From NCBI RefSeq assembly GCF_001884135.1, contig NZ_MAOC01000020.1:434001-498000 (forward strand): a DNA stretch of 64,000 nucleotides, given 5' to 3'. The position numbers were made by a program, and so were the translations under genes. The notes beneath the pieces are model-generated. The model ran no database searches. It was not told the DNA's origin and saw only the letters and a program-made list of their open reading frames with translations. Shown here piece after piece: positions 1 to 64,000 of the stretch (positions within the stretch are counted from its first letter, which is position 1; every line of letters begins with the position of its first letter). This stretch comes from Bacillus nitratireducens (GTDB taxonomy: Bacteria > Bacillota > Bacilli > Bacillales > Bacillaceae_G).

Positions 1-390
1 GCTAGCAAATGTGGTTTTACACCGCAATATAAAGGATTACAAGAAGTATATGATAAATATAAAGATCAAGGATTAGAAATACTAGGCTTCCCTTGTAATC
101 AATTTGGAGGGCAAGAACCGGGAACGGAAGCTGATATTACTAGTTTTTGTGAATTAAACTACGGTGTAAACTTCCCGATGTTTGCAAAGATTGATGTGAA
201 AGGTGATAAGGCTCATCCTCTTTATACATACATGACAGAACAAGCACCCGGTTTACTTGGTATGAAAGCAGTGAAATGGAACTTTACTAAGTTTCTAATT
301 GGAAAAGATGGGAAAGTAGTAGGGCGTTTTGCACCGCAGACGAAGCCGGTGGATTTAGAGGTTGAGATTGAGAAGGTGCTTGGGGAATAA
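1..390 (+). CDS. bsaA: Glutathione peroxidase, 3' part (start outside window)
   Basis: The frame is open from base 1 and gives 129 residues. It begins inside the active-site segment [10 protein letters not shown], where the Cys is the peroxidatic residue of the Cys-type bacterial glutathione peroxidases. It continues with [12 protein letters not shown] (catalytic Gln) and the late [13 protein letters not shown] motif (catalytic Trp and Asn), so the catalytic set is present. About 30 N-terminal residues lie outside the window. The family reduces peroxides in the cytosol, in Bacillus probably with thioredoxin-like donors. A decayed second copy lies about 7.3 kb downstream. Family assignment is firm; the symbol follows the B. 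subtilis homolog. Confidence 0.93.
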
Positions 391-426
391 TTAGGAGTTA
401 GCTATCTTTTATTATGTTTATTAAAT

Positions 427-470
427 AACACCTCAAAGAACAAAGTAGTTCTTTGAGGTGTTTTCTTTAA
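427..470 (+). terminator. Intrinsic terminator after glutathione peroxidase gene
   Basis: A perfect 13-bp stem (CACCTCAAAGAAC with GTTCTTTGAGGTG, 6-base loop) is followed by TTTTCTTT. It lies between the peroxidase gene and the convergent transglutaminase operon. Confidence 0.88.
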
Positions 471-486
471 ACTCACATAATCAAGA

Positions 487-2715
487 TTAAATCACTCTAT
501 CGTAGTCATTTGATTTAGGCAGAGAAGCTGCTTTTTTCATAAGCACTTCCCATAAGTGTACGGATGTCTTCCATTCGGCGGCGGCCTGTTCCTTTTGATA
601 CATAGCGTTCTCATAACTGAAAGTAAGTTGTTGCATATCAGCCGAGTTGTAAAGTGTATCGATGTGAAGAGCGTATTCTCGGAATGTTTGACTTTCACCC
701 CGCGGTATGCCGATTCTCGCAAATTGTTTTAAAAGTGCACCGTAAGCTTTTCTATAAACAGCATCATCTTTTCGATATTTATAGAAAAGAATAATAAAAA
801 ATGTAATCCATTTCATTCTTGTGGTGAAGAGAATGTATCCTATGATACTAATCGGTATCGCAGAGAGGAATACGTACCACCAAGAAAAATCATTTTTAGA
901 ATTTGTGATCTTTTTAGTAGAGGCTTCTTCTGTATCTTCTATTAAACTTTTGAGCTTCGCTTCATTGTTTCTTTGGTGCATTTGCTCGTTTTGAGAATTA
1001 GTTTCTTCGCTATTTTGAAAAGTAGGAGCAGGAGTATTATTTGTAAAATTATAGGGATTGGTAAATCCTTTTGTTGGTTCGAATGGAATCCATCCGTATC
1101 CAGGAAAATATACTTCGACCCAAGAGTGTGCGTTATTGTTTTCGATTTTATAAACATTCTCACCTTCTGTACTAACAAGTGTATTCTCAAGAGTTCCTTC
1201 TGTATAGCCTTTTACCCATCGAGCGGGAATCCCGGCAGAACGAAGTAACACGATCATAGACGTCGAAAAATTATTACAGTAGCCGCTTTTTGTATCGAAA
1301 AGGAATTGATCTACATAATCTTGGTTTTTGGCAGGAATCATCACATCCGTTGTTTCGTATACAAAAGAATGGTCTGTGAAGTAATTTTCAATAGCTAATA
1401 CTTTATCATATCGGTTGTCTTTATCATTTGTAAGATTAACAGCTAAGTCTCTTACTCGCTGCGGTAATGATTCGGGAAGTTGTGTGTACTTTGTCATGAA
1501 ATAAGAATTTGATTCTTGACCTTCATTCGTTTTTGTTGCTTTCAAGTTTTCTATGGAAAACTCCGGGATCTCATATGTTACTTTATATGAATTTAAAGTA
1601 GTAGAAGAGTCTCCGTGCATCGTATAGATTTTTTCTGAAAATGGGTCAACGCTGTATGATACATCAGAAGAAGCCTCAACTGATACTAATCCTGTTGGAT
1701 AGGTAAGGTGAGAATAACTTTTTTGCATGGTGATTGTTGCTTTGGCTGTTTCTGTTTTTGTATTTTTTTCGTACCAACTCACGACGTCGTTTTTATTTTT
1801 AAAAGAAACCTTTTTCGGATTTTCAGAAACCTCCCAGCCTTTTCCTGTATAAAAATCTTTTGTTTCTACTCTCCAATATTGTTTGTTTTGCGTTTGTGCT
1901 GTAAAAACAATTGTATTATCCGCCTTAAAAGGACCACCTAATTGCGAGTCATCTAAACCATACCCAATTTTAGAAACTTCTTGTTCTTTACTTGCTTCGG
2001 ATGTGTTGAATTTTAAAAAATCCATTGGGTTTGGCCATTGAGGGCCAAATTTTGGAGCGAAGTATGCGATAGTTGCTGACAATACAATAAATATTGTAAG
2101 AGGTCTAAGTAATTTTGAGATTACTCTAGCATAATTTTGTAAGTGTTCCATCTCTTTTATTCGTTCTATTTGAAGAAGACTAAGCATAAAAAAGCCGATG
2201 ACAACAGTACGAATAATAGCGTAGTTTGCATTGTATAAATGTAAGTTATGAAAAGTTATGATATAAATAATAGTCAATATAAGAAATAACAACCCGCGTT
2301 TTTTATGAATCATCCAAAAAAAGATGAAAGAACTCAAAAACCAAAATGATAAAAAAAATAAAAGTGTTGGAAAAACTGGAGAAATATCTAGCAAATTCCC
2401 TTGAAATAACAGGGAGGAATTTCGAGAAATATCAGAAAAAAATTTCGTTAGCCAAGATGGATTTATAAAAGCATTTTTATAATACAGGAAATGAATGATG
2501 AATAAGATCGTGACGATCTTTATTGGAATTTGCCACCTTGTTTGAAAAAAAGAGAGAGTGAAGCAAATTCCTATAAATATTACAAAAATATCTAATCTAC
2601 CTACGTTTGTAATACCTATAAGGGGTCTTAGCCATTCTAGTAAAAGTAGAAGTGCACATACATGCATGAAGAATCTGCTCATATCCCATTTGTATTTTGT
2701 TCGTAATGTTATCAT
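487..2715 (-). CDS. yebA: TgpA/YebA-type membrane transglutaminase-like protein
   Basis: 742 residues. Hydrophobic membrane segments fill residues about 15-220 (DUF3488-like region). An extracytoplasmic part follows with a transglutaminase core: Cys480 in SGYCNNFST and His530 in NNAHSWVEVY. The third triad position is Glu546 (WIPFEPTKGF), where many relatives have Asp. A last membrane segment lies near residues 655-675, followed by a cytoplasmic tail. The start overlaps the end of the DUF58 gene by 4 bases (ATGA), so the two are translationally coupled. MoxR ATPase, DUF58 and transglutaminase-like genes form a widespread module thought to act in envelope protein assembly or modification; the substrate is unknown. 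The symbol follows B. subtilis yeaC-yeaD-yebA. Confidence 0.88.
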   Translation of the reverse strand: MITLRTKYKWDMSRFFMHVCALLLLLEWLRPLIGITNVGRLDIFVIFIGICFTLSFFQTRWQIPIKIVTILFIIHFLYYKNAFINPSWLTKFFSDISRNSSLLFQGNLLDISPVFPTLLFFLSFWFLSSFIFFWMIHKKRGLLFLILTIIYIITFHNLHLYNANYAIIRTVVIGFFMLSLLQIERIKEMEHLQNYARVISKLLRPLTIFIVLSATIAYFAPKFGPQWPNPMDFLKFNTSEASKEQEVSKIGYGLDDSQLGGPFKADNTIVFTAQTQNKQYWRVETKDFYTGKGWEVSENPKKVSFKNKNDVVSWYEKNTKTETAKATITMQKSYSHLTYPTGLVSVEASSDVSYSVDPFSEKIYTMHGDSSTTLNSYKVTYEIPEFSIENLKATKTNEGQESNSYFMTKYTQLPESLPQRVRDLAVNLTNDKDNRYDKVLAIENYFTDHSFVYETTDVMIPAKNQDYVDQFLFDTKSGYCNNFSTSMIVLLRSAGIPARWVKGYTEGTLENTLVSTEGENVYKIENNNAHSWVEVYFPGYGWIPFEPTKGFTNPYNFTNNTPAPTFQNSEETNSQNEQMHQRNNEAKLKSLIEDTEEASTKKITNSKNDFSWWYVFLSAIPISIIGYILFTTRMKWITFFIILFYKYRKDDAVYRKAYGALLKQFARIGIPRGESQTFREYALHIDTLYNSADMQQLTFSYENAMYQKEQAAAEWKTSVHLWEVLMKKAASLPKSNDYDRVI

Positions 2716-3926
2716 TTGCTCACCTCAAAAAACACGTTTGTATACCGGTTCCCATAAACCACATTTACAAATATTTTTCGTTTTTGTAGAGTTTCTAGAA
2801 TACTTAGTTCTCGATGTGAGAGTTGATTTGCTTTTTCTTTCACGACAAACACCATTAATTTTCTGTTTTTTATAGCAGCAAAGTCAGCCGCCTTTTGAAT
2901 ATCGGGAGAAAGATCGCTTGTTACGAGTATAATCGTTACGGGCTCATAAATTTTTCTTAATTCTATTTCTACACTCCGAGAGAGCGGGAATACACAGTCC
3001 GCTTGTACTTTCGCTAAATGACAAAAGATTTGATGCAACTGACTATCTCCATTGTCTAAAGGGAAAAAAGTTTGTTCTTTTCCGACAGACACGAATGACG
3101 CTGGTGAATTTTGCTTCAATACAGCCCTTACAATAGAGGCGGAAAATGTTACGACTGATTCGAATAGAGGGGATGGGGTTCTGTCCATGAATATCATAAT
3201 ATTATGGCTGCGCTGTTGTTCAAATTCTTTCGTCATAATGTTGTTTGTTCGTGCAGTTGCTTTCCAATCAATCCATGAAAAGCGATCACCAGGCTTATAT
3301 TCTCTGACACCGACAGAAATTGTAGAGTCCTTTGCTAAATTTATATTTGCTGAAAGCGCTCCTTGTTCGAAATGATTTTCTAATTGTCGATACGCTATAT
3401 CTACATACTGGGGATAGACTAAAAATGTATCTGGAACTGAAAAAGTTACTTCTTTCTCCATCATACCGAATAAATCGCCAGTTTTGACACGTACGCTTGA
3501 AAAAGTGTGCTCTCCTCTAGGGATTGTGTCAATAGCATATTGAAACGAAATATTCCGTTTTAATCCTGGAAAGAGTATTACATTATTCACCGTCGTTTGT
3601 CTACAATTTGTAAATTGTGATGGCAGTTCATCTTCTATAACTAAATAAAGTAAGGGGAAAGGAAATCTTCTTTTTATTGTAATCGTGCTTGAAAATTGTT
3701 CTCCTGCTGCATATTCATCTTGGTTTGTTATTCGTTTTACTTCAGCGTCCCGTAAAGCGTAGAAGGGAAGTAGTAGTGAATAAAGGCCAATAGGAATCGT
3801 ACTGTAAAACAAAAACCAACTTACAAATCCTCCTTGAAGCATAGCGTATACAAATGTTAAGACTAGGCATAAAGGTATTAGCAATAACTTGGTAACGTGA
3901 TATAGCGCCCGTAGTAGTTGTTTCAT
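2712..3926 (-). CDS. yeaD: DUF58 domain protein (MoxR operon)
   Basis: 404 residues from the ATG that overlaps the MoxR stop by one base (TGATG); an in-frame TTG lies one codon upstream. Two hydrophobic segments lie near residues 10-55. A beta-rich region follows, and then the DUF58 signature VGVREYKPGDRFSWIDWKATARTN near the middle. A segment after it (IMIFMDRTPSP) resembles the first strand of a von Willebrand A-like fold. DUF58 proteins pair with MoxR AAA+ ATPases. Its place between the ATPase and the transglutaminase-like protein, with overlaps at both ends, indicates joint function at the membrane. The exact role is not known. Confidence 0.88.
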   Translation of the reverse strand: MKQLLRALYHVTKLLLIPLCLVLTFVYAMLQGGFVSWFLFYSTIPIGLYSLLLPFYALRDAEVKRITNQDEYAAGEQFSSTITIKRRFPFPLLYLVIEDELPSQFTNCRQTTVNNVILFPGLKRNISFQYAIDTIPRGEHTFSSVRVKTGDLFGMMEKEVTFSVPDTFLVYPQYVDIAYRQLENHFEQGALSANINLAKDSTISVGVREYKPGDRFSWIDWKATARTNNIMTKEFEQQRSHNIMIFMDRTPSPLFESVVTFSASIVRAVLKQNSPASFVSVGKEQTFFPLDNGDSQLHQIFCHLAKVQADCVFPLSRSVEIELRKIYEPVTIILVTSDLSPDIQKAADFAAIKNRKLMVFVVKEKANQLSHRELSILETLQKRKIFVNVVYGNRYTNVFFEVSK

Positions 3927-4888
3927 CAAAGGTTTTTCGTCCTTTGAGTCGGCACGGTAGTTCGTGCAACGATTTTGGCGATAACTTGTTCTCCTGTTAT
4001 TCCTTCAAATCTTGCTTCCATTTTTAGAATGAGTCTGTGAGCTAACACGTAAGGAGCTAAAAATTTAACATCGTCTGGAATAACATAATTTCTACCATGG
4101 ATGAATGCATAAGCTTGTGAAGCTTTCATTAAAGCAATTGAGCCGCGTGGACTTGCACCTAGCTGTATAGAACTATAAGAACGGGTCTGACTAACAAGCT
4201 TTACAATGTAATGTTTGATTGCTTTGTCCATGCTTATATCCCGTACGCTTTGTTGTAAATAAAGTAATTCTTTTATTGTAGTAATAGCTTGTAAATGAGA
4301 GAGTGGATTTGTTTTTTCCATCCGGTTTAAAATTTCAAATTCTTCTTCTGGTGTAGGATATCCCATTTTTAGCTTCAACAAGAAACGATCGAGCTGAGCT
4401 TCTGGTAAAGGATATGTTCCCTCATATTCGACCGGATTTTGTGTAGCCATTACAAAGAAAGGTTTTGGTAACGATCTTGTAATGCCATCTATTGTGATAG
4501 TGCCTTCTTCCATACTTTCAAGTAAGGCAGATTGTGTCTTTGGAGATGTACGATTAATTTCATCAGCAAGTATAAAATTCCCCATGATTGGTCCAGGCTT
4601 GAACTCAAATTGGAGCTCTTTTGGATTGTAAATAGAAACACCTGTTACATCTGACGGCAGTAAATCAGGTGTGAATTGAATGCGCTTGTAATCGGCATCA
4701 ATCGATTTAGAAAGAGCACGTACTAACATTGTTTTCCCAACGCCAGGAACATCTTCTAATAGTACATGACCTTCAGCTAAGAGAGCTGTCAAAGCTAAGA
4801 TCGTTTCTTTTCGTTTTCCGACCATTAATTTTTCAATATTGGTGATTATTTTTTCTACAAGGGGATGTAATGAATCAAGCTGGTGCAT
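3926..4888 (-). CDS. yeaC: MoxR-family AAA+ ATPase
   Basis: 320 residues. The ATG at 4888 was chosen over an upstream in-frame start because AGGAGG lies 7 bases before it. Walker A is DVPGVGKT at residues 46-53, Walker B is FILADEINRTSP, sensor 1 is FVMATQNPVEYEGTYPLPEAQLDRF, and a C-terminal lid follows. MoxR ATPases act as chaperone-like factors that help activate or assemble partner proteins, often ones with VWA/DUF58 domains, and such a gene follows directly. First gene of a three-gene operon. Confidence 0.93.
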   Translation of the reverse strand: MHQLDSLHPLVEKIITNIEKLMVGKRKETILALTALLAEGHVLLEDVPGVGKTMLVRALSKSIDADYKRIQFTPDLLPSDVTGVSIYNPKELQFEFKPGPIMGNFILADEINRTSPKTQSALLESMEEGTITIDGITRSLPKPFFVMATQNPVEYEGTYPLPEAQLDRFLLKLKMGYPTPEEEFEILNRMEKTNPLSHLQAITTIKELLYLQQSVRDISMDKAIKHYIVKLVSQTRSYSSIQLGASPRGSIALMKASQAYAFIHGRNYVIPDDVKFLAPYVLAHRLILKMEARFEGITGEQVIAKIVARTTVPTQRTKNL

Positions 4889-5085
4889 CGTAATCCTCCT
4901 AATGTTATTATCGTTTTTTAATCTATTGAGTGGAAAATAGAATGTATCCATCTAATTGCGGGCAGTAAAGATTTTATCTTTAATTCTAAGAATATTCAGA
5001 TTATTTATTCTGATTACATCTAGTATAATTGTTTCCGTAACTTTGGGCAATATGGTAAATAATGATTTGTAGTTTTATGTAAAAT

Positions 5086-5220
5086 ATGTCTGGATATAAA
5101 ATAGTATCGTTGGAGAAAATAAATTCCTTATTAAATCAGAGTCATCCTTCGATAACGTTAAGATCCATTGGAATTACTGGAGAACAAATCGAAGACAAAT
5201 TAAAAACGTTCAAAATATAG
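5086..5220 (+). CDS. Possible small protein or gene remnant, 44 residues
   Basis: An ATG frame of 44 codons starting MSGYKIVSLEKINSLL and ending GEQIEDKLKTFKI. The composition looks protein-like, and a hairpin with a T-run follows the stop directly, which argues that transcription once ended here. There is no convincing ribosome site, so it may be the 3' remnant of a longer gene. No family recognised. Confidence 0.35.
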   Translation: MSGYKIVSLEKINSLLNQSHPSITLRSIGITGEQIEDKLKTFKI

Positions 5221-5245
5221 TCGGTATAGATACCGGCTTTTTTCT
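5220..5245 (+). terminator. Short terminator after the 44-codon frame
   Basis: CCGGTATCTATACCGAC on the opposite strand reads as a short stem (CGGTA/TACCG) followed by CTTTTTTC on the plus strand, directly after the stop of the small frame. Confidence 0.55.
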
Positions 5246-5376
5246 TTAAGGGCGGAGGAGATATTCGGAATTTGTATTTGCCAGGTGCCTGAAACAGCGG
5301 CGCAAAATTTAAAATTTTAGGGTTTGAAGTCGAGAGTATATTCGTTGTATTTTGAACTCCTTTCATTTTTAAAAAA

Positions 5377-5428
5377 ATAATAACGAAGACTAACGCCTTT
5401 TATATTAGTAGTAGCCTTCGTTATTATT
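5377..5428 (-). terminator. Terminator of the toxin-immunity locus
   Basis: A 13-bp stem, AATAATAACGAAG with CTTCGTTATTATT. Read on the minus strand it is followed by TTTTTAAAA, so it ends transcription coming from the toxin-immunity genes. Confidence 0.75.
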
Positions 5429-5515
5429 TATTATGATATATATTTGTGCTTTATTTTCGTTACACCTTACCTCATTATTTAGATTAAGTATTTAATTTTT
5501 TGTAGTTAGTATTTA

Positions 5516-5734
5516 TCATTTATTAATTTTATTAATGATATTATTTATCCCCTCAAATAGTGCATCTTTGACTACTTCAGTATAATTACTATAATTATCA
5601 TTTTTGTCGATTATTATATCCATGACTTGCTTTAACTTTCCATCAACTATAACTGTTAACCCTTGTAACTTTTCACCAGTCTGCTCATTTTCGAATTCCT
5701 CATTTAATATAGTTACTACATCTTTATTACTCAT
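5516..5734 (-). CDS. Small protein downstream of immunity gene
   Basis: 72 residues, with GGATGATAATAGT before the ATG as a plausible ribosome site. It lies 27 bases downstream of the immunity gene and is probably the last gene of the same operon. Residues YSNYTEVVKDALFEGI faintly recall a ribbon-helix-helix segment, but the N-terminal part looks like a small alpha/beta protein. It could be a second immunity or accessory protein. No family assigned. Confidence 0.7.
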   Translation of the reverse strand: MSNKDVVTILNEEFENEQTGEKLQGLTVIVDGKLKQVMDIIIDKNDNYSNYTEVVKDALFEGINNIINKINK

Positions 5735-5761
5735 ACTATTATCATCCTTATCCCGTTTAAA

Positions 5762-6262
5762 TTATAGTGAAAATAGATTGTTATTAAACTCATCTATCCA
5801 ATATTTTTCTGATTTAGGTATTAATTTAGTGAAATCTTCATATTTACCATTCCAATCTTTTGGTGTATATTCTTCATATGATGCTGGTTCTGGGAACATT
5901 GAATATAGTATTTTATCATCAAAGTTAATTAATAACACCGGACTAAAATCTAATAGATCTTCTCCTGCATGTTTACTTTTAATATTTTCAAGTAGTAAAT
6001 AATTTAATTCCTCTTTAGTTGTGTTATATTTATTAATCCTTTGTAAAAATACTTCTACATTTTCATTGTCTAATACTTTTATTCCATTTCTTTCTTCAAT
6101 TTCGTCATTATCTTCAATGCTTACACCTAAATTTTTATATGCATTATCTAACTTATTATAATCCAAAAACCATAGTTCTTTATCTGTTACATACCATCTA
6201 AATTCATTATTATATATGACGGCTACTATAATGTTTTCTGCATAAAGCGGTTCTAATATCAT
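5762..6262 (-). CDS. Probable immunity protein of the adjacent toxin
   Basis: 166 residues, acidic, no signal peptide, start preceded by AAAGGAG. It lies 18 bases after the toxin stop on the same strand, the usual place for an immunity gene in polymorphic toxin loci. The residue set (many Asp, Glu, Asn, Trp and Tyr; LWFLDYN, FPEPASYEEYTPKDWNGKYEDF) resembles SMI1/SUKH-type or related immunity proteins, but I cannot assign a named family. The function is inferred from context. Confidence 0.72.
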   Translation of the reverse strand: MILEPLYAENIIVAVIYNNEFRWYVTDKELWFLDYNKLDNAYKNLGVSIEDNDEIEERNGIKVLDNENVEVFLQRINKYNTTKEELNYLLLENIKSKHAGEDLLDFSPVLLINFDDKILYSMFPEPASYEEYTPKDWNGKYEDFTKLIPKSEKYWIDEFNNNLFSL

Positions 6263-6280
6263 AATCTACTCCTTTTATTA

Positions 6281-7279
6281 TTACTTTATAGTCCTGCCAT
6301 TCTTGGCGTATTCTTCTATCCATTCAATCCAAGGTGCTGGCAATTCATAAGAATTTCCTGGCGTTGTTGGGTCAACTATTTTCGGTGCAGTTCCTCCTTG
6401 ATTTAGGGGGTTTGATTTATATCCTTTTTGAGGTATTGCATTTTCATTTATAAAATCATCTAACGATTTAGGTATATCAAATTCAACTATCTCTGCATTA
6501 CTTCCTCTTTTATTTAAGAAATATTTTGCATGCTCATCATTACCTGTACTTACATTTAAATTAGCTTTCTTATTAGGTATTTCTACATTACTATTTTCAT
6601 CTACAGTTATCCTAGTTCTACTTGCATTTGGAGGTGTTCCACCTTGAACACGTCTATAAGTGACCATTTCCTCTTCAGCTTGTGTAATTCTCTTAGTTGC
6701 CTTAGAAGCTTCAGTCGCTCTATCAGCATTCTTAATACCCTCTAACGCATTAGTAGTCATCTTCACGCCTTTTCCGACTTTAGCAAGTTTTCCAAAAGGT
6801 GTGAGTCCAGCTACCGCCATTCCTCCAGCAAATATTCTATCCCAAGTGGAAAGCTTTTCACCGGTAGAGGGATCAATGCCATCCCAAGCACGTCTAATAT
6901 CGTATTCACCTGTCAATTCACCTGCTATATCTCTAGCTAGTTTTTTTTCATCAAAACTTTTCTCTTCCATTGATACTTTACCACACATTGCACCCTCTGC
7001 CTTTGCTACATCCTGATTATCTGTATTGCGAAATTTCTCAGCAATTCTCTTTAATTCTTCTTCAATATGTGAGATTGCATTGGTAGCTGTAAACACAGAA
7101 GGTCTTGCGTTATTGAACACTTGAACGAAATTTTGATTAGATGCGCCTGCCCACTGATAACACATGTAATCAATTTGATCGCATAAATTTTTATGTATAG
7201 ATTCTAACATGTGTTTTGTATCATTTGCCCGTTTTGCAACTTGTTCTAATTCCTCAGGTGTTACCTTAATCTGAACCAT
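6281..7279 (-). CDS. WXG100/LXG-type polymorphic toxin with pre-toxin TG domain
   Basis: 332 residues. The ATG at 7279 has GGGAGG 7 bases upstream; the open frame extends 60 codons further but that part looks non-coding. Residues 1-90 form a helical WXG100-like module with YQWAG at residues 41-45 (W43), expected for export through the Bacillus type VII (Yuk/Ess) system. Residues about 107-175 match the pre-toxin TG linker (LTGEYDIRRAWDGIDPSTGEKL, then a hydrophobic AGGMAVAGLTPFGKLAKVGKG). The C-terminal 120 residues (YRRVQGGTPPNASRTRI to LPAPWIEWIEEYAKNGR) are the toxin part. I do not recognise its fold, so nuclease or ADP-ribosyltransferase remains open. It is shorter than typical LXG toxins. 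The gene cassette lies in an otherwise decayed region. Confidence 0.82.
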   Translation of the reverse strand: MVQIKVTPEELEQVAKRANDTKHMLESIHKNLCDQIDYMCYQWAGASNQNFVQVFNNARPSVFTATNAISHIEEELKRIAEKFRNTDNQDVAKAEGAMCGKVSMEEKSFDEKKLARDIAGELTGEYDIRRAWDGIDPSTGEKLSTWDRIFAGGMAVAGLTPFGKLAKVGKGVKMTTNALEGIKNADRATEASKATKRITQAEEEMVTYRRVQGGTPPNASRTRITVDENSNVEIPNKKANLNVSTGNDEHAKYFLNKRGSNAEIVEFDIPKSLDDFINENAIPQKGYKSNPLNQGGTAPKIVDPTTPGNSYELPAPWIEWIEEYAKNGRTIK

Positions 7280-7477
7280 ATTTATCCTCCCATCCCCGAT
7301 TAAATTATGAACCGTGAGGATAAATATGTAAATACCTAAATGAGGAAATATCAGTATATTCGCTATGTTATTAACGTAATAATTCTTTTTTGTACTACTA
7401 CCATCTTCACATAAATACCACTGAATTCCTAGACAATTGAGTAATGTAATACGAAACATTTTTAAATCAATGAGGGG

Positions 7478-7680
7478 ACATACAAGGAAGAAATAGAGTA
7501 GTAGCTTTCGGTGACGAAAAAGCGCAGAGGGATCTACGTGATAAGATTGTAAACATAAATCATACGTCTTATGATTTAAATTTATTAGTTAATAGTATGA
7601 TTAATTACATACTTAGTCACTATTTTGATCACAATTCTATTAAAATACCGCTTTCATCTTCTAGCGAACAATTTGTCTAA
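7478..7680 (+). pseudogene. C-terminal remnant of an unidentified gene
   Basis: An open frame with no start codon reads GRNRVVAFGDEKAQRDLRDK and ends SSEQFV before TAA, about 65 codons after an in-frame TGA. It looks like the end of a real protein because of its balanced composition and regular codon use. No family recognised. It ends just before the peroxidase remnant. Confidence 0.4.
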
Positions 7681-7694
7681 GATACGTCTTTATT

Positions 7695-8116
7695 TGATAA
7701 ATATAAAGAATAAGAGTTAGAAATACTCGGTTTCACTTGTAATCAATTTGGAGGGCAAGAATCTGGTACGGAAGCTTATATTACAATCTTTTGTGGACTG
7801 AACTATGGTGTTCATCCACTGTATACATACATGATGGAACAAGCACCGGTTTTACTTGTCATGAAAGCAGTAAAATGGAAATTTACGAAGTTTTTAATTG
7901 GAAGGAATGGGGAAAGTGATAGGAAGTTTCGTACCACAGACAAAGCCAGTTGATTTCTATCATATTGCGAACCGCTTCACTATAATTTCATTCGTAGATG
8001 ACTTTTGAAAGATAATAATTTTCATTGGAAAAAGGAAATGAGTATAACAAACGTATCCTTTGAGCATTCAATATTAGTAGGTGAAATTAGAATAATTAGA
8101 AGAAGGTGCTGAATAG
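7695..8116 (+). pseudogene. Decayed second copy of glutathione peroxidase
   Basis: The stretch from GATAAATATAAAGAATAAGAG can be aligned base by base with the intact gene at the window start. It keeps CNQFGGQE, the HPLYTYMMEQAP segment and KAVKWKFTKFLIGR. It has in-frame stops near its beginning, a deletion before HPLYTYM, a frameshift in the GKVVGRF region, and about 135 foreign bases (7960-8094). A tail matching the end of the intact gene (AGAAGGTGCTGAATAG) follows those bases. It is clearly a non-functional duplicate. Confidence 0.85.
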
Positions 8117-8178
8117 AACGTGAGAAAAGAGTCTACCAAAAAAGCATAAAAAACTTCTCAATATACTTATAAAGAAAA

Positions 8179-8207
8179 ACGTAGGAATGTCTCCTGCGTT
8201 TTTTCTT
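8179..8207 (+). terminator. Terminator-like hairpin after the peroxidase remnant
   Basis: ACGTAGGA pairs with TCCTGCGT (one G-T pair) across a 5-base loop and is followed by TTTTTCTTTT. Confidence 0.7.
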
Positions 8208-8335
8208 TTGCAAAATAGTCGATACCCCAAAATACTATTCTCCTAATAATTAAGATTAACCATAAATCTTCACAACGGAACAAAGGATTTTCTCACAAAC
8301 TTATTTTCTACTGAATTTTTGACAATCTCTTGAAC

Positions 8336-8351
8336 TGTGCGAAATGTCACA
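8336..8351 (+). promoter_or_regulatory. Fnr box and promoter of narGHJI
   Basis: TGTGC-GAAATG-TCACA differs at one position from the Fnr palindrome TGTGA-N6-TCACA. A -10-like TATAGT lies at 8373-8378. The box centre is then about 41.5 bases before the predicted transcription start near 8385, the position expected for class II Fnr activation. Confidence 0.75.
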
Positions 8352-8417
8352 TCTGTATTTTATAACCTCTTTTATAGTAAGGGTATGTAAGAGAGACGTA
8401 TTAAAGGAGTGAACATT

Positions 8418-11400
8418 ATGAAGAAGAAACCTTCAGCACTAATGAGACGTTTAAAATATTTTTCACCAATAGATCGTTATAACGATAATCATACACAAGA
8501 AACATATGAAGATCGCGAATGGGAGAATGTGTACAGAAAGCGTTGGCAGCATGATAAAGTAATTCGTTCTACACACGGCGTGAACTGTACTGGTTCATGT
8601 AGCTGGAATATATATGTGAAGGATGGAATTGTAACTTGGGAAGGACAGGAGCTTAACTATCCGACTACAGGTCCTGATATGCCTGATTTTGAACCACGAG
8701 GATGCCCACGTGGAGCAAGTTTTTCTTGGTACATTTATAGCCCGCTTCGTGTGAAATATCCATACGTACGTGGTGTTCTTTGGAATATGTGGCAAGAAGA
8801 ACTACAAAATAACGAGTCACCATTAGACGCTTGGAAAAGTATTGTGGAAAACCCTGAAAAGGCACGTACGTATAAGCAGGCGCGTGGTAAAGGGGGATTC
8901 ATTCGTGCGAATTGGGATGAAGTGTTACAACTCGTTTCAGCGTCTTTACTTTACACAGTAATAAAATACGGTCCAGATCGAAATGTTGGTTTCTCACCAA
9001 TTCCAGCTATGTCGATGTTAAGTCATGCAGCTGGTAGTCGCTTTATGCAACTTATGGGTGGACCGATGCTTAGTTTTTATGATTGGTACGCAGATTTACC
9101 ACCAGCTTCTCCGCAAATTTGGGGCGATCAAACAGATGTACCAGAAAGTAGTGATTGGTATAACTCGGGTTACATTATGACGTGGGGTTCAAATGTACCG
9201 ATGACGAGAACTCCAGATGCACACTTTTTAGCAGAGGTTCGATATAAAGGAACGAAAGTCGTTTCTGTTAGTCCTGACTTCGCTGAATCTACAAAGTTTG
9301 CGGATGATTGGATTAGTGTGAAACAAGGTACAGATGGTGCACTTGCGATGGCAATGGGGCACGTAATCTTACAAGAATTTTACGTAGATAATCAAGTGGA
9401 GTACTTCACAAAGTATGCGAAGCAATATACTGATTTTCCTTTCTTCGTTACATTGAAACAAAAAGGGGATCAATTCGTTGCTGATCGTTTCTTCAACGCT
9501 TCTGATATTGGACGCGAAACGAAGTTAGGAGAATGGAAACCTGTTCTTTGGAACGAGAACACGAACGATTTTGCAACACCTCACGGCACAATGGGATCAC
9601 GTTGGGATAACGAAAAGAAATGGAACTTACGTTTAGAAGATGAAGAAACAGGTGAAAAGATTAATCCGCGTCTTTCTTTACTTGGAATGGAAGATAGTGT
9701 TGAAACGGTGCAAATTCCGTACTTCTCTGATGATGGAAATACAATATTAGAACGTACAATTCCAGTGAAAAAGGTTATGACAGAAGAAGGTGAAGTGTTC
9801 GTTACAACTGTATACGACTTAACATTAGCAAATTATGGCGTGAACCGAGGGCTTGGCGGGCAAGAGCCGAAAGACTTCAATGATGACGTACCGTTTACAC
9901 CTGCATGGCAAGAAAAAATGACAGGGGTGAAACGAGAGCTTATTATTCAAATCGCTCGTGAGTTCGCACAAAATGCTGTTGATACGAATGGTCGCTCAAT
10001 GATTATAATGGGAGCTGGTATTAACCATTGGTTTAACTCTGATACGATTTATCGCGCCGTTTTAAATCTTGTACTTCTCGTTGGGGCACAAGGTGTAAAC
10101 GGAGGTGGTTGGGCGCATTACGTTGGTCAAGAAAAATTACGACCAGCAGAAGGATGGCAAACAATTGCGATGGCAAAAGATTGGCAAGGGCCACCGAAAT
10201 TACAAAACGGTACATCTTTCTTCTATTTCGTAACAGATCAATGGCGCTATGAAGATACACCAGTTGGACATTTGGCATCACCAGTTGAGGGTAAATCACG
10301 TTATCAACATCACGGTGATTACAATGTATTAGCAGCAAGACTTGGCTGGTTACCTTCGTATCCGACATTCGAGAAAAATGGGATTGAATTATATAAAGAA
10401 GCTGTTGCTGCTGGTGCAACAACGCAAGAAGAAATCGGAAAATACGTTGCGCAAAAACTAAAAGAAAAAGAACTGAAATTTGCAATTGAAGATCCTGATA
10501 ATAAAAATAACTTCCCGCGCAACTTATTCGTATGGCGTGCAAATTTAATTTCAAGTTCTGGTAAAGGCCACGAATATTTCTTAAAGCATTTGTTAGGTAC
10601 AACGAACGGATTAATGAATGATGATAGTGATTCGTTACGACCAGAAGAAATTAAGTGGCATGAAGAAGCACCAGAAGGGAAGCTTGATTTACTTATTAAT
10701 TTAGATTTCCGTATGGCTGGAACAGCGCTTTATTCTGATATCGTCTTACCTGCTTCAACTTGGTATGAAAAGCATGATTTAAGTAGTACAGATATGCATC
10801 CATTTGTACATCCGTTTAATCCAGCAATCGGTTCGCCGTGGGAAGCGCGCTCTGACTGGGATATTTTCACCTCTCTTTCTAAAGCTGTGTCAGATTTAGC
10901 GAAGAAAATCGATCTTGAGCCAATGAAAGAAGTTGTTGCAACACCACTTCTTCATGATACACCGCAAGAATTAGCGCAACCACTTGGCAAGATTAAAGAC
11001 TGGAGCAAAGGTGAGTGTGAACCGATCCCAGGGAAAACAATGCCGCAAATTCATGTTGTCGAAAGGGATTATAAAACGATTTATGACAAGATGACAGCGC
11101 TTGGACCAAATACTGGAAAACAACCAATTGGTACGAAAGGGATTTCTTGGTCTGCAGAAAAAGAATATGAGCAATTAAAGAGCCGATTAGGAGTTGTTCG
11201 AACGGATTCTATTGCGAAGGGGTGCCCAGATATAAAAGAAGCAATTAATGCTGCTGAAGCGGTATTAACACTTTCTTCTACAACAAACGGTCATATGGCT
11301 GTAAAAGCATGGGAAGCGCTTGAAAAACAAACGGATTTAAAACTACGTGACTTAGCAGAAGAACGTGAAGAAGAATGCTTCACATTTGAACAAATTACAG

Positions 11401-12101
11401 CGCAGCCGAAAACAGTAATTACTTCTCCGGCCTTTACGGGTTCTGAAAAAGGTGGACGCCGTTACTCACCATTTACAACAAATGTTGAACGTCTCATCCC
11501 TTGGAGAACGATAACTGGTCGACAATCTTTCTACTTAGATCACGACATGATGAAAGAATTTGGTGAAACGATGGCAACATTTAAACCAATTCTGCAACAT
11601 AAACCGTTCCGTAAATCACGTCCCGAAGTAGAAGGAAAAGAAATTACACTAAACTATTTAACACCGCATAATAAGTGGTCGATTCATAGTATGTATTTCG
11701 ATTCATTACCGATGTTAACGCTGTTTAGAGGTGGTCCGACTGTTTGGATGAATAAAGATGATGCGAATGAAGCTGGTGTTGCTGATAATGATTGGATTGA
11801 ATGTTTTAACCGTAACGGCGTAGTCGTAGCACGTGCTGTTGTAACGCACCGTATACCGAGAGGAATGGCATTTATGCACCATGCGCAAGATCGTCACATT
11901 AACGTACCTGGTACGAAATTAACAAGCACCCGCGGGGGAACGCATAATAGTCCAACCCGTATTCATGTGAAACCAACACATATGATTGGTGGATATGGCC
12001 AATTAAGCTATGGATTTAACTACTATGGTCCGACTGGTAATCAGCGTGACTTAAATGTCGTAATCCGTAAACTGAAGGAGGTAGATTGGCTTGAAGATTA
12101 A
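8418..12101 (+). CDS. narG: Respiratory nitrate reductase alpha subunit
   Basis: 1227 residues, the usual length of NarG. The ATG at 8418 follows AAAGGAG by 8 bases; the upstream GTG overlaps the ribosome site and is unlikely. The N-terminus carries the His-Cys motif for the FS0 [4Fe-4S] cluster (THGVNCTGSCSW, closing with RGCPRG), followed by molybdopterin oxidoreductase domains with QTDVPESSDWYNSGYIMTWG around the molybdenum site. The C-terminus is a dinucleotide-binding fold. NarG holds bis-MGD and reduces nitrate to nitrite at the inner membrane face. It has no Tat signal, as expected for the cytoplasmic enzyme. First gene of narGHJI. Confidence 0.98.
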   Translation: MKKKPSALMRRLKYFSPIDRYNDNHTQETYEDREWENVYRKRWQHDKVIRSTHGVNCTGSCSWNIYVKDGIVTWEGQELNYPTTGPDMPDFEPRGCPRGASFSWYIYSPLRVKYPYVRGVLWNMWQEELQNNESPLDAWKSIVENPEKARTYKQARGKGGFIRANWDEVLQLVSASLLYTVIKYGPDRNVGFSPIPAMSMLSHAAGSRFMQLMGGPMLSFYDWYADLPPASPQIWGDQTDVPESSDWYNSGYIMTWGSNVPMTRTPDAHFLAEVRYKGTKVVSVSPDFAESTKFADDWISVKQGTDGALAMAMGHVILQEFYVDNQVEYFTKYAKQYTDFPFFVTLKQKGDQFVADRFFNASDIGRETKLGEWKPVLWNENTNDFATPHGTMGSRWDNEKKWNLRLEDEETGEKINPRLSLLGMEDSVETVQIPYFSDDGNTILERTIPVKKVMTEEGEVFVTTVYDLTLANYGVNRGLGGQEPKDFNDDVPFTPAWQEKMTGVKRELIIQIAREFAQNAVDTNGRSMIIMGAGINHWFNSDTIYRAVLNLVLLVGAQGVNGGGWAHYVGQEKLRPAEGWQTIAMAKDWQGPPKLQNGTSFFYFVTDQWRYEDTPVGHLASPVEGKSRYQHHGDYNVLAARLGWLPSYPTFEKNGIELYKEAVAAGATTQEEIGKYVAQKLKEKELKFAIEDPDNKNNFPRNLFVWRANLISSSGKGHEYFLKHLLGTTNGLMNDDSDSLRPEEIKWHEEAPEGKLDLLINLDFRMAGTALYSDIVLPASTWYEKHDLSSTDMHPFVHPFNPAIGSPWEARSDWDIFTSLSKAVSDLAKKIDLEPMKEVVATPLLHDTPQELAQPLGKIKDWSKGECEPIPGKTMPQIHVVERDYKTIYDKMTALGPNTGKQPIGTKGISWSAEKEYEQLKSRLGVVRTDSIAKGCPDIKEAINAAEAVLTLSSTTNGHMAVKAWEALEKQTDLKLRDLAEEREEECFTFEQITAQPKTVITSPAFTGSEKGGRRYSPFTTNVERLIPWRTITGRQSFYLDHDMMKEFGETMATFKPILQHKPFRKSRPEVEGKEITLNYLTPHNKWSIHSMYFDSLPMLTLFRGGPTVWMNKDDANEAGVADNDWIECFNRNGVVVARAVVTHRIPRGMAFMHHAQDRHINVPGTKLTSTRGGTHNSPTRIHVKPTHMIGGYGQLSYGFNYYGPTGNQRDLNVVIRKLKEVDWLED

Positions 12102-13566
12102 AGCACAAGTCGGAATGGTAATGAACCTAGATAAATGCATCGGCTGCCATACTTGTAGTGTAACGTGCAAAAACACCTGGACAAATCGTCCAGGTGCTGA
12201 ATATATGTATTTCAATAACGTAGAAACGAAACCGGGAATTGGTTATCCGAAGCAATGGGAAGATCAGGAGAAATATAAAGGCGGCTGGGAATTGAAAAAT
12301 GGTGAAATTCAGCTGAAGTCCGGTTCGAAAATGAAGCGTCTTATGAATATTTTCCACAATCCAGATCAACCAACAATTGATGATTACTTTGAACCTTGGA
12401 ATTATGATTATGAAACATTAACAAATAGTCCACAGCGTAAGCATCAGCCAGTTGCTCGTCCGAAATCAGCAATTACAGGCGAATTTATCGATAAAATTGA
12501 ATGGGGTCCAAACTGGGAAGATGATTTAGCTGGTGGACATATAACAGGGTTACAAGACCCGAACGTAAAGAAAATGGAAGAAGAAATTAAAACGGATTTT
12601 GAAAATGTCTTTATGATGTATTTACCACGCATATGCGAACATTGTATGAATCCATCTTGTGTATCTTCTTGTCCATCCGGTGCGATGTATAAACGTGAAG
12701 AAGATGGGATTGTTCTTGTAGATCAAAACGCATGTCGTGCATGGAGATTCTGCGTATCTTCTTGTCCATATAAAAAAGTGTATTTTAACTGGCAAACGAA
12801 TAAAGCTGAAAAATGCACAATGTGTTTCCCACGTATTGAAGCAGGTATGCCAACAATTTGTTCGGAAACATGTGTAGGACGTATTCGATATATTGGGGTA
12901 ATGCTATATGACGCTGACAAAGTAAAAGAAGCGGCATCTGTTGAAGATGAAAAAGATTTATATGAATCTCAGCTTACTGTTTTCCTAGATCCAAATGATC
13001 CAGAAGTAGCAGCTGAAGCGAAAAAACAAGGCATTCCTGAAGAGTGGATTAAAGCAGCACAACAGTCACCAATTTATAAAATGATTATTGATTGGAAAAT
13101 TGCTCTGCCTCTTCATCCGGAGTATCGTACAATGCCAATGGTTTGGTATATCCCGCCGCTTAGCCCAATTATGAACATGGTGGAGGGGAAAGGTAGTAAC
13201 TGGCAAGCAGAAGAGATTTTCCCTGCTATTGATAATATGCGTATTCCAATTCAATATTTAGCGAATTTACTCACTGCAGGAGATGAATCACATATTCGAC
13301 TTACATTGAAAAAAATGGCTGTTATGCGAACTCATATGAGAGCATTGCAAATTAATAAAGAACCAAATGAAGCGGTATTAAAAGAACTCGGTTTAACGAG
13401 ACAGGATGTAGAAGATATGTATCGTCTTCTTGCTATCGCGAAATATAAAGATCGTTTCGTCATTCCGACATCTCACCGCGAACAAGTTGCAGATTTATAT
13501 AACGAACAAGGAAGCTGTGGTTTATCTTTCCCAGGTGGCCCAGGCTCTTGCACGACAATTTCTTAA
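12091..13566 (+). CDS. narH: Respiratory nitrate reductase beta subunit
   Basis: 491 residues from a TTG start that lies 8 bases after AAGGAGGT and overlaps the narG stop by 11 bases, suggesting coupled translation. Cysteine groups for four Fe-S clusters are visible: CIGCHTCSVTC, CEHCMNPSCVSSCP, CRAWRFCVSSCP and CTMC plus CSETC. Trp replaces one ligand in CRAWRFC, which gives the [3Fe-4S] cluster known for this subunit. It passes electrons from NarI haem to NarG. Confidence 0.97.
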   Translation: MKIKAQVGMVMNLDKCIGCHTCSVTCKNTWTNRPGAEYMYFNNVETKPGIGYPKQWEDQEKYKGGWELKNGEIQLKSGSKMKRLMNIFHNPDQPTIDDYFEPWNYDYETLTNSPQRKHQPVARPKSAITGEFIDKIEWGPNWEDDLAGGHITGLQDPNVKKMEEEIKTDFENVFMMYLPRICEHCMNPSCVSSCPSGAMYKREEDGIVLVDQNACRAWRFCVSSCPYKKVYFNWQTNKAEKCTMCFPRIEAGMPTICSETCVGRIRYIGVMLYDADKVKEAASVEDEKDLYESQLTVFLDPNDPEVAAEAKKQGIPEEWIKAAQQSPIYKMIIDWKIALPLHPEYRTMPMVWYIPPLSPIMNMVEGKGSNWQAEEIFPAIDNMRIPIQYLANLLTAGDESHIRLTLKKMAVMRTHMRALQINKEPNEAVLKELGLTRQDVEDMYRLLAIAKYKDRFVIPTSHREQVADLYNEQGSCGLSFPGGPGSCTTIS

Positions 13567-13585
13567 ATAATGGGGGCGGAAAAAT

Positions 13586-14116
13586 ATGAAACAAAGTTTA
13601 CAAACTGCTTTTTCATGTTCTTCATTCCTTCTTTCCTATCCGGAAATCGGGTGGAGAGAAGCTTTAACTGAATTGCAAGAAGAGATTGAAGCGATTGAAC
13701 AGGAAGACGTTAAAGCATCACTTACAGCATTTATAAAGCAAGCGCTGGATAAAATGGATGATCAATTAATTGACTGTTACGTATATACATTCGATTTTGG
13801 TAAGAAGACAAATATGTATCTTACTTATATGAACACCGGTGAACAAAGAGAAAGAGGTATTGAGTTATTAGAGTTAAAACAGCATTATAAAAAATCTGGT
13901 TTTGAAGTAACAGATAAAGAATTACCTGATTATTTACCGCTATTGCTTGAGTTTTTTGCAAATGCAAATGAGCAAGACTGTGAACCAATTATGAGTAAAT
14001 ACAAGGAGAACATACAAGCATTACACGTTCAGTTAAAAGAAGCTGATAGTATGTATGAACCAATTCTTGCGGCTGTTCTACTCGCTATCGATACATGGAG
14101 TGTACAGACAAATTAG
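13586..14116 (+). CDS. narJ: Nitrate reductase assembly chaperone
   Basis: 176 residues, all-helical, TorD/NarJ family. It has the characteristic YVYTFDFGKKTNMYLTYM segment and a conserved DYLPLLLEF. NarJ binds apo-NarG and allows insertion of the molybdenum cofactor before membrane docking. It is not part of the finished enzyme. It sits 19 bases after narH with GGGGGCGG as ribosome site. Confidence 0.95.
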   Translation: MKQSLQTAFSCSSFLLSYPEIGWREALTELQEEIEAIEQEDVKASLTAFIKQALDKMDDQLIDCYVYTFDFGKKTNMYLTYMNTGEQRERGIELLELKQHYKKSGFEVTDKELPDYLPLLLEFFANANEQDCEPIMSKYKENIQALHVQLKEADSMYEPILAAVLLAIDTWSVQTN

Positions 14117-14133
14117 AAAGGAGAGTTGTCAAA

Positions 14134-14823
14134 ATGATGGATCAATTTCTGTGGGTATTGTTTCCCTATATCATTTTTGCAATCTTTATCGGCGGACATA
14201 TTTTTAGATACAACTATGATCAATTTGGATGGACATCAAAATCTAGCGAACTATTAGAAAAGAAAATGCTGCGAATCGGAAGTCTATTATTCCACTTTGG
14301 GATCATGTTCGTAATTGGTGGTCATGTTATGGGGATTTTAATTCCAGAGGCTGTATATCGTTCAATAGGTATTTCTGAGCATATGTATCACATAATGGCA
14401 ATTAGTTTCGGGCTTCCGGCAGGTATTGCTTCTATCATCGGTTTAATTATATTAACGTACCGCCGCGTAACAGTAAAACGTATCATTGCTACGAGTACAA
14501 AGGGAGACTATATTGCGCTTATTTTATTACTTATCGTAATGTTAGCGGGACTTTCTTCAACTTTTTTAAACATCGACTCAAATGGGTTTGATTATCGTAC
14601 AACAATCGGTCCGTGGTTCCGAAGTCTCTTTATTTTCCAACCGAAAGTTGAATATATGATGGAAGTACCAGTATGGTTTAAAATTCATATTATTGCAGGG
14701 CTGGGGCTATTCGCGGTATGGCCATTTACTAGACTTGTACATGTATTTAGTGCTCCAATTAAATATTTAAGCCGTAGTTATGTAATCTATAGAAGACGTA
14801 TTCCTAATGAATTGAAAAAATAA
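14134..14823 (+). CDS. narI: Respiratory nitrate reductase gamma subunit (cytochrome b)
   Basis: 229 residues. The ATG at 14134 follows GAAAGGAGAG; the open frame begins earlier but overlaps narJ without a ribosome site. Five membrane helices are visible, with histidines for two b haems in GGHIFRYNYDQ, FHFGIMFVIGGH, EHMYHIMAI and the C-terminal RLVHVF. It oxidises menaquinol and anchors NarGH to the membrane. Confidence 0.96.
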   Translation: MMDQFLWVLFPYIIFAIFIGGHIFRYNYDQFGWTSKSSELLEKKMLRIGSLLFHFGIMFVIGGHVMGILIPEAVYRSIGISEHMYHIMAISFGLPAGIASIIGLIILTYRRVTVKRIIATSTKGDYIALILLLIVMLAGLSSTFLNIDSNGFDYRTTIGPWFRSLFIFQPKVEYMMEVPVWFKIHIIAGLGLFAVWPFTRLVHVFSAPIKYLSRSYVIYRRRIPNELKK

Positions 14824-14849
14824 TTTTGTTTTATATGTCTAGTAACTTA

Positions 14850-14892
14850 TAAGGAAAGCCGAGATCTAATTGGAGACCTCGGCTTTCCTTAT
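14850..14892. terminator. Bidirectional terminator between narI and fnr
   Basis: AAGGAAAGCCGAG pairs with CTCGGCTTTCCTT. It is a strong GC-containing hairpin between two convergent genes, with AT-rich flanks on both sides but no long T-run. Confidence 0.75.
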
Positions 14893-14904
14893 AGAAATAA
14901 GATG

Positions 14905-15597
14905 CTAATCAATGCTACAAACAGAGGTAGAGCAATCTTCACAAGCAATTTCACATTTTAAAAATTGTAAATCATGGATTGTAATCTTTCCTTTATGAAT
15001 AGAAATCGTACCTTTTTTTTTCAAATCATTTAACATTCGATTTACACTTTCACGCGAAGTTGCACAGAAATTAGCAAGTTCTTGATTCGTTAATGGTAAA
15101 TCGATGAGAATACCATTTTCTTTTAACACACCGTAACTATTTGTCATTCGTATGAGAGTAGAATACAGGGCACCTTTTTTGCCGTGTAATACTAAATCTC
15201 GGAACTTCGTTTGCATTCTTCTTAAATGTTCACTAATCCATTTCATAAATTCAAATACAAGTGCGGGTTTTTGGAGTAATGCTTTTTCTAAGGTTTCACG
15301 CTTTATTACTCCTACTTCAACATCTTCAAGGCATTTTGAATTTAATAAATACTTCGCATTGTCCGTGAATAATGTTAATTCTCCAATAATGTCGTATGCC
15401 GAACAAATACGGAGTGTTAATTCTTGCCCGTCAGCACTTAGTTTACTAATTTGTACTTTTCCAGAGTGGATGATATAGAGTTCTGTTGCTTCCATACCTT
15501 CTTGAAAAATAAAACTCCCCTTTTTAATCTGCATTTTATATTCAACAGATGCAAGTAATTCCTTTAAATCTTGAGATAATGTCATACTGTTTGCCAC
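14905..15597 (-). CDS. fnr: Fnr oxygen-sensing transcription regulator
   Basis: 230 residues from a GTG start with GAAAGGTG upstream (an ATG four codons later is the alternative). Residues about 20-125 form a cyclic-nucleotide-type sensor barrel, followed by a dimerisation helix and a Crp-type helix-turn-helix (TNQELANFCATSRESVNRML). The C-terminal tail has Cys at 215, 219, 222 and 227 (CEIACEDCSTSVC). In the Bacillus-type Fnr, three Cys of this tail plus an Asp hold the oxygen-labile [4Fe-4S] cluster, unlike the N-terminal Cys of E. coli FNR. It activates anaerobic genes; matching boxes stand before narG, moaA and nirB here. Confidence 0.95.
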   Translation of the reverse strand: MANSMTLSQDLKELLASVEYKMQIKKGSFIFQEGMEATELYIIHSGKVQISKLSADGQELTLRICSAYDIIGELTLFTDNAKYLLNSKCLEDVEVGVIKRETLEKALLQKPALVFEFMKWISEHLRRMQTKFRDLVLHGKKGALYSTLIRMTNSYGVLKENGILIDLPLTNQELANFCATSRESVNRMLNDLKKKGTISIHKGKITIHDLQFLKCEIACEDCSTSVCSID

Positions 15598-15710
15598 AGC
15601 AATCACCTTTCTTCTTATAAGCAATACATTTCCTATTTTGAGTGTAAATATGCTGAAAATGCAAGAGCTATTTTAAAAATAAAGTGAAATTTCAATGACC
15701 GTAAGGAGGA

Positions 15711-15726
15711 GAGACTAAAGATGTGA
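15711..15726 (+). other. Strong ribosome site followed by a start-stop pair
   Basis: TAAGGAGGAGAG at about 15701-15713 is followed 7-8 bases later by ATGTGA (15721-15726), a start codon directly followed by a stop. It lies upstream of the moaA Fnr box, so it is not part of the moaA message. Probably a relic. Confidence 0.3.
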
Positions 15727-15773
15727 ACAAAATTCGAACGGATTTGTGAAGAATTTTTGAATGGGGAAAGTAA

Positions 15774-15816
15774 TGTGAGAAAAGTCACATTGAATATGTA
15801 GCTTCTTTTTTATAAT
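15774..15816 (+). promoter_or_regulatory. Fnr-dependent promoter of the moaA operon
   Basis: A perfect Fnr palindrome, TGTGA-GAAAAG-TCACA, lies at 15774-15789, with a perfect -10 TATAAT at 15811-15816 and no good -35. The palindrome centre is about 41.5 bases before the expected start near 15823. This is a class II Fnr promoter. Confidence 0.85.
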
Positions 15817-15875
15817 AAAGGCAAATAAAAAATATGAAACCTACTAAGGATTGCAGTAGAAAAGAAGGGATATAG

Positions 15876-16889
15876 ATGCACGAGAAGATGAGGGATTCGT
15901 TAGAGCGGCCACTTCAAGATTTACGTATTTCGGTTATTGATCGTTGTAATTTTAGGTGCACATACTGTATGCCTGCTGAAGTGTTCGGGCCTGATTACGC
16001 TTTTTTACAAGAAGAGTTTTTATTAACGTTCGATGAAATAGAAAGATTAGCGAGATTATTTATAAGTATGGGAGTCAATAAAATTAGACTTACTGGCGGT
16101 GAACCGTTATTGCGTAAAGATTTACCGAAGTTAATTGCAAGGCTTGCAAAGCTAGAAGGCTTAAAGGATATTGGACTCACAACAAACGGTATTCATTTAG
16201 CAAAACAAGCTAAGGCGCTAAAAGATGCGGGATTAAAACGTGTAAATATTAGTTTAGATGCGATAGAGGATCACGTCTTCCAAAAAATTAATGGAAGAAA
16301 TGTAAGTACAAAACCTGTATTAAAAGGAATTGAAGCAGCAAAGGCTGCTGGATTAGAAGTAAAAGTAAATATGGTCGTAAAAAAAGGTATGAATGATAGT
16401 CAAATTCTTCATATGGCTCGTTATTTTAAAGAACAAGAAATTCAGCTCCGTTTCATTGAGTTTATGGATGTAGGCAGTACGAACGGATGGAATTTTGAAC
16501 AAGTTATTACGAAGGAACAATTAATAGAGAAGATTAATCGCGTATATCCGATTGAACCTGTTCAACCTCATTACTTTGGCGAAGTTGCGAAATTGTATCG
16601 ATATGTAGGGAGCGATGCAGAAGTTGGATTTATTACTTCAGTATCTGAGTCATTTTGTTCTTCTTGTACGAGAGCTCGTATTTCGGCAGACGGCAAGTTT
16701 TTTACGTGCTTATTTGGAACAAAAGGAACGGATTTGCGAACGCTTCTTCGAGAAAATATTTCTGATGCTTCATTATTAAAAATTCTCCAACATACATGGG
16801 AGTACAGAACAGATCGGTATTCAGATGAAAGAACGGTGGAAAGTACAAATAAACGTCCAAAAGTTGAAATGTCTTACATTGGCGGATAG
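15876..16889 (+). CDS. moaA: GTP 3',8-cyclase, molybdenum cofactor synthesis
   Basis: 337 residues, normal MoaA length. The radical SAM motif CNFRCTYC lies at residues about 25-32. The second [4Fe-4S] cluster motif is [10 protein letters not shown], with a further Cys in FFTCLFG. The C-terminus is the conserved Gly-Gly (SYIGG). MoaA converts GTP into 3',8-cyclo-dihydro-GTP, the first step of Moco synthesis, together with MoaC, which is not in this window. First gene of a Moco operon under an Fnr box. Confidence 0.97.
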
Positions 16890-16906
16890 CGAAAGGAGGG
16901 TTCTCT

Positions 16907-17920
16907 ATGCAAGAGCGATATGCAAGGCAAGTATTGTTTTCTGGAATTGGTGAAATGGGACAAAGAAAAATAAGAAAAAAACATGTGCTCCTAATCGGTG
17001 CGGGTGCACTTGGAACTGCGAATGCAGAAGCGCTCGTTAGGATGGGAATTGGGAAATTGACAATTGCCGATCGTGACTACGTCGAATGGAGTAATTTACA
17101 GCGGCAACAGTTATATACAGAAGAAGATGCAAAACAGTCTAAACCGAAAGTAATTGCAGCGGCAGAACATTTAAGAAAGATTAATTCTGAAGTGGAAATT
17201 GTACCAGTTGTAACGGATGTCACAATGCAAGAAATAGAAGAGTTAACGAAAGAAGTGGATCTTATATTAGATGCGACTGACAATTTCGATACGCGCCTAC
17301 TTATAAATGACATTTCGCAAAAAGAAAATATACCTTGGATATACGGTGGTTGCATTGGAAGTTACGGTGTAACGTATACAATTCTTCCAGGGCAAACACC
17401 ATGCTTTCGCTGCCTAATGGATCATCCTCTGGGCGGTGCAACATGCGATACAGCGGGAATCATTCAGCCGGCTGTACAAATGGTCGTTGCTCACCAAGTG
17501 ACAGAAGCGATGAAAATATTGGTGAATGATTTTCAGGCGTTAAGGGGAACGATGTTATCATTTGATATTTGGAACAATCAATATCTCTCATTAAAAGTAA
17601 ATAGGCAGAAGAAAAGTACATGTCCATCTTGTGGGAATGTACGCACTTACCCAAGTTTAACATTTGGATCACAGATGAAAACTGAAGTGCTATGCGGGCG
17701 GAATACAGTTCAAATCCGTCCAGGGATAAAGCGAGTTCTTAATTTAGAAGAAGTTAGAAAACGTTTACAAAGAAGCGTGAGTGTCAAAAAAAACCCATAT
17801 TTACTATCGTTTCTAGTAGATGAATATCGTTTTGTTTTATTTACAGACGGTAGGGCATTTATTCATGGGACAAATGATGTGAAAATGGCAAAACGATTAT
17901 ACGCAAAATATATAGGATGA
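16907..17920 (+). CDS. moeB: MoeB/ThiF-type adenylyltransferase
   Basis: 337 residues. The nucleotide-binding motif GAGALGTANAEALVRMGIG lies near residues 27-45, with DRDYVEWSNLQRQQLY after it and a zinc site from CFRC plus CPSC. The last 80 residues form a small extra domain that is not a typical rhodanese (no CxxxxxR loop seen). The place between moaA and moeA and the ribosome site AAAGGAGGG support MoeB, which adenylates the C-terminal Gly of MoaD. A ThiF role for thiamine synthesis cannot be excluded. Confidence 0.88.
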   Translation: MQERYARQVLFSGIGEMGQRKIRKKHVLLIGAGALGTANAEALVRMGIGKLTIADRDYVEWSNLQRQQLYTEEDAKQSKPKVIAAAEHLRKINSEVEIVPVVTDVTMQEIEELTKEVDLILDATDNFDTRLLINDISQKENIPWIYGGCIGSYGVTYTILPGQTPCFRCLMDHPLGGATCDTAGIIQPAVQMVVAHQVTEAMKILVNDFQALRGTMLSFDIWNNQYLSLKVNRQKKSTCPSCGNVRTYPSLTFGSQMKTEVLCGRNTVQIRPGIKRVLNLEEVRKRLQRSVSVKKNPYLLSFLVDEYRFVLFTDGRAFIHGTNDVKMAKRLYAKYIG

Positions 17921-17963
17921 ACAGAAAGAGAGTTTATCCTTATCAAAACGAGGTGAAAAAAGA

Positions 17964-19253
17964 ATGCTAGAAAAACGTAAACCAATTCCAGTAGCAGAAG
18001 CAGTTGCACGCGTAATGGAGTATGCTCATCAAGGTGAAATAGAAAAGGTTTCCCTTATAGACAGCTACGGTAGAACGCTTGGAGAAGATGTTATTGCAGA
18101 TCATGATGTCCCGCATTTCGATCGCTCTCCGTACGACGGGTTTGCGATTCGCGCGGAAGATACAAAAGAAGCAAATAGCAGTAACCCCATTCAGTTTGAA
18201 GTGATTGGTGAGATCGGGGCAGGTTCTGTTTTTAGAGAAGAGGTGAAAGCATTTCAAGCTGTACGTATTATGACAGGAGCCGCAATTCCCGCGGGGGGTA
18301 ATGCTGTTGTTATGTTAGAGCTAACGGAAGGGTTTGAAGAAAACGAAAAGACGTATATGACATTAAAACGCTCTTTCGCTGCTGGTGATAACATTTCTTT
18401 TCAAGGAGAAGATGTAAAACAAAATGCCATACTTGTGAAAAAAGGGACTTCTATTAACCCTGGAGTAGCGGCGCTTCTTGCTACGTTTGGTTATAGTTCC
18501 GTACATGTTGTAAGGCAGCCGGTTATTGGAATTGTAACGACAGGAAGTGAACTGCTGGAAGTACATGAACAACTGAAAGAAGGGAGGATTCGAAATAGTA
18601 ACTCCTATATGATAGCTGCTCAAGTTGAACGAGCGGGCGGAATTGTAAGGTATTATGGACAGTTCGTTGATGAATTAGAGACGTGTTATAACACTGTAAA
18701 AAAAGCGATGAAAGAAGTAGATATTGTAATTACAACTGGTGGCGTTTCAGTAGGAGACTATGACTATTTACCTGCTATTTATGAGAGATTACAAGCTAAT
18801 GTACTTTTCAACAAAATAGCGATGCGACCAGGAAGCGTGACTACTGTAGCTGAGCTAGAAGGAAAACTATTATTCGGTCTATCTGGTAATCCTTCTGCTT
18901 GTTATGTCGGATGTGAATTATATGTTAGACCAGTTATTCGAACATATTTGCATAGAAAAGATCCGCATGTATATCGTGCAGAAGCGATTTTACAGAAAGA
19001 TTTTCCGAAAGCAAACCCATTTACTCGTTTTGTAAGAGGGAGAGTGGAAATTGTAGATGGCCAATTGCAAGTTACTCCAGTTGGTTTAGATAAATCTAGT
19101 GCAATTTCTTCACTTGCAGAGGCGAATGCATGTATCGTCCTGCCGGGAGGAACGAGAGGATTTGAAGCAGGAATAATTGTTTCGGTATTATTATTGGAAT
19201 CGAATATAGGAAGTGAGTGGCCGTGGAAAGAACCACTTCGATCATACAAATAA
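17964..19253 (+). CDS. moeA: Molybdopterin molybdenumtransferase
   Basis: 429 residues with the MoeA order of domains: an N-terminal part with HDVPHFDRSPYDGFAIRAEDT, a central MoaB/Mog-type fold with TTGSELL and TTGGVSVGDYDY, the LSGNPSACYVGCELYVRP segment, and a C-terminal beta domain. It inserts molybdate into adenylated molybdopterin. Ribosome site AGGTG before ATG; it follows the moeB-like gene by 43 bases. Confidence 0.96.
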   Translation: MLEKRKPIPVAEAVARVMEYAHQGEIEKVSLIDSYGRTLGEDVIADHDVPHFDRSPYDGFAIRAEDTKEANSSNPIQFEVIGEIGAGSVFREEVKAFQAVRIMTGAAIPAGGNAVVMLELTEGFEENEKTYMTLKRSFAAGDNISFQGEDVKQNAILVKKGTSINPGVAALLATFGYSSVHVVRQPVIGIVTTGSELLEVHEQLKEGRIRNSNSYMIAAQVERAGGIVRYYGQFVDELETCYNTVKKAMKEVDIVITTGGVSVGDYDYLPAIYERLQANVLFNKIAMRPGSVTTVAELEGKLLFGLSGNPSACYVGCELYVRPVIRTYLHRKDPHVYRAEAILQKDFPKANPFTRFVRGRVEIVDGQLQVTPVGLDKSSAISSLAEANACIVLPGGTRGFEAGIIVSVLLLESNIGSEWPWKEPLRSYK

Positions 19254-19297
19254 TATAAAAATAGATTGCTAACTTATACAAAGATAAGAGGTGCAAA

Positions 19298-19768
19298 ATG
19301 ACACATACGTATTATGAAGTAATTGATACACCTATTTCAATTGAAGGTGTTACAAGTAAAGTAATTCGGCGTGAATGTGGTGCTGTTACTACTTTTATTG
19401 GTACTGTTAGAGAATTTACGAAAGGACGTCGTACGCTATATTTAGAGTATGTAGCTTATAAGACGATGGCGGAAAAACAACTTGAGAAGATTGGAACCGA
19501 AGTAGAAGAGAAATGGCCTGGGACATATGTGGCAATTACACATCGCATTGGTACATTACAAATTTCTGATCTTGCTGTTGTTGTCGCCGTTTCTACGCCA
19601 CATCGGAAAGCAGCTTATGAAGCGAATGAATATATTATGGAACGCATAAAACAAGTTGTTCCGATTTGGAAGAAAGAGTTTTGGGAAGATGGTGAGTCAT
19701 GGATAGGTGATCAGTTAGAGAAAATAGCATATGCAAATGGTGAGCCTGAAAGGGAGATGAGAACATGA
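19298..19768 (+). CDS. moaE: Molybdopterin synthase catalytic subunit
   Basis: 156 residues. Family motifs are GAVTTFIGTVREFTKGR, LEYVAYKTMAEKQ, HRIGTLQISDLAVVVAVSTPHRKAAYEA and the catalytic lysine region PIWKKEFWEDGESWIG. It transfers sulfur from the MoaD thiocarboxylate to precursor Z. Its stop overlaps the moaD start (ATGA). Confidence 0.97.
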   Translation: MTHTYYEVIDTPISIEGVTSKVIRRECGAVTTFIGTVREFTKGRRTLYLEYVAYKTMAEKQLEKIGTEVEEKWPGTYVAITHRIGTLQISDLAVVVAVSTPHRKAAYEANEYIMERIKQVVPIWKKEFWEDGESWIGDQLEKIAYANGEPEREMRT

Positions 19769-19998
19769 TTGAAGTACTATTATTTGCACATTTGCAAGAA
19801 GAAGTAAGCAAACCTGCCTTGCACATAGATTGTGAAAATATTACGGTTGCTGAACTAAAGGAAGTTCTGGTTAAGGAATATAACGTAGCAATTTCAAATG
19901 AGGTTATGGTCGCCATAAATGAAGAGTATGCAAATGAAGATGACATCATTCAAACTGGCGATATTGTAGCAATGATTCCGCCAGTAAGTGGTGGTTGA
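19765..19998 (+). CDS. moaD: Molybdopterin synthase sulfur carrier subunit
   Basis: 77 residues, ubiquitin-like fold, ending in PPVSGG, the Gly-Gly tail that is adenylated by MoeB and then thiocarboxylated. It overlaps moaE by 4 bases, which couples production of the two synthase subunits. Confidence 0.96.
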   Translation: MIEVLLFAHLQEEVSKPALHIDCENITVAELKEVLVKEYNVAISNEVMVAINEEYANEDDIIQTGDIVAMIPPVSGG

Positions 19999-20005
19999 TT
20001 CTTTT

Positions 20006-20037
20006 CAGCCTAATCATGTTAGGACGTGATTAGGCTG
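20006..20037 (+). other. Hairpin between moaD and narK without T-run
   Basis: CAGCCTAATCATG and CGTGATTAGGCTG can form a stem of about 13 pairs around a 6-base loop. GAGAGAATG, not a T-run, follows, so it is probably not an intrinsic terminator. It could mark an mRNA processing or stability site between the Moco genes and narK. Confidence 0.6.
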
Positions 20038-20078
20038 GAGAGAATGAATATAACTATGCATACATAGGAGGGAACAGG

Positions 20079-21248
20079 ATGAAAAGTCCTAATTTTCAAT
20101 TAAGTTTACAAACTTCTAATCTAGTTATCGGTTTTATGGTATGGGTCATTTTATCATCATTAATGCCTTATATTAAAGCGGATATTCCATTAACTGCGGG
20201 ACAAATCTCTATGGTCACAGCAGTACCGGTTATTTTAGGTTCTATTCTTCGCATTCCAATTGGTTATTGGACGAATCGTTACGGAGCAAGAAAATTGTTC
20301 TTTATTAGTTTTATACTTTTATTATTCCCTGTTTTTTACATTAGTGTTGCCAATTCTATGATGGATTTAATTATTGGTGGATTATTTGTAGGGATCGGTG
20401 GTGCGGTATTCTCTGTAGGAGTAACTTCTCTACCGAAATACTTCCCGAAAGAGAGTCACGGTTTTGTAAATGGTATTTACGGTGTGGGTAACGCTGGAAC
20501 AGCAATTACTTCATTTTTAGCACCTGTCATTGCGACATCAGTTGGCTGGAGAACGACAGTACAGTGTTATTTAGTTTTACTTGCAGCATTTGCACTTATG
20601 AACTTTTTATTAGGCGATCGTAAGGAAAAAAAGGTGAATACACCATTAATGGAACAAATAAAAGGTGTATATAAAAATGAAAAATTATGGTTTCTATGTA
20701 TCTTTTACTTTTTAACATTTGGATCATTTGTTGCATTTACAGTATATTTACCAAACTTTTTAGTATCTCACTTCGGATTAGAGAAAGTAGATGCAGGCAT
20801 GCGGACAGCTGGATTCATCGTATTAGCAACAATGATGCGCCCAATTGGTGGCTGGCTCGGGGATAAGTTTAATCCATTTAAAATATTAATCTTCGTATTT
20901 ATCGGCTTAACACTATCTGGTATTGTTTTATCATTCATGCCTAGCATGAACGTGTATACGTTTGGTTGCTTACTAGTTGCATTCTGTGCAGGTATTGGAA
21001 ATGGAACAATCTTTAAGCTTGTTCCAATGTACTTCTCTGAACAAGCAGGGATTGTAAATGGGGTTGTGTCAGCTTTAGGCGGACTAGGAGGGTTCTTCCC
21101 ACCATTAATTTTAACGTTACTATTCCAACTAACAGGTCATTATGCAATTGGATTTATGGCATTATCAGAGGTTGCACTTGCTTGTTTAATCATTACAGTG
21201 TGGATGTATAGCCAAGAGAAGCTGTTAGTGATGTTAAAGAATCATTAA
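20079..21248 (+). CDS. narK: NarK-type nitrate/nitrite transporter
   Basis: 389 residues with about 12 membrane helices, major facilitator superfamily. NNP-family features are visible: GGAVFSVGVTSLPKYFPKESHGFVNGIYGVGNAGTA (nitrate signature region) and a later GIGNGTIFKLVPMYF. It takes up nitrate and exports nitrite. It lies 80 bases after moaD with AGGAGGG as ribosome site, and is followed by a terminator, so it is probably the last gene of the Fnr-driven Moco unit. Confidence 0.92.
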   Translation: MKSPNFQLSLQTSNLVIGFMVWVILSSLMPYIKADIPLTAGQISMVTAVPVILGSILRIPIGYWTNRYGARKLFFISFILLLFPVFYISVANSMMDLIIGGLFVGIGGAVFSVGVTSLPKYFPKESHGFVNGIYGVGNAGTAITSFLAPVIATSVGWRTTVQCYLVLLAAFALMNFLLGDRKEKKVNTPLMEQIKGVYKNEKLWFLCIFYFLTFGSFVAFTVYLPNFLVSHFGLEKVDAGMRTAGFIVLATMMRPIGGWLGDKFNPFKILIFVFIGLTLSGIVLSFMPSMNVYTFGCLLVAFCAGIGNGTIFKLVPMYFSEQAGIVNGVVSALGGLGGFFPPLILTLLFQLTGHYAIGFMALSEVALACLIITVWMYSQEKLLVMLKNH

Positions 21249-21258
21249 TAAGGAAAAA

Positions 21259-21294
21259 GAACCGTCCCAAAGTATTATGGGAGGGTTCTTTTAG
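21259..21294 (+). terminator. Terminator after narK
   Basis: GAACCGTCCCA pairs with TGGGAGGGTTC (one mismatch) and is followed by TTTTAG. Confidence 0.78.
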
Positions 21295-21517
21295 TAATAG
21301 GATTCGCCACGTTGTATTGCGATCTTACCAAACGCTTGTTTTCTAAAATAATGTGGTTTTAAAATGAAAAACAGAAGGTTTATGGGATTTTATGTTAAAA
21401 TATAGACAGCAGATGTTATTCAATTAAAGGGCAGGTTAGTTAAAGAAATCTTAAATCTCTTCCAAAGATCGCACTAATTTTTAGCATACAAATATTTAAT
21501 TGGATTGGGGTGTTTAG

Positions 21518-21715
21518 ATGAAAAAATTATATAAGTCCACTCAAGATAAACAAGTATCAGGTGTATTAGGTGGCTTAAGCGATAAGTATGGAATTGATGT
21601 TAGTATCCTTCGAATAGTAACGGCATTATCAGCCTTTTTTACTAGTGGATTAACAGTGTTACTTTATATAATAGCTGCAATTGTTTTGCCTACAGATAAA
21701 GAAATTAAGGGATAA
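21518..21715 (+). CDS. PspC-domain small membrane protein
   Basis: 65 residues. The PspC pattern is clear: LYKSTQDKQVSGVLGGLSDKYGIDVSILRIV followed by one membrane segment and VLPTDKE at the end. PspC proteins belong to envelope stress responses; short stand-alone forms are common in Bacillus. Single gene with a GGGGTG ribosome site and its own upstream region. Confidence 0.88.
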   Translation: MKKLYKSTQDKQVSGVLGGLSDKYGIDVSILRIVTALSAFFTSGLTVLLYIIAAIVLPTDKEIKG

Positions 21716-22211
21716 ATGTATGAACTTAAATCTAATTCCACAATCGAGAACTCTGTTTTTTGTCTATTGAAAGTTTCCAAAGTAAAAGCAACAGTACGAT
21801 TGTTAAAAAACTGAAATGAACAAACGAAAAATCCTCATAAAACATTCGGAATATATCGAGAACGAAAATAATAACTTTTGAATGGAACGATGACTATTGA
21901 TCGCTAACGAATCGATAAATAGTCGCTCCTTTCTAAAAACTATATATTTATATATAAAAATTAATGTAAATATATAGAAATATCCCGAAATTTTAAAAAT
22001 ATATGACGGTATTTATAACAAGAAAAAACTTCATATTTTTTTAGGGCCAGATTTTTTGGAAAGGCTAATGGATATTGTGAAAAAGTACACTTAAAATAAA
22101 GAATAAAGTTTAGGTCGATAAGATAAAATTATGAATTTGTATAAATAATCCATAATTTTCTTTATGAGTCATATTTGATATGTTAAAGAAAAGAGAGGGG
22201 AGGGAAATGAA
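21716..22211. other. Intergenic region with one hairpin
   Basis: About 500 AT-rich bases without a gene. A hairpin at 21892-21924 (GACTATT-ATCG with CGAT-AATAGTC, one bulge) is the only structure noted. It has no clear T-run and may end the PspC transcript weakly. Confidence 0.4.
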
Positions 22212-22955
22212 ATGAGAATTTTTGATGCACATTTTCATATTATTGATTTTAATTTTCCGATTATTGAGAACCAAGGGTATTTTCCACCCAACTTTGTTGT
22301 AGAAGATTATCAGAATGAATCTCCTAATTTAAATGTAATTGGTGGAGCGATCGTATCTGGTTCTTTCCAAGGGTTTGATCAAGAATATTTATTAAAGGCA
22401 CTAAAACAGTTGGGTTCAACATTTTGTGGCGTAACACAATTACCTTTTACAGTGACGGATGAAGAAATACTAAATTTAAATGAAAATAGGATAAAAGCAT
22501 TACGCTTTAATATTAAAAGAGGTGGTTCAGAAGATTTATCGAAGCTGGATTACTTTGCTAGAAGAGTTCATGATTTAGTAGGATGGCATAGTGAGCTTTA
22601 TATGGATGCAAAAGAGTTGCCCGAAATTGCATTCACTATAGAAAAATTACCAGCTATATCAATTGACCATTTAGGGTTATCAGAAGAAGGTTTACCACAT
22701 TTATTAAAACTAGTTGATAAAGGGGTACATGTGAAAGCTACTGGTTTTGGTCGTGTCGAATTAGATGTTGAGAATGCCTTAAAGTCGATTTATGAAGTTA
22801 ACCCAGATGCACTTATGTTTGGAACAGATTTACCATCTACAAGAGCAAAAAGACCTTTTGAGTATGGAGATATCAAATTGATTCAACAGCTATTTGATGA
22901 ACAAGCTACCGATAACATCCTGTATACGAATGCTTTTAAATGGTATTTTGGGTAG
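22212..22955 (+). CDS. Amidohydrolase-type TIM-barrel hydrolase
   Basis: 247 residues. Metal-binding features of the amidohydrolase 2 family (PF04909-like) are DAHFHI at residues 5-10, the later DHLG, and GTDLPS near the C-terminus. The substrate cannot be told; relatives act on small aromatic or lactone compounds. GAGGGGAGGG provides the ribosome site. It precedes an auxin-efflux-type carrier by 85 bases, so the two could act on one compound. Confidence 0.85.
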   Translation: MRIFDAHFHIIDFNFPIIENQGYFPPNFVVEDYQNESPNLNVIGGAIVSGSFQGFDQEYLLKALKQLGSTFCGVTQLPFTVTDEEILNLNENRIKALRFNIKRGGSEDLSKLDYFARRVHDLVGWHSELYMDAKELPEIAFTIEKLPAISIDHLGLSEEGLPHLLKLVDKGVHVKATGFGRVELDVENALKSIYEVNPDALMFGTDLPSTRAKRPFEYGDIKLIQQLFDEQATDNILYTNAFKWYFG

Positions 22956-23040
22956 CGTCAGGGTCTACATTTGAATTAAATGTGTCCATATTTAGTAAAG
23001 CGTTTAATCCAACTAAAATATATTTAGAATGAGGTTTTAA

Positions 23041-23958
23041 ATGTTTGTTTTTATTATATTAGACGTAATATTACCAATATTAATATTGATGCTAATTGGT
23101 GCAATCTTACAAAGAAAGTTCCAATTTAACTTAAAGCAGCTATCTACACTTATTACTTATTGCTTGATGCCAGCGGCTGTATTTGTGAATATATATGATA
23201 TTAGTATAGAAACAGGTTTGTTGCTCCAGATAATATACTATTTAATGCTTTACAGTCTGAGTGTGATGATAGTAAGTCATTTCATTTCAAAAACATTAAA
23301 GTTAGAAAAAGGAGAAAGTGCAGCTCTAAAAAATAGCATTTCGTTAATGAATTCCGGTAATTATGGATTACCAGTAAGTCAATTGATTTTCAGTCACAAT
23401 CCAGTGGGGGTTTCCATTCAGATTTTCATTGTGATTTTCCAGAATCTTTTAACTTATTCATATGGGATATATAACTTATTATCAGCAACAAAAACAATCG
23501 GAAGTATTATTCAATCATTTCTAAGACTGCCTGTATTTCATGCACTCATATTAGGGGTTCTCTTTCAATCTTTTACAATTCAAATACCTAATTCTATCTT
23601 TCTACCTCTTAATCAGCTTGCGAATAGTTTTGTTGCAATAGCACTCATATTGCTAGGAGCGCAATTATCCAACATTAAGCTTAATTTTTTCCATCGAGTC
23701 ATAACATGGGCTTTAATTGGAAGATTATTAATGGGACCATTATTAGCACTTGCCATGATATACCTACTAAACATTGATGGTATTGTTGCACAATCATTAT
23801 TTATTGCAAGTTCTTTTCCTACTTCAAGAAATACATCAACCATTGCTATGGAGTATCAAATAGAGCCTGAATTACATGCACAAATCGTTTTATTTTCAAC
23901 ACTTTTCAGCATTATTACAGTAACTGTCGTTATTTATTTGTCATATATTTTGTTTTGA
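23041..23958 (+). CDS. AEC-family (auxin efflux carrier type) transporter
   Basis: 305 residues with about ten hydrophobic segments. The pattern of two five-helix halves, with NSISLMNSGNYGLPVS in the first half and IASSFPTSRNTSTIAMEY in the second, fits the AEC family, whose bacterial members export or import organic acids such as malate. It follows an amidohydrolase gene on the same strand. No regulator is adjacent. Confidence 0.85.
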   Translation: MFVFIILDVILPILILMLIGAILQRKFQFNLKQLSTLITYCLMPAAVFVNIYDISIETGLLLQIIYYLMLYSLSVMIVSHFISKTLKLEKGESAALKNSISLMNSGNYGLPVSQLIFSHNPVGVSIQIFIVIFQNLLTYSYGIYNLLSATKTIGSIIQSFLRLPVFHALILGVLFQSFTIQIPNSIFLPLNQLANSFVAIALILLGAQLSNIKLNFFHRVITWALIGRLLMGPLLALAMIYLLNIDGIVAQSLFIASSFPTSRNTSTIAMEYQIEPELHAQIVLFSTLFSIITVTVVIYLSYILF

Positions 23959-23960
23959 AT

Positions 23961-24092
23961 ATACGTGCAAAAACGAATAGATTTGAGGCGGTAAATGATG
24001 GACTGAAATCCCATCGATATGAGAAGAAAACAGTCTTTGATATATTAGGTGTCGTTTACAATTGTACCATGCCTGATAATCAAGCGGCTTAA
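23961..24092 (+). other. Short open stretch, possible gene remnant
   Basis: 43 codons without a start, reading FEAVNDGLKSHRYEKKTVFD and ending in PDNQAA before TAA. The composition is protein-like, but a chance open frame of this length is quite possible. Confidence 0.25.
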
Positions 24093-24111
24093 TTCAAAAA
24101 AGGAACCAAAA

Positions 24112-24150
24112 CAAAAAGAACAAACGCTTCTAAAAAACGTTTGTCCAAAG
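24112..24150 (-). terminator. Terminator of the nir-siroheme operon
   Basis: On the minus strand ACAAACG and CGTTTGT form a stem followed by TCTTTTTGTTTT, located 30 bases after sirC. Confidence 0.8.
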
Positions 24151-24178
24151 TTAATTACTATTTTAATTAAGTGATAGA

Positions 24179-24652
24179 TTACGATTTATGTGTACGAGAA
24201 AGCTTTTTTATAAGCTTAGGAAGTATAGATGTTAGTTCCTGCTTCATACGCTTTGTAAACGATGGATCTTTACCTGAAGTAGAAATAGTGACAACAGAAT
24301 CATCATTTCGGATGACACCAGGTGTGTGAAACGATGATTCTGTACCATCACTGACAACGTTAACCCATTGGAAATCATGAGCAGCCTGTTTGACCATCAT
24401 ATTTACAGCATGTTGATTTGTAGCTGCATAAATAAGGTGAGCATCTTTAATATCATCATTACTAAAAGTTTTTTGCTTCCAAGTAATATAAGGAAGTTCC
24501 GTCATTTCCTCGCAAATTTCTGGGCTGATAACGGTGACAAAAGCGCCTGTATCTTTTAATCCAGACGCTTTCCGATATGCAATTTTACCACCACCAACTA
24601 TAACAACCACTTTTCTATCTAAATTAAACATAAGAGGGTACATGTTATACAT
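24179..24652 (-). CDS. sirC: Precorrin-2 dehydrogenase, siroheme synthesis
   Basis: 157 residues from the ATG at 24652, placed 8 bases after GGAGGA; a GTG two codons earlier is the alternative. The NAD-binding motif is VVVIVGGGKIAYRKASGL near the start, with DAHLIYAATN and VVSDGTESSFHTPGVIRNDDSVVTISTSGKDPSF after it. It oxidises precorrin-2 to sirohydrochlorin. It lacks the ferrochelatase or methyltransferase parts of CysG, which here are separate proteins. It overlaps the end of sirB. Confidence 0.93.
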   Translation of the reverse strand: MYNMYPLMFNLDRKVVVIVGGGKIAYRKASGLKDTGAFVTVISPEICEEMTELPYITWKQKTFSNDDIKDAHLIYAATNQHAVNMMVKQAAHDFQWVNVVSDGTESSFHTPGVIRNDDSVVTISTSGKDPSFTKRMKQELTSILPKLIKKLSRTHKS

Positions 24653-25358
24653 ACACACATTCCTCCATTCGTTCTAATAATGTTAACTTCATATATGTAT
24701 CAAACTGAAGACAGTTGCAAGTCGTAACGTGATCATATTTTTTTGTATGCAACTTAATTTTTTGAAGCAACAATCCGGTAAAGAGAAGATACGGCATGAC
24801 ATATACATGGGACGCAGTCGATGTTATAGTCTTGAGCTCAGCGGTAAAAGAGGGAGTTCCTTTCGTTAAAAAGGAGCACGATACTGACATACCGAGTTTT
24901 TGTTCGACAGCTGCTCCGATTTGTTGTAACTCATAAATAGGCCGTGGATCACTACTACCTCGTCCTACGAGTAAAACGCTACTACCTTGCATTGGCATAG
25001 TTTCACGTATTCTTTTTACTACAAGTTCAACCATATGTGGATGCGTACTAAAAGGTGGTACAACTGAAAATGTTATATGTGGATATTTCTTTTGTAGTTG
25101 CTCTATTTCAAAAGGAATATCACGTTTATAATGAGCTGCCGCAAATAGTAAAACAGGTACAATCATTATTTCAGTTGCGCCCTCTAGTATCGTTTCTGTA
25201 ACTGCATCAGAAATGGTAGGTGTTGTTAGCTCTAGAAAAGCTATTTTTTGAATCCGTTCGTTACGTTCTTTCATAACAGATTGAATAAAGTGAATGAATT
25301 GTTCGTTACCTTCTTGCAGGCGACTACCGTGTCCAACATATACAATTCCTTTCATCAT
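24645..25358 (-). CDS. sirB: Sirohydrochlorin ferrochelatase
   Basis: 237 residues, CbiX/SirB family. The N-terminus GIVYVGHGSRLQEGNEQF holds the metal-site His, and FAAAHYKRDIP follows near residue 90. A second related half (LLVGRGSSDPR) begins near residue 130, as in two-domain SirB. It inserts iron into sirohydrochlorin, the last step to siroheme, which the NirB subunit needs. Two adjacent ATG codons are possible starts; the gene overlaps cobA/hemD by 4 bases. Confidence 0.92.
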   Translation of the reverse strand: MMKGIVYVGHGSRLQEGNEQFIHFIQSVMKERNERIQKIAFLELTTPTISDAVTETILEGATEIMIVPVLLFAAAHYKRDIPFEIEQLQKKYPHITFSVVPPFSTHPHMVELVVKRIRETMPMQGSSVLLVGRGSSDPRPIYELQQIGAAVEQKLGMSVSCSFLTKGTPSFTAELKTITSTASHVYVMPYLLFTGLLLQKIKLHTKKYDHVTTCNCLQFDTYMKLTLLERMEECVYV

Positions 25359-26776
25359 ACCACCAAATCTTTCTTCATAATAATGTCTTGTAATTGCTCA
25401 TCTACATTATGAAACCCAACTTTATTCGCATAGTGTAAAGTTGGAACGTCGGTATACGAGAAGGGAAGAGTAAGGATATCGATAAAGCCTAGGCGTTTTA
25501 CTTCTGATAGAAACGTATCAATTGAAGCACGGCCGTCAAACACAATGCTATCCCATGAGAATTCAGAAAGCATACGAGAATGAATTTCATCGAAACGATG
25601 ATCAATTGTATACTCATGAGTCATCATATATGACCCGGCACCAATTTTCTCTTGAATAAAAGCAATCCGATTAATATTTCTTCCTAAATAAACAGTTGTA
25701 TCGGAAGAGAACTCTGCTTGTTTACTTAGTAGCCCATATTGCATTAGTTTTTCTTGAGTGGCAACGTTCATATACTGCAGCTTCGCCTGTAAGGAACGAA
25801 TATCTTTCTGGTGTTTACTACTTAATCGCATCAATATTTCTACACTTTCAGCTGAACAAAATACAATACGCTTAACGTTAAAAATTTCATTGATTTGTTC
25901 AGGGGTTAATGTGTATTCTTTCTTTTTGAAAGTTGGAATTTGATATATTTCTGCACCGGCTTCTTGTAACTTTTGCTTCGCTAAACTTGTTTTATTTGTT
26001 GCGGATGCAAATAAAACTTTTTTACCATGTAATGGTTTACGTTCTTTCCAAGCGATTTGATTACGTAAGGAAACGACATCACCAACAATTGTCATAGAAG
26101 GGTTAGAAATATTTTCGTTTTGGACGACATGAACTATTGTTGATAGTGTCCCTGTGACAACGCGCTGCTTTCCAGTTGTACCCCACTCAATGACTGCTAC
26201 TGGCGTATCTGTTTTCTTTCCTGCTTGTAGTAAGCTTTCACAAATTGTAGGTAAGTTTTTTATACCCATGTAGTAGGCGATCGTGTCGCTATTGTGGGAT
26301 GAATTATATTTTCCATGATCGGTTAAAGGACCTTTTGCATGCCCAGTTAGTAAAGTCACGCTATTACTGTAATTACGGTGGGTGAGGGGGATACCTGCAT
26401 AGCTACTAGCGGCGATACTAGATGTAATACCTGGTACAATTTCATATGGAATGTTCGCTGCTGCTAAAGTTTCTGCTTCTTCACCAACACGGCCAAAAAT
26501 AGAGGGATCGCCGCCTTTTAAGCGGACAACGGTTTTTCCTTCTTTCGCAAATTGAAGGAGGTGGGCGTTAATCATTTCTTGTCGCATAGTATGATTTTTC
26601 GGCATTTTTCCGCAATAAATAAGTTCGCATGTTTCTTTCGTATAATTAAGAAAGGTAGGATTTAATAAGCGGTCATATAAGACAATATCTGCACGCTTTA
26701 AGCAATCTATCGCTTTCTTTGTAATAAGCCCTTCATCACCTGGTCCTGCACCAACTAAATATACATATCCGTTCAT
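25355..26776 (-). CDS. cobA: Uroporphyrinogen-III methyltransferase / synthase fusion
   Basis: 473 residues in two parts. Residues 1-245 are the SAM-dependent methyltransferase: VYLVGAGPGDEGLITKKAID, VVRLKGGDPSIFGRVGEEAE and YEIVPGITSSIAASSYAGIP. Residues from about 250 resemble uroporphyrinogen-III synthase (HemD), with KVLFASATNKTSLAKQKL at its beginning. The first part makes precorrin-2, and the second may increase its uroporphyrinogen supply. Comparable fusions occur in Bacillus NasF-like proteins. First of three siroheme genes, separated from nirD by a hairpin. Confidence 0.93.
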   Translation of the reverse strand: MNGYVYLVGAGPGDEGLITKKAIDCLKRADIVLYDRLLNPTFLNYTKETCELIYCGKMPKNHTMRQEMINAHLLQFAKEGKTVVRLKGGDPSIFGRVGEEAETLAAANIPYEIVPGITSSIAASSYAGIPLTHRNYSNSVTLLTGHAKGPLTDHGKYNSSHNSDTIAYYMGIKNLPTICESLLQAGKKTDTPVAVIEWGTTGKQRVVTGTLSTIVHVVQNENISNPSMTIVGDVVSLRNQIAWKERKPLHGKKVLFASATNKTSLAKQKLQEAGAEIYQIPTFKKKEYTLTPEQINEIFNVKRIVFCSAESVEILMRLSSKHQKDIRSLQAKLQYMNVATQEKLMQYGLLSKQAEFSSDTTVYLGRNINRIAFIQEKIGAGSYMMTHEYTIDHRFDEIHSRMLSEFSWDSIVFDGRASIDTFLSEVKRLGFIDILTLPFSYTDVPTLHYANKVGFHNVDEQLQDIIMKKDLVV

Positions 26777-26799
26777 AATCGCACCTCATCAATTTTTAT

Positions 26800-26828
26800 T
26801 TAAAAGGAAGCCAGAGGAGGCTTCCTTT
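26800..26828 (-). terminator. Internal terminator or attenuator between nirD and cobA
   Basis: On the minus strand GGAAGCC and GGCTTCC form a perfect stem followed by TTTTAAATAAAAATT, only 10 bases after the nirD stop. The siroheme genes have no evident promoter, so the hairpin probably allows partial read-through and lowers their expression relative to nirBD. Confidence 0.72.
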
Positions 26829-26834
26829 CGTAAA

Positions 26835-27152
26835 TTACATGTATATATAAATGTCACCATCAATAACTTCTACTTCATACGTTTGAATACAGCCGTCATC
26901 AGGTTTTTGAACTTCACCTGTTAGTAATGAAATTTTCCAATCATGTAGTGGACAAAAGACGAATTCTCCAGATACAATTCCTTCTGCTAACGGTCCGTTT
27001 TTATGAGGACAACGATTTTCTACAGCTCGAATATCGCCATTTGAAAGGCGGAATAGGGCGATAGACATACCTTTTATTTGCACCTCTTTACCGATTTGAA
27101 TAGGAAGGTCTTCCGCACGCATAACTCTTATTTTTTCTTTCGTTTGTATCAT
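26835..27152 (-). CDS. nirD: Nitrite reductase small subunit
   Basis: 105 residues from the ATG at 27152; an upstream GTG is only 2 bases from the AAGGAG site. Rieske-type [2Fe-2S] motifs are CPHKNGPLAEG (Cys-x-His) and CPLHDWKIS (Cys-x2-His), as in NirD proteins that kept the cluster ligands. It pairs with NirB for NADH-dependent reduction of nitrite to ammonium. It begins 16 bases after nirB. Confidence 0.95.
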   Translation of the reverse strand: MIQTKEKIRVMRAEDLPIQIGKEVQIKGMSIALFRLSNGDIRAVENRCPHKNGPLAEGIVSGEFVFCPLHDWKISLLTGEVQKPDDGCIQTYEVEVIDGDIYIYM

Positions 27153-27167
27153 ATAGATCACAGCTCC

Positions 27168-29573
27168 TTATTTCACAGTTTCTACTTCATACATCGCTTT
27201 TAAAGACTTCGTTTCTAGTGCTTGTCCCCAAGCTTCCGTATATGTGCTACGAGCTGTTTGGAAACGCTCATTTAACATCGTGACCTTACTTGTATCTTGT
27301 AGTATTTCTTTTATGTGATCGAAGCCTAGTCGTTCTGTCCAGTAAGCAGTACGTTCCCCGTAAATACCAGTTTCACGATAATATTGCATGTAAGCTGTAG
27401 CGATGCGAAGGACATCTTCTTCAGTAGGGACGATCATTACAAAATCAGCTTCGCGTACTTCTGTACCACCATTTCCGCCGATATAAAGTTGGAATCCATT
27501 TTCAACACAAACAACGCCAAAATCTTTCGTCAGTACTTCCGCACAGTTACGCGGACAGCCCGTTACACCCATCTTCATTTTATGGGGTGTATCTACCATT
27601 TCTAATGACTGTTCAAGGAGCATACCAAGTCCTAGTGAATCTTTCGTACCGAAACGACAGAAGCGAGAACTGACACATGATTTTACATTACGAAGCGATT
27701 TTGAATACGCATATCCAGAAGTCATATGTAAGTCAGCCCATACGTTAGGTAAATCTTGTTTCTTAACACCATATAAGCCGATTCGGCTCGCACCTGTAAT
27801 TTTCACGAGAGGAACGTCATATTTTTTTGCGACTTCAGCAATTTTCATTAAATCATCTGCCGTTGTAACGCCTCCGTACATACGTGGAATAACAGAAAAT
27901 GTACCATCATGCTGGATGTTACCATTCATTCTTTCATTAACGTAACGTGACGATTTATCGTCTGCATATTCTTCTGGAATCGCCATACGTAAATAGTAGT
28001 TTAAAGCAGGACGACATTTTGAACAGCCATCTTCATGGGCAAAACCAAGAACATTTCGTACTTCTTTTGGAGATTTTAAACCTTTCTCGTGAATGGCCGC
28101 TACGACTTCATCACGTGATAAAGTTGTGCATCCGCACATACCAGCAGATTGTGCAGAGGCATCAAAAGCATCTCCGAGTGTATGAGCTAGAACTTGTTCC
28201 ACAAGTGGACGACATTTACCACAAGACCCTGCGGCTTTCGTGCATCCTTTAACTTCTTCAAAAGTAGTTAACTCTTGCTCTAAAATGGCATGAACAATTG
28301 TACCTTTCGTAACGCCATTACATCCACAAATTGTGTCATCCGCACTCATTGTAGCAACGTCAAGTTCACTTTCTTCACCAGCTTTGTGAAGAAGGGAAGC
28401 GGCTGTATATTCTTGTATATCTTCTTCTTTCTTTAACATGCTAAAGAGGCGTGTACCGTCAGCTGTATCACCATATAAAACGATACCAACGACTTTATTG
28501 TCACGAATTAATACTTTTTTATAGGAACGTTTACATTCATCAAAGATTGATATTGCTTTCGTCTGATCATCTTCATATATTTGGCCAGCAGAGAATAAAT
28601 CACAACCTGCAACTTTTAATTGTGTACCGACGATACTGCCCGTATATCCATTCGTTTGTAAATTCGTTATATGTTTCGCTAATATTGCCCCTTGTTCATA
28701 AAGAGGGGCAACTAGACCGTATGCGATACCGCCATGTTCTGCACATTCCCCAACTGCATAAATGGATTCATCATTTGTTTGCATATAGTCGTTGACTACA
28801 ATGCCGCGATTTACAAGTAAACTAGCATCTTTTGCTATTTGCGTATTCGGACGTATTCCGACAGCCATTACGATTAAATTACAATCTACAACTTCACCAT
28901 CTTCAAATTGAATGCCCTCAACATGATCTGTACCAAGAATCTTTACAGTTTTCTTTTCCATTAGAAACTTCATGCCTTGCGCTTCTAAATCTTCACGCAA
29001 TAGGGAAGCAGCTTTCGTATCTAGTTGTTGCTCCATTAAGCTAGGCATTAAATGAACAACATGTACGTCCATTCCTAAGTCAATAAGACCTCTTGCGGCT
29101 TCTAAACCGAGTAATCCACCACCAATGACAACGGCCTTTTTCTTTTCTTTAGCGGTATCCATCATAAATTGTGTATCTTCAATTGTTCGAAATCCTGTTA
29201 CACCAGGAAGGGTGGAACCTTCAACTGGTAAAATAAAAGCACTAGAACCTGTTGCGACAATGAGTTTGTCGTATGTAAGAGTACGATTTTTTTCTGTGAC
29301 AATGACTTTTTCCTCGCGGTTAATACTTTGAACTCTCTCGTTTGTATTTAAAGTTATTTCGTTTTCTTCGTACCAACTATATTCGTTCATAATGATATCT
29401 TGCATATTTGTTTTGCCTTGTAGAACATGAGAGAGCATAATGCGATTGTAGTTTGGATGTGGTTCATCTCCAAAAATAGTAATCTCATATGAATCACTAT
29501 CATGTTTTAATATTTCTTCCATACAGCGTATTCCAGCCATACCATTTCCGATCATAACTAAACGTTTTTTCAT
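27168..29573 (-). CDS. nirB: NADH-dependent nitrite reductase large subunit
   Basis: 801 residues. The ATG at 29573 is 8 bases from GGG; an ATG two codons upstream is too close. Residues 1-400 form a FAD/NAD(P)-binding oxidoreductase (VMIGNGMAGIRCMEEIL, VIGGGLLGLEAARGL). Two BFD-like [2Fe-2S] segments follow (CGCNGVTKGT with CGKCRPLV, and CGCTTLSRDEV with CSKCRP). The C-terminal sulfite/nitrite reductase half has CVSSRFCRFG and TGCPRNCAE for the [4Fe-4S]-siroheme centre. It reduces nitrite to ammonium in the cytosol. The promoter carries a perfect Fnr box. Confidence 0.98.
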   Translation of the reverse strand: MKKRLVMIGNGMAGIRCMEEILKHDSDSYEITIFGDEPHPNYNRIMLSHVLQGKTNMQDIIMNEYSWYEENEITLNTNERVQSINREEKVIVTEKNRTLTYDKLIVATGSSAFILPVEGSTLPGVTGFRTIEDTQFMMDTAKEKKKAVVIGGGLLGLEAARGLIDLGMDVHVVHLMPSLMEQQLDTKAASLLREDLEAQGMKFLMEKKTVKILGTDHVEGIQFEDGEVVDCNLIVMAVGIRPNTQIAKDASLLVNRGIVVNDYMQTNDESIYAVGECAEHGGIAYGLVAPLYEQGAILAKHITNLQTNGYTGSIVGTQLKVAGCDLFSAGQIYEDDQTKAISIFDECKRSYKKVLIRDNKVVGIVLYGDTADGTRLFSMLKKEEDIQEYTAASLLHKAGEESELDVATMSADDTICGCNGVTKGTIVHAILEQELTTFEEVKGCTKAAGSCGKCRPLVEQVLAHTLGDAFDASAQSAGMCGCTTLSRDEVVAAIHEKGLKSPKEVRNVLGFAHEDGCSKCRPALNYYLRMAIPEEYADDKSSRYVNERMNGNIQHDGTFSVIPRMYGGVTTADDLMKIAEVAKKYDVPLVKITGASRIGLYGVKKQDLPNVWADLHMTSGYAYSKSLRNVKSCVSSRFCRFGTKDSLGLGMLLEQSLEMVDTPHKMKMGVTGCPRNCAEVLTKDFGVVCVENGFQLYIGGNGGTEVREADFVMIVPTEEDVLRIATAYMQYYRETGIYGERTAYWTERLGFDHIKEILQDTSKVTMLNERFQTARSTYTEAWGQALETKSLKAMYEVETVK

Positions 29574-29621
29574 ATTCATTTCCCTTTCTATGTGAAATGC
29601 TGAACAAATTATTATATTTTC

Positions 29622-29664
29622 ATTATAGAAAATCAAAAAAGGGGAAGATGTGATATTTATCACA
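29622..29664 (-). promoter_or_regulatory. Fnr-dependent promoter of nirB
   Basis: A perfect Fnr palindrome, TGTGA-TATTTA-TCACA, lies at 29649-29664. On the minus strand TATAAT lies at 29627-29622. The box centre is about 41.5 bases from the expected start near 29615, matching the moaA promoter in geometry. Confidence 0.85.
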
Positions 29665-29769
29665 CTTTTATAATGATTCACAAATTGTTAAAATTCGGAT
29701 TTATGTGAAGGGAGAAGCGAAAGGGAATATGGGTAGAGGGGGAGGGGAAGTATAAATATATTCCATACA

Positions 29770-29812
29770 ATAAAAAAGCAGGACATGAGCATTTATACTC
29801 ATGTCCTGCACT
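29770..29812 (-). terminator. Terminator after scdA
   Basis: GCAGGACATGAG and CTCATGTCCTGC form a perfect 12-bp stem, followed on the minus strand by TTTTTTATTG. Confidence 0.88.
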
Positions 29813-29816
29813 TTAT

Positions 29817-30524
29817 TTATGCTTTTGTAATTGCACGTGGAAATAAAATATTATTTTCTAAATGAATATGCTCAAATAAATCAGATTCAATGGCTTCAAG
29901 GCGCTGGTAAACAAGGCGATAAGTGCCGCAAGCTCCTTCTGGTGGAGTAAAGTCATTTGTCACCTTACGAAGTTCTTTTATAATATTTCCGGCGTGGCTA
30001 TGTTCATTTTCCAACTCATCTACTACTTTGCGTAACTTTTCATAGTTTTCATCAGTTGGATTTTGTTCAAATTCTAAAATTAATGGGAAATCTTCCGTTT
30101 CTTCTTTAATTAAATGCTGTTCTAATTCCATTTTAAGTTCATGAAATAGCTTATGGATTTGAGCTAAATGAGGTTGATTTGCTCCATGAACACGTAACAC
30201 TTTCGTCACATATGGACTTAGCTGTGGCAACTCTTCATTTAAATAGCGATGATGCTTATTAATTACATAATCAATCAATTCGCGATAAGAAGCATTTTTC
30301 CAATCAATTTCAGATTCATTTAATAGTTTCGTATTATGATAAAGCGTATTTAACTCTGTAATTACCTCAGAAGCCGATAAATTTCTTTCATTAATTGCAT
30401 CAATCAGTGGTCTATTACCACCACAGCAAAAATCTATTCTATATGATTTAAAAAGATCACTAGCTTTTGGGAATTGTGTAACAATCTCACCAACAATTGA
30501 AGTTTCAGTAAATGTATGTTCCAT
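29817..30524 (-). CDS. scdA: Iron-sulfur cluster repair di-iron protein ScdA/RIC
   Basis: 235 residues. The N-terminal ScdA domain contains YRIDFCCGGNRPL. The rest is hemerythrin-like with His in NKHHRYLNEEL, HGANQPHLAQIH, LEQHLIKEE, NEHSHAG and EHIHLENNILFPRA. The family stores iron at a di-iron site and repairs Fe-S clusters damaged by nitric oxide or oxidants. The position next to nirB suggests protection during nitrite metabolism. An Fnr-like box lies upstream. Confidence 0.95.
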   Translation of the reverse strand: MEHTFTETSIVGEIVTQFPKASDLFKSYRIDFCCGGNRPLIDAINERNLSASEVITELNTLYHNTKLLNESEIDWKNASYRELIDYVINKHHRYLNEELPQLSPYVTKVLRVHGANQPHLAQIHKLFHELKMELEQHLIKEETEDFPLILEFEQNPTDENYEKLRKVVDELENEHSHAGNIIKELRKVTNDFTPPEGACGTYRLVYQRLEAIESDLFEHIHLENNILFPRAITKA

Positions 30525-30564
30525 ATGAATGCCTCCATAAAGTTTAAATGTAATATCTAAATTA

Positions 30565-30607
30565 AGAATAGCGATAAATGAAAAATAATGTGGTGATTGA
30601 AATCACT
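30565..30607 (-). promoter_or_regulatory. Fnr-like box upstream of scdA
   Basis: GGTGA-TTGAAA-TCACT at 30592-30607 matches 8 of 10 fixed positions of the Fnr palindrome and contains a perfect GTGATT-GA-AATCAC core. On the minus strand TATTCT at 30570-30565 sits at the same distance as the -10 elements of moaA and nirB. A different Crp/Fnr regulator could also use it. Confidence 0.6.
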
Positions 30608-30688
30608 TTTTATGTGTCTGATTTGAGAATAATAAAATGAGTTTTATAAAAGGAAGAGGAGGGGCATTCGTCGCAATAGTTTCTGATA

Positions 30689-30723
30689 ATAAAAAAAGAA
30701 GCTTACTAGAAGCTTCTTTTTTA
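30689..30723. terminator. Terminator after the Excalibur-domain gene
   Basis: AGAAGCTT and AAGCTTCT form a stem flanked by A-run and T-run, so it can work on both strands. It directly follows the minus-strand gene. Confidence 0.78.
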
Positions 30724-30726
30724 CTA

Positions 30727-31722
30727 CTATTTTTCACATGCAACTCCATCGCCATCACGATCAAGTTTAGAGCTATAACCTGGTTGGTCTCTATATAAAG
30801 GAGCTTTCCCAGCAGCTCTAACTGCATCACAATTTTTGTAATATGCGTTACTTGTATTTCCTGAAGCAGGTTTTGTTTGAGTTTGCTGTGCTTTTTGTTG
30901 TTCCTGTTGTACGCGAGCTTGTTCAGCGGCTTGACGTTGTTGCTCTTCTTGTTGTTTGCGGGCTTGCTCAGCGGCTTGACGTTGTTGCTCTTCTTGCTGT
31001 TTACGAGCTTGCTCAGCGGCTTGGCGTTGTTGTTCTTCTTGTTGTTTACGAGCTTGCTCAGCAGCTTGGCGTTGTTGTTCTTCTAGTTGTTTACGGGCCT
31101 GTTCTTCAGCTTGACGCTGTTGCTCTTCTTGTTGTTTACGGGCTTGTTCTTCAGCTTGGCGTTTCTCATCCTCTTGCTTACGAGCTAGTTCCTCAGCTTG
31201 ACGTTTCTCATCTTCTTGCTTACGAGCTAGTTCCTCAGCTTGGCGTTTCTCATCTTCTTGCTTACGAGTTTTTTCGTCCGATTCTTTCTTTTCTAATTCC
31301 TTTTTCTTTTCGTCATCTTTTTTCTCTTCACTATTAGAAGCAACTTGTTTATTCGTTGCTGTCGTTTTTTCAGAAGAAGGACTTGAAATACCTGATAGCG
31401 CAACAAAAATGACAAATAAAATAGCTGTGATAATAAATTGTTTTTTTGCTACACCTGTCTTTTTAATTACGGATAAGATTGCTAGAACAAGGAAAAAAAT
31501 AAATAAAATTAAACTTAAAGTAGCAAAAAAATCGATGACTGGGTGTTCAGATTTTGTAGTGCCCATTCCTATTAAGAGAATTGAAATCATAAAAAGAATA
31601 ACAGTAGGACGACCATATTGTTTTGTTTTTCCAGTTTTCTTAAAGAATGAAATAATACATAGTATTAAAAGAATAAAAGCTATAAAAAATAAAACTGCAC
31701 CAATATTACTCAAAATCGCCAT
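30727..31722 (-). CDS. Membrane protein with coiled repeats and Excalibur domain
   Basis: 331 residues. The first 115 residues hold about four membrane helices. A low-complexity charged region follows, with three 14-residue units (RKQEDEKRQAEELA) and about five 15-residue units (RKQQEEQQRQAAEQA), probably a long coiled coil. The last 45 residues are an Excalibur domain (YKNCDAVRAAGKAPLYRDQP, then DRDGDGVACEK), a calcium-binding motif with DxDxDG found on the surface of Bacillus cells. GGAGGT precedes the ATG. It may span the space between membrane and wall. The role is unknown, and repeat number is likely to vary between strains. Confidence 0.85.
   Translation of the reverse strand: MAILSNIGAVLFFIAFILLILCIISFFKKTGKTKQYGRPTVILFMISILLIGMGTTKSEHPVIDFFATLSLILFIFFLVLAILSVIKKTGVAKKQFIITAILFVIFVALSGISSPSSEKTTATNKQVASNSEEKKDDEKKKELEKKESDEKTRKQEDEKRQAEELARKQEDEKRQAEELARKQEDEKRQAEEQARKQQEEQQRQAEEQARKQLEEQQRQAAEQARKQQEEQQRQAAEQARKQQEEQQRQAAEQARKQQEEQQRQAAEQARVQQEQQKAQQTQTKPASGNTSNAYYKNCDAVRAAGKAPLYRDQPGYSSKLDRDGDGVACEK
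30912..31270 (-). repeat. In-frame tandem repeats of 45 and 42 bases
   Basis: Two related repeat types lie inside the Excalibur-domain gene: about five 45-base units followed (in plus-strand order) by three 42-base units. All keep the frame, so expansion or loss would change only the length of the coiled region. Confidence 0.85.
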
Positions 31723-31873
31723 TTTTATACCTCCATTTGTAAGATTTTCTCTATAGATTATATAGGAATTTATTGGATATTACACGTTTTATATTAATTT
31801 AGAAAATTACTATTTTTAATGGACATATAAACATTTATTTTGTATATAAGGAAAAATAGATATATTTACTATT

Positions 31874-31900
31874 ACTTTTTGAAAGAGATTTCATAAATTA
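31874..31900 (+). promoter_or_regulatory. SigK-like promoter of a 50-residue gene
   Basis: CATAAATTA at 31892-31900 matches the SigK -10 pattern CATA-N3-TA. AC at 31874 lies 16 bases upstream, the SigK spacing. The start codon is 30 bases downstream. Confidence 0.45.
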
Positions 31901-31930
31901 TAGTATATCGATTGAAAGGAGGAGATTTGA

Positions 31931-32083
31931 ATGGAATTTCAATTATTAGTGAATTGCGTGTTACAAGAAGGGAATGCTTACTTTTTAGTAACAAAAGTAG
32001 ATGATGTTATTACGTTGAAAGTGCCAATTACAGCAGGAGTAGCAGGTTTATTCTTAGCTTTAGGTGTACCAAGATGTTCTTAA
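31931..32083 (+). CDS. Small hydrophobic hypothetical protein, 50 residues
   Basis: The ATG follows AAAGGAGGAG by 6 bases, an excellent ribosome site. The peptide begins MEFQLLVNCVLQEGNAYFLV and ends in a glycine-rich hydrophobic stretch (AGVAGLFLALGV) closing with PRCS. No signal peptide. It has its own promoter-like sequence and a hairpin after the stop. A SigK-like promoter and nearby spore genes suggest a mother-cell protein, but no family is recognised. Confidence 0.75.
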   Translation: MEFQLLVNCVLQEGNAYFLVTKVDDVITLKVPITAGVAGLFLALGVPRCS

Positions 32084-32094
32084 TCTAGCTTTTG

Positions 32095-32138
32095 ATAGTA
32101 AAAGGATGGGGGACAAGCCTTATCCTTTTACTATTACA
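32095..32138 (+). terminator. Hairpin after the 50-residue gene
   Basis: TAGTAAAAGGAT pairs with ATCCTTTTACTA; a T-rich stretch (TTTTTTTA) follows 8 bases later. Confidence 0.65.
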
Positions 32139-32331
32139 TAATTTTTTTATGTAAACTAAATGAGCTGTTTTCAGTTTTTTAATATTATTTTTGCCATAGC
32201 ACGTTTAAAACAGACATGCATATACTATAATGTTTCATTGGCCTTTGATGAGAAACGATAGTTTTAAAAAGTGTATCGAAAGTAGAAGTGGTACTTTTTT
32301 AATAATGAAAAAATATGAGGTGCTAGTATAT

Positions 32332-32541
32332 ATGAAAAGACGGACGTATGATATTCCAGTCACGTTGCGAAGAGAATGGTTTTTAATAGAGTTAGCGCAT
32401 TTAACAAAGAAATACGGAATTGAAATTGCAACTAGTAAAATAGAAGATGCACCATTTCTAAGAGATAAAGTTACAGAATTGAAAATAGGAGCTGGTTTGC
32501 AGTACGATAAATATGATGATGAGTACATCATCGAGTTTTAA
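32332..32541 (+). CDS. Hypothetical protein, 69 residues
   Basis: Start at the ATG after GAGGTG; the open frame is longer but has no other ribosome site. It is a charged cytoplasmic protein, beginning MKRRTYDIPVTLRREWFLIE and ending YDKYDDEYIIEF. No known family and no membrane segment. It is a single gene ending in a strong terminator. Confidence 0.72.
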   Translation: MKRRTYDIPVTLRREWFLIELAHLTKKYGIEIATSKIEDAPFLRDKVTELKIGAGLQYDKYDDEYIIEF

Positions 32542-32546
32542 ACAAA

Positions 32547-32598
32547 GAAGCTGCGTATAAAAGGTTATTAAAGAAACCTTTTATACGCAGCTTTTTTT
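32547..32598 (+). terminator. Strong terminator after the 69-residue gene
   Basis: AAGCTGCGTATAAAAGGTT pairs with AACCTTTTATACGCAGCTT, followed by TTTTTTG. Confidence 0.88.
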
Positions 32599-32810
32599 GT
32601 AAAGAGAAAGCTTTATTGAGAAATATTTAAAACGATTCTTGCAAAAAGGAATGAAGGAATGTTGAGAGAATAACGTTTGATAAGAAAGGAATGTGGCTAT
32701 TAATTTCTTATTCAAATGTATCGTAAAAGTAATTGATTAACTGGAATTTAAAACAATTGGTGTTCAATGTAATGATGGCGCTTTCTTTCAAGAGGAAAAG
32801 GGGGATTTTA

Positions 32811-34415
32811 ATGGGGATTATGAAAAGGTGTATCGTATTACTTATTGTACTTTGTTTTATGAGTCCGATGGTTGTTAGTACAAATGTACACGCAGAGGTT
32901 GTAACAGAGCTTAAGACTGGCTTTCCAAATCAAGAAGTATTTACTCCTGGAGAATGGTTTTTAGGTCAGAAACCTGCTAATTATGATGAGAATAAATCAC
33001 CAATTCTCTTTGTACAAGGAAGAAATGGTAATGCGGATAGTTGGTATGGAAAGACAGTATATCATGATATGAATGATATGTACGATTATGCTTTGAAAGC
33101 AGGCTATCAAACTGTATTTATTCAATTATATGATGCCGCGGGGAAAGGATCTGCTAGCCAATGGGACAATGGAAAATTGTTAGCACAAAAGCTTGAAGAG
33201 ATTTATAATCATTTTGGCAAAAAAGTAAATATTGTAGCTCACAGTAAAGGTGGTATCGATACACAAGCTGCGTTAGTTGGATATGGAGCGAATCGATTTG
33301 TTGGAAATGTTATTACGCTTGCCACTCCACATTACGGATCAAATTTAGCGGATTTATCATATAGTTGGTGGGCGGGGTGGCTTGCCTCTATATTAGGTCA
33401 AAAAGATGATGGGACATATTCATTACAAATAGGTGAAATGGCAAAGTTTCGTTCTACAATAGATAATAATCCTGCAGCTAAATTAAACCGTTACTATACG
33501 GCTACTGGGACAAGCTGGGGACCTGTTTTTTCAGCATTATCTATGGGTGGGTTGTATTTGTCATCATACGGTTCTAATGATGGGTTAGTGAACGAATGGA
33601 GTGCTAAGTTACCATATGGAACACATTTATTTACAGATTCACGGTTTGATCATGATAATATACGAAAAGGTTCAGCTGTTTTCGCACGAATTGAACCATA
33701 TTTACGGACAGCGAATGTACCAGTACCGGTTTTATTAGCCCCAAGTAATAGTTCAGAGGAAAAGGTAGAACAATTAAACACAACTTCTAATCAAGCTATT
33801 TTAGGAGGAGAGTTGTCACAAAATCAGTGGGTAGGACAAACTGTCGCAGTTGATAAAAAGGCAGAAGGGGTAGTTTCTGTTTTAACAGCTTCTTCGGATG
33901 TAGAAATACAACTAATTTCTCCAAAAGGAAAAGTTTATACAAATAAAGATAGTGCTGTATCTACTGGTGAAGGCGAGTCTTTCTTTAAAGGAGCGACTAT
34001 AAGAACATTTAAATTTGATAAAATGGAAGCAGGAGAATGGCAAGTTAAAATGATGGCGAAGCAACCGAATGATGCATATTTAATCGTAACCGATTACAAA
34101 AAAGATGCTCCGTTCGTCCTTCAAATGCCGGCAAAAGTTAAAGTAAATAAAGCAGAGTATAAACTCAAAAAATCACCTGTAGCTCCAGAAATGAAAGGCG
34201 ATCTTTCAGTAACAGTAAGAGTAATTAATAAAGATGGAAAGTTAGTTTCTGAATCAAATGAATCGCAAAATATTAATACAAATACATTTACAGGTGCTTT
34301 GAAAAATATAGAACAGCCGGGTGTATATAACGTGACAATTGATATAAAAGGGATGAATAAGGAAGGACAACCTTATAATCGTACGATAGTTAAGTCGGTT
34401 TATGTGGAGAAGTAG
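32811..34415 (+). CDS. Secreted lipase/esterase (alpha/beta hydrolase)
   Basis: 534 residues from the ATG at 32811, preceded by AAGGGGG; the longer open frame upstream has no ribosome site. A signal peptide ends after VSTNVHA (about residue 28). The hydrolase part holds PILFVQGRNGNADSWYG (oxyanion strand), IVAHSKGGID with nucleophile Ser145, GSNDGLV (acid Asp) and DSRFDHDNIRKG (catalytic His). The second half, residues about 330-534, is beta-rich and may bind substrate or membrane. It probably releases fatty acids from glycerides outside the cell. Single gene. Confidence 0.9.
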   Translation: MGIMKRCIVLLIVLCFMSPMVVSTNVHAEVVTELKTGFPNQEVFTPGEWFLGQKPANYDENKSPILFVQGRNGNADSWYGKTVYHDMNDMYDYALKAGYQTVFIQLYDAAGKGSASQWDNGKLLAQKLEEIYNHFGKKVNIVAHSKGGIDTQAALVGYGANRFVGNVITLATPHYGSNLADLSYSWWAGWLASILGQKDDGTYSLQIGEMAKFRSTIDNNPAAKLNRYYTATGTSWGPVFSALSMGGLYLSSYGSNDGLVNEWSAKLPYGTHLFTDSRFDHDNIRKGSAVFARIEPYLRTANVPVPVLLAPSNSSEEKVEQLNTTSNQAILGGELSQNQWVGQTVAVDKKAEGVVSVLTASSDVEIQLISPKGKVYTNKDSAVSTGEGESFFKGATIRTFKFDKMEAGEWQVKMMAKQPNDAYLIVTDYKKDAPFVLQMPAKVKVNKAEYKLKKSPVAPEMKGDLSVTVRVINKDGKLVSESNESQNINTNTFTGALKNIEQPGVYNVTIDIKGMNKEGQPYNRTIVKSVYVEK

Positions 34416-34435
34416 GAAAGAATGAATAGGTTTTA

Positions 34436-34485
34436 ATAAAAAAAGTGCCGAATTCTTGTGGTAGAAGGATTTCGGCACTTTTTCA
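34436..34485 (+). terminator. Terminator after lipase gene
   Basis: AAAAGTGCCGAA and TTCGGCACTTTT form a stem flanked by A-run and T-run. Confidence 0.82.
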
Positions 34486-34609
34486 TATTTAGTAAATGAA
34501 TAGAAAAGTGAAATGGAAGTTTATGTTGTATAAGAGGACGATAGGAATCAAAAAACGTTATGCAATAAAAAAAGATACTAAATTAGTATCTGAATGTGAG
34601 GGAATAGTA

Positions 34610-35158
34610 TTAACTTAGTTTTGTAACTGTTAATTCAACTGAATTTATACCATTATCACAAGTTACAATACTTTGATGATTGAAACCACTATTATTTCTA
34701 AGTTGAAGAGTTGAATTAGCAGGTACCGTAACAATAGTTTCGCCAACTAGTTGAAGGCATTCGTTATTTGATGAAGTATTCATTTGAAAAGCGAAATCAC
34801 CTTGACTATTAGCAAGTGGATTGTTATTTAAAAATATAGTTATGACTGGAATATGGGGAAATACAGGATTTAACGTAGTGTTAATACTTGAAATGAAAGA
34901 AATTCTATAATCACCAGCTTTACTAAATTGTATAGTAGTCGGATTTAGTAAGGAAACTCCTCCTGCCAAAGGGCCAACGTGATTAAACGGAAAAGAACCG
35001 CCAAAAGGAACCGTGATAAACTCAGTTTGCCAAAAAGTGCCGTAAGCAGGCTTAGATGATTTATGTGAATGGTCGCATGAACATTTTTTATACGAACTGG
35101 AAGATTGATGGCATGAACACCTTTTATATGAACTTGAAGAATGATAGTATGAACCCAA
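34610..35158 (-). CDS. BclA C-terminal-domain-like exosporium protein
   Basis: 182 residues from a TTG start that follows AGGAGG by 7 bases; the longer frame upstream lacks a ribosome site. Residues 1-40 are rich in Ser, Tyr, Cys, His and Lys with a repeat (SSSSYKRCSCHQ / SSSSYKKCSCDH). The rest resembles the TNF-like C-terminal domain of exosporium protein BclA: VGPLAGGVSLLNPTTIQFSKAGDYRISF, later STLQLRNNSG and VELTVTKLS. There is no collagen-like GXT region. It is likely part of the outer spore layer, with the Cys/His segment perhaps used for cross-linking. A SigK-type -10 lies upstream. Confidence 0.8.
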   Translation of the reverse strand: MGSYYHSSSSYKRCSCHQSSSSYKKCSCDHSHKSSKPAYGTFWQTEFITVPFGGSFPFNHVGPLAGGVSLLNPTTIQFSKAGDYRISFISSINTTLNPVFPHIPVITIFLNNNPLANSQGDFAFQMNTSSNNECLQLVGETIVTVPANSTLQLRNNSGFNHQSIVTCDNGINSVELTVTKLS

Positions 35159-35197
35159 TATATTACCTCCTATTATTAATAAATGTATAACGCATAG

Positions 35198-35206
35198 TAG
35201 TTTATG
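35198..35206 (-). promoter_or_regulatory. SigK-type -10 element of the BclA-like gene
   Basis: On the minus strand CATAAACTA matches CATA-N3-TA, 40 bases before the TTG start. The -35 is less clear. Confidence 0.45.
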
Positions 35207-35293
35207 CAATCGAAAAGCAATTGGCGTGTATACTTGTCCATATATAAGGTAATAGATTTGGGATAAAAAGCTGGCATAATATAAAGTGCTCTA

Positions 35294-35498
35294 ATGAGGA
35301 GATATAGTTTTCAAAAAAATGGAGTTAGAATATTCTATGTAATGAACTTTGGAGAAGAAAAAGGGTGAATATTTAGCAGATAACTCTATCCAAGGTTTTA
35401 AAATGTTGAAGTATTTAAACTTTAAGATAGTATATCGCCAAAGTAAAGAAGAGAAGTATTTAAAGGACAGCATTTTAGTGAAACAGAGAAATGGATAA
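35294..35498 (+). pseudogene. Frameshifted small gene, about 68 codons
   Basis: A first frame starts at ATG (MRRYSFQKNGVRIFYVMNFG) and stops at TGA after EEKG. One base further the frame continues as GEYLADNSIQGFKMLKYLNF and ends VKQRNG before TAA. Both parts look coding, the total is 68 codons plus one base, and a strong terminator follows directly. It looks like a small gene with one inserted base. No family recognised. Confidence 0.45.
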
Positions 35499-35540
35499 AG
35501 CGATGATTAAGTTTTTAACTTAGTCGTCGCTTTTTATTTA
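35498..35540 (+). terminator. Terminator after the frameshifted small gene
   Basis: AGCGATGATTAAGTT pairs with AACTTAGTCGTCGCT over 15 positions (two G-T pairs), followed by TTTTTA. Confidence 0.82.
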
Positions 35541-35551
35541 TGTAGTTGTGC

Positions 35552-35576
35552 AGGAAGAAGGCAAAAAATATCGAAT
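35552..35576 (+). promoter_or_regulatory. SigH-like promoter of the spoVS paralog
   Basis: AGGAAGA and GAAT are separated by 14 bases including an A-run, the same layout as the known SigH promoter of B. subtilis spoVG. The start codon is about 105 bases downstream of the expected start point. Confidence 0.5.
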
Positions 35577-35689
35577 GAATGTAATTATACAGAATTGTTT
35601 GTATTTAGTATGAATAGTAGTTAAAGATACGTTAGTTATATTTCAAACAGTAAGAAAAGAGAGATTAAATAATAGAGGGAGCAACTTAC

Positions 35690-35965
35690 ATGGAAAATAT
35701 ATTAAAGGTATCCTCAAAATCAAGTCCGAATTCAGTGGCAGGTGCAATAGCGGGTGTACTAAGAGCAAGTGGCAATGTAGAAATCCAAGTAATTGGAGCT
35801 GGTTCTTTAAATCAAGCGATTAAAGCGATTGCGATTGCAAGAGGTTTTGTCGCTCCAAGTGGAATTGACTTGGTTCTTGTTCCAGCGTTTCAAGAGGTTA
35901 CTATCGATAATCAAGAAAGAACAGCAATCAAATTAATTGTAGGTCCTAGAAGGAAAAGGTCTTAA
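35690..35965 (+). CDS. spoVS: SpoVS-family protein (paralog)
   Basis: 91 residues, about five more than B. subtilis SpoVS. Family motifs are complete: LKVSSKSSPNSVAGAIAGVLR, IGAGSLNQAIKAIAIARGFVAPSGIDL and ERTAIKLIVGPR. SpoVS is an Alba-like small protein that influences septation and spore coat formation. It differs from the canonical one at several positions and has a basic tail (RRKRS), so I take it as a second copy and expect the main spoVS elsewhere. GAGGGAGC is the ribosome site. Confidence 0.9.
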   Translation: MENILKVSSKSSPNSVAGAIAGVLRASGNVEIQVIGAGSLNQAIKAIAIARGFVAPSGIDLVLVPAFQEVTIDNQERTAIKLIVGPRRKRS

Positions 35966-36125
35966 TAGCGAGCACTAATATAAGGGGATTTGAAAAGGTC
36001 AATAGACTTCAAAAAGTTAGAAACGTTATTTCATTTGACAGTTCCTTGGGCTTGGATACAGTATTGTACCGAATTCATGACTTTTAATTTCTACCTATAA
36101 TTATCGGGTTTTTCTAGAAACTTAA

Positions 36126-36166
36126 AAATGCCAAATCCTTTGTGACATAAGGGATTTGGCATTTTT
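36126..36166. terminator. Bidirectional terminator
   Basis: AAAATGCCAAATCC and GGATTTGGCATTTT form a stem between convergent genes, with T-runs on both strands. Confidence 0.85.
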
Positions 36167-36194
36167 GAAGTTTTTATGTTTTTTTAAATAAATA

Positions 36195-37103
36195 CTAAAA
36201 CTGCTCATTCTTCTCCCAAGATTCCACAATATAATGTGCAATCGTCGGATTAAATCCTTTACCAACTAAGAACATAATCGCAGCAACTTCTGTTAAAGCA
36301 TGTTTGTGTGATGTATGTTTTGCTTCATTTAAACCGTAATCTACCCAAGGTTTTACGAAATCTAGTACAGGTTTCTTTAAAGGTAAAAACTGTGTACCGA
36401 CAACTTGTTGGATTTGTTGTTGCGTCGGTTCTGTGATAGGTCCAGGTGGTAAAATTTGAGGCTGTGTAATATCAAATGTAGGTCCTGGTGGTAAGATTTG
36501 CGGTTGGGTAATATCAAGTGTTGGGCCAGGTGGTAAAATTTGTGGTTGTGTCGGATCAATCGTTTGTGGTGCCGGTGGTGAAACTCGTGGATCATAGTTT
36601 GGTTGATACATTTGAGGCTGAGTTGCGTATGGATTTTGTTGATATTGTTGTTCCTGATTTTGTGGTGTCACATATGGATTTTGTTGTTCTTGATGTTCTT
36701 GATGTTCTTGATGTTCTTGATGTTCTTGATGTTCTTGATGTTGCGGTGCTGTATATGGATTTCGCTGATATTGTTGTTCCTGATTTTGTGGTGTCACATA
36801 TGGATTTTGCTGATATTGATGTTCTTGATGTTGCGGTGCTGCATATGGATTTTGCTGATATTGTTGTTCTTGATTTTGTGGTGATGCATATGGATTTTGA
36901 GGATATTCATAATTTGGACGTGTGTCATATGGATTTTGTTGATATTCAGCTTCTTGATTTTGCGGTGTTGCGTATGGATTTTGTTCGTATTGTTGTTCTT
37001 GCTGTTGAAGCTCTTGTTCCTCATACTGTTCTGTGTGTCTTTGTTCCTGTTGTTGAGGGTAAAATGGTTGTTGTGGATAAGGTGGTTGATTATTATAGAA
37101 CAT
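36195..37103 (-). CDS. Gln/Pro-rich tandem-repeat protein, vrrA-like, probably spore surface
   Basis: 302 residues from the ATG at 37103 after AAGGAGG. Residues about 5-170 are repeats of QNPYATPQNQEQQYQ type with a run of six HQE units. Residues about 170-225 hold three or four QPQILPPGPT units. The last 75 residues form a globular helical domain (VKPWVDYGLNEAKHTSHKHALTEVA, GKGFNPTIAHYIVESWEKNEQF). The Gln-rich QYQQ character resembles the B. anthracis vrrA product, a known length-variable marker; I infer homology but could not check it. A SigK-type promoter suggests expression in the mother cell late in sporulation. Confidence 0.82.
   Translation of the reverse strand: MFYNNQPPYPQQPFYPQQQEQRHTEQYEEQELQQQEQQYEQNPYATPQNQEAEYQQNPYDTRPNYEYPQNPYASPQNQEQQYQQNPYAAPQHQEHQYQQNPYVTPQNQEQQYQRNPYTAPQHQEHQEHQEHQEHQEHQEQQNPYVTPQNQEQQYQQNPYATQPQMYQPNYDPRVSPPAPQTIDPTQPQILPPGPTLDITQPQILPPGPTFDITQPQILPPGPITEPTQQQIQQVVGTQFLPLKKPVLDFVKPWVDYGLNEAKHTSHKHALTEVAAIMFLVGKGFNPTIAHYIVESWEKNEQF
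36655..37020 (-). repeat. Tandem and microsatellite repeats in the vrrA-like gene
   Basis: Units coding for NPY-x2-PQ-x-QE recur about nine times. Inside them at about 36685-36740 a 9-base unit (TTGATGTTC on plus strand) is repeated about six times, giving HQE repeats. All are multiples of three bases. Confidence 0.88.
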
Positions 37104-37136
37104 TTTGATTCCTCCTTCATAATGATGCCTACCACC

Positions 37137-37166
37137 TAGTGTATGGGCGGACAAGAAAATATGTGA
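37137..37166 (-). promoter_or_regulatory. SigK promoter of the vrrA-like gene
   Basis: On the minus strand CATACACTA (37145-37137) fits CATA-N3-TA, with ACA 16 bases upstream. Both elements and the spacing match SigK; the start codon is 34 bases downstream. Confidence 0.6.
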
Positions 37167-37212
37167 TGAAAAAATGTAGGCGTGTTACAATAAGTAACTG
37201 GGTGAAGATAAA

Positions 37213-37860
37213 ATGATAAAACAAGAAAAAATAAAAAAGACAATAACTTTCGTAAAGCATATTTTAGAAAAAGATGCGAGTGGGCATGATTGGTATCATA
37301 TTGAACGCGTACATAAATTGGCGATTTCTTTATCCGAGCAAGAAGGAGGAAATCGTTTTATAATTGAAATGGCAGCATTACTTCACGATGTGGCAGATGA
37401 GAAGTTAAATGATAGTGAAGAAGCAGGAATGAAAAAAGTTTCTGATTGGTTAGAAGAGTTACATGTTGAAGAAGAGGAAAGTAAGCATGTTCTTCATATC
37501 ATTGCCAATATGTCTTATAAGGGTGGTCACGGTGGCACAGTTGAGTCACTTGAAGGGAAAATTGTTCAAGATGCGGATCGCTTAGATGCTCTTGGTGCAA
37601 TTGGAATAGCTCGTACATTTGCATATGGCGGAGCAAAAGGGAGATTAATGTATGATCCTACTATTCCGCCACGTGAAGTAATGACGAAAGAAGAGTATAG
37701 AAAAAATAACGATCCATCTTTAAATCATTTTTATGATAAACTTTTAAAATTAAAAGACTTAATGAATACGAACGCGGCAAAAAAAGAGGCTGAAGTTCGT
37801 CATCGTTATATGGAACAGTTTATTGAACAATTTATGAAAGAGTGGAATGCACAAATATGA
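37213..37860 (+). CDS. HD-domain phosphohydrolase
   Basis: 215 residues. HD metal-site residues: His in GHDWYHIERVHKLA, the HD pair in LLHDVADEK, and Asp in VQDADRLDALGAIGIAR. It resembles B. subtilis YpgQ/E. coli YedJ-type hydrolases, which act on nucleotides. Its last bases overlap the yfmR start (ATGA), so the two are likely co-translated. Confidence 0.88.
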   Translation: MIKQEKIKKTITFVKHILEKDASGHDWYHIERVHKLAISLSEQEGGNRFIIEMAALLHDVADEKLNDSEEAGMKKVSDWLEELHVEEEESKHVLHIIANMSYKGGHGGTVESLEGKIVQDADRLDALGAIGIARTFAYGGAKGRLMYDPTIPPREVMTKEEYRKNNDPSLNHFYDKLLKLKDLMNTNAAKKEAEVRHRYMEQFIEQFMKEWNAQI

Positions 37861-39752
37861 AAATGTTAACTGTGGAGAACTTATCGAAATCATACGGAGA
37901 AAAACCGTTATTTGATGGATTATCATGTAGTATTACAGAAGGACAACGTGTCGGAATTATTGGTGTAAATGGTACTGGTAAATCGACATTATTAAAAATT
38001 ATTGCAGGGTTAGAAACTCCTGATACAGGTGATATGACGCATTCACGCGGATATACAATTAGTTATTTATCACAGCAACCAGAATTTGATGAGAAACTAA
38101 CAGTATTAGAGCAAGTATTCCATGGTGATACACCTTTAATTCGTCTTCTTCGTGATTATGAAAAAGCACTATTAAATATCGAAAAAGATCCAAGTAATGA
38201 AAAAGTACAGGAACAATTATTTGCAGTGCAGCAACGTATGGATGCAATGAGTGCATGGGAAGCAAATGCAAATGCGAAATCCCTTTTAACAAAATTAGGA
38301 ATTACAGATTTCACTGCAACTGTTGGAAATTTATCTGGTGGACAGAAAAAACGTATCGCAATGGCACAATGTTTTATTGAAACACCTGATCTATTAATTT
38401 TAGACGAGCCTACGAACCATCTTGACCATGAGACAGTTGAATGGTTAGAAGAATATTTAGCAAGATATACAGGTGCGGTATTACTTGTAACCCATGATCG
38501 TTATTTCTTAGATCGTGTGACAAACCGTATTTTTGAATTAGATAACGGTAAACTATATAGCTACGAAGGAAACTATAGTACATTTTTAGAAGCGAAAGCA
38601 CTTCGTGAAGAGCAAGAATCGGCACAAGAATCAAAACGCCAAAATTTATATCGTCGTGAATTAGCATGGATTCGTCGTGGTGCAAAAGCCCGTTCTACGA
38701 AACAAAAGGCACGTATTCAGCGTTTTGATGAGCTAAAGGGACAAGAAGGACCAGCTGCAAAACAGTCAGTTGATATTGCACTTAGTGGAAGTCGTCTAGG
38801 AAAGAAAGTACTTGAGTTAAAAGATGTAACGAAAAAATTTGGCGATAAGACGGTATTACATAATTTTAATCATATTGTGAAACCAGGCGATCGTATCGGA
38901 ATTATTGGGGCGAATGGAAGCGGGAAATCTTCTCTATTAAATATGCTTGCAGGCAAGTTATCTCCTGATAGTGGAGAAGTTGAAGTAGGACAAACTGTAA
39001 AAGTTGCTTATTATACGCAAGAAAATGAAGAGATGAATTTAAATCAGCGTATGATTGAATACATTAAAGAGATTGCAGAAGTTATTCATACAACAGATGG
39101 AAAAGTCATTGGTGCATCTCAAATGTTAGAACGTTTCTTATTCCCGACGCATTCACATGGTACACCGCTTGGTAAATTATCTGGTGGTGAAAGAAGACGT
39201 TTATATTTATTACGTATTTTAATGGGAGAACCAAACGTACTATTACTTGATGAACCTACGAATGATCTAGATACACAAACATTAACAGTACTAGAAGATT
39301 ATTTAGAAGATTTCCCAGGTGTCGTTTTAACTGTATCGCATGACCGTTACTTCTTAGATAAAGTAGTAGATGAACTGTTCATCTTTACTGGCGGAGGCGA
39401 AGTGCGAGAGTTCTTAGGTAGTTATACAGATTATTTAGAAATGGAAAAAACGAAAGAACTTATTGAGAAAGCGGAAGTTCAAAAAGAGAAAAAAGTAGTA
39501 GAAGAAGCTCCAAAACAACAACGTAAACGTAAACTTTCATACAATGAGCAGCGTGAATGGGAAACGATTGAAGATACTATTGCCGAGCTAGAAGAGAAAA
39601 TTGAGTCAATTGGAGAAGAACTTTCGAAAGTTGGATCTGACTTCACAAAGGCACAAGAATTATCTGAAGCACAGCAGAAAACAGAAGAAGAGCTAGAAAA
39701 AACGATGGAAAGATGGAGTGAACTATCAGACATCGTTGAAGGATTAAAATAA
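37857..39752 (+). CDS. yfmR: ABC-F ribosome-associated ATPase YfmR
   Basis: 631 residues without membrane segments. Two ABC domains: first Walker A GVNGTGKST, signature LSGGQKKR, Walker B LLILDEPTNHLDH; second Walker A GANGSGKSS, signature LSGGERRR, LLLDEPTNDLD. The linker between them is rich in Arg and Lys, as the P-site tRNA motif of ABC-F proteins. The last 80 residues form an Uup-type C-terminal coiled coil. ABC-F proteins bind the ribosomal E site and rescue stalled translation; Uup/YfmR helps at difficult sequences such as proline runs. Confidence 0.9.
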   Translation: MKMLTVENLSKSYGEKPLFDGLSCSITEGQRVGIIGVNGTGKSTLLKIIAGLETPDTGDMTHSRGYTISYLSQQPEFDEKLTVLEQVFHGDTPLIRLLRDYEKALLNIEKDPSNEKVQEQLFAVQQRMDAMSAWEANANAKSLLTKLGITDFTATVGNLSGGQKKRIAMAQCFIETPDLLILDEPTNHLDHETVEWLEEYLARYTGAVLLVTHDRYFLDRVTNRIFELDNGKLYSYEGNYSTFLEAKALREEQESAQESKRQNLYRRELAWIRRGAKARSTKQKARIQRFDELKGQEGPAAKQSVDIALSGSRLGKKVLELKDVTKKFGDKTVLHNFNHIVKPGDRIGIIGANGSGKSSLLNMLAGKLSPDSGEVEVGQTVKVAYYTQENEEMNLNQRMIEYIKEIAEVIHTTDGKVIGASQMLERFLFPTHSHGTPLGKLSGGERRRLYLLRILMGEPNVLLLDEPTNDLDTQTLTVLEDYLEDFPGVVLTVSHDRYFLDKVVDELFIFTGGGEVREFLGSYTDYLEMEKTKELIEKAEVQKEKKVVEEAPKQQRKRKLSYNEQREWETIEDTIAELEEKIESIGEELSKVGSDFTKAQELSEAQQKTEEELEKTMERWSELSDIVEGLK

Positions 39753-39827
39753 AAACAAGCTGCATATATTGAAAAGTAAAGAGAAAAACTTTACACTATT
39801 GGTAGAACCTATTTTAGGAGGGAAAAA

Positions 39828-40559
39828 ATGAGAACATCTAATCCAATGTTGAAAAAAGACGCATTTCGTAAAGAGGGAGCAAGTGCTTCTGCGATGACTA
39901 TTGGCGGAACAGTAGGCAAAACGTTTATCATGCTTATCTTGCTGCTTGCAACGTCTGTCTATTCATACATACAGATGACGCAAGGTACGATGAAGATGCC
40001 AGTATTAATTGGCGCTTTAGTTATTGCGGCAATCGTCGCATTTGCGTCTATATTCTTCCCGCGCATATCACCTATTGGTGCACCAATCTATGCAGCGGTA
40101 GAGGGAGTTGTATTAGGAAGTATTTCAGCGGTTTATACAATGAAGTTTGGCGATTCTATCGTTTTAAACGCTGTATTACTAACAATCTCAATTCTATTTG
40201 CAATGTTGGTGTTGTATGCAACACGCATTGTAAAGGTAACTGATAAATTCCGTACGGGTGTAATTGCGGCTACAATGGGAATTATGGTTATGTATTTAAT
40301 CGTATTCTTATTAAACATGTTCGGTGTAACTGTTCCATATATTCACCAAGGCGGAACTATCGGTATTATCATTAGTGCGGTTGTTATTGTAGTAGCTGCA
40401 TTAAATTTATTACTAGATTTCGATTTAATCGAAAGTGGTGCACGTAGTGAAGCTCCAAAATATATGGAGTGGTACAGTGCAATGGGTCTAATGATGACTC
40501 TAGTATGGTTATACTTGGAAATTCTTCGTTTTGTTTCTTACTTTACGAAAAATGACTAA
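39828..40559 (+). CDS. Bax inhibitor-1/YccA-type membrane protein
   Basis: 243 residues with about seven membrane segments and a short N-terminal tail (NPMLKKDAFRKEG). The pattern YAAVEGVVLGSISAVY and the C-terminal LLLDFDLIESGARSEAPKYMEWYSAMGL segment with acidic residues fit the Bax1-I family (PF12811), whose members act as pH-gated calcium leak channels. The role in Bacillus is not established. Single gene. Confidence 0.88.
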   Translation: MRTSNPMLKKDAFRKEGASASAMTIGGTVGKTFIMLILLLATSVYSYIQMTQGTMKMPVLIGALVIAAIVAFASIFFPRISPIGAPIYAAVEGVVLGSISAVYTMKFGDSIVLNAVLLTISILFAMLVLYATRIVKVTDKFRTGVIAATMGIMVMYLIVFLLNMFGVTVPYIHQGGTIGIIISAVVIVVAALNLLLDFDLIESGARSEAPKYMEWYSAMGLMMTLVWLYLEILRFVSYFTKND

Positions 40560-40597
40560 TAAAAAAATCCTGCATGAAATGTGCAGGATTTTTTATT
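40560..40597 (+). terminator. Terminator after the Bax1-I gene
   Basis: AAAATCCTGCA and TGCAGGATTTT form a stem followed by TTTATTTT. Confidence 0.87.
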
Positions 40598-40656
40598 TTC
40601 AAAGATATATTGAAAATATGGATGTTATCAGCTTGAACTGAAGAGGGTGAAGGAAT

Positions 40657-40908
40657 ATGAAAGAGAAAAAAGGGATTATGAAAAAACTATTTTCTAAAAG
40701 TTTTTTCATAGAACTAGATAACGCTTTAACATATCCGTCAGCAGAAGTCATTCGTTCAGCTATTGAAGGATATGCGACAGAATGTAATGAACAATTGAAA
40801 TTTGAGAGTAAAGTTAAACCGATTACTTTTTACTTAGAAAATGTAATGTACCGCGCTGAAATAAAGATGGCTCGCGGAGGATATTACATATCTTGCAGTG
40901 AAGTATAA
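40657..40908 (+). CDS. DUF4318-type small protein
   Basis: 83 residues. The central segment ALTYPSAEVIRSAIEGYA followed by ITFYLENVMYRAEIKMARGGYYISCSEV fits the small DUF4318 family of Bacillus. Two starts are possible: the ATG used here, or one seven codons later with AAAGGGATT. No signal or membrane segment. Function unknown. Confidence 0.72.
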   Translation: MKEKKGIMKKLFSKSFFIELDNALTYPSAEVIRSAIEGYATECNEQLKFESKVKPITFYLENVMYRAEIKMARGGYYISCSEV

Positions 40909-40915
40909 TATTTTT

Positions 40916-40957
40916 GGAGACCTTACATGTTTAAACTATGTAGGGTTTCTTTTTTTG
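40916..40957 (+). terminator. Terminator after the DUF4318 gene
   Basis: GAGACCTTACAT pairs with ATGTAGGGTTTC over 12 positions with two G-T pairs, followed by TTTTTTT. Confidence 0.82.
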
Positions 40958-41069
40958 ATTTGTAAGATATAAAGTAATAATTTTTGCTTACAAACATATC
41001 ATTTTGTGCTTTTTACCCTTCCAACATTTTTCTTTACAATGAAGAAAAATATGTGAGGTGGTATAACTT

Positions 41070-41408
41070 ATGATGAATCGAGTTGTATTAATCGGTAGAT
41101 TGACAAAGGAGCCAGAATTATACTACACAAAACAAGGTGTCGCTTATGCACGGATATGTGTTGCGGTGAATAGAGGTTTTCGAAATAGTTTAGGTGAACA
41201 ACAAGTAGATTTTATTAATTGTGTTGTTTGGCGAAGGTCGGCTGAAAATGTAACAGAATATTGTACGAAGGGCTCACTTGTTGGGATTACAGGGCGTATT
41301 CATACGAGTAATTACGATGATGAACAAGGAAAGAGAATATATAGAACTGAAGTTGTGATTGAGAGCATTACATTTTTAGAGAGAAGGCGGGAGAGTGCAT
41401 CGCAATAA
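41070..41408 (+). CDS. ssbB: Single-stranded DNA-binding protein SsbB type
   Basis: 112 residues, one OB fold: [64 protein letters not shown], and [12 protein letters not shown]. It lacks the long acidic tail of SsbA that recruits partner proteins, and its length equals the B. subtilis competence-induced SsbB. It probably protects single strands during DNA uptake or repair. Two adjacent ATG codons follow GAGGTGG. Confidence 0.88.
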
Positions 41409-41573
41409 TGTTAGACTTTTAACTATAGTTTCGGATTAATTAGGTGGAAAGAGAAAGAATGAAAAATTATGATGATGGGAAGAAATCAGCAAAATTAAGC
41501 ATCCGAGTAGGAGTATAAAGGGGTAACATGTTACAATACAGCTAAGAACACGCAATAAAGGAGAGTTTTTTAC

Positions 41574-42701
41574 GTGAAGATTAAAGCAATTGAACCGACG
41601 CCAAGTCCAAATACAATGAAAGTTATTTTAAATGAAGTATTACCATCAGGAGCGCGTAATAATTATACAAATGAAAATAAAGAACAAGCACCAATGCAAG
41701 TGCAAGAAATTTTGAAAATTGAAGGCATTAAAGGTGTATACCATGTAGCAGACTTTTTAGCAGTGGAGCGAAATGCGAAGTATGACTGGAAAGTTTTATT
41801 ACAACAAGTTCGTGCCGTTTTTGGTGAAGAAATAGTGGAAGAAAGCGCAGAACAACAACTTTCTCATTTTGGAGAAGTGAAAGTGTTTGTTCAAATGTTC
41901 TTTACTATTCCGATGCAAGTGAAGTTAACAGATGGAACAACGGAAGAGCGTGTAGGCTTACCTGATCGTTTTAAAGAATCTATTATGAAAGTGCAAATGT
42001 CTGCACCTAACGTTGTGAAAGAGCGCAAATGGGTAGAGCAAAGTACACGTTACGGTAATTTTGAAGAAATCGGGAAAGAAGTAGTAGAAGAAATTGTTGC
42101 TGCTTATTCAGAAGAACGTGTAAATGAAACGGTTAAAGAACTATTGAATCAAGCGGGTGCTGTTGAAGTAACGATTCAAAAGCGTGAGCCATATAAAGTA
42201 ACAGAAGAGATGATGAAAGATTCTGACTGGAAAAACCGTTTTGCGGCTTTAGAACAAATGGATCCTACTGAAGAAGATATGCCGATATTGAAAATGGCAT
42301 TAGAGGATGAGAAAATTTCAATCCGCCGTTTAGCAACAGCGTATTTAGGTATGGTAAAAGGTGATGGAGTATTGCCGTTATTATATAAAGCGCTATTAGA
42401 TCGTTCAGTAAGTGTTCGCCGTACAGCAGGAGATTGCTTATCAGACGTAGGTGATCCAGCAGCGATGTTCGTTATGATTAAATCTCTGAAAGATTCAAGT
42501 AAATTAGTACGCTGGCGTGCAGCAATGTTCTTATTTGAACTTGGTGATGAAAGTGCAATTCCGGCACTAAAAGCAGCAGAAGATGATCCAGAGTTTGAAG
42601 TGGCGATGCAAGCGCGTTTAGCTTTAGAGCGTATTGAAGGCGGAGAAGAAGCAAAAGGTTCTGTATGGAAACAAATGACGGAGTCTCGTAAAGGGGAATA
42701 A
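41574..42701 (+). CDS. CvfC/YpgR-type HEAT-repeat protein with Nfu-like N-terminus
   Basis: 375 residues from a GTG start, 8 bases after AAAGGAGAG. Residues 1-90 resemble the NifU/Nfu N-terminal scaffold fold (IEPTPSPNTMKVIL, IKGVYHVADFLAVER). The C-terminal 160 residues are HEAT-like repeats (ALEQMDPTEEDMPILKMAL, SIRRLATAYLGMV, SVSVRRTAGDCLSDVGDPAA, RWRAAMFLFELGDESAIPAL). S. aureus CvfC affects virulence gene expression; B. subtilis YpgR is the likely homolog. The mechanism is unknown. brxA lies two genes downstream. Confidence 0.85.
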   Translation: MKIKAIEPTPSPNTMKVILNEVLPSGARNNYTNENKEQAPMQVQEILKIEGIKGVYHVADFLAVERNAKYDWKVLLQQVRAVFGEEIVEESAEQQLSHFGEVKVFVQMFFTIPMQVKLTDGTTEERVGLPDRFKESIMKVQMSAPNVVKERKWVEQSTRYGNFEEIGKEVVEEIVAAYSEERVNETVKELLNQAGAVEVTIQKREPYKVTEEMMKDSDWKNRFAALEQMDPTEEDMPILKMALEDEKISIRRLATAYLGMVKGDGVLPLLYKALLDRSVSVRRTAGDCLSDVGDPAAMFVMIKSLKDSSKLVRWRAAMFLFELGDESAIPALKAAEDDPEFEVAMQARLALERIEGGEEAKGSVWKQMTESRKGE

Positions 42702-42704
42702 TGT

Positions 42705-43088
42705 ATGATTGTTTTCTATGATAGTTGGTGTCCGATGTGTACAGCAGTTGCAGAGCGTACGAAAAGATTAGATAAAAAGGGTAAGATGAAATTTGTTTCA
42801 TTTCGAGATGAAGATGTAGTTGAGAAGTATGAACTGTCTCAAGAATTACAAAGTAAGATGGAACAAAGATTGTATATTTTAAAAAATAATAAGTGGTATG
42901 ACGGAATTCATAGCATTAACGTATTAGCAAAGTCCGTTCCATCTTATTGGTTTGCAGTGCCTTTTATAAAGCTATCTATCGTACTTGGATTTGGAAGTAA
43001 AGTATACGATTATATCGCTAACAATAGAAAACTTGTCCCAGTTGGACACTGCCGTGAAGGGGTTTGTGAAATCCCTACAAAAAAATGA
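42705..43088 (+). CDS. DCC-family thiol oxidoreductase-like protein
   Basis: 127 residues. The N-terminal FYDSWCPMCTAVAERTKRLD has the DxxCxxC motif of the DCC (DUF393) family, a thioredoxin-like fold. A late Cys pair is in GHCREGVCEIP. It starts 3 bases after the CvfC-like gene and is co-transcribed with it. Redox role inferred. Confidence 0.86.
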   Translation: MIVFYDSWCPMCTAVAERTKRLDKKGKMKFVSFRDEDVVEKYELSQELQSKMEQRLYILKNNKWYDGIHSINVLAKSVPSYWFAVPFIKLSIVLGFGSKVYDYIANNRKLVPVGHCREGVCEIPTKK

Positions 43089-43170
43089 AATCATCGTTAT
43101 CTTTCTTTTGCACCTATTAATAGAGCGTGATATGATGAATTTGGAATGAAAGTTGAAGGAGAGATACAAG

Positions 43171-43605
43171 ATGTCAAATGCTTATGAAGAATACATGCGT
43201 CAAATGGTAATTCCAATGCGCCAAGAATTAGTGCGTTCTGGATTTGAAGAGTTAACTACAGAAGAAGCTGTAACAGAATTTATGGAAAACGCAACAGGTA
43301 CAACTTTAGTAGTTGTAAACTCAGTTTGCGGTTGTGCAGCTGGTTTAGCGCGCCCATCAGCAGGTCAAGCGGTTGTACGTGCTGAAAAACAACCTAAGCA
43401 TCTTGTAACTGTATTTGCAGGTCAAGATAAAGATGCTACTGCTAAAATGCGTGAATACTTCGGAGAAATTCCTCCATCTTCACCATCTATGGCATTATTA
43501 AAAGGAAAAGAAGTTGTTCACTTCATTCACCGTCATGAAATTGAAGGTGCAACTATGGACGAAATTATTACGAACTTAGAACAAGCTTTCGAAAAGAATT
43601 GCTAA
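43171..43605 (+). CDS. brxA: Bacilliredoxin BrxA
   Basis: 144 residues from the ATG preceded by AAGGAGAG, the exact length of B. subtilis YphP/BrxA. The CGC active site is C53-G-C55 (VNSVCGCAAGLARPS). Bacilliredoxins remove bacillithiol from mixed disulfides on proteins after oxidative stress. The paralog BrxB (YqiW) is very similar; the neighbourhood with a YpgR-like gene favours BrxA. Confidence 0.9.
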   Translation: MSNAYEEYMRQMVIPMRQELVRSGFEELTTEEAVTEFMENATGTTLVVVNSVCGCAAGLARPSAGQAVVRAEKQPKHLVTVFAGQDKDATAKMREYFGEIPPSSPSMALLKGKEVVHFIHRHEIEGATMDEIITNLEQAFEKNC

Positions 43606-43608
43606 AGT

Positions 43609-43640
43609 AGGGGGAGAGTGAATCTCCCTCTTTTCTTTAT
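43609..43640 (+). terminator. Terminator after brxA
   Basis: GGGGGAGA and TCTCCCTC form a stem (5-base loop) followed by TTTTCTTT. It lies 24 bases before the next start. Confidence 0.72.
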
Positions 43641-43654
43641 ATAGAGGTGAAACA

Positions 43655-44431
43655 ATGATAGTAACAACAGCAGGAAGAACAAATAAAGAAATGACAGCTT
43701 ATGCACATAAGGTAGCAGCAGAATTAAATAGTTCTTTCGTTATACGTAATGATATACCTGTACATAAATTGCATGAACAGCATGAACAAGATGTGCTGGT
43801 TGTAGGGAAAAATCGATTAGCTATTTATCCGAAAGGTACGGAAGAGTCGTTTTTCTTTCATCCGAACTCAGCGATGTTTCGTGTAAAAAGGTTAATGCGC
43901 GGAGAGCACGATCCGTTTGTACAAGCTGCTAAACTAGAGCGCGGAATGACAGTGTTAGATTGTACGCTCGGTATGGCATCAGATAGTATTGTAGCTAGTT
44001 ATATTGTTGGTGAAGGCGGAAGAGTAACAGGACTTGAAGGAAATGAATATATGGCTTACATAATGGAAAAAGGCTTGCAAACTTGGTCTTCGTCCGTTGC
44101 AGAAATTGATGAGGCAATGCAAAGAATCGATGTAAAGCAAACAGAGCATTTTGCATTTTTAACGCAATGTGAAGACAATAGTTATGATGTTGTTTACCTC
44201 GATCCGATGTTTGAAGAAACTGTCATAGAATCAGATGGAATAAAAGGGTTAAAACACTTCGCTTTGTATCATGATATTACTGACGAAACAATTGCGGAAG
44301 CGAAGCGTGTGGCGAAAAAGCGTGTCGTTCTGAAAGATCATTTCCGTAGTTCTAGATTTGAAAAACATAATTTTCACGTATACAAAAGAAAAAGTGCTAA
44401 GTTTCACTTTGGTGTAATTGACCCTTGCTAA
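43655..44431 (+). CDS. Class I SAM-dependent methyltransferase, RsmJ-like
   Basis: 258 residues. The SAM-binding strand is MTVLDCTLGMASDSIVASYIVG, a second acidic strand is RVTGLEGNE, and the catalytic-type motif is YDVVYLDPMFEE. The DPMF motif and overall layout resemble RsmJ-type 16S rRNA guanine N2-methyltransferases and B. subtilis YpiP. The substrate is not proven. The T-box of argS follows. Confidence 0.82.
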   Translation: MIVTTAGRTNKEMTAYAHKVAAELNSSFVIRNDIPVHKLHEQHEQDVLVVGKNRLAIYPKGTEESFFFHPNSAMFRVKRLMRGEHDPFVQAAKLERGMTVLDCTLGMASDSIVASYIVGEGGRVTGLEGNEYMAYIMEKGLQTWSSSVAEIDEAMQRIDVKQTEHFAFLTQCEDNSYDVVYLDPMFEETVIESDGIKGLKHFALYHDITDETIAEAKRVAKKRVVLKDHFRSSRFEKHNFHVYKRKSAKFHFGVIDPC

Positions 44432-44477
44432 TTGTGTGAAAAGATGTATAATAAGCAATAATTAATTAAATATACTG

Positions 44478-44704
44478 TCGGTGATGAAGAGAGTAGTCTT
44501 TTTCAGAAGGAAAGCGAGCTAGGGGTGGTGTGAGCCTAGTGCGGAAGAAAAAGATGAAGCGCACTTCGGAGATGCTTCTTGAATGAATAGTAGAGTAAGC
44601 CGAGGCCCCCTGTCCTCGTTATAAACGGGAAAGTGGTTCGTAATGAACAACAAGGGTGGTACCACGGGTTAAAACTCGTCTCTTTTTTAGAGACGAGTTT
44701 TTTG
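44478..44704 (+). promoter_or_regulatory. T-box riboswitch, Arg specifier, upstream of argS
   Basis: The leader begins near GATGAAGAGAGTAGTC. The likely specifier is CGC (Arg) at 44560-44562 in the context GAAG-CGC-ACTTCGGAG. The T-box sequence AGGGTGGTACCACG is at 44653-44666; its variable base T would pair with a discriminator A. A terminator, ACTCGTCTC/GAGACGAGT followed by a T-run, closes it. Uncharged tRNA-Arg should stabilise the antiterminator and allow transcription of argS. Confidence 0.92.
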
Positions 44705-44730
44705 TATTCAAAAAATAAGGAGGTTGTAGT

Positions 44731-46419
44731 ATGGATTATAAAACGCAGTTTGCAAAAAGTTTATCGAATATTTTTACGAATGAATTAAAGAAAAATCAAA
44801 TTTTAGATTTAATTGAAACACCAAAACAAGATGAATTCGGAGATGCAGCGTTCCCATGCTTTTCACTAGCGAAGCAATATAAAAAATCACCAGCTATTAT
44901 CGCAAAGGAAGTTGCAGAAAAATTAAATGATCCGTTCTTTACGAAAGTAGAGGCCGTTGGTCCTTATGTAAATATATTTTTCAACCGTGAAACTGTAAGT
45001 GATGAAGTATTAAAAACGATTTTAGCTAAGAAAGAAGAGTACGGTCAAAACCACTTTGGGTGTGAAAAAACGGTAGTTATTGATTACTCATCCCCAAATA
45101 TTGCAAAACCTTTTTCGATGGGGCATTTACGTTCTACAATGATAGGAAATTCGCTGAAACATATCGCCGAAAAATGTGGCTATGAAGTTGTAGGGATTAA
45201 TTATATTGGCGATTGGGGAACACAGTTTGGAAAATTAATTACCGCATATAAAAAATGGGGAAATGAAGCAGTAGTTAAAGAGGATCCAATACGTGAATTG
45301 TTTAAGTTATATGTTCAATTCCATGAAGAGGTAAAAGAGAACGAAGAACTAGAAGAAGAAGGTCGTGCTTGGTTTAAGAAATTAGAAGAAGGTGATGAAG
45401 AAGCAGTCGAGCTTTGGAATTGGTTCCGTCACGAATCCTTAAAAGAATTTTCTCGCATATACGAACTTCTCGGTGTAGAATTTACTAATTTTCAAGGAGA
45501 AGCTTTTTATAATAATTTAATGGAAGATTTTATTGGGATTTTAGAAGAACATGATTTGCTTGAAGAATCAGAAGGCGCATTAGTCGTTAATTTAGAAGAA
45601 GAGGGAATGCCGCCATGCTTAATTAGAAAATCAGATGGTGCGACTATTTATGCAACACGTGATTTAACGGCGGCTTTATATCGTCAAAACACATATGGAT
45701 TTGATAAAGCACTTTATGTAGTTGGACCAGAACAAAGTTTACATTTTAATCAATTTTTCACTGTATTAAAAAAGCTAGGCTTTACTTGGGTTGATGGAAT
45801 GGAACATGTACCGTTTGGATTCATATTAAAAGACGGTAAGAAAATGTCGACACGTAAGGGCAGAATTATTTTATTAGAAGAAGTGCTAGAAGAAGCTGTT
45901 GCACTTGCGGAACAAAATATTGAAGAGAAAAATCCGAATTTAAAACAAAAAGAAGAAGTGGCAAAGCAAGTAGGTGTTGGAGCAGTTATCTTCCACGATT
46001 TAAAAAATGAGCGTATGCATAATATTGAATTCTCATTAGAAAATATGTTGAAATTTGAAGGGGAAACAGGACCGTATGTACAATACACACATGCACGTGC
46101 TTGCTCTATTTTAAGAAAAGAAAGTGTAGAATTTGAAACGTGTACGTTTGCATTAAAAGATGATTATAGCTGGAGTGTCGTAAAATTACTTAATAAATTC
46201 CCACAAGTAATTGAAGCAGCCTTCAACAAAAATGAGCCATCAATCATTTCGAAATACGTATTAGATGTAGCACAATCGTTTAATAAATATTATGGTAATG
46301 TTCGTATATTAGAAGAGAGCGAAGAAAAAGACAGCAGACTTGCATTAGTGTATGCTGTGACGGTTGTATTAAAAGAGGGGTTACATTTACTTGGTGTGGA
46401 GGCACCTGAGGAGATGTAA
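44731..46419 (+). CDS. argS: Arginyl-tRNA synthetase (second type)
   Basis: 562 residues, class I. The HIGH-type motif is FSMGHLRST and the KMSKS-type motif KKMSTRKGR. The N-terminal Arg-tRNA additional domain (residues 1-105) and the C-terminal anticodon-binding DALR domain are complete. The group usually has another argS; this T-box-controlled copy is probably the accessory one. AAGGAGG precedes the ATG. Confidence 0.95.
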   Translation: MDYKTQFAKSLSNIFTNELKKNQILDLIETPKQDEFGDAAFPCFSLAKQYKKSPAIIAKEVAEKLNDPFFTKVEAVGPYVNIFFNRETVSDEVLKTILAKKEEYGQNHFGCEKTVVIDYSSPNIAKPFSMGHLRSTMIGNSLKHIAEKCGYEVVGINYIGDWGTQFGKLITAYKKWGNEAVVKEDPIRELFKLYVQFHEEVKENEELEEEGRAWFKKLEEGDEEAVELWNWFRHESLKEFSRIYELLGVEFTNFQGEAFYNNLMEDFIGILEEHDLLEESEGALVVNLEEEGMPPCLIRKSDGATIYATRDLTAALYRQNTYGFDKALYVVGPEQSLHFNQFFTVLKKLGFTWVDGMEHVPFGFILKDGKKMSTRKGRIILLEEVLEEAVALAEQNIEEKNPNLKQKEEVAKQVGVGAVIFHDLKNERMHNIEFSLENMLKFEGETGPYVQYTHARACSILRKESVEFETCTFALKDDYSWSVVKLLNKFPQVIEAAFNKNEPSIISKYVLDVAQSFNKYYGNVRILEESEEKDSRLALVYAVTVVLKEGLHLLGVEAPEEM

Positions 46420-46507
46420 AATAATAATTTTGTGCTTATGCGCCGTGAGAAATATTCATATTACTTTACTAATAAACTGCAGATCAAATTAAAGTGTAAT
46501 ATTGTAA

Positions 46508-46552
46508 CAAAAAGAAGAATCAGGCGATCATTAACCTGATTTTTCTTTTTGT
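46508..46552 (+). terminator. Terminator after argS
   Basis: AATCAGG and CCTGATT form a stem with a T-rich tail (TTTTCTTTTTG), about 90 bases after the stop. Confidence 0.75.
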
Positions 46553-46662
46553 ATTCTCTTGAATAAATTCTTATCTATAAAATGTTATACGCTGCGAAGT
46601 GTAAGAAATCTATAATTTTGTTGCGAAATCAATTAAAATATTTGTAGAGAGGATGGTCCGTA

Positions 46663-46992
46663 TTGATTCGAGGTTTCATTTTACACATTCCTTGTCATAG
46701 ACTACCGGAAAGGAGTTTTCTTAAACTACAAAAATACATGCCTTTATGTGCGCGATGCTCAGGTATGTTTATTGGTTTATGTATGTTTCCAATTTATTTT
46801 TTAATAACACCTTCGTTTAGTCTCTCATTCATGCTATCCTTTTTTGCTCAAATTCCATTATTAATTGATGGATTCACCCAAAAGTGGAAATGGCGAAGCA
46901 GCACAAATTTGCTAAGAGTAACTACCGGCTTATTAAGCGGTAATGGTATGGGACTATTTATTGCATCTAGTATTATATGGATTACATCTTAA
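46663..46992 (+). CDS. DUF2085 membrane protein
   Basis: 109 residues from a TTG start 8 bases after AGAGAGGATGG. CHRLPERSF, MPLCARCSGMFIGL and the three hydrophobic segments, ending in LSGNGMGLFIASSIIW, are typical of DUF2085. The His/Cys pair near the N-terminus (CH, CARC) could bind metal. Function unknown. It is followed by a small membrane protein gene. Confidence 0.85.
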   Translation: MIRGFILHIPCHRLPERSFLKLQKYMPLCARCSGMFIGLCMFPIYFLITPSFSLSFMLSFFAQIPLLIDGFTQKWKWRSSTNLLRVTTGLLSGNGMGLFIASSIIWITS

Positions 46993-47021
46993 ACCGCATA
47001 TCAACGGAGGTAGCTACTTAC

Positions 47022-47240
47022 ATGTTTTGGATTTATATAATTCTAATTTTTATATCAGGTGGAAGTGGAATTGGTTTTATTATTCATGAAAAATATATAG
47101 AAGCAACAATAGCTTTTGTTATCTGCGTATTATTTATGGTGCTACTATATTTTTATTTAAAAAGAAGCAAAAAAAAGAGAAATTTAGATTGTGACGTAAT
47201 AGATTGTACCGATTGCTCAGATTGTGATTGTACTATTTAA
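47022..47240 (+). CDS. Small membrane protein with Asp-Cys tail
   Basis: 72 residues. The ATG was chosen because CGGAGG stands upstream; the open frame begins inside the previous gene. Two membrane segments (residues about 4-20 and 28-48), a basic stretch KRSKKKRN, then a tail DCDVIDCTDCSDCDCTI with five Cys and six Asp. The tail is probably cytoplasmic according to the basic stretch and may bind metal. No family recognised. Confidence 0.78.
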   Translation: MFWIYIILIFISGGSGIGFIIHEKYIEATIAFVICVLFMVLLYFYLKRSKKKRNLDCDVIDCTDCSDCDCTI

Positions 47241-47267
47241 ACTTCTGCTTATCTCAATATTATTATG

Positions 47268-47310
47268 AAAAGGATTATATATCGTTTCAGGTATGTAATC
47301 CTTTTTATTT
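47268..47310 (+). terminator. Terminator after the Asp-Cys tail gene
   Basis: AAAAGGATTA pairs with TAATCCTTTT across an 18-base loop, followed by TATTTTTTT. Confidence 0.72.
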
Positions 47311-47465
47311 TTTTCAAAATTAGTTTGTCAAATAGGTGGAGAGTAAAGAACATGTACAATTTAACGTTTCAATTAAAATTAAACATCTCTAAAATTTTTA
47401 GAAACATAGGAATACATTTATTAAATGGAGAACTATAGTTTTGTATATAAAAGGAGGCGTGGGTT

Positions 47466-48344
47466 TTGGAAAAATATGATTGGAATAGTAAGCTAGTGTA
47501 TTTAAGAAATACGAGAGATTTATATTATAACGATGATTATTTAAGTTTTTTAGTGAATACAGTTTGGAAGATTACTGAACCGGTACATATTGTTGATTAT
47601 GGTTGTGGATATGGTTATTTAGGCTTAGTTTTGTTGCCGTTACTTCCAAATGGATCAAAGTATACAGGTATTGATAGCGGGGAAGCATTAATAGCTGAAG
47701 CGAGAGAGTTGTTTCGTTCGCTTCCATATGAATCAGAATTTATTAAAGGAGATGCTATAGAAATTGAATTGAAAAATAAATACGATATAGCAATCTGTCA
47801 GGCTTTCTTATTACATATGAGTTCCCCAAGAACGATGCTAGAGAAGATGATACATTCAATTAAACAAGGTGGTAAAATAATCTGTTTTGAACCACATTGG
47901 ATGTCAAATATGTCTTCATACGTATTAGATGGAGAGAATCAATCGGAAATTATCCAGCTAGGTGTTTTGCAGAGATTATTTGAAAGAGATACACAGAGAA
48001 ACGGTAGAGATGGCAACATTGGCATGAAAATACCAATGTATTTAAGTGAATTGGGTGTTAAAAATATTGAATGTAGAGTAAGTGATAAAGTGAATTTTTT
48101 AGATTCTAATTTAAATCAAAATGATAAGCAAGGATTATATAATTCTCTAAAAGAAGAGGGGATTGCAGGCAATCCGGGTGATAAACAGCAATTTATAGAA
48201 CGTTTAATGGCCAGAGGATTAACATATGAAGAAGCGCTAGCTCAATATGAAGTGGAACTACGGTTTTTTAAAGCATTTCATATGCATTCATCTTTAGTAT
48301 ATGCTCCGAATATGAAAATTACATTTGGTGAAATAAAGAAGTAA
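47466..48344 (+). CDS. Class I SAM-dependent methyltransferase
   Basis: 292 residues from a TTG start 8 bases after AAGGAGG. The SAM-binding motif is HIVDYGCGYGYLGLVLLPLL, with YTGIDSGEALI, FIKGDAIEI and YDIAICQAFLLHMSSP after it. The C-terminal third is helical. It is a small-molecule type methyltransferase; the substrate is unknown. Single gene with a 120-base AT-rich upstream region. Confidence 0.85.
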   Translation: MEKYDWNSKLVYLRNTRDLYYNDDYLSFLVNTVWKITEPVHIVDYGCGYGYLGLVLLPLLPNGSKYTGIDSGEALIAEARELFRSLPYESEFIKGDAIEIELKNKYDIAICQAFLLHMSSPRTMLEKMIHSIKQGGKIICFEPHWMSNMSSYVLDGENQSEIIQLGVLQRLFERDTQRNGRDGNIGMKIPMYLSELGVKNIECRVSDKVNFLDSNLNQNDKQGLYNSLKEEGIAGNPGDKQQFIERLMARGLTYEEALAQYEVELRFFKAFHMHSSLVYAPNMKITFGEIKK

Positions 48345-48764
48345 ATATCATATTAGAAAAGTAAGGGAGAAGGAGAATTGCTACATTTCTAATGTGGATA
48401 GGTTACCATTATTATCAAGATTTGTCGGTAAATCGATATATCTTATCAAATCGTTGATCTATTGTAAGTTACAAGAGATATATTCAGGAAATCGTTAATA
48501 TAATTTCATCCACTGAATAAAGCCTCAAAAAAGAAGATAAAATTCATCTTCGAATAATACATGTTATTTCATCAAATTAAACAAAATAACGAGAAAAAGT
48601 ATCGTTTTTAAGATATTTAGTTAAAAACTTGAATAATATTAAATAATATCGTTCATTATATGAGGTTTTAGTTGAATGCGTACTATATGATGTGTAAAAT
48701 CTAAGCAAGTAGGTTAGAATACTGCTTGCAAATGGCAGTATAAATAATTATTTGAGGTGAATAC
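48345..48764. other. Intergenic region, no gene seen
   Basis: 420 AT-rich bases before the TPR gene. Weak dyads such as AAGATAAAATTCATCTT are present, but neither a clear promoter nor a coding stretch. Confidence 0.5.
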
Positions 48765-51700
48765 ATGCTAGATTTTAAACAATTAGAAGTTTGTTTGAAA
48801 GAAAAGAGATTTGTAGATGGATTACATGAGATAAATAATGAAATTGCACATATAAAAGAAACGAATAAGTTATCATACGTGAAGACCTGGCTTTCTAACG
48901 TTTCATCATTTGCGGAGTTTGATACATTAATTCGCCTTGCTGATGAAGGTTTGATGCATCAATATAGCTCCTTTTTAATTCGTTATACTTATAAAAAATT
49001 CTCTAATATGAGAACGCTCTCTTTATATTGTGATGAGTTAATTGATGAGCGTAAAATCCTTGATGCTGAACAATTATTAAAAGATTCTTTGGAAGAGGTA
49101 AATGAAGAGGAAACTGATGCGGACGTTTTAACGAAAGCATATTTTACGTTAGTTAGATGTTTGTTAGATATGAAGCGAAATGAAGAGGCCTATGCCTATA
49201 TGCAAAAGGCGGAAAAGTATAGTACACGTGCAGTTTTTGATAAATGGGGTTACTTATATATACAGACTGGTGAGTGGGAGAAGGCAGAGGAACAACTTTT
49301 AGCCGGTCAGCAGCATAAAGATTGTGAAGAGTTAGCTACGTACCTATTGGCGCAATTATATGCATATAAAGGTGAACAGCAACGAGCGTTACAACTCATA
49401 AATGATGCGATTGCAAAGTTCCCTCAAGTACCATATTTCTATTTTGAGAAAGTAAAATATTTATTAGATTTAGAGCGCTATGAAGAAATGTTAGCGGTAA
49501 TAGATAAAATTAATCACATGCTTCCGCATCATGCATATACAACTTATTTTATACATTTACGTGCAGAGGCATTTTATAAAATAAATAATATTCACGATTT
49601 GCAAGCACTATTGAAAAGTGAAAAGAGTTTGAAAAATTCTCTATATCATCATATAGAAAAAAATCCTGATGGAAAAAAGGTTCGTTTACCAATAGTTCCG
49701 GTTGTACAAAAGGATAACTACTGCGTTCCGACAAGTTTAGAAATGATGTTAGGGGTATGGGGAGAAAAACGTACGCAAGATGAAATAGCACAACATATTT
49801 TTGATGTAACAGGTTCTAAGTTTTCAGATACAGTTACATATATAGAGGAGCAAGGTTACGAATATCGTTATTTTCAAGGGAATGTGGAAAATTATAAGAG
49901 ATTACTTGATCAAGGTATTCCCGTTTTATTAAGTATAGATATTGAGCACGCTTCCCATGTACAAGTACTTTCTGGTTATGACGACGTGCTGCAAGCTTTT
50001 TATATTCAAGATCCGAATTTCTTAGAACCGATTTTTGTGGAATATGATAAGTTGCAAGAAAAATATCGTTATACAGATTGTTTAGCTATTACTTTTACAC
50101 CAAAAGATAGAATGGAACAACTTTCATTTTTAGATGAGGAAGAACATAATTATTATAAATCAATTTTTTCTCTTACTGATCATTTAGCTGAGCAAGATAA
50201 AGAGGGAATTGAAAAGTTAGTACTATTTTTAAAAGAAACAAGTGAAAATCCAAACACTTGGTTATATACGATTAAACATTTAGATGCGGAAGTAGATAAA
50301 GAGTTTATTCAGTTTTGTATAGAAAAATTAATGGGAAAGTTTCCGAGCTCTGACTTTGTGAAATTGCATAGTGCACAGTGTTTTATTCGTCTGCAAGATA
50401 TGGAAAAAGCAGGACATATGCTTCAAAGTGTGGAGAAGAAAAGCAATCAAGCGTTGTATCATTTTATAAATGGACGGTATTCTTTTGAGCAAGATAATTA
50501 TGCAGAAGCGATTGCTAGTTTTCGTTCATCATTACAACTGGATGCAGACCAACCAGTTGCGTGGAGTTTCTTAGCATTATCATACATGTATATGGATCAA
50601 TCCGAAAAAGGGATAGAGTATTCTCTAACAGCTATAGAACGTAGCCCAGAAAGGTTTACACTTGTTAATCACGGTTTAATTTTAATAGATTTAGAACGAT
50701 ATGAAGAAGCATATGGATTCTTTAATGATTTATTAAAAGAATATAAGTATGAAGCGCACATTTGGTATGAACGTGCAAGATGTGCTCAACATTTAGGAAA
50801 AGTGTATTTGGCGGTAAAAGGACTTAAAGTAGCAATTCAATTAGATAAAACAGCAGCCTATTTATATACGAAGCTTTCGGAAATCTATGAATCAGATTTG
50901 GATGATGAGAAAAGTACGAAGGAAATTTTATTACAAGGAATTCAAAATTGTGAAGATCAGGCGTCTTTATATGTTCGTTTAGGAGATTTTTATTTTCAAA
51001 ATGATGAACTTGAAGAAGCGGAAACTATTTATAAGCGCTCTTTAGAAGAAAATAATGAAGATGTATATTCTCATTTTGGTTTAATTCAAGTATACATGGC
51101 TAAGGAACAATATGAGGATGCAAAAAATTATATTGTTAGTATCAATAAGCAATTTGAGGGCAATCAAGATTTCCTTATGAATGCTGGTATGGTGCTGTGG
51201 GATGCTGAAATTGCGTTAGGCGGGAATGAATCTGAGTTGAAAACTGCACTTTCTAAATTAGAGGACGGTATACGAAAGTTATACAGTAATATAGAGAACG
51301 TGTTAGAAGAGTATGTAAATAGAATAAAAGGAACAGCTTTCGTGCAACGAGGCATAGCATTTTTAAGAACGTTACAAAAAGAAAAAACGGAAGTAATTGA
51401 ATACGGTTGTTATGCTGGTATTTTATATGAATCTATTGGACAGTATGATCAGGCAATGAAGAGATACAATAAGGCAATCGAACAAAAGAGAACTGCTTTG
51501 CCATATTATCGAATCGGCGAAACATATATGGCATTAGGACAATTGACAGAAGCAAAGCAAGCGTATGAAATATGTTTAGAGCTGGATGAAAACTTCCCAG
51601 CTGTACATTTGCAACTAGCAGAAATATACGAAAAAGAAGAAGATCGTTCTAAAGAACAAAGTCATATGGTCCAGGCGATGAAAGAAGAGCCTTTGCATAT

Positions 51701-52967
51701 TAATATAGAATATTTGGCACAGCTTTCAGTAGATTTGAATCTTCATGAAGATTTGCTGACTGAATTAGAACAATTAGCAGGAGAAGTACCCGAAATATGG
51801 CGTTTAGATGCGATTGCATATGTATATGGTGCGATGAATGAAATAGATAAAGAACAGGCGCGAATTGAAGAAGCGCTACAATTAGATGAGGGACATACAG
51901 AAGTTCTATATCATTATGCGAAAGTATTAGTGAAAAAAAGAGATGCGAGTGCAATTGAAGTTGCAATGAAAGTAATGCATAAAGAATTAAATAATGAACG
52001 TATATTTGATGTATATGTAAAAGCAGTAGAACAACATAAAAAAATATCTCAAATACGAGACGCACTTCATACGTTAAAGGTGAAAAAAGCAGAAAGAAGT
52101 ATGGCATTTATGTATGCAGCAGCTGCGATTACAGAAAGATGGATTGAACGCCAACAAAATGAACAGCCGAAAAAATCTATATTTACGAGAGCTTTTTATC
52201 GTATGAAAAATCGCGCGAAAGAAATTTCAATGATTACTACAATCATTGATTTATATGAAATCTCGTTAAAATTAAATCCGAAAAATAGTATGGCAGCGAG
52301 GCGATTTGCAATATTTTACGAGAATGCGGCAATGAATAAAGAAGCAATAGAAGTATTGCAAACATCGCTAGAAAATAAATGGGATTATGATGTAGCGAAG
52401 CAACTTGTAAATCTTTTCATTGAGTGTGAAGAAGAAGGCATGTTACGAGATGCTTTGGAATTAACGAAGCAAATGGTTCGAGAACTACCGGATGATTATG
52501 ATACGCTTCTTTTGCAAGCACAAGTATTCTTGAAAGCTGGGGAAGAAAGAAAAGCAGAAAAAATATGTTTACAATTAACGGGAAAAACACCGTTTGTAAG
52601 TAGAGGATTCCTTACTTTAGCAGAAATATACCAAAGTCAAGAGAGGTTTGAGGATGCGATTCATTTATTAGAAGATGCTGCTGTAGATCATCCAAATGAA
52701 ACGGCAATTCTTATTGCTTTAGCATCTTCGTATCATAGAGCTGGGCGAACTGTCAAAGCAGAAAAAATAACAAATGATATATTAGAAATTGATGCTACAC
52801 ACTTGTTAGCAAGATACGACCACGCTTGCTACTTAGCGTTATTAAACAGAAATGAAGAGGCGAAAGAAGAACTTGAAATTGTGCTTCGTGAAGATGAGAC
52901 GGGATTCTTTGCTGAACTTGCAGAGGAAGATGAAGATTTAGCGGGATTACGAGAATTTGAAAATTAA
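48765..52967 (+). CDS. Giant TPR protein with embedded C39-like peptidase domain
   Basis: 1400 residues, no signal peptide or membrane segment, so cytoplasmic. TPR-like helical repeats occupy residues about 60-300 and 480-1390 (for example HKDCEELATYLLAQLYAYKG, ALYHFINGRYSFEQDNYAEA, ALPYYRIGETYMALGQLTEA). Residues about 310-450 form a C39-like papain-fold domain with Cys320 (DNYCVPTSLEMMLG), His398 (ASHVQVLSGYDD) and Asp416 (YIQDPN), so the catalytic set appears complete. The domain is built into the TPR solenoid instead of being linked to an ABC transporter. It may cleave a peptide or act as a scaffold. AGGTG precedes the ATG. Confidence 0.88.
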   Translation: MLDFKQLEVCLKEKRFVDGLHEINNEIAHIKETNKLSYVKTWLSNVSSFAEFDTLIRLADEGLMHQYSSFLIRYTYKKFSNMRTLSLYCDELIDERKILDAEQLLKDSLEEVNEEETDADVLTKAYFTLVRCLLDMKRNEEAYAYMQKAEKYSTRAVFDKWGYLYIQTGEWEKAEEQLLAGQQHKDCEELATYLLAQLYAYKGEQQRALQLINDAIAKFPQVPYFYFEKVKYLLDLERYEEMLAVIDKINHMLPHHAYTTYFIHLRAEAFYKINNIHDLQALLKSEKSLKNSLYHHIEKNPDGKKVRLPIVPVVQKDNYCVPTSLEMMLGVWGEKRTQDEIAQHIFDVTGSKFSDTVTYIEEQGYEYRYFQGNVENYKRLLDQGIPVLLSIDIEHASHVQVLSGYDDVLQAFYIQDPNFLEPIFVEYDKLQEKYRYTDCLAITFTPKDRMEQLSFLDEEEHNYYKSIFSLTDHLAEQDKEGIEKLVLFLKETSENPNTWLYTIKHLDAEVDKEFIQFCIEKLMGKFPSSDFVKLHSAQCFIRLQDMEKAGHMLQSVEKKSNQALYHFINGRYSFEQDNYAEAIASFRSSLQLDADQPVAWSFLALSYMYMDQSEKGIEYSLTAIERSPERFTLVNHGLILIDLERYEEAYGFFNDLLKEYKYEAHIWYERARCAQHLGKVYLAVKGLKVAIQLDKTAAYLYTKLSEIYESDLDDEKSTKEILLQGIQNCEDQASLYVRLGDFYFQNDELEEAETIYKRSLEENNEDVYSHFGLIQVYMAKEQYEDAKNYIVSINKQFEGNQDFLMNAGMVLWDAEIALGGNESELKTALSKLEDGIRKLYSNIENVLEEYVNRIKGTAFVQRGIAFLRTLQKEKTEVIEYGCYAGILYESIGQYDQAMKRYNKAIEQKRTALPYYRIGETYMALGQLTEAKQAYEICLELDENFPAVHLQLAEIYEKEEDRSKEQSHMVQAMKEEPLHINIEYLAQLSVDLNLHEDLLTELEQLAGEVPEIWRLDAIAYVYGAMNEIDKEQARIEEALQLDEGHTEVLYHYAKVLVKKRDASAIEVAMKVMHKELNNERIFDVYVKAVEQHKKISQIRDALHTLKVKKAERSMAFMYAAAAITERWIERQQNEQPKKSIFTRAFYRMKNRAKEISMITTIIDLYEISLKLNPKNSMAARRFAIFYENAAMNKEAIEVLQTSLENKWDYDVAKQLVNLFIECEEEGMLRDALELTKQMVRELPDDYDTLLLQAQVFLKAGEERKAEKICLQLTGKTPFVSRGFLTLAEIYQSQERFEDAIHLLEDAAVDHPNETAILIALASSYHRAGRTVKAEKITNDILEIDATHLLARYDHACYLALLNRNEEAKEELEIVLREDETGFFAELAEEDEDLAGLREFEN

Positions 52968-53067
52968 TTGTATAGAAATAGATAAAAAGGATATAAATAA
53001 AAATATATTTTGAATTAGTTGACAATTAATTGCCCAATGGCATAAAATAACTTTTAATAAAGTATAC

Positions 53068-53327
53068 AAATCTGAAGACGAGAAAGAGTAAAACAGTGAA
53101 CTGTTCTCCAGAGAGCCGGTGTATTGCTGAAAGCCGGTGTGCAGACGTTATTTGAAAATCATCTCCGAGGAGCCGTGGCTGAATAAAGTAAGCTCGGACG
53201 GATGTCTACCGTTACAAAGAACGCGTATGTTAGTACGTTGCTAAGTGCTATTAGCGAAGAGCTAATAGAATTAGGGTGGTAACGCGGTTAAACCCGTCCC
53301 TACTTCATAGGGACGGGTTTTTTGTGT
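53068..53327 (+). promoter_or_regulatory. T-box riboswitch, Ile specifier, upstream of ileS2
   Basis: Stem I begins near GAAGACGAGAAAGAGTA. The specifier is ATC (Ile) at 53158-53160 in the context GAAA-ATC-ATCTCCGAG. The T-box AGGGTGGTAACGCG is at 53273-53286, and the terminator AACCCGTCCCT/AGGGACGGGTT with TTTTT follows. Transcription of ileS2 should rise when tRNA-Ile is uncharged. Confidence 0.94.
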
Positions 53328-53357
53328 GCTTTAAAACATTCAAAGGAGTGATTGTAG

Positions 53358-56300
53358 ATGAAGAAAGTAGATGTAAAAGAGTCAGCTGTAGGGAGAGAAA
53401 CACGTATTCGTAAGCAGTGGAACGAGCAAAGTATTTTCGAGCAATCAATTCAGAATCGAGAAGGCGCACAGTCTTTTGTATTTTATGAAGGACCACCAAC
53501 GGCGAATGGATTACCGCATGTAGGTCATGCGCTTGGACGGACAATTAAAGATGTAGTAGCAAGATATAAAACGATGGCTGGATATAAAGTGTTACGAAAA
53601 GCGGGATGGGATACACACGGTTTACCTGTAGAATTAGGTGTTGAGAAGCAACTCGGTATTTCTGGTAAACATGAAATCGAAGAGTATGGAATTGAGCCAT
53701 TTATTCAAAAGTGTAAAGAAAGTGTATTCACATATGAGAAGCAGTGGCGTGAATTCACTGAAAGCATCGGTTATTGGGTAGATATGGATGATCCATACGT
53801 TACGTTAGAGAATCCATATATCGAAAGTGTATGGCATATTTTAGGAACGATTCATGAAAAAGGATTATTGTATAAGGGGCATAGAGTTTCACCATACTGC
53901 CCAAGCTGTCAAACTTCATTAAGTTCACATGAGGTTGCACAAGGGTATAAAACAGTAAAAGATTTAAGTGCAACAGTTAAGTTTAAAGTGAAAGATAGTG
54001 AAAATGAGTATTTCCTAGGTTGGACAACGACACCTTGGACACTTCCAGCAAATGTTGCGCTCGCTGTACATCCAAATATGGAATACGTGAAAGCGAAACA
54101 AGAAGGTCATGTATACATTGTTGCGAAAGAACGTGTACAAGATGTATTAAAAGAAAACTATGAAGTATTATCTGTTCATAAAGGCGAAGAATTAGTAAAC
54201 ACATCTTATACAGCACCGTTTCCGATGAAGGAAGTTACGAATGGGTACCACGTAATTGCAGCAGATTTTGTCACGGCAGATAGTGGTACAGGACTTGTTC
54301 ATATCGCTCCAGCATATGGGGAGGACGATTATAGAGTCGTTCAAAGTGAAGGATTGTCGTTCTTACATGTTGTAGATGAGAAAGGTGAGTATACGGATGC
54401 AGTACCATTTCTTAAAGGTAAGTTTGTAAAAGATTGTGACGTGGATATCGTTCGTTATTTAGCGAAAGAAGGGTTACTATATCATAAAGAAAAATATGAA
54501 CATAGCTATCCGCATTGCTGGCGCTGTGATTCACCATTACTTTATTATGCAGGAGAAAGCTGGTTAATCCGAACAACTGAGATTAAAGAAACATTTTTAC
54601 GAAATAATGATTCTGTTACGTGGTATCCAGACCATATGAAACATGGCCGGTTTGGTAAGTTTTTAGAAAACATGGTGGACTGGAATATTAGCCGGAATAG
54701 ATATTGGGGAACACCTTTAAACGTATGGGAATGTGAAAGCTGCGATCATCAATTCGCACCGAAAAGCATTGCCGAATTAAGAAAGCATAGTACGAAAGAA
54801 ACACCTGAAGATTTAGAATTGCATAAGCCGTATGTAGATGAAGTGCAAGTTTGCTGCGAAAAATGCGGAAGTACAATGAATCGTACACCAGAAGTAATTG
54901 ATGTTTGGTTTGATAGTGGTTCGATGCCGTTTGCACAATATCATTATCCATTTGAAAATAAAGAGTTATTTGAAGAACAGTTTCCAGCGGATGTTATTGC
55001 AGAAGGCATTGATCAAACACGCGGATGGTTTTATAGTTTATTAGCAGTATCAGCACTATATACAGGAAAAGTACCTTATAAACGAGTGTTATCACTAGGG
55101 CATGTTCTAGACGAGGAAGGACAGAAAATGTCTAAAAGTAAAGGAAATGCACTAGATCCAGTCGATTTAGTAAATCAGTTTGGTGCAGATGCTTTAAGAT
55201 GGGCTCTACTTGTTGACAGTGCTCCGTGGAATGCAAAGCGTTTTTCTGAAAGAACAGTACTGGAAGCGAAATCTAAATTTGTAGATACGTTAGTCAATGT
55301 GTATAGCTTCTACGTTTTATATGCAAATTTAGATGAGTATAATCCGAATGAAACCTATGATGTAAAGCGAACGAAATTGGATGAATGGGTATTATCAAGA
55401 TTGCATAGCACAACGAAAAAAGTGAGAACAGCACTTGATGATTATCAATTTACGAATGCAGCTCGTGAAATCGCGGCGCTTGTAGATGAAGTAAGTAACT
55501 GGTACGTAAGACGATCACGTAATCGTTTCTGGGAGTCTGGTATGAATGCTGAAAAAGCAGCTGCGTATGAGACACTTCATGAAGTACTTGTGACAATTAG
55601 TAAATTAATTGCACCATTTACACCGTTTGTCGCTGAAGATATTCATTTGAATTTAACTGGAAGTAGCGTTCATTTAGAGGATTATCCAGTTGTAAATGAA
55701 TCACTACTTCAGCCGAAATTAGAAGCGGAAATGGATGCTGTTTTACAAGTTGTTGAACTTGGAAGAAGTAATCGTAATCAGCATTCATTAAAAGTAAAAC
55801 AGCCGTTAGCAGAACTTGTATTACTAGCGCATAATGAAAATGATATGGATTGGGAATCTTATCGTGATATTGTAATGGATGAGCTAAATGTAAAAGCGTT
55901 CCATGTTGAACTCGATGAAACGAAATACACGTCCTATCAATTAAAGCTGAATTTTAAAACAGCTGGGCCGAAGTTTGGTAAAAGTGTGAATGCAGTAAAT
56001 GGCTGGCTAAAACAATTATCAAAAGAAGAAGTACAACACTTTGTATCTACAGAAAGAGCTGTTTACGAAGTAGCACCAGGAGAAGAAGTAGTGGTAACAG
56101 CTGAAGATGTATTAGTAGAGAAAGTTGCAAAATCAGGATTCTCTAATACGACTAACGGACAATATACAGTTATGTTAGATACGAATGTAACGGAAGAATT
56201 GTTACAAGAAGGAGTAGCGCGCGAATTCATTCGAGCGGTTCAAGAATATCGTAAACAGTTGAATTTACCGGTTAATTTACGAGTCGATGTTATTCTTGAT

Positions 56301-56459
56301 ACAGCGGAAGAACTAAAGCGAACATTAACGAACCATAAAGAGTTGTTGGAAGAAAACTTACTCGTTAAGCGATTTACATTTGGAAACTTAACGAATGAAG
56401 ATGATGAATTATCTTTAGGTGAGACAAAAGTCCGAATTAAATTAAGCGCGGCTCATTAA
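53358..56459 (+). CDS. ileS2: Isoleucyl-tRNA synthetase, eukaryotic-like type 2
   Basis: 1033 residues, longer than the usual bacterial IleRS of about 920. HIGH motif [11 protein letters not shown] at residues about 51-61, KMSKS motif QKMSKSKGN, editing-domain segment [13 protein letters not shown], and a long C-terminal region instead of the zinc-finger tail of type 1. This is the eukaryotic/archaeal-type enzyme known from B. anthracis and relatives; type 2 enzymes are poorly inhibited by mupirocin. Probably a second copy besides the housekeeping ileS. AAAGGAG precedes the ATG. Confidence 0.95.
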
Positions 56460-56463
56460 AGAA

Positions 56464-56501
56464 AAAGGAAGTTGGAATGATTCCAACTTCCTTTTTGTAT
56501 G
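56464..56501 (+). terminator. Terminator after ileS2
   Basis: AAAAAGGAAGTTGGAA pairs with TTCCAACTTCCTTTTT around a short loop, then TGTATG. Confidence 0.9.
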
Positions 56502-56786
56502 ATGGGAATTTATCCGGCCAATTTCCTCATAATCCATTCGATAGAGCCTCTAGAAAATTTCTTTCTTCATAGCACCTAAATAAAATACTGTAAAAATATA
56601 TTTCTACAGTATTTTTCTCATTTTACACATAAATATTGAGAAAATTTCACTTACCCAAAATGTAAAGGTAATAGAATTGTTTGTATAGAATTACTCGTAG
56701 ATTCAATTTTTATCCGGCTACTTGTGGACAGTAATAGCCCACTGGGAATGGGGTAAAGGTTTCAATTTATTAGGGGGAGTGGTTTT
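56502..56786. other. Upstream region of the protease gene
   Basis: It contains a second hairpin at 56583-56616 (AATACTGTA/TACAGTATT with T-run) and then about 150 bases that should hold the protease promoter. No clear PlcR box was found. Confidence 0.45.
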
Positions 56787-58298
56787 ATGTTAAACAAAAA
56801 AATGGTGGCAATGGCAATGACTGTGCCATTAGTAATGGGGACGATTTCTACGGTTTCGGCATTGGAAAAACAGCAGCAAGTAAAGCTAGAAGCTTATTCG
56901 CCGCAGAAAAAAGCAATTGAATATTTAAAAGGACATGCTACGGAATATGGATTGAAGGCAGACCTTTCAGACTTACAATATATTTCTACAACAGAAACGT
57001 CAGTAGCTTCATATGTTAGGTTTCAGCAAGTTGTTAATGGTGCCCCTGTATTTTCAAAACAAATTACAGTTACTATTAATGGACAGGGGCAGGGATTACT
57101 TGCTGTTTCTGATTACCAGGCAGTTCAAAGTGTGAAAGAAATAGCGAATAAGATTAGTGAAAAAGATGCTGAACAAAAATCAATGGCGTATGTTGGAGGA
57201 GAAAGCGAGCAAAACTTATGGGCTCCTACAGAGAAAGAGTTTGGATATATTATTGAGGATGGAGTAGCTATCCCAGTATACAAAGTTTTAGTCCATTCTA
57301 ATAAACCTTTCGGTGCATGGGAAACATTTATTGACGCAGAAAATGGAAAGTTAATTAAAAAGGTTGATATAAACCGAAAAGCAGAAGGATCAGGAAAAGT
57401 ATTTTTACCTAATCCAGTCGTATCTAGTGGTAGTAAAGTAGGCTTAAAAGATAATAACGATGCAGATTCTACAGCTCTAACGAATCAATTGAAGACCGTT
57501 ACTTTAAAAGGTCTAGATGGTAGCGGATCTTTAATTGGGGAGTATGTCACGATTTCTTCAAAAGCGAAGACGAAATCTACAAATTTACAATTTAACTATA
57601 CACGTGCAAATGATAGTTTTGAAGATGTTATGTCATATTATCATATTGATACATTACAGCGTTACATTCAAGGATTAGGCTTTAAAAATATTAATAATCG
57701 TTCGATTAAAGTAAATGTAAATGGTACAACTGACGATAATTCATTCTATTCTCCATCAACGAAAGCTTTAACTTTTGGTACTGGCGGTGTAGATGACGCA
57801 GAAGATGCGGGCATTATCGCGCATGAATATGGTCATTCTATTCAAGATAATCAAGTACCAGGATTCGGAAGTTCACCAGAAGGTGGAGCGATGGGAGAAG
57901 GGTTTGGAGACTTCTTAGGTGCTACGTATGAAGATGCAGTATCGACAACAGGATACGGAAAAGCATGTGTTGGAGAATGGGATGCGACTGCTTATTCTAG
58001 TTCAGATCCGACGTGTTTGCGCCGATTAGATACGAATAAAGTGTATCCGAAAGATGTTACAAATGAGGTACATGATGATGGGGAAATTTGGGCACAAGGT
58101 CAATATGAGATGGCACAAGCTTTTGGACGTGATGTGGCAACAAAAATTATTTTACAATCACATTGGTCATTAACGCCAAATGCTAAATTCCGTGACGGGG
58201 CAAAAGCAATTAAGCAAGCGGATGCTCTTTTATATGGCGGACAACATGCGGCTGAAATTGATCGCATTTGGGCAGCGAGAGGAATTAGCACAAATTAA
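56787..58298 (+). CDS. Secreted zinc metalloprotease (M36-like gluzincin)
   Basis: 503 residues. The signal peptide ends near TVSALE (residues 1-26). Residues about 30-195 are an FTP/PepSY-type propeptide (LSDLQYISTTETSVASYVRFQQ, AWETFIDAENGKL). The catalytic part has H346-E-Y-G-H350 and a third ligand Glu371 in GGAMGEGFGDFLG. The GEGFGDF form is closer to M36 fungalysin-like enzymes than to M4 bacillolysin, which has NEAISD, so I do not call it NprA. It degrades proteins outside the cell. Ribosome site GGGGGAG. Confidence 0.88.
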   Translation: MLNKKMVAMAMTVPLVMGTISTVSALEKQQQVKLEAYSPQKKAIEYLKGHATEYGLKADLSDLQYISTTETSVASYVRFQQVVNGAPVFSKQITVTINGQGQGLLAVSDYQAVQSVKEIANKISEKDAEQKSMAYVGGESEQNLWAPTEKEFGYIIEDGVAIPVYKVLVHSNKPFGAWETFIDAENGKLIKKVDINRKAEGSGKVFLPNPVVSSGSKVGLKDNNDADSTALTNQLKTVTLKGLDGSGSLIGEYVTISSKAKTKSTNLQFNYTRANDSFEDVMSYYHIDTLQRYIQGLGFKNINNRSIKVNVNGTTDDNSFYSPSTKALTFGTGGVDDAEDAGIIAHEYGHSIQDNQVPGFGSSPEGGAMGEGFGDFLGATYEDAVSTTGYGKACVGEWDATAYSSSDPTCLRRLDTNKVYPKDVTNEVHDDGEIWAQGQYEMAQAFGRDVATKIILQSHWSLTPNAKFRDGAKAIKQADALLYGGQHAAEIDRIWAARGISTN

Positions 58299-58337
58299 TA
58301 TAAAAAGTCGTGGCGTTTATAAGCCACGACTTTTTAA
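58299..58337 (+). terminator. Terminator after the protease gene
   Basis: AAAAAGTCGTGGC and GCCACGACTTTTT form a stem around GTTTATAA. Confidence 0.88.
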
Positions 58338-58360
58338 TTTGCTTAAGAACTGGTACTGGA

Positions 58361-58404
58361 AAACTTATTGGTATCGGTAATAATGTACATATACCAATAA
58401 GTTT
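58361..58404 (-). terminator. Hairpin at the end of the secreted 159-residue gene
   Basis: AACTTATTGGTAT pairs with ATACCAATAAGTT. It partly overlaps the stop codon of the minus-strand gene and has only a short T-run, so it is a weaker terminator. Confidence 0.55.
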
Positions 58405-58882
58405 ATTTTACTGCTTCTTTAAAAACAAAATGCTCTTTAAATTTTCTAGACTCAACTTTTTGGCCGTTTCGCATAGATCGGAAAGGGTGTTCTTGCCAAG
58501 TGATTATAACGTCAACCGCATCTGATTTTGTAGAAACAGGGAAGTTAGCATGTCTAAATCCAGTTTTTCCACTTGCTAGACGACCTTCTTTTAGGGAAAA
58601 GAGTTCGTATTTTGTTTTCATATTTGGTTCATTGCGGAAGACTTCAACTTGTACGTTATATACTTCGTTTTCTCCAACATTCTTTACTGAAAATTGATAT
58701 GTTTGAAATTTATCTTTTTTAGCTTGAAGCATATTTTTACTTGTTTTTTTCGGTTCATCAATATTCACTTGCCATTGATCAGAGTTTTGAGAGATTGGTA
58801 AAGATTTTGGTGAATAGGCGTATGTTTCATTAACTACAACTAAGCATAATAATAGGAGAAAGAAACTAATTGTTTTTTTCAT
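58403..58882 (-). CDS. Secreted hypothetical protein, 159 residues
   Basis: A signal peptide is clear (MKKTISFFLLLLCLVVVNET, cleavage near YAYS). The rest is a beta-rich domain of about 135 residues with FQTYQFSVKNVGENEVYNVQ, similar in outline to immunoglobulin-like or DUF-type Bacillus envelope proteins. No Cys after the signal, so not a lipoprotein. CGGAGGTG precedes the start. It converges on the protease gene. No family assigned. Confidence 0.8.
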   Translation of the reverse strand: MKKTISFFLLLLCLVVVNETYAYSPKSLPISQNSDQWQVNIDEPKKTSKNMLQAKKDKFQTYQFSVKNVGENEVYNVQVEVFRNEPNMKTKYELFSLKEGRLASGKTGFRHANFPVSTKSDAVDVIITWQEHPFRSMRNGQKVESRKFKEHFVFKEAVK

Positions 58883-58992
58883 ATGTACACCTCCGATAAA
58901 ACTTTAATAATAATATGCGTGGGAAATGCTTATTTTATGTAATAAAATGGAAAAAATGAAATTGAATGGATTTGAGAAAGAAAAAATATTTT

Positions 58993-59036
58993 GTAAAAAG
59001 AAGCATAAGCTGGCCGTTTTGGCCAACTTATGCTTC
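58993..59036 (-). terminator. Strong terminator of a lost minus-strand gene
   Basis: GAAGCATAAG-TGGCC pairs with GGCCA-CTTATGCTTC around TTTT, followed on the minus strand by TTTTTAC. Upstream of it a short minus-strand frame ends ATLLKSDIKNILQIMEA, the probable 3' end of a gene that is otherwise gone. Confidence 0.78.
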
Positions 59037-59103
59037 CATGATTTGAAGAATATTTTTAATGTCGCTTTTTAATAAAGTCGCGACTTTTAGGGATAGCATC
59101 ACA

Positions 59104-59230
59104 TTGCCATCAATTTAAGAAATTCATTGTTCCTCAAAATGAAAAAACGAGCTGAATTCCCATAAATAAATGTAGCAAGAACAAACTTCGTTTTGGATAC
59201 ATTTCAAAGTCTCAAGTCGATAGGCATATG
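59104..59230 (-). mobile_element. Possible remnant of an IS231-type element end
   Basis: On the minus strand TTCTTAAATTGATGGCAATG resembles the terminal inverted repeat I remember for IS231 (TTCTTAAGTTGATGGGCATG) with three differences. Just before it a frame ending LWEFSSFFHFEEQ stops at TGA, as a transposase end would. Only about 130 bases remain. The assignment relies on memory of the repeat. Confidence 0.4.
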
Positions 59231-59231
59231 G

Positions 59232-60188
59232 CTACTTTTCAACTAGTACGATATCATCAAGATAGGCATGAAGATATTCATTATCATCGCCTGGTAATAC
59301 GGAATCAGTAAAAATGATGATGTTTGGACTTGGAGAACTATAATTTCGAGTAGTAAATTCGAACGATTTTTGTTCATACTGTGAGGAAGTAAATCCAATG
59401 CCGACTACTTTTATTACATCAGGCCCCCCTGCTTCTACGTATATACTTCTACCAGGAGTAGTTACTTTTCCAGATACGGACAGTATGTATGTAGTATTAG
59501 GCTTCAAAGTTACTCTCCCCCTAAATCCACCGCCATATCCACTTAAATGAAGTCCTTTAGAATTATTTACTCCTGCATGCTCTTCAATATTGTAATTTAT
59601 ATAGCCCTCAAGTTTAAAAGGTTCTAAACTTGAATTGTAGTCAAAATCAATATTAAAAATATAAGATTTCTCCTTTTCCTTTAATTGTACATTATCAAAC
59701 TTAACCCTCCCATTTGTTGTAGAAGCAAGTTTGACAGCAAAGTTTGACACATCTTCCCCTGTTTTAAACTTTATTTCATGATGTTCCGGCTTAAATCCTG
59801 TATACTGCTTCTTTGTTAATGGAACGATTTCTTGATTGGCATTCAGATTACCTACTGTTACTTCTGATGGGGAAACTATACTTCCCGCTATATCAAATGT
59901 TAATGTATATTCTGTATTCGGCTTTACAGTAACAAGCTGATAGGCTGTGTCTGCATGTATTAATTTGAGATAATGATTGCCTGGTTCAGAAGTGCCGATA
60001 TTCTCGGTAGAAGAATTAGGATTAGATAAAATCCAGTTATTTAGCCCATCCTCAAAGTCTCCATTCCTAACTTGTTCATTTGCAGAGGGACTATCTGCTA
60101 ATACAATACCTGAAAAACCTATACTGGCACTTAATACAATTGCTGTAGAAAATACTCCTATACCGAATTTTTTAAACAATTTCTTCAT
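59232..60188 (-). CDS. Secreted protein with two carbohydrate-binding-like domains
   Basis: 318 residues. The signal peptide ends near IVLADSPS (residue about 33). Residues 40-172 begin NGDFEDGLNNWILSNPN and end KFDNVQLKEKEKS; residues 175-318 end YLHAYLDDIVLVEK. Both resemble CBM4/9-type jelly rolls. No enzyme domain. The ATG directly follows AGGAG with no spacer, so a TTG three codons later (60179), 9 bases from the site, may be the true start. It could bind a polysaccharide or the cell wall. Confidence 0.8.
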   Translation of the reverse strand: MKKLFKKFGIGVFSTAIVLSASIGFSGIVLADSPSANEQVRNGDFEDGLNNWILSNPNSSTENIGTSEPGNHYLKLIHADTAYQLVTVKPNTEYTLTFDIAGSIVSPSEVTVGNLNANQEIVPLTKKQYTGFKPEHHEIKFKTGEDVSNFAVKLASTTNGRVKFDNVQLKEKEKSYIFNIDFDYNSSLEPFKLEGYINYNIEEHAGVNNSKGLHLSGYGGGFRGRVTLKPNTTYILSVSGKVTTPGRSIYVEAGGPDVIKVVGIGFTSSQYEQKSFEFTTRNYSSPSPNIIIFTDSVLPGDDNEYLHAYLDDIVLVEK

Positions 60189-60639
60189 CTCCTTTGGTCA
60201 GATTAAAATTTACTTTTTCACATTTCTATATATATTTGGATAAACCTTCCAAAGAACGCCTTTGTTAATAAATAATTTATGTATCCGAGATTAAGGTTAT
60301 TTTCATTTGAAAGATCTTCAACATATACAAGGACACCTCGCTCAAATTGAACGGGTAAAGAAAGCATATCAAGAGAGCACAGTGACCTATTAACTCACGG
60401 AAGTGTCAGTTCCACTTTCTCTTTTATTAAGGTTATTAGTATCAATTTGACCAAGTTATGCTTCGAACTGCGGCTAACTTATAGGTAAAGTGACATATTT
60501 CTAAGCTGTCAAATGATAATTGTATAGAGTTCAATGTTCATATTACATATCTTTAGAAGGGGTTTGTTTAGTGAGAAATTGAAATATTTTTCTAAAAGGG
60601 CTTGCGTTTTATAAAGTAAAGAGATAGAATACTCTGTAA
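60189..60639. other. Intergenic region upstream of the aspS2 leader
   Basis: 450 bases without an intact gene. An open stretch at about 60308-60391 (YFHLKDLQHIQGHLAQIERV, ending STVTY before TAA) looks like the decayed end of a gene. The promoter of the T-box transcript should lie near 60600-60640. Confidence 0.4.
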
Positions 60640-60872
60640 ATATAAAAAGTGATGATCAGGAAAAGTACATGGTGCAAAGGTCTACAGAGAGCAATCGGTT
60701 GTTGAGAAGATTGCGATACCGCATGATGGAAAGACACCTGTGAGTGTTGCTTTGAACGTGATAATTAGTAAAAGCAAACGGTACCTACCGTTATCAGGGC
60801 TAAGATGGTCATTATGACAATTTGGGTGGTACCGCGGAAAATCCGTCCCTATTTATAGGGGCGGATTTTTGT
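60640..60872 (+). promoter_or_regulatory. T-box riboswitch, Asp specifier, upstream of aspS2
   Basis: Stem I starts near GTGATGATCAGGAAAAGTA. The specifier is GAC (Asp) at 60733-60735, in the context GAAA-GAC-ACCTGTGAG that matches the ATC and CGC contexts of the other two T-boxes here. The T-box TGGGTGGTACCGCG is at 60823-60836, and the terminator AAATCCGTCCCTA/TAGGGGCGGATTT with T-run follows. It should sense uncharged tRNA-Asp. Confidence 0.92.
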
Positions 60873-60897
60873 ATTCTTTGAAAGGAGGTGAGTGACC

Positions 60898-61002
60898 GTG
60901 GATGATGCCGATGACAACAACAATAACGTAAATAAAAATAAAATTAATGGAGGGAAATGTAATGGATGCAATAATGAAGCGTTCACTCACAAAAGAATGT
61001 AA
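60898..61002 (+). CDS. Asp/Asn-rich leader peptide before aspS2
   Basis: A GTG-started frame of 34 codons. GAAAGGAGGTGAG, a near-complete match to the 16S rRNA tail, stands about 5 bases before GTG. The product starts MDDADDNNNNVNKNKINGGK and ends NNEAFTHKRM; residues 2-17 hold 4 Asp and 7 Asn. The frame runs through the aspS2 ribosome site and start and stops 41 bases inside aspS2 in another frame. It lies just after the T-box terminator, so it is made only in read-through transcripts. A ribosome slowed on the Asp/Asn codons could change access to the aspS2 start. Role inferred. Confidence 0.6.
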   Translation: MDDADDNNNNVNKNKINGGKCNGCNNEAFTHKRM

Positions 61003-62260
61003 GGAACAAAGCGGAAAGGTTGTATTACTTCAAGGATGGGTAAAAAAGGTTCGTCATCTAGGTAATGTTAGTTTTTTATTATTACGGGACCGAACGGGAG
61101 TTATTCAATGTGTATTAGAAAACGGGTTAGCTGGATATAAAGTAGATGTGGAAAGTGTCGTTCAAATAGTTGGTCAAATAGTAGAGACTTCGAAAACAGA
61201 ATTAGGGGTTGAAGTGCTTGCACATGAAGTGAAAATATTAAATGGCGCAGAACCACTTCCATTTGAAATAAATAAAAAGAAGTTACAAGTTGGCTTAGAT
61301 CAACTACTGAATGAGCGGGTATTATCATTAAGACATGAGCGAATCGCGGCGATATTTAAAGTGAAATCTACACTTGTTCAGAGCTTTAGTGAATTTCTTA
61401 TAGAGAACGATTTCACACGTATATTTACTCCAAAAATTGTTTCGCAAGGGGCAGAAGGAGGAGCGAATGTTTTTAAGCTTCCATACTTCCAAAAAGAAGC
61501 TTATTTAGCGCAATCACCACAGTTTTATAAACAAATGATGGTAGCTGGAGGGTTAGAACGTGTTTTTGAAGTTGCACCTGTTTACAGAGCGGAACACCAT
61601 AATTCTTCCCGTCATTTGAATGAATATATATCGTTAGACGTAGAACTTGGATTTATTCATGATTTTTATGAAGTGATGCAATTAGAAACGGATGTTTTAC
61701 GATATATGTTTCAACAAGTAGCAAAAATCTGTGAAAAAGAACTACAACTATTACAAATAGAAGTACCTGTTATTACAGAAATACCTAAAATCACATTGTT
61801 AGAAGCACAAGATATTTTGAAAAATAAATACCGGAAAGAATCGCCGATTGGGGATTTAGATACAGAAGGTGAAAAGCTATTAGGTAAATATGTGAAGGAA
61901 ACATATAATAGTGAATTTGTCTTTATTACACATTATCCGAAAGAAGCGCGACCGATGTATACAATGCCGAATAAGGAGAACGAAGCCGAAACGGATTCAT
62001 TTGACCTATTATATAAAGGATTAGAAATAACGTCAGGTGCACAGCGTATTCATAATCATGAAATGTTACTCGCATCTTTTAAAGAAAAAGGATTACATCC
62101 AGAGAAATTTCAATCTTATTTAAATACATTCCGATATGGTTGTCCACCGCATGGCGGTTTTGGAATTGGATTAGAAAGGGTTGTATATAAACTTTTAGAA
62201 TTAACAAACGTACGAGAGGCGAGCGCTTTTCCGAGAGATTGTACACGTCTTATGCCATAA
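60962..62260 (+). CDS. aspS2: Aspartyl-tRNA synthetase, archaeal-type (AspS2)
   Basis: 432 residues from the ATG at 60962, 8 bases after GGAGG; an ATG five codons upstream lacks a ribosome site. The N-terminal OB fold is GKVVLLQGWVKKVRHLGNVSFLLLRDRTG. The class II core has FTRIFTPKIVSQGAEGGANVF (motif 1 region), FEVAPVYRAEHHNSSRHLNEY (motif 2) and GGFGIGLERVV (motif 3). The short length, without the large bacterial insertion, marks the archaeal/eukaryotic type, many of which charge both tRNA-Asp and tRNA-Asn. With GatCAB such an enzyme can supply Asn-tRNA. Confidence 0.92.
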   Translation: MDAIMKRSLTKECKEQSGKVVLLQGWVKKVRHLGNVSFLLLRDRTGVIQCVLENGLAGYKVDVESVVQIVGQIVETSKTELGVEVLAHEVKILNGAEPLPFEINKKKLQVGLDQLLNERVLSLRHERIAAIFKVKSTLVQSFSEFLIENDFTRIFTPKIVSQGAEGGANVFKLPYFQKEAYLAQSPQFYKQMMVAGGLERVFEVAPVYRAEHHNSSRHLNEYISLDVELGFIHDFYEVMQLETDVLRYMFQQVAKICEKELQLLQIEVPVITEIPKITLLEAQDILKNKYRKESPIGDLDTEGEKLLGKYVKETYNSEFVFITHYPKEARPMYTMPNKENEAETDSFDLLYKGLEITSGAQRIHNHEMLLASFKEKGLHPEKFQSYLNTFRYGCPPHGGFGIGLERVVYKLLELTNVREASAFPRDCTRLMP

Positions 62261-62263
62261 CAT

Positions 62264-62297
62264 TAAAACCCTTCTATATTATAGAAGGGTTTTATGC
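62264..62297 (+). terminator. Terminator after aspS2
   Basis: AAAACCCTTCTAT and ATAGAAGGGTTTT form a near-perfect stem. Confidence 0.87.
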
Positions 62298-62461
62298 ATT
62301 TCAACATAAGTTAAAGGAGATAATAATGGATTTTTGTGTGAAAAAATGTAAATTATATCAAGAAAATTTTATAATGAATTGAGAAAAAGAAAATTCATAA
62401 GTTATAATAAAATATGAATATAAAAATAGTTCATATAATAATGTATGGAAGGGTATGAAAC

Positions 62462-63326
62462 ATGCTATATCAAACACAAGCAACACAACAAACACCAGCG
62501 TATATAATTTATCTTCTTGATGTAAGCGCATCAATGAATCAAATGATGGATGCAGGGGGAGAAGAAAAAAGAAGAATTGATATGGAATAAAATAAATGGA
62601 ACGACAGGATGGCAAAGTGAAGTAGGAAAAACAGTATTACCTTCATACACATTACTTGCACAGTTGAAAGATATTGATAAAACGATTGGTCAAATTAGTG
62701 GTATGAATATGATTGATAATGCATCAAGAAAAATGGAGGGAATTCAACTTGTACAATTAGCAGGTGATGAAGCAAATAAAGAAGGACAAACGAGCCTTGA
62801 TAATGCTTTACATTATTATGGTCAAGCAGCTTCCCGTGGTGTTCTTGAAAAAACAGGATTTTCTGATGTTACTAGTCGTGTAATCAAAGAAGCAAAAGAA
62901 TTAGAAAAAACTCAATATAAAGCTGCATTAAACAAATATCAAATTTTATATAAAACACCAGGAATTGAAGAGTTAGGAATTAAGGATGGGATAAAAGCGA
63001 AAATTGAGTACTTGAGTACATTTGATGCTGCAAATGTAAGCGGGAAGAAAGATACGATTGAAGATTTAGCTTCAGCGATTGAATTAACTTATCATTCGAT
63101 GGAACTAGGATATCCAGAAGCAGATGCAAAAGAATGGATGAATACGGTAGCTTTAATAATGCTGAATAAAGGTGTAGGATACATGTCGTCAAATGATACG
63201 AATAATGCATATAAATGTTTTGAATTTTTAACTCGTGATAAATATGCAAATGCTATTAATGGGGAAATAACTAAACAAGCAAAAAAGAAAGCAGATACAA
63301 TTAAAGCTATGAATGTTCAAAAATAA
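62462..63326 (+). pseudogene. Broken VWA gene joined to the end of a TPR-type gene
   Basis: The first frame (ATG at 62462, 42 codons) has a von Willebrand A beginning, YIIYLLDVSASMNQMM with the DxSxS metal site, and stops at TAA (62590). In another frame, open from 62550 but without ribosome site, 258 codons follow that lack the rest of a VWA domain. They form helical TPR-like repeats (LDNALHYYGQAASRG, ALNKYQILYKTPGIEELG, NNAYKCFEFLTRDKYA). This suggests a deletion that joined the start of a VWA gene to the 3' part of a neighbouring gene, out of frame. The second part may still be translated. Confidence 0.6.
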
Positions 63327-63344
63327 TTAGATTTAAATTTCGCA

Positions 63345-63402
63345 TAAGGAGTAAGTATTAATGAGTTTAGTAGAAATTTGAATTCTACTAAACTCATTAA
63401 TT
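63345..63402 (+). other. Perfect hairpin containing a six-codon frame
   Basis: ATTAATGAGTTTAGTAGAA pairs with TTCTACTAAACTCATTAAT over 19 bases. The left arm contains an ATG after AAGGAG, coding for MSLVEI and a stop. No T-run follows. It is probably an old terminator-like structure of the broken gene. Confidence 0.5.
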
Positions 63403-63454
63403 ATTCATTAAAGTCACACTTTGCATAATAAAGAATTTGAAAGGTGGAAAAAAG

Positions 63455-64000
63455 ATGATTAGCAATTTAAAAAGGGAAGCATTATCCTCATTGAAAGGCC
63501 GATGGGGATTAGGGGTAGGTTCAACGTTTCTTAATTACCTCATTCCCGCAGCAAGTATGTATTTCATCGGTATAGTAGTATTTCTAATTTTTGGTTTGTT
63601 CATAGACGTTTTAGGACCAGAGAACCTTGTATATTATTCATATGGCGAACCTCAAATTAATTTTGGAGTTATTTTATCTCAAATTATTATATGGGCTATT
63701 ATTTTTATTCTTTACATTGTTGTACAAAGTGTTATGAGTTACGGCTATTATAATATCACATTAGGTTTAGCGAAAAATGAATCTACCACAATTGGTGATT
63801 TATTTGCTGGTTTCAATTCAAATAATATATTTAGAGCTATGAAACTAGGTATCTTACAAACAATATTTATTAGCTTATGGAGTCTTTTATTCATTGTTCC
63901 AGGTATTATTAAATTTTTCTCTTATTCTATGGCTTACTACATTATGTTAGAGGATCCAGAATGTACAGCAAGTGAAGCAATTAAAAAAAGTAAAGTGATG
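63455..64000 (+). CDS. DUF975 family membrane protein, 5' part (continues outside window)
   Basis: 182 codons to the window end, frame still open. It starts MISNLKREALSSLKGRWGLG, the DUF975 N-terminus (LKxxAxxxLKGxW), followed by about four membrane segments and LGLAKNESTTIGDLFAGFN. AAAGGTGG precedes the ATG. DUF975 proteins are integral membrane proteins of unknown function. Confidence 0.88.
   Translation, partial: MISNLKREALSSLKGRWGLGVGSTFLNYLIPAASMYFIGIVVFLIFGLFIDVLGPENLVYYSYGEPQINFGVILSQIIIWAIIFILYIVVQSVMSYGYYNITLGLAKNESTTIGDLFAGFNSNNIFRAMKLGILQTIFISLWSLLFIVPGIIKFFSYSMAYYIMLEDPECTASEAIKKSKVM

Follow-up and report, generated by a model that had tools for sequence, protein, structure and literature searches.

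The locus raises the question of why a predicted aspartyl-tRNA synthetase gene that already lies behind an Asp T-box should also be preceded by an Asp- and Asn-rich reading frame, and whether that frame could act as a second sensor of charged tRNA. In the window, by which we mean the whole 64,000-nucleotide stretch of Bacillus nitratireducens DNA that was analyzed, the features concerned all lie on the + strand. The T-box leader (RF00230) spans 60643..60853 and matches the Rfam model at 140.4 bits (gathering threshold 93), its specifier codon, GAC for Asp, is at 60733-60735 both by eye on the Rfam alignment and by pattern, and its intrinsic terminator, a terminator-like site from the terminator scan, is at 60837..60870. 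The features of the T-box class, a Stem I with its specifier loop, the antiterminator T-box sequence and a terminator, are all present. A Shine-Dalgarno (SD) sequence read from the sequence, AAAGGAGGTGA, follows at 60881..60891, and then comes the leader frame, which runs from GTG to TAA at 60898..61002 and would encode 34 residues (VDDADDNNNNVNKNKINGGKCNGCNNEAFTHKRM), with Asp at codons 2, 3, 5 and 6 and an Asn-rich part thereafter. A second in-frame GTG is possible at 60892, where the spacing to GGAGG is just 3 nt. The aspS2 gene occupies 60962..62260 (alternative start, ATG 60947), and its own SD, GGAGG at 60949..60953, is within the leader frame. The initial annotation had described, directly 3' of the Asp T-box terminator, a near-perfect SD and a GTG frame that has 4 Asp and 7 Asn among residues 2-17, is read in a different phase from aspS2 and stops 41 nt into the gene; we confirmed the placement, the counts and the overlap, the last being counted from ATG 60962. 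As a check on chance, we examined all starts in the window that follow an SD, 338 with both strands counted. Two of them have at least four Asp, or at least six Asp plus Asn, among residues 2-12, and both belong to this leader frame (60892 and 60898). Two other T-boxes of the window, at 44472-44686 and 53066-53304, lie within 20 kb of the aspS2 T-box and are followed by genes that we judged by eye to be argS and ileS; the short spacers of these putative argS and ileS T-boxes are without an Asp/Asn-type leader.

The match between leader and gene depends on what the enzyme charges. AspS2 of the window scored 620.8 bits against NF003483.0 and 445.3 bits against TIGR00458.1, both above the NCBIfam cut-off, and these two models (aspartate--tRNA(Asn) ligase) were above cut-off for the proteins P0002, P0003 and P0004. 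From its sequence, AspS2 is thus predicted to be a nondiscriminating AspRS, an aspartate--tRNA(Asn) ligase for which charging of tRNA-Asn is predicted. Since such an enzyme would charge both tRNA-Asp and tRNA-Asn, it matches the two codon types of the leader, in line with the earlier suggestion that the leader amino acids correspond to the enzyme downstream.

To see how widely the leader occurs, we compared 110 distinct aspS2 loci, including the window, that were left after duplicates and weaker matches had been dropped. Genome contigs were scanned with AspS2, from which the best 80 of 590 relatives among the matches listed were taken, five loci came from viral contigs (distant AspRS relatives), and the others came from whole-genome searches of 6, 19, 397, 392, 193, 295, 34 and 43 genomes, in overlapping sets. 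A plasmid search for AspS2 relatives was empty, and no relative above 83% identity, B. cereus group included, was among the matches listed. The leader is present in 39 of the 110 loci, across genera, namely in the window, in 16 named Bacillaceae/Paenibacillaceae records and in 22 genomes from their families or orders, and one scan recovered it in all 39 loci listed beforehand and in none of the 71 others. The leader-less loci comprise 64 from the contig scan, which are mostly clostridial by title (L042 is labelled Lactobacillales, L060 Calditrichales and L067 Fusobacterium), four from viral contigs, L152 and L155, which were obtained by family searches that also yielded leader-bearing genomes, and L126, which was counted as leader-less but ends at a contig end. 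Among L001-L040, an Rfam T-box lies upstream of aspS2 in 16/16 leader loci and in 24/24 leader-less loci, and an aspS2 T-box without a leader is usual outside the leader-bearing group. The T-box sequence motif was found in all 39 leader loci, with a GAC specifier in 38 by pattern and in L145 by eye; by the same pattern, the leader-less loci gave GAC in six, AAC in three, GAT in one and AAT in one, with 13 unparsed and 47 of the 71 having no clear T-box.

On a quick protein tree of the 110 AspS2 sequences, arbitrarily rooted, the loci with a leader fall into two clusters, each of 19, with L122 on its own near the root, and the presence or absence of the leader amounts to four changes versus a shuffled mean of 32.2. 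A single origin with later losses is possible, and because the 39 loci share ancestry, their counts are not independent events. We also searched 595 genomes (296 and 299) with a strict DNA pattern of SD, start and Asp codons. It gave ten matches (8 and 2), nine at intact aspS2 by position and one at a decayed copy, L160, and the same pattern read backwards gave none. As the pattern is insensitive, finding two of six leader-bearing genomes in one set and missing G406, its restriction to aspS2 is limited to what the pattern can see. L160 (about 770-1820, minus strand) is, by eye, a broken second aspS2 preceded by an Asp leader and by what is left of a T-box, with no Rfam T-box above threshold, in a genome (G559) that also holds an intact aspS2.

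We then asked whether the leader frame behaves as a coding sequence. An SD-like site precedes the leader start at all 39 loci, scoring 6 in 35 of the 37 leaders scored and 5 in L138 and L139, and the start codon is ATG in 21, GTG in 17 and TTG in one. Codon 6 encodes Asp in every leader (GAT in 28, GAC in 11), Asp occupies codons 2, 3 and 5 in 35, 33 and 37 of the 39, and residues 2-14 are 72% Asp plus Asn, with 256 Asp, 107 Asn and 6 Glu over the 39 loci. Among 17 hand-chosen pairs of near relatives that do not overlap, codons 2-7 show 3, 4 and 25 differences at the first, second and third positions, respectively, corresponding to 22 synonymous versus 8 nonsynonymous codons (binomial P 2.7e-7). 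This pattern of substitution indicates that the leader frame is under selection as protein code. In the leader of L154, a 9-base unit that codes for Asp-Asp-Asn occurs four times in tandem.

From codon 11 to the aspS2 start, the leader frame has a stop in 1 of 496 codons, whereas the two other frames have 50 stops in 490 and 35 in 475 codons. In 38 of the 39 loci, the leader continues beyond the aspS2 start without a stop, where 12.4 would be expected from base-shuffled spacers; the exception is L135, with a leader stop 14 nt 5' of the aspS2 start. The phase of the leader relative to aspS2 is 0 in 6, 1 in 15 and 2 in 18 loci, and because the phase is free, the tail of the leader is kept open, but not kept as sequence. 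A programmed frameshift into aspS2 was rejected on the basis of the same phases. The six in-frame leaders (L005, L006, L144, L146, L154 and L156) have no stop before aspS2, and run-through there would give an N-terminally extended AspS2. Transcription attenuation 3' of the leader was also considered and rejected for the window, where a scan of 60200-61100 found no + strand terminator-like site after 60870.

Comparison between loci revealed a feature that is absent from the initial annotation, a long-range helix. One of its strands reaches from the leader SD to the leader start, and the other is made up of early aspS2 codons around a conserved R-x-L/R-V-x motif. In the window, the 5' strand lies at 60888..60899, from the end of the leader SD to base 2 of the start codon with 60896 unpaired, and the 3' strand lies at 60979..60990, in aspS2 codons 6-10 (K-R-S-L-T) with 60982 unpaired. 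The local RNA structure of the window stretch taken alone is unremarkable (z -0.80), and the helix was recognized only through the comparison. The duplex energy averages -22.2 kcal/mol for cognate versus -17.1 kcal/mol for swapped partners, and 0 of 100,000 clade-level permutations (11 clades) reached the observed mean; the own aspS2 is the best partner in seven of the 11 clades, and the other four pair equally well or better with another clade's aspS2. At 36 of the 39 loci the helix is stronger than synonymous aspS2 recodings at p<0.05, the exceptions being the window (p=0.052, at -16.5 kcal/mol), L133 (p=0.178) and L135 (p=0.874), where the motif lies beyond the stretch used in the recoding test and a longer stretch pairs at -18.2 kcal/mol.

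For covariation, two alignments were anchored on the R-x-L/R-V-x motif, with the helix register slightly different between the two groups. In A1 (20 rows, 16 distinct), 92.7% of cells pair and 24 are double-changed, either value being reached in 0 of 500 shuffles, slid controls pair in 33-49% of cells, and column pair 15/26 is unpaired in 7 of 16. In A2 (15 of 19 rows), 95.1% of cells are paired and 7 are double-changed, again with 0 of 500 shuffles reaching either. The number of pairs with double changes was not beyond shuffles, which were as high in 100/500 for A1 and 40/500 for A2, and neither were further pair types (68/500 and 249/500). The predicted helix probability is low in L003 (0.23), L008 (0.09) and L133 (0.17). 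Overall, the alignments and pairing energies argue that the helix is conserved and covarying. Its strands are formed by the leader SD and start and by aspS2 codons, with the aspS2 SD in the loop. As modeled, the helix would hide the leader start no less than aspS2, and it may or may not also hold aspS2 back.

Based on these comparisons, we consider it probable that the leader is a translated cis-acting peptide and a second charged-tRNA sensor after the T-box. In the first step, which follows the known action of T-boxes, transcription would continue past the terminator when uncharged tRNA-Asp occupies the GAC specifier, and in the second, ribosomes would initiate at the strong leader SD. When Asp-tRNA and Asn-tRNA are plentiful, these ribosomes would traverse the Asp/Asn codons and, as they encounter no stop, cover the aspS2 SD and start, occluding them, and when the leader start is without a ribosome, it could fold onto the early aspS2 codons. 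When Asp- or Asn-tRNA is short, ribosomes would halt on codons 2 to about 14, 5' of the aspS2 ribosome site, with an early-halted ribosome also covering the 5' strand of the helix, and aspS2 initiation would be free, so that halting would be the ON state and running the OFF state. The output would be more of the nondiscriminating AspRS, predicted to charge tRNA-Asp and tRNA-Asn. If a ribosome is assumed to cover 15 nt each way, one that halts when an Asp codon enters its A site would leave the aspS2 ribosome site (-18..+15) free in 256 of 257 cases, and for Asn codons up to codon 15 the site would be free in 102 of 117. The six in-frame leaders imply that occlusion cannot explain everything everywhere.

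The sensing proposal was also examined with a folding model, in which the mean cost of opening the aspS2 site drops by 2.0-3.9 kcal/mol when a ribosome sits anywhere on leader codons 1-15. In the window, a P site on codons 1-3 raises this cost by 1.4-2.0 kcal/mol, and the drop appears from codon 5 on. Because the mean cost falls for any blocked codon from 1 to 15, the folding model gives weak support; it is consistent with the proposal on average and has the opposite sign for early stalls in the window. The second, translation-level sensing put forward in the initial annotation is well supported by conservation (of the frame with its Asp codons, of the run-through without a stop and of the helix) and by the predicted identity of the enzyme, whereas translation of the leader, a rise in aspS2 upon halting and a sensing role of the Asn codons are inferred.

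A more elaborate version, which we put forward tentatively, is a two-tRNA cascade in which the T-box would read tRNA-Asp at the level of transcription, the stop-less leader would read Asp- and Asn-tRNA at the level of translation through run-through occlusion, and the helix would provide mutual control. With the same reserve, the leader could be viewed as the bacterial equivalent of an upstream frame that overlaps its gene, and the helix as a link by which the start of the leader and the coding region of aspS2 regulate one another.

An unlikely but serious alternative, or else a modifier of the proposed sensing, is that the Asp run acts through its acidity, a poly-Asp N-terminus slowing or destabilizing the ribosome (intrinsic ribosome destabilization), relieved by EttA, so that the leader would sense the state of the ribosome or Mg2+ and not charging. 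According to PMC11282234, E. coli ribosomes pause or drop off at acidic residues near the start of a peptide, and such residues are active in the MgtL leader. The Asp run of the aspS2 leader begins at codon 2, giving the acidic first codons of the MgtL type. Yet the acidic residue in residues 2-14 is Asp and seldom Glu (256 versus 6), neutral Asn (107) is interspersed with and follows it, and Asp and Asn are the enzyme's amino acid and that of its predicted second tRNA. Furthermore, the leader sits behind an Asp T-box, and the strict pattern matched aspS2 copies only.

Simple positive translational coupling, which the initial annotation had offered as another option, now seems improbable. Here, leader ribosomes would melt the helix and be required for aspS2 translation, giving a boost when the tRNAs are charged, and the 3' strand does lie within early aspS2 codons that leader ribosomes in most loci reach or pass. 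Translational coupling normally relies on a stop near the next start, whereas 38 of the 39 leaders have no stop before the aspS2 start and their phase is free; in addition, the sign would be contrary to need, and the helix also closes the leader start.

We regard it as very unlikely that the leader is essentially an mRNA stabilizer, with exonucleases blocked close to the 5' end of the processed T-box mRNA by the strong SD or by a ribosome that has halted there. SD-based mRNA protection is a known principle (STAB-SD), and the SD score of 6 in nearly all scored leaders would suit it. It leaves unexplained the conserved start codon, the Asp codons with free third positions and the covarying helix, and the leader start lies 68-260 nt past the T-box motif, at most 81 nt in only 22 of the 39 loci; a stabilizing effect could be additional to sensing. 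An N-terminal extension of AspS2 is highly improbable, as is a chance A-rich frame, because the leader is in frame with aspS2 in 6 loci versus out of frame in 33, and conservation and the codon pattern argue against chance.

A leader peptide placed after a T-box has a published precedent. In B. subtilis rtpA (yczA, anti-TRAP), a T-box is followed by a Trp leader peptide, and transcription and translation both respond to uncharged tRNA-Trp, translation doing so via tRNA-dependent ribosome stalling (PMC11255114, PMC4027176, which cite Chen and Yanofsky 2003 and 2004 as the original work). The series arrangement is therefore already known, and the novelty claimed for it in the initial annotation holds at most for synthetase genes. 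Both systems have an amino-acid T-box, a leader peptide with cognate codons 3' of the terminator, and then the gene. In rtpA, the gene encodes a regulator and the amino acid is Trp, whereas aspS2 encodes a synthetase and its leader has Asp and then Asn codons. The rtpA leader presumably ends just 5' of the rtpA ribosome site, whereas the aspS2 leader passes the gene start in 38 of the 39 loci and, unlike rtpA, has a covarying helix that joins the leader start and the gene. As far as the literature searched goes, it would be new that the gene encodes a synthetase, that the codons are those for Asp and Asn, that the leader overlaps the gene by run-through and that a helix joins the two; among the titles listed from the open-licence literature, none concerns a leader peptide at aspS2. 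In the main text of the T-box survey PMC2494555, aspS occurs once (C. acetobutylicum) and the phrase leader peptide is absent.

Other systems share parts of this arrangement. The erm and cat genes are controlled by translational attenuation, with a leader frame, drug-induced stalling and a helix that hides the gene's SD; aspS2 resembles them in its leader frame, the proposed stalling and a helix involving the leader, but its helix would hide the leader's SD and start while the aspS2 SD is in the loop. In E. coli trp and pheST attenuation, an amino-acid-rich leader peptide is followed by a terminator, and pheST, like aspS2, has such a leader before a synthetase; those leaders act on the 3' terminator, whereas the window scan found no such site. 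Control of the Asp/Asn charging route by a T-box is shared with the genes of tRNA-dependent amidation in Clostridium acetobutylicum, to judge from the titles of Saad 2012 and 2013 (via PMC4206432), the latter of which describes one T-box binding two tRNAs. There, a single T-box with two codons would serve, whereas at aspS2 the second sensor would be a translated leader, and the clostridial aspS2 loci in the leader-less set of 71 all lack an Asp/Asn leader. A class I LysRS T-box in B. cereus is, by the title of PMC2916919, partly induced by reduced tRNA-Asn charging.

If the sensing proposal is true, this would be, to our knowledge, the first pair of T-box and leader peptide on a synthetase gene and the second natural case of the rtpA logic, which would make tandem sensing by transcription and translation a recurrent design. 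The conserved Bacillaceae/Paenibacillaceae element could be used for testing how cells read the two tRNAs of one nondiscriminating enzyme, and the aspS2 leader would be a test case for occlusion by an overlapping stop-less leader.

T-box elements also occur in other combinations around aspS2. In L014 (2854-3062) and L028 (2887-3092), a second T-box lies directly 3' of aspS2, and in L038, L056, L058, L061, L070 and L072, which are leader-less and mostly clostridial by title, two T-box antiterminator motifs stand in series 5' of aspS2.
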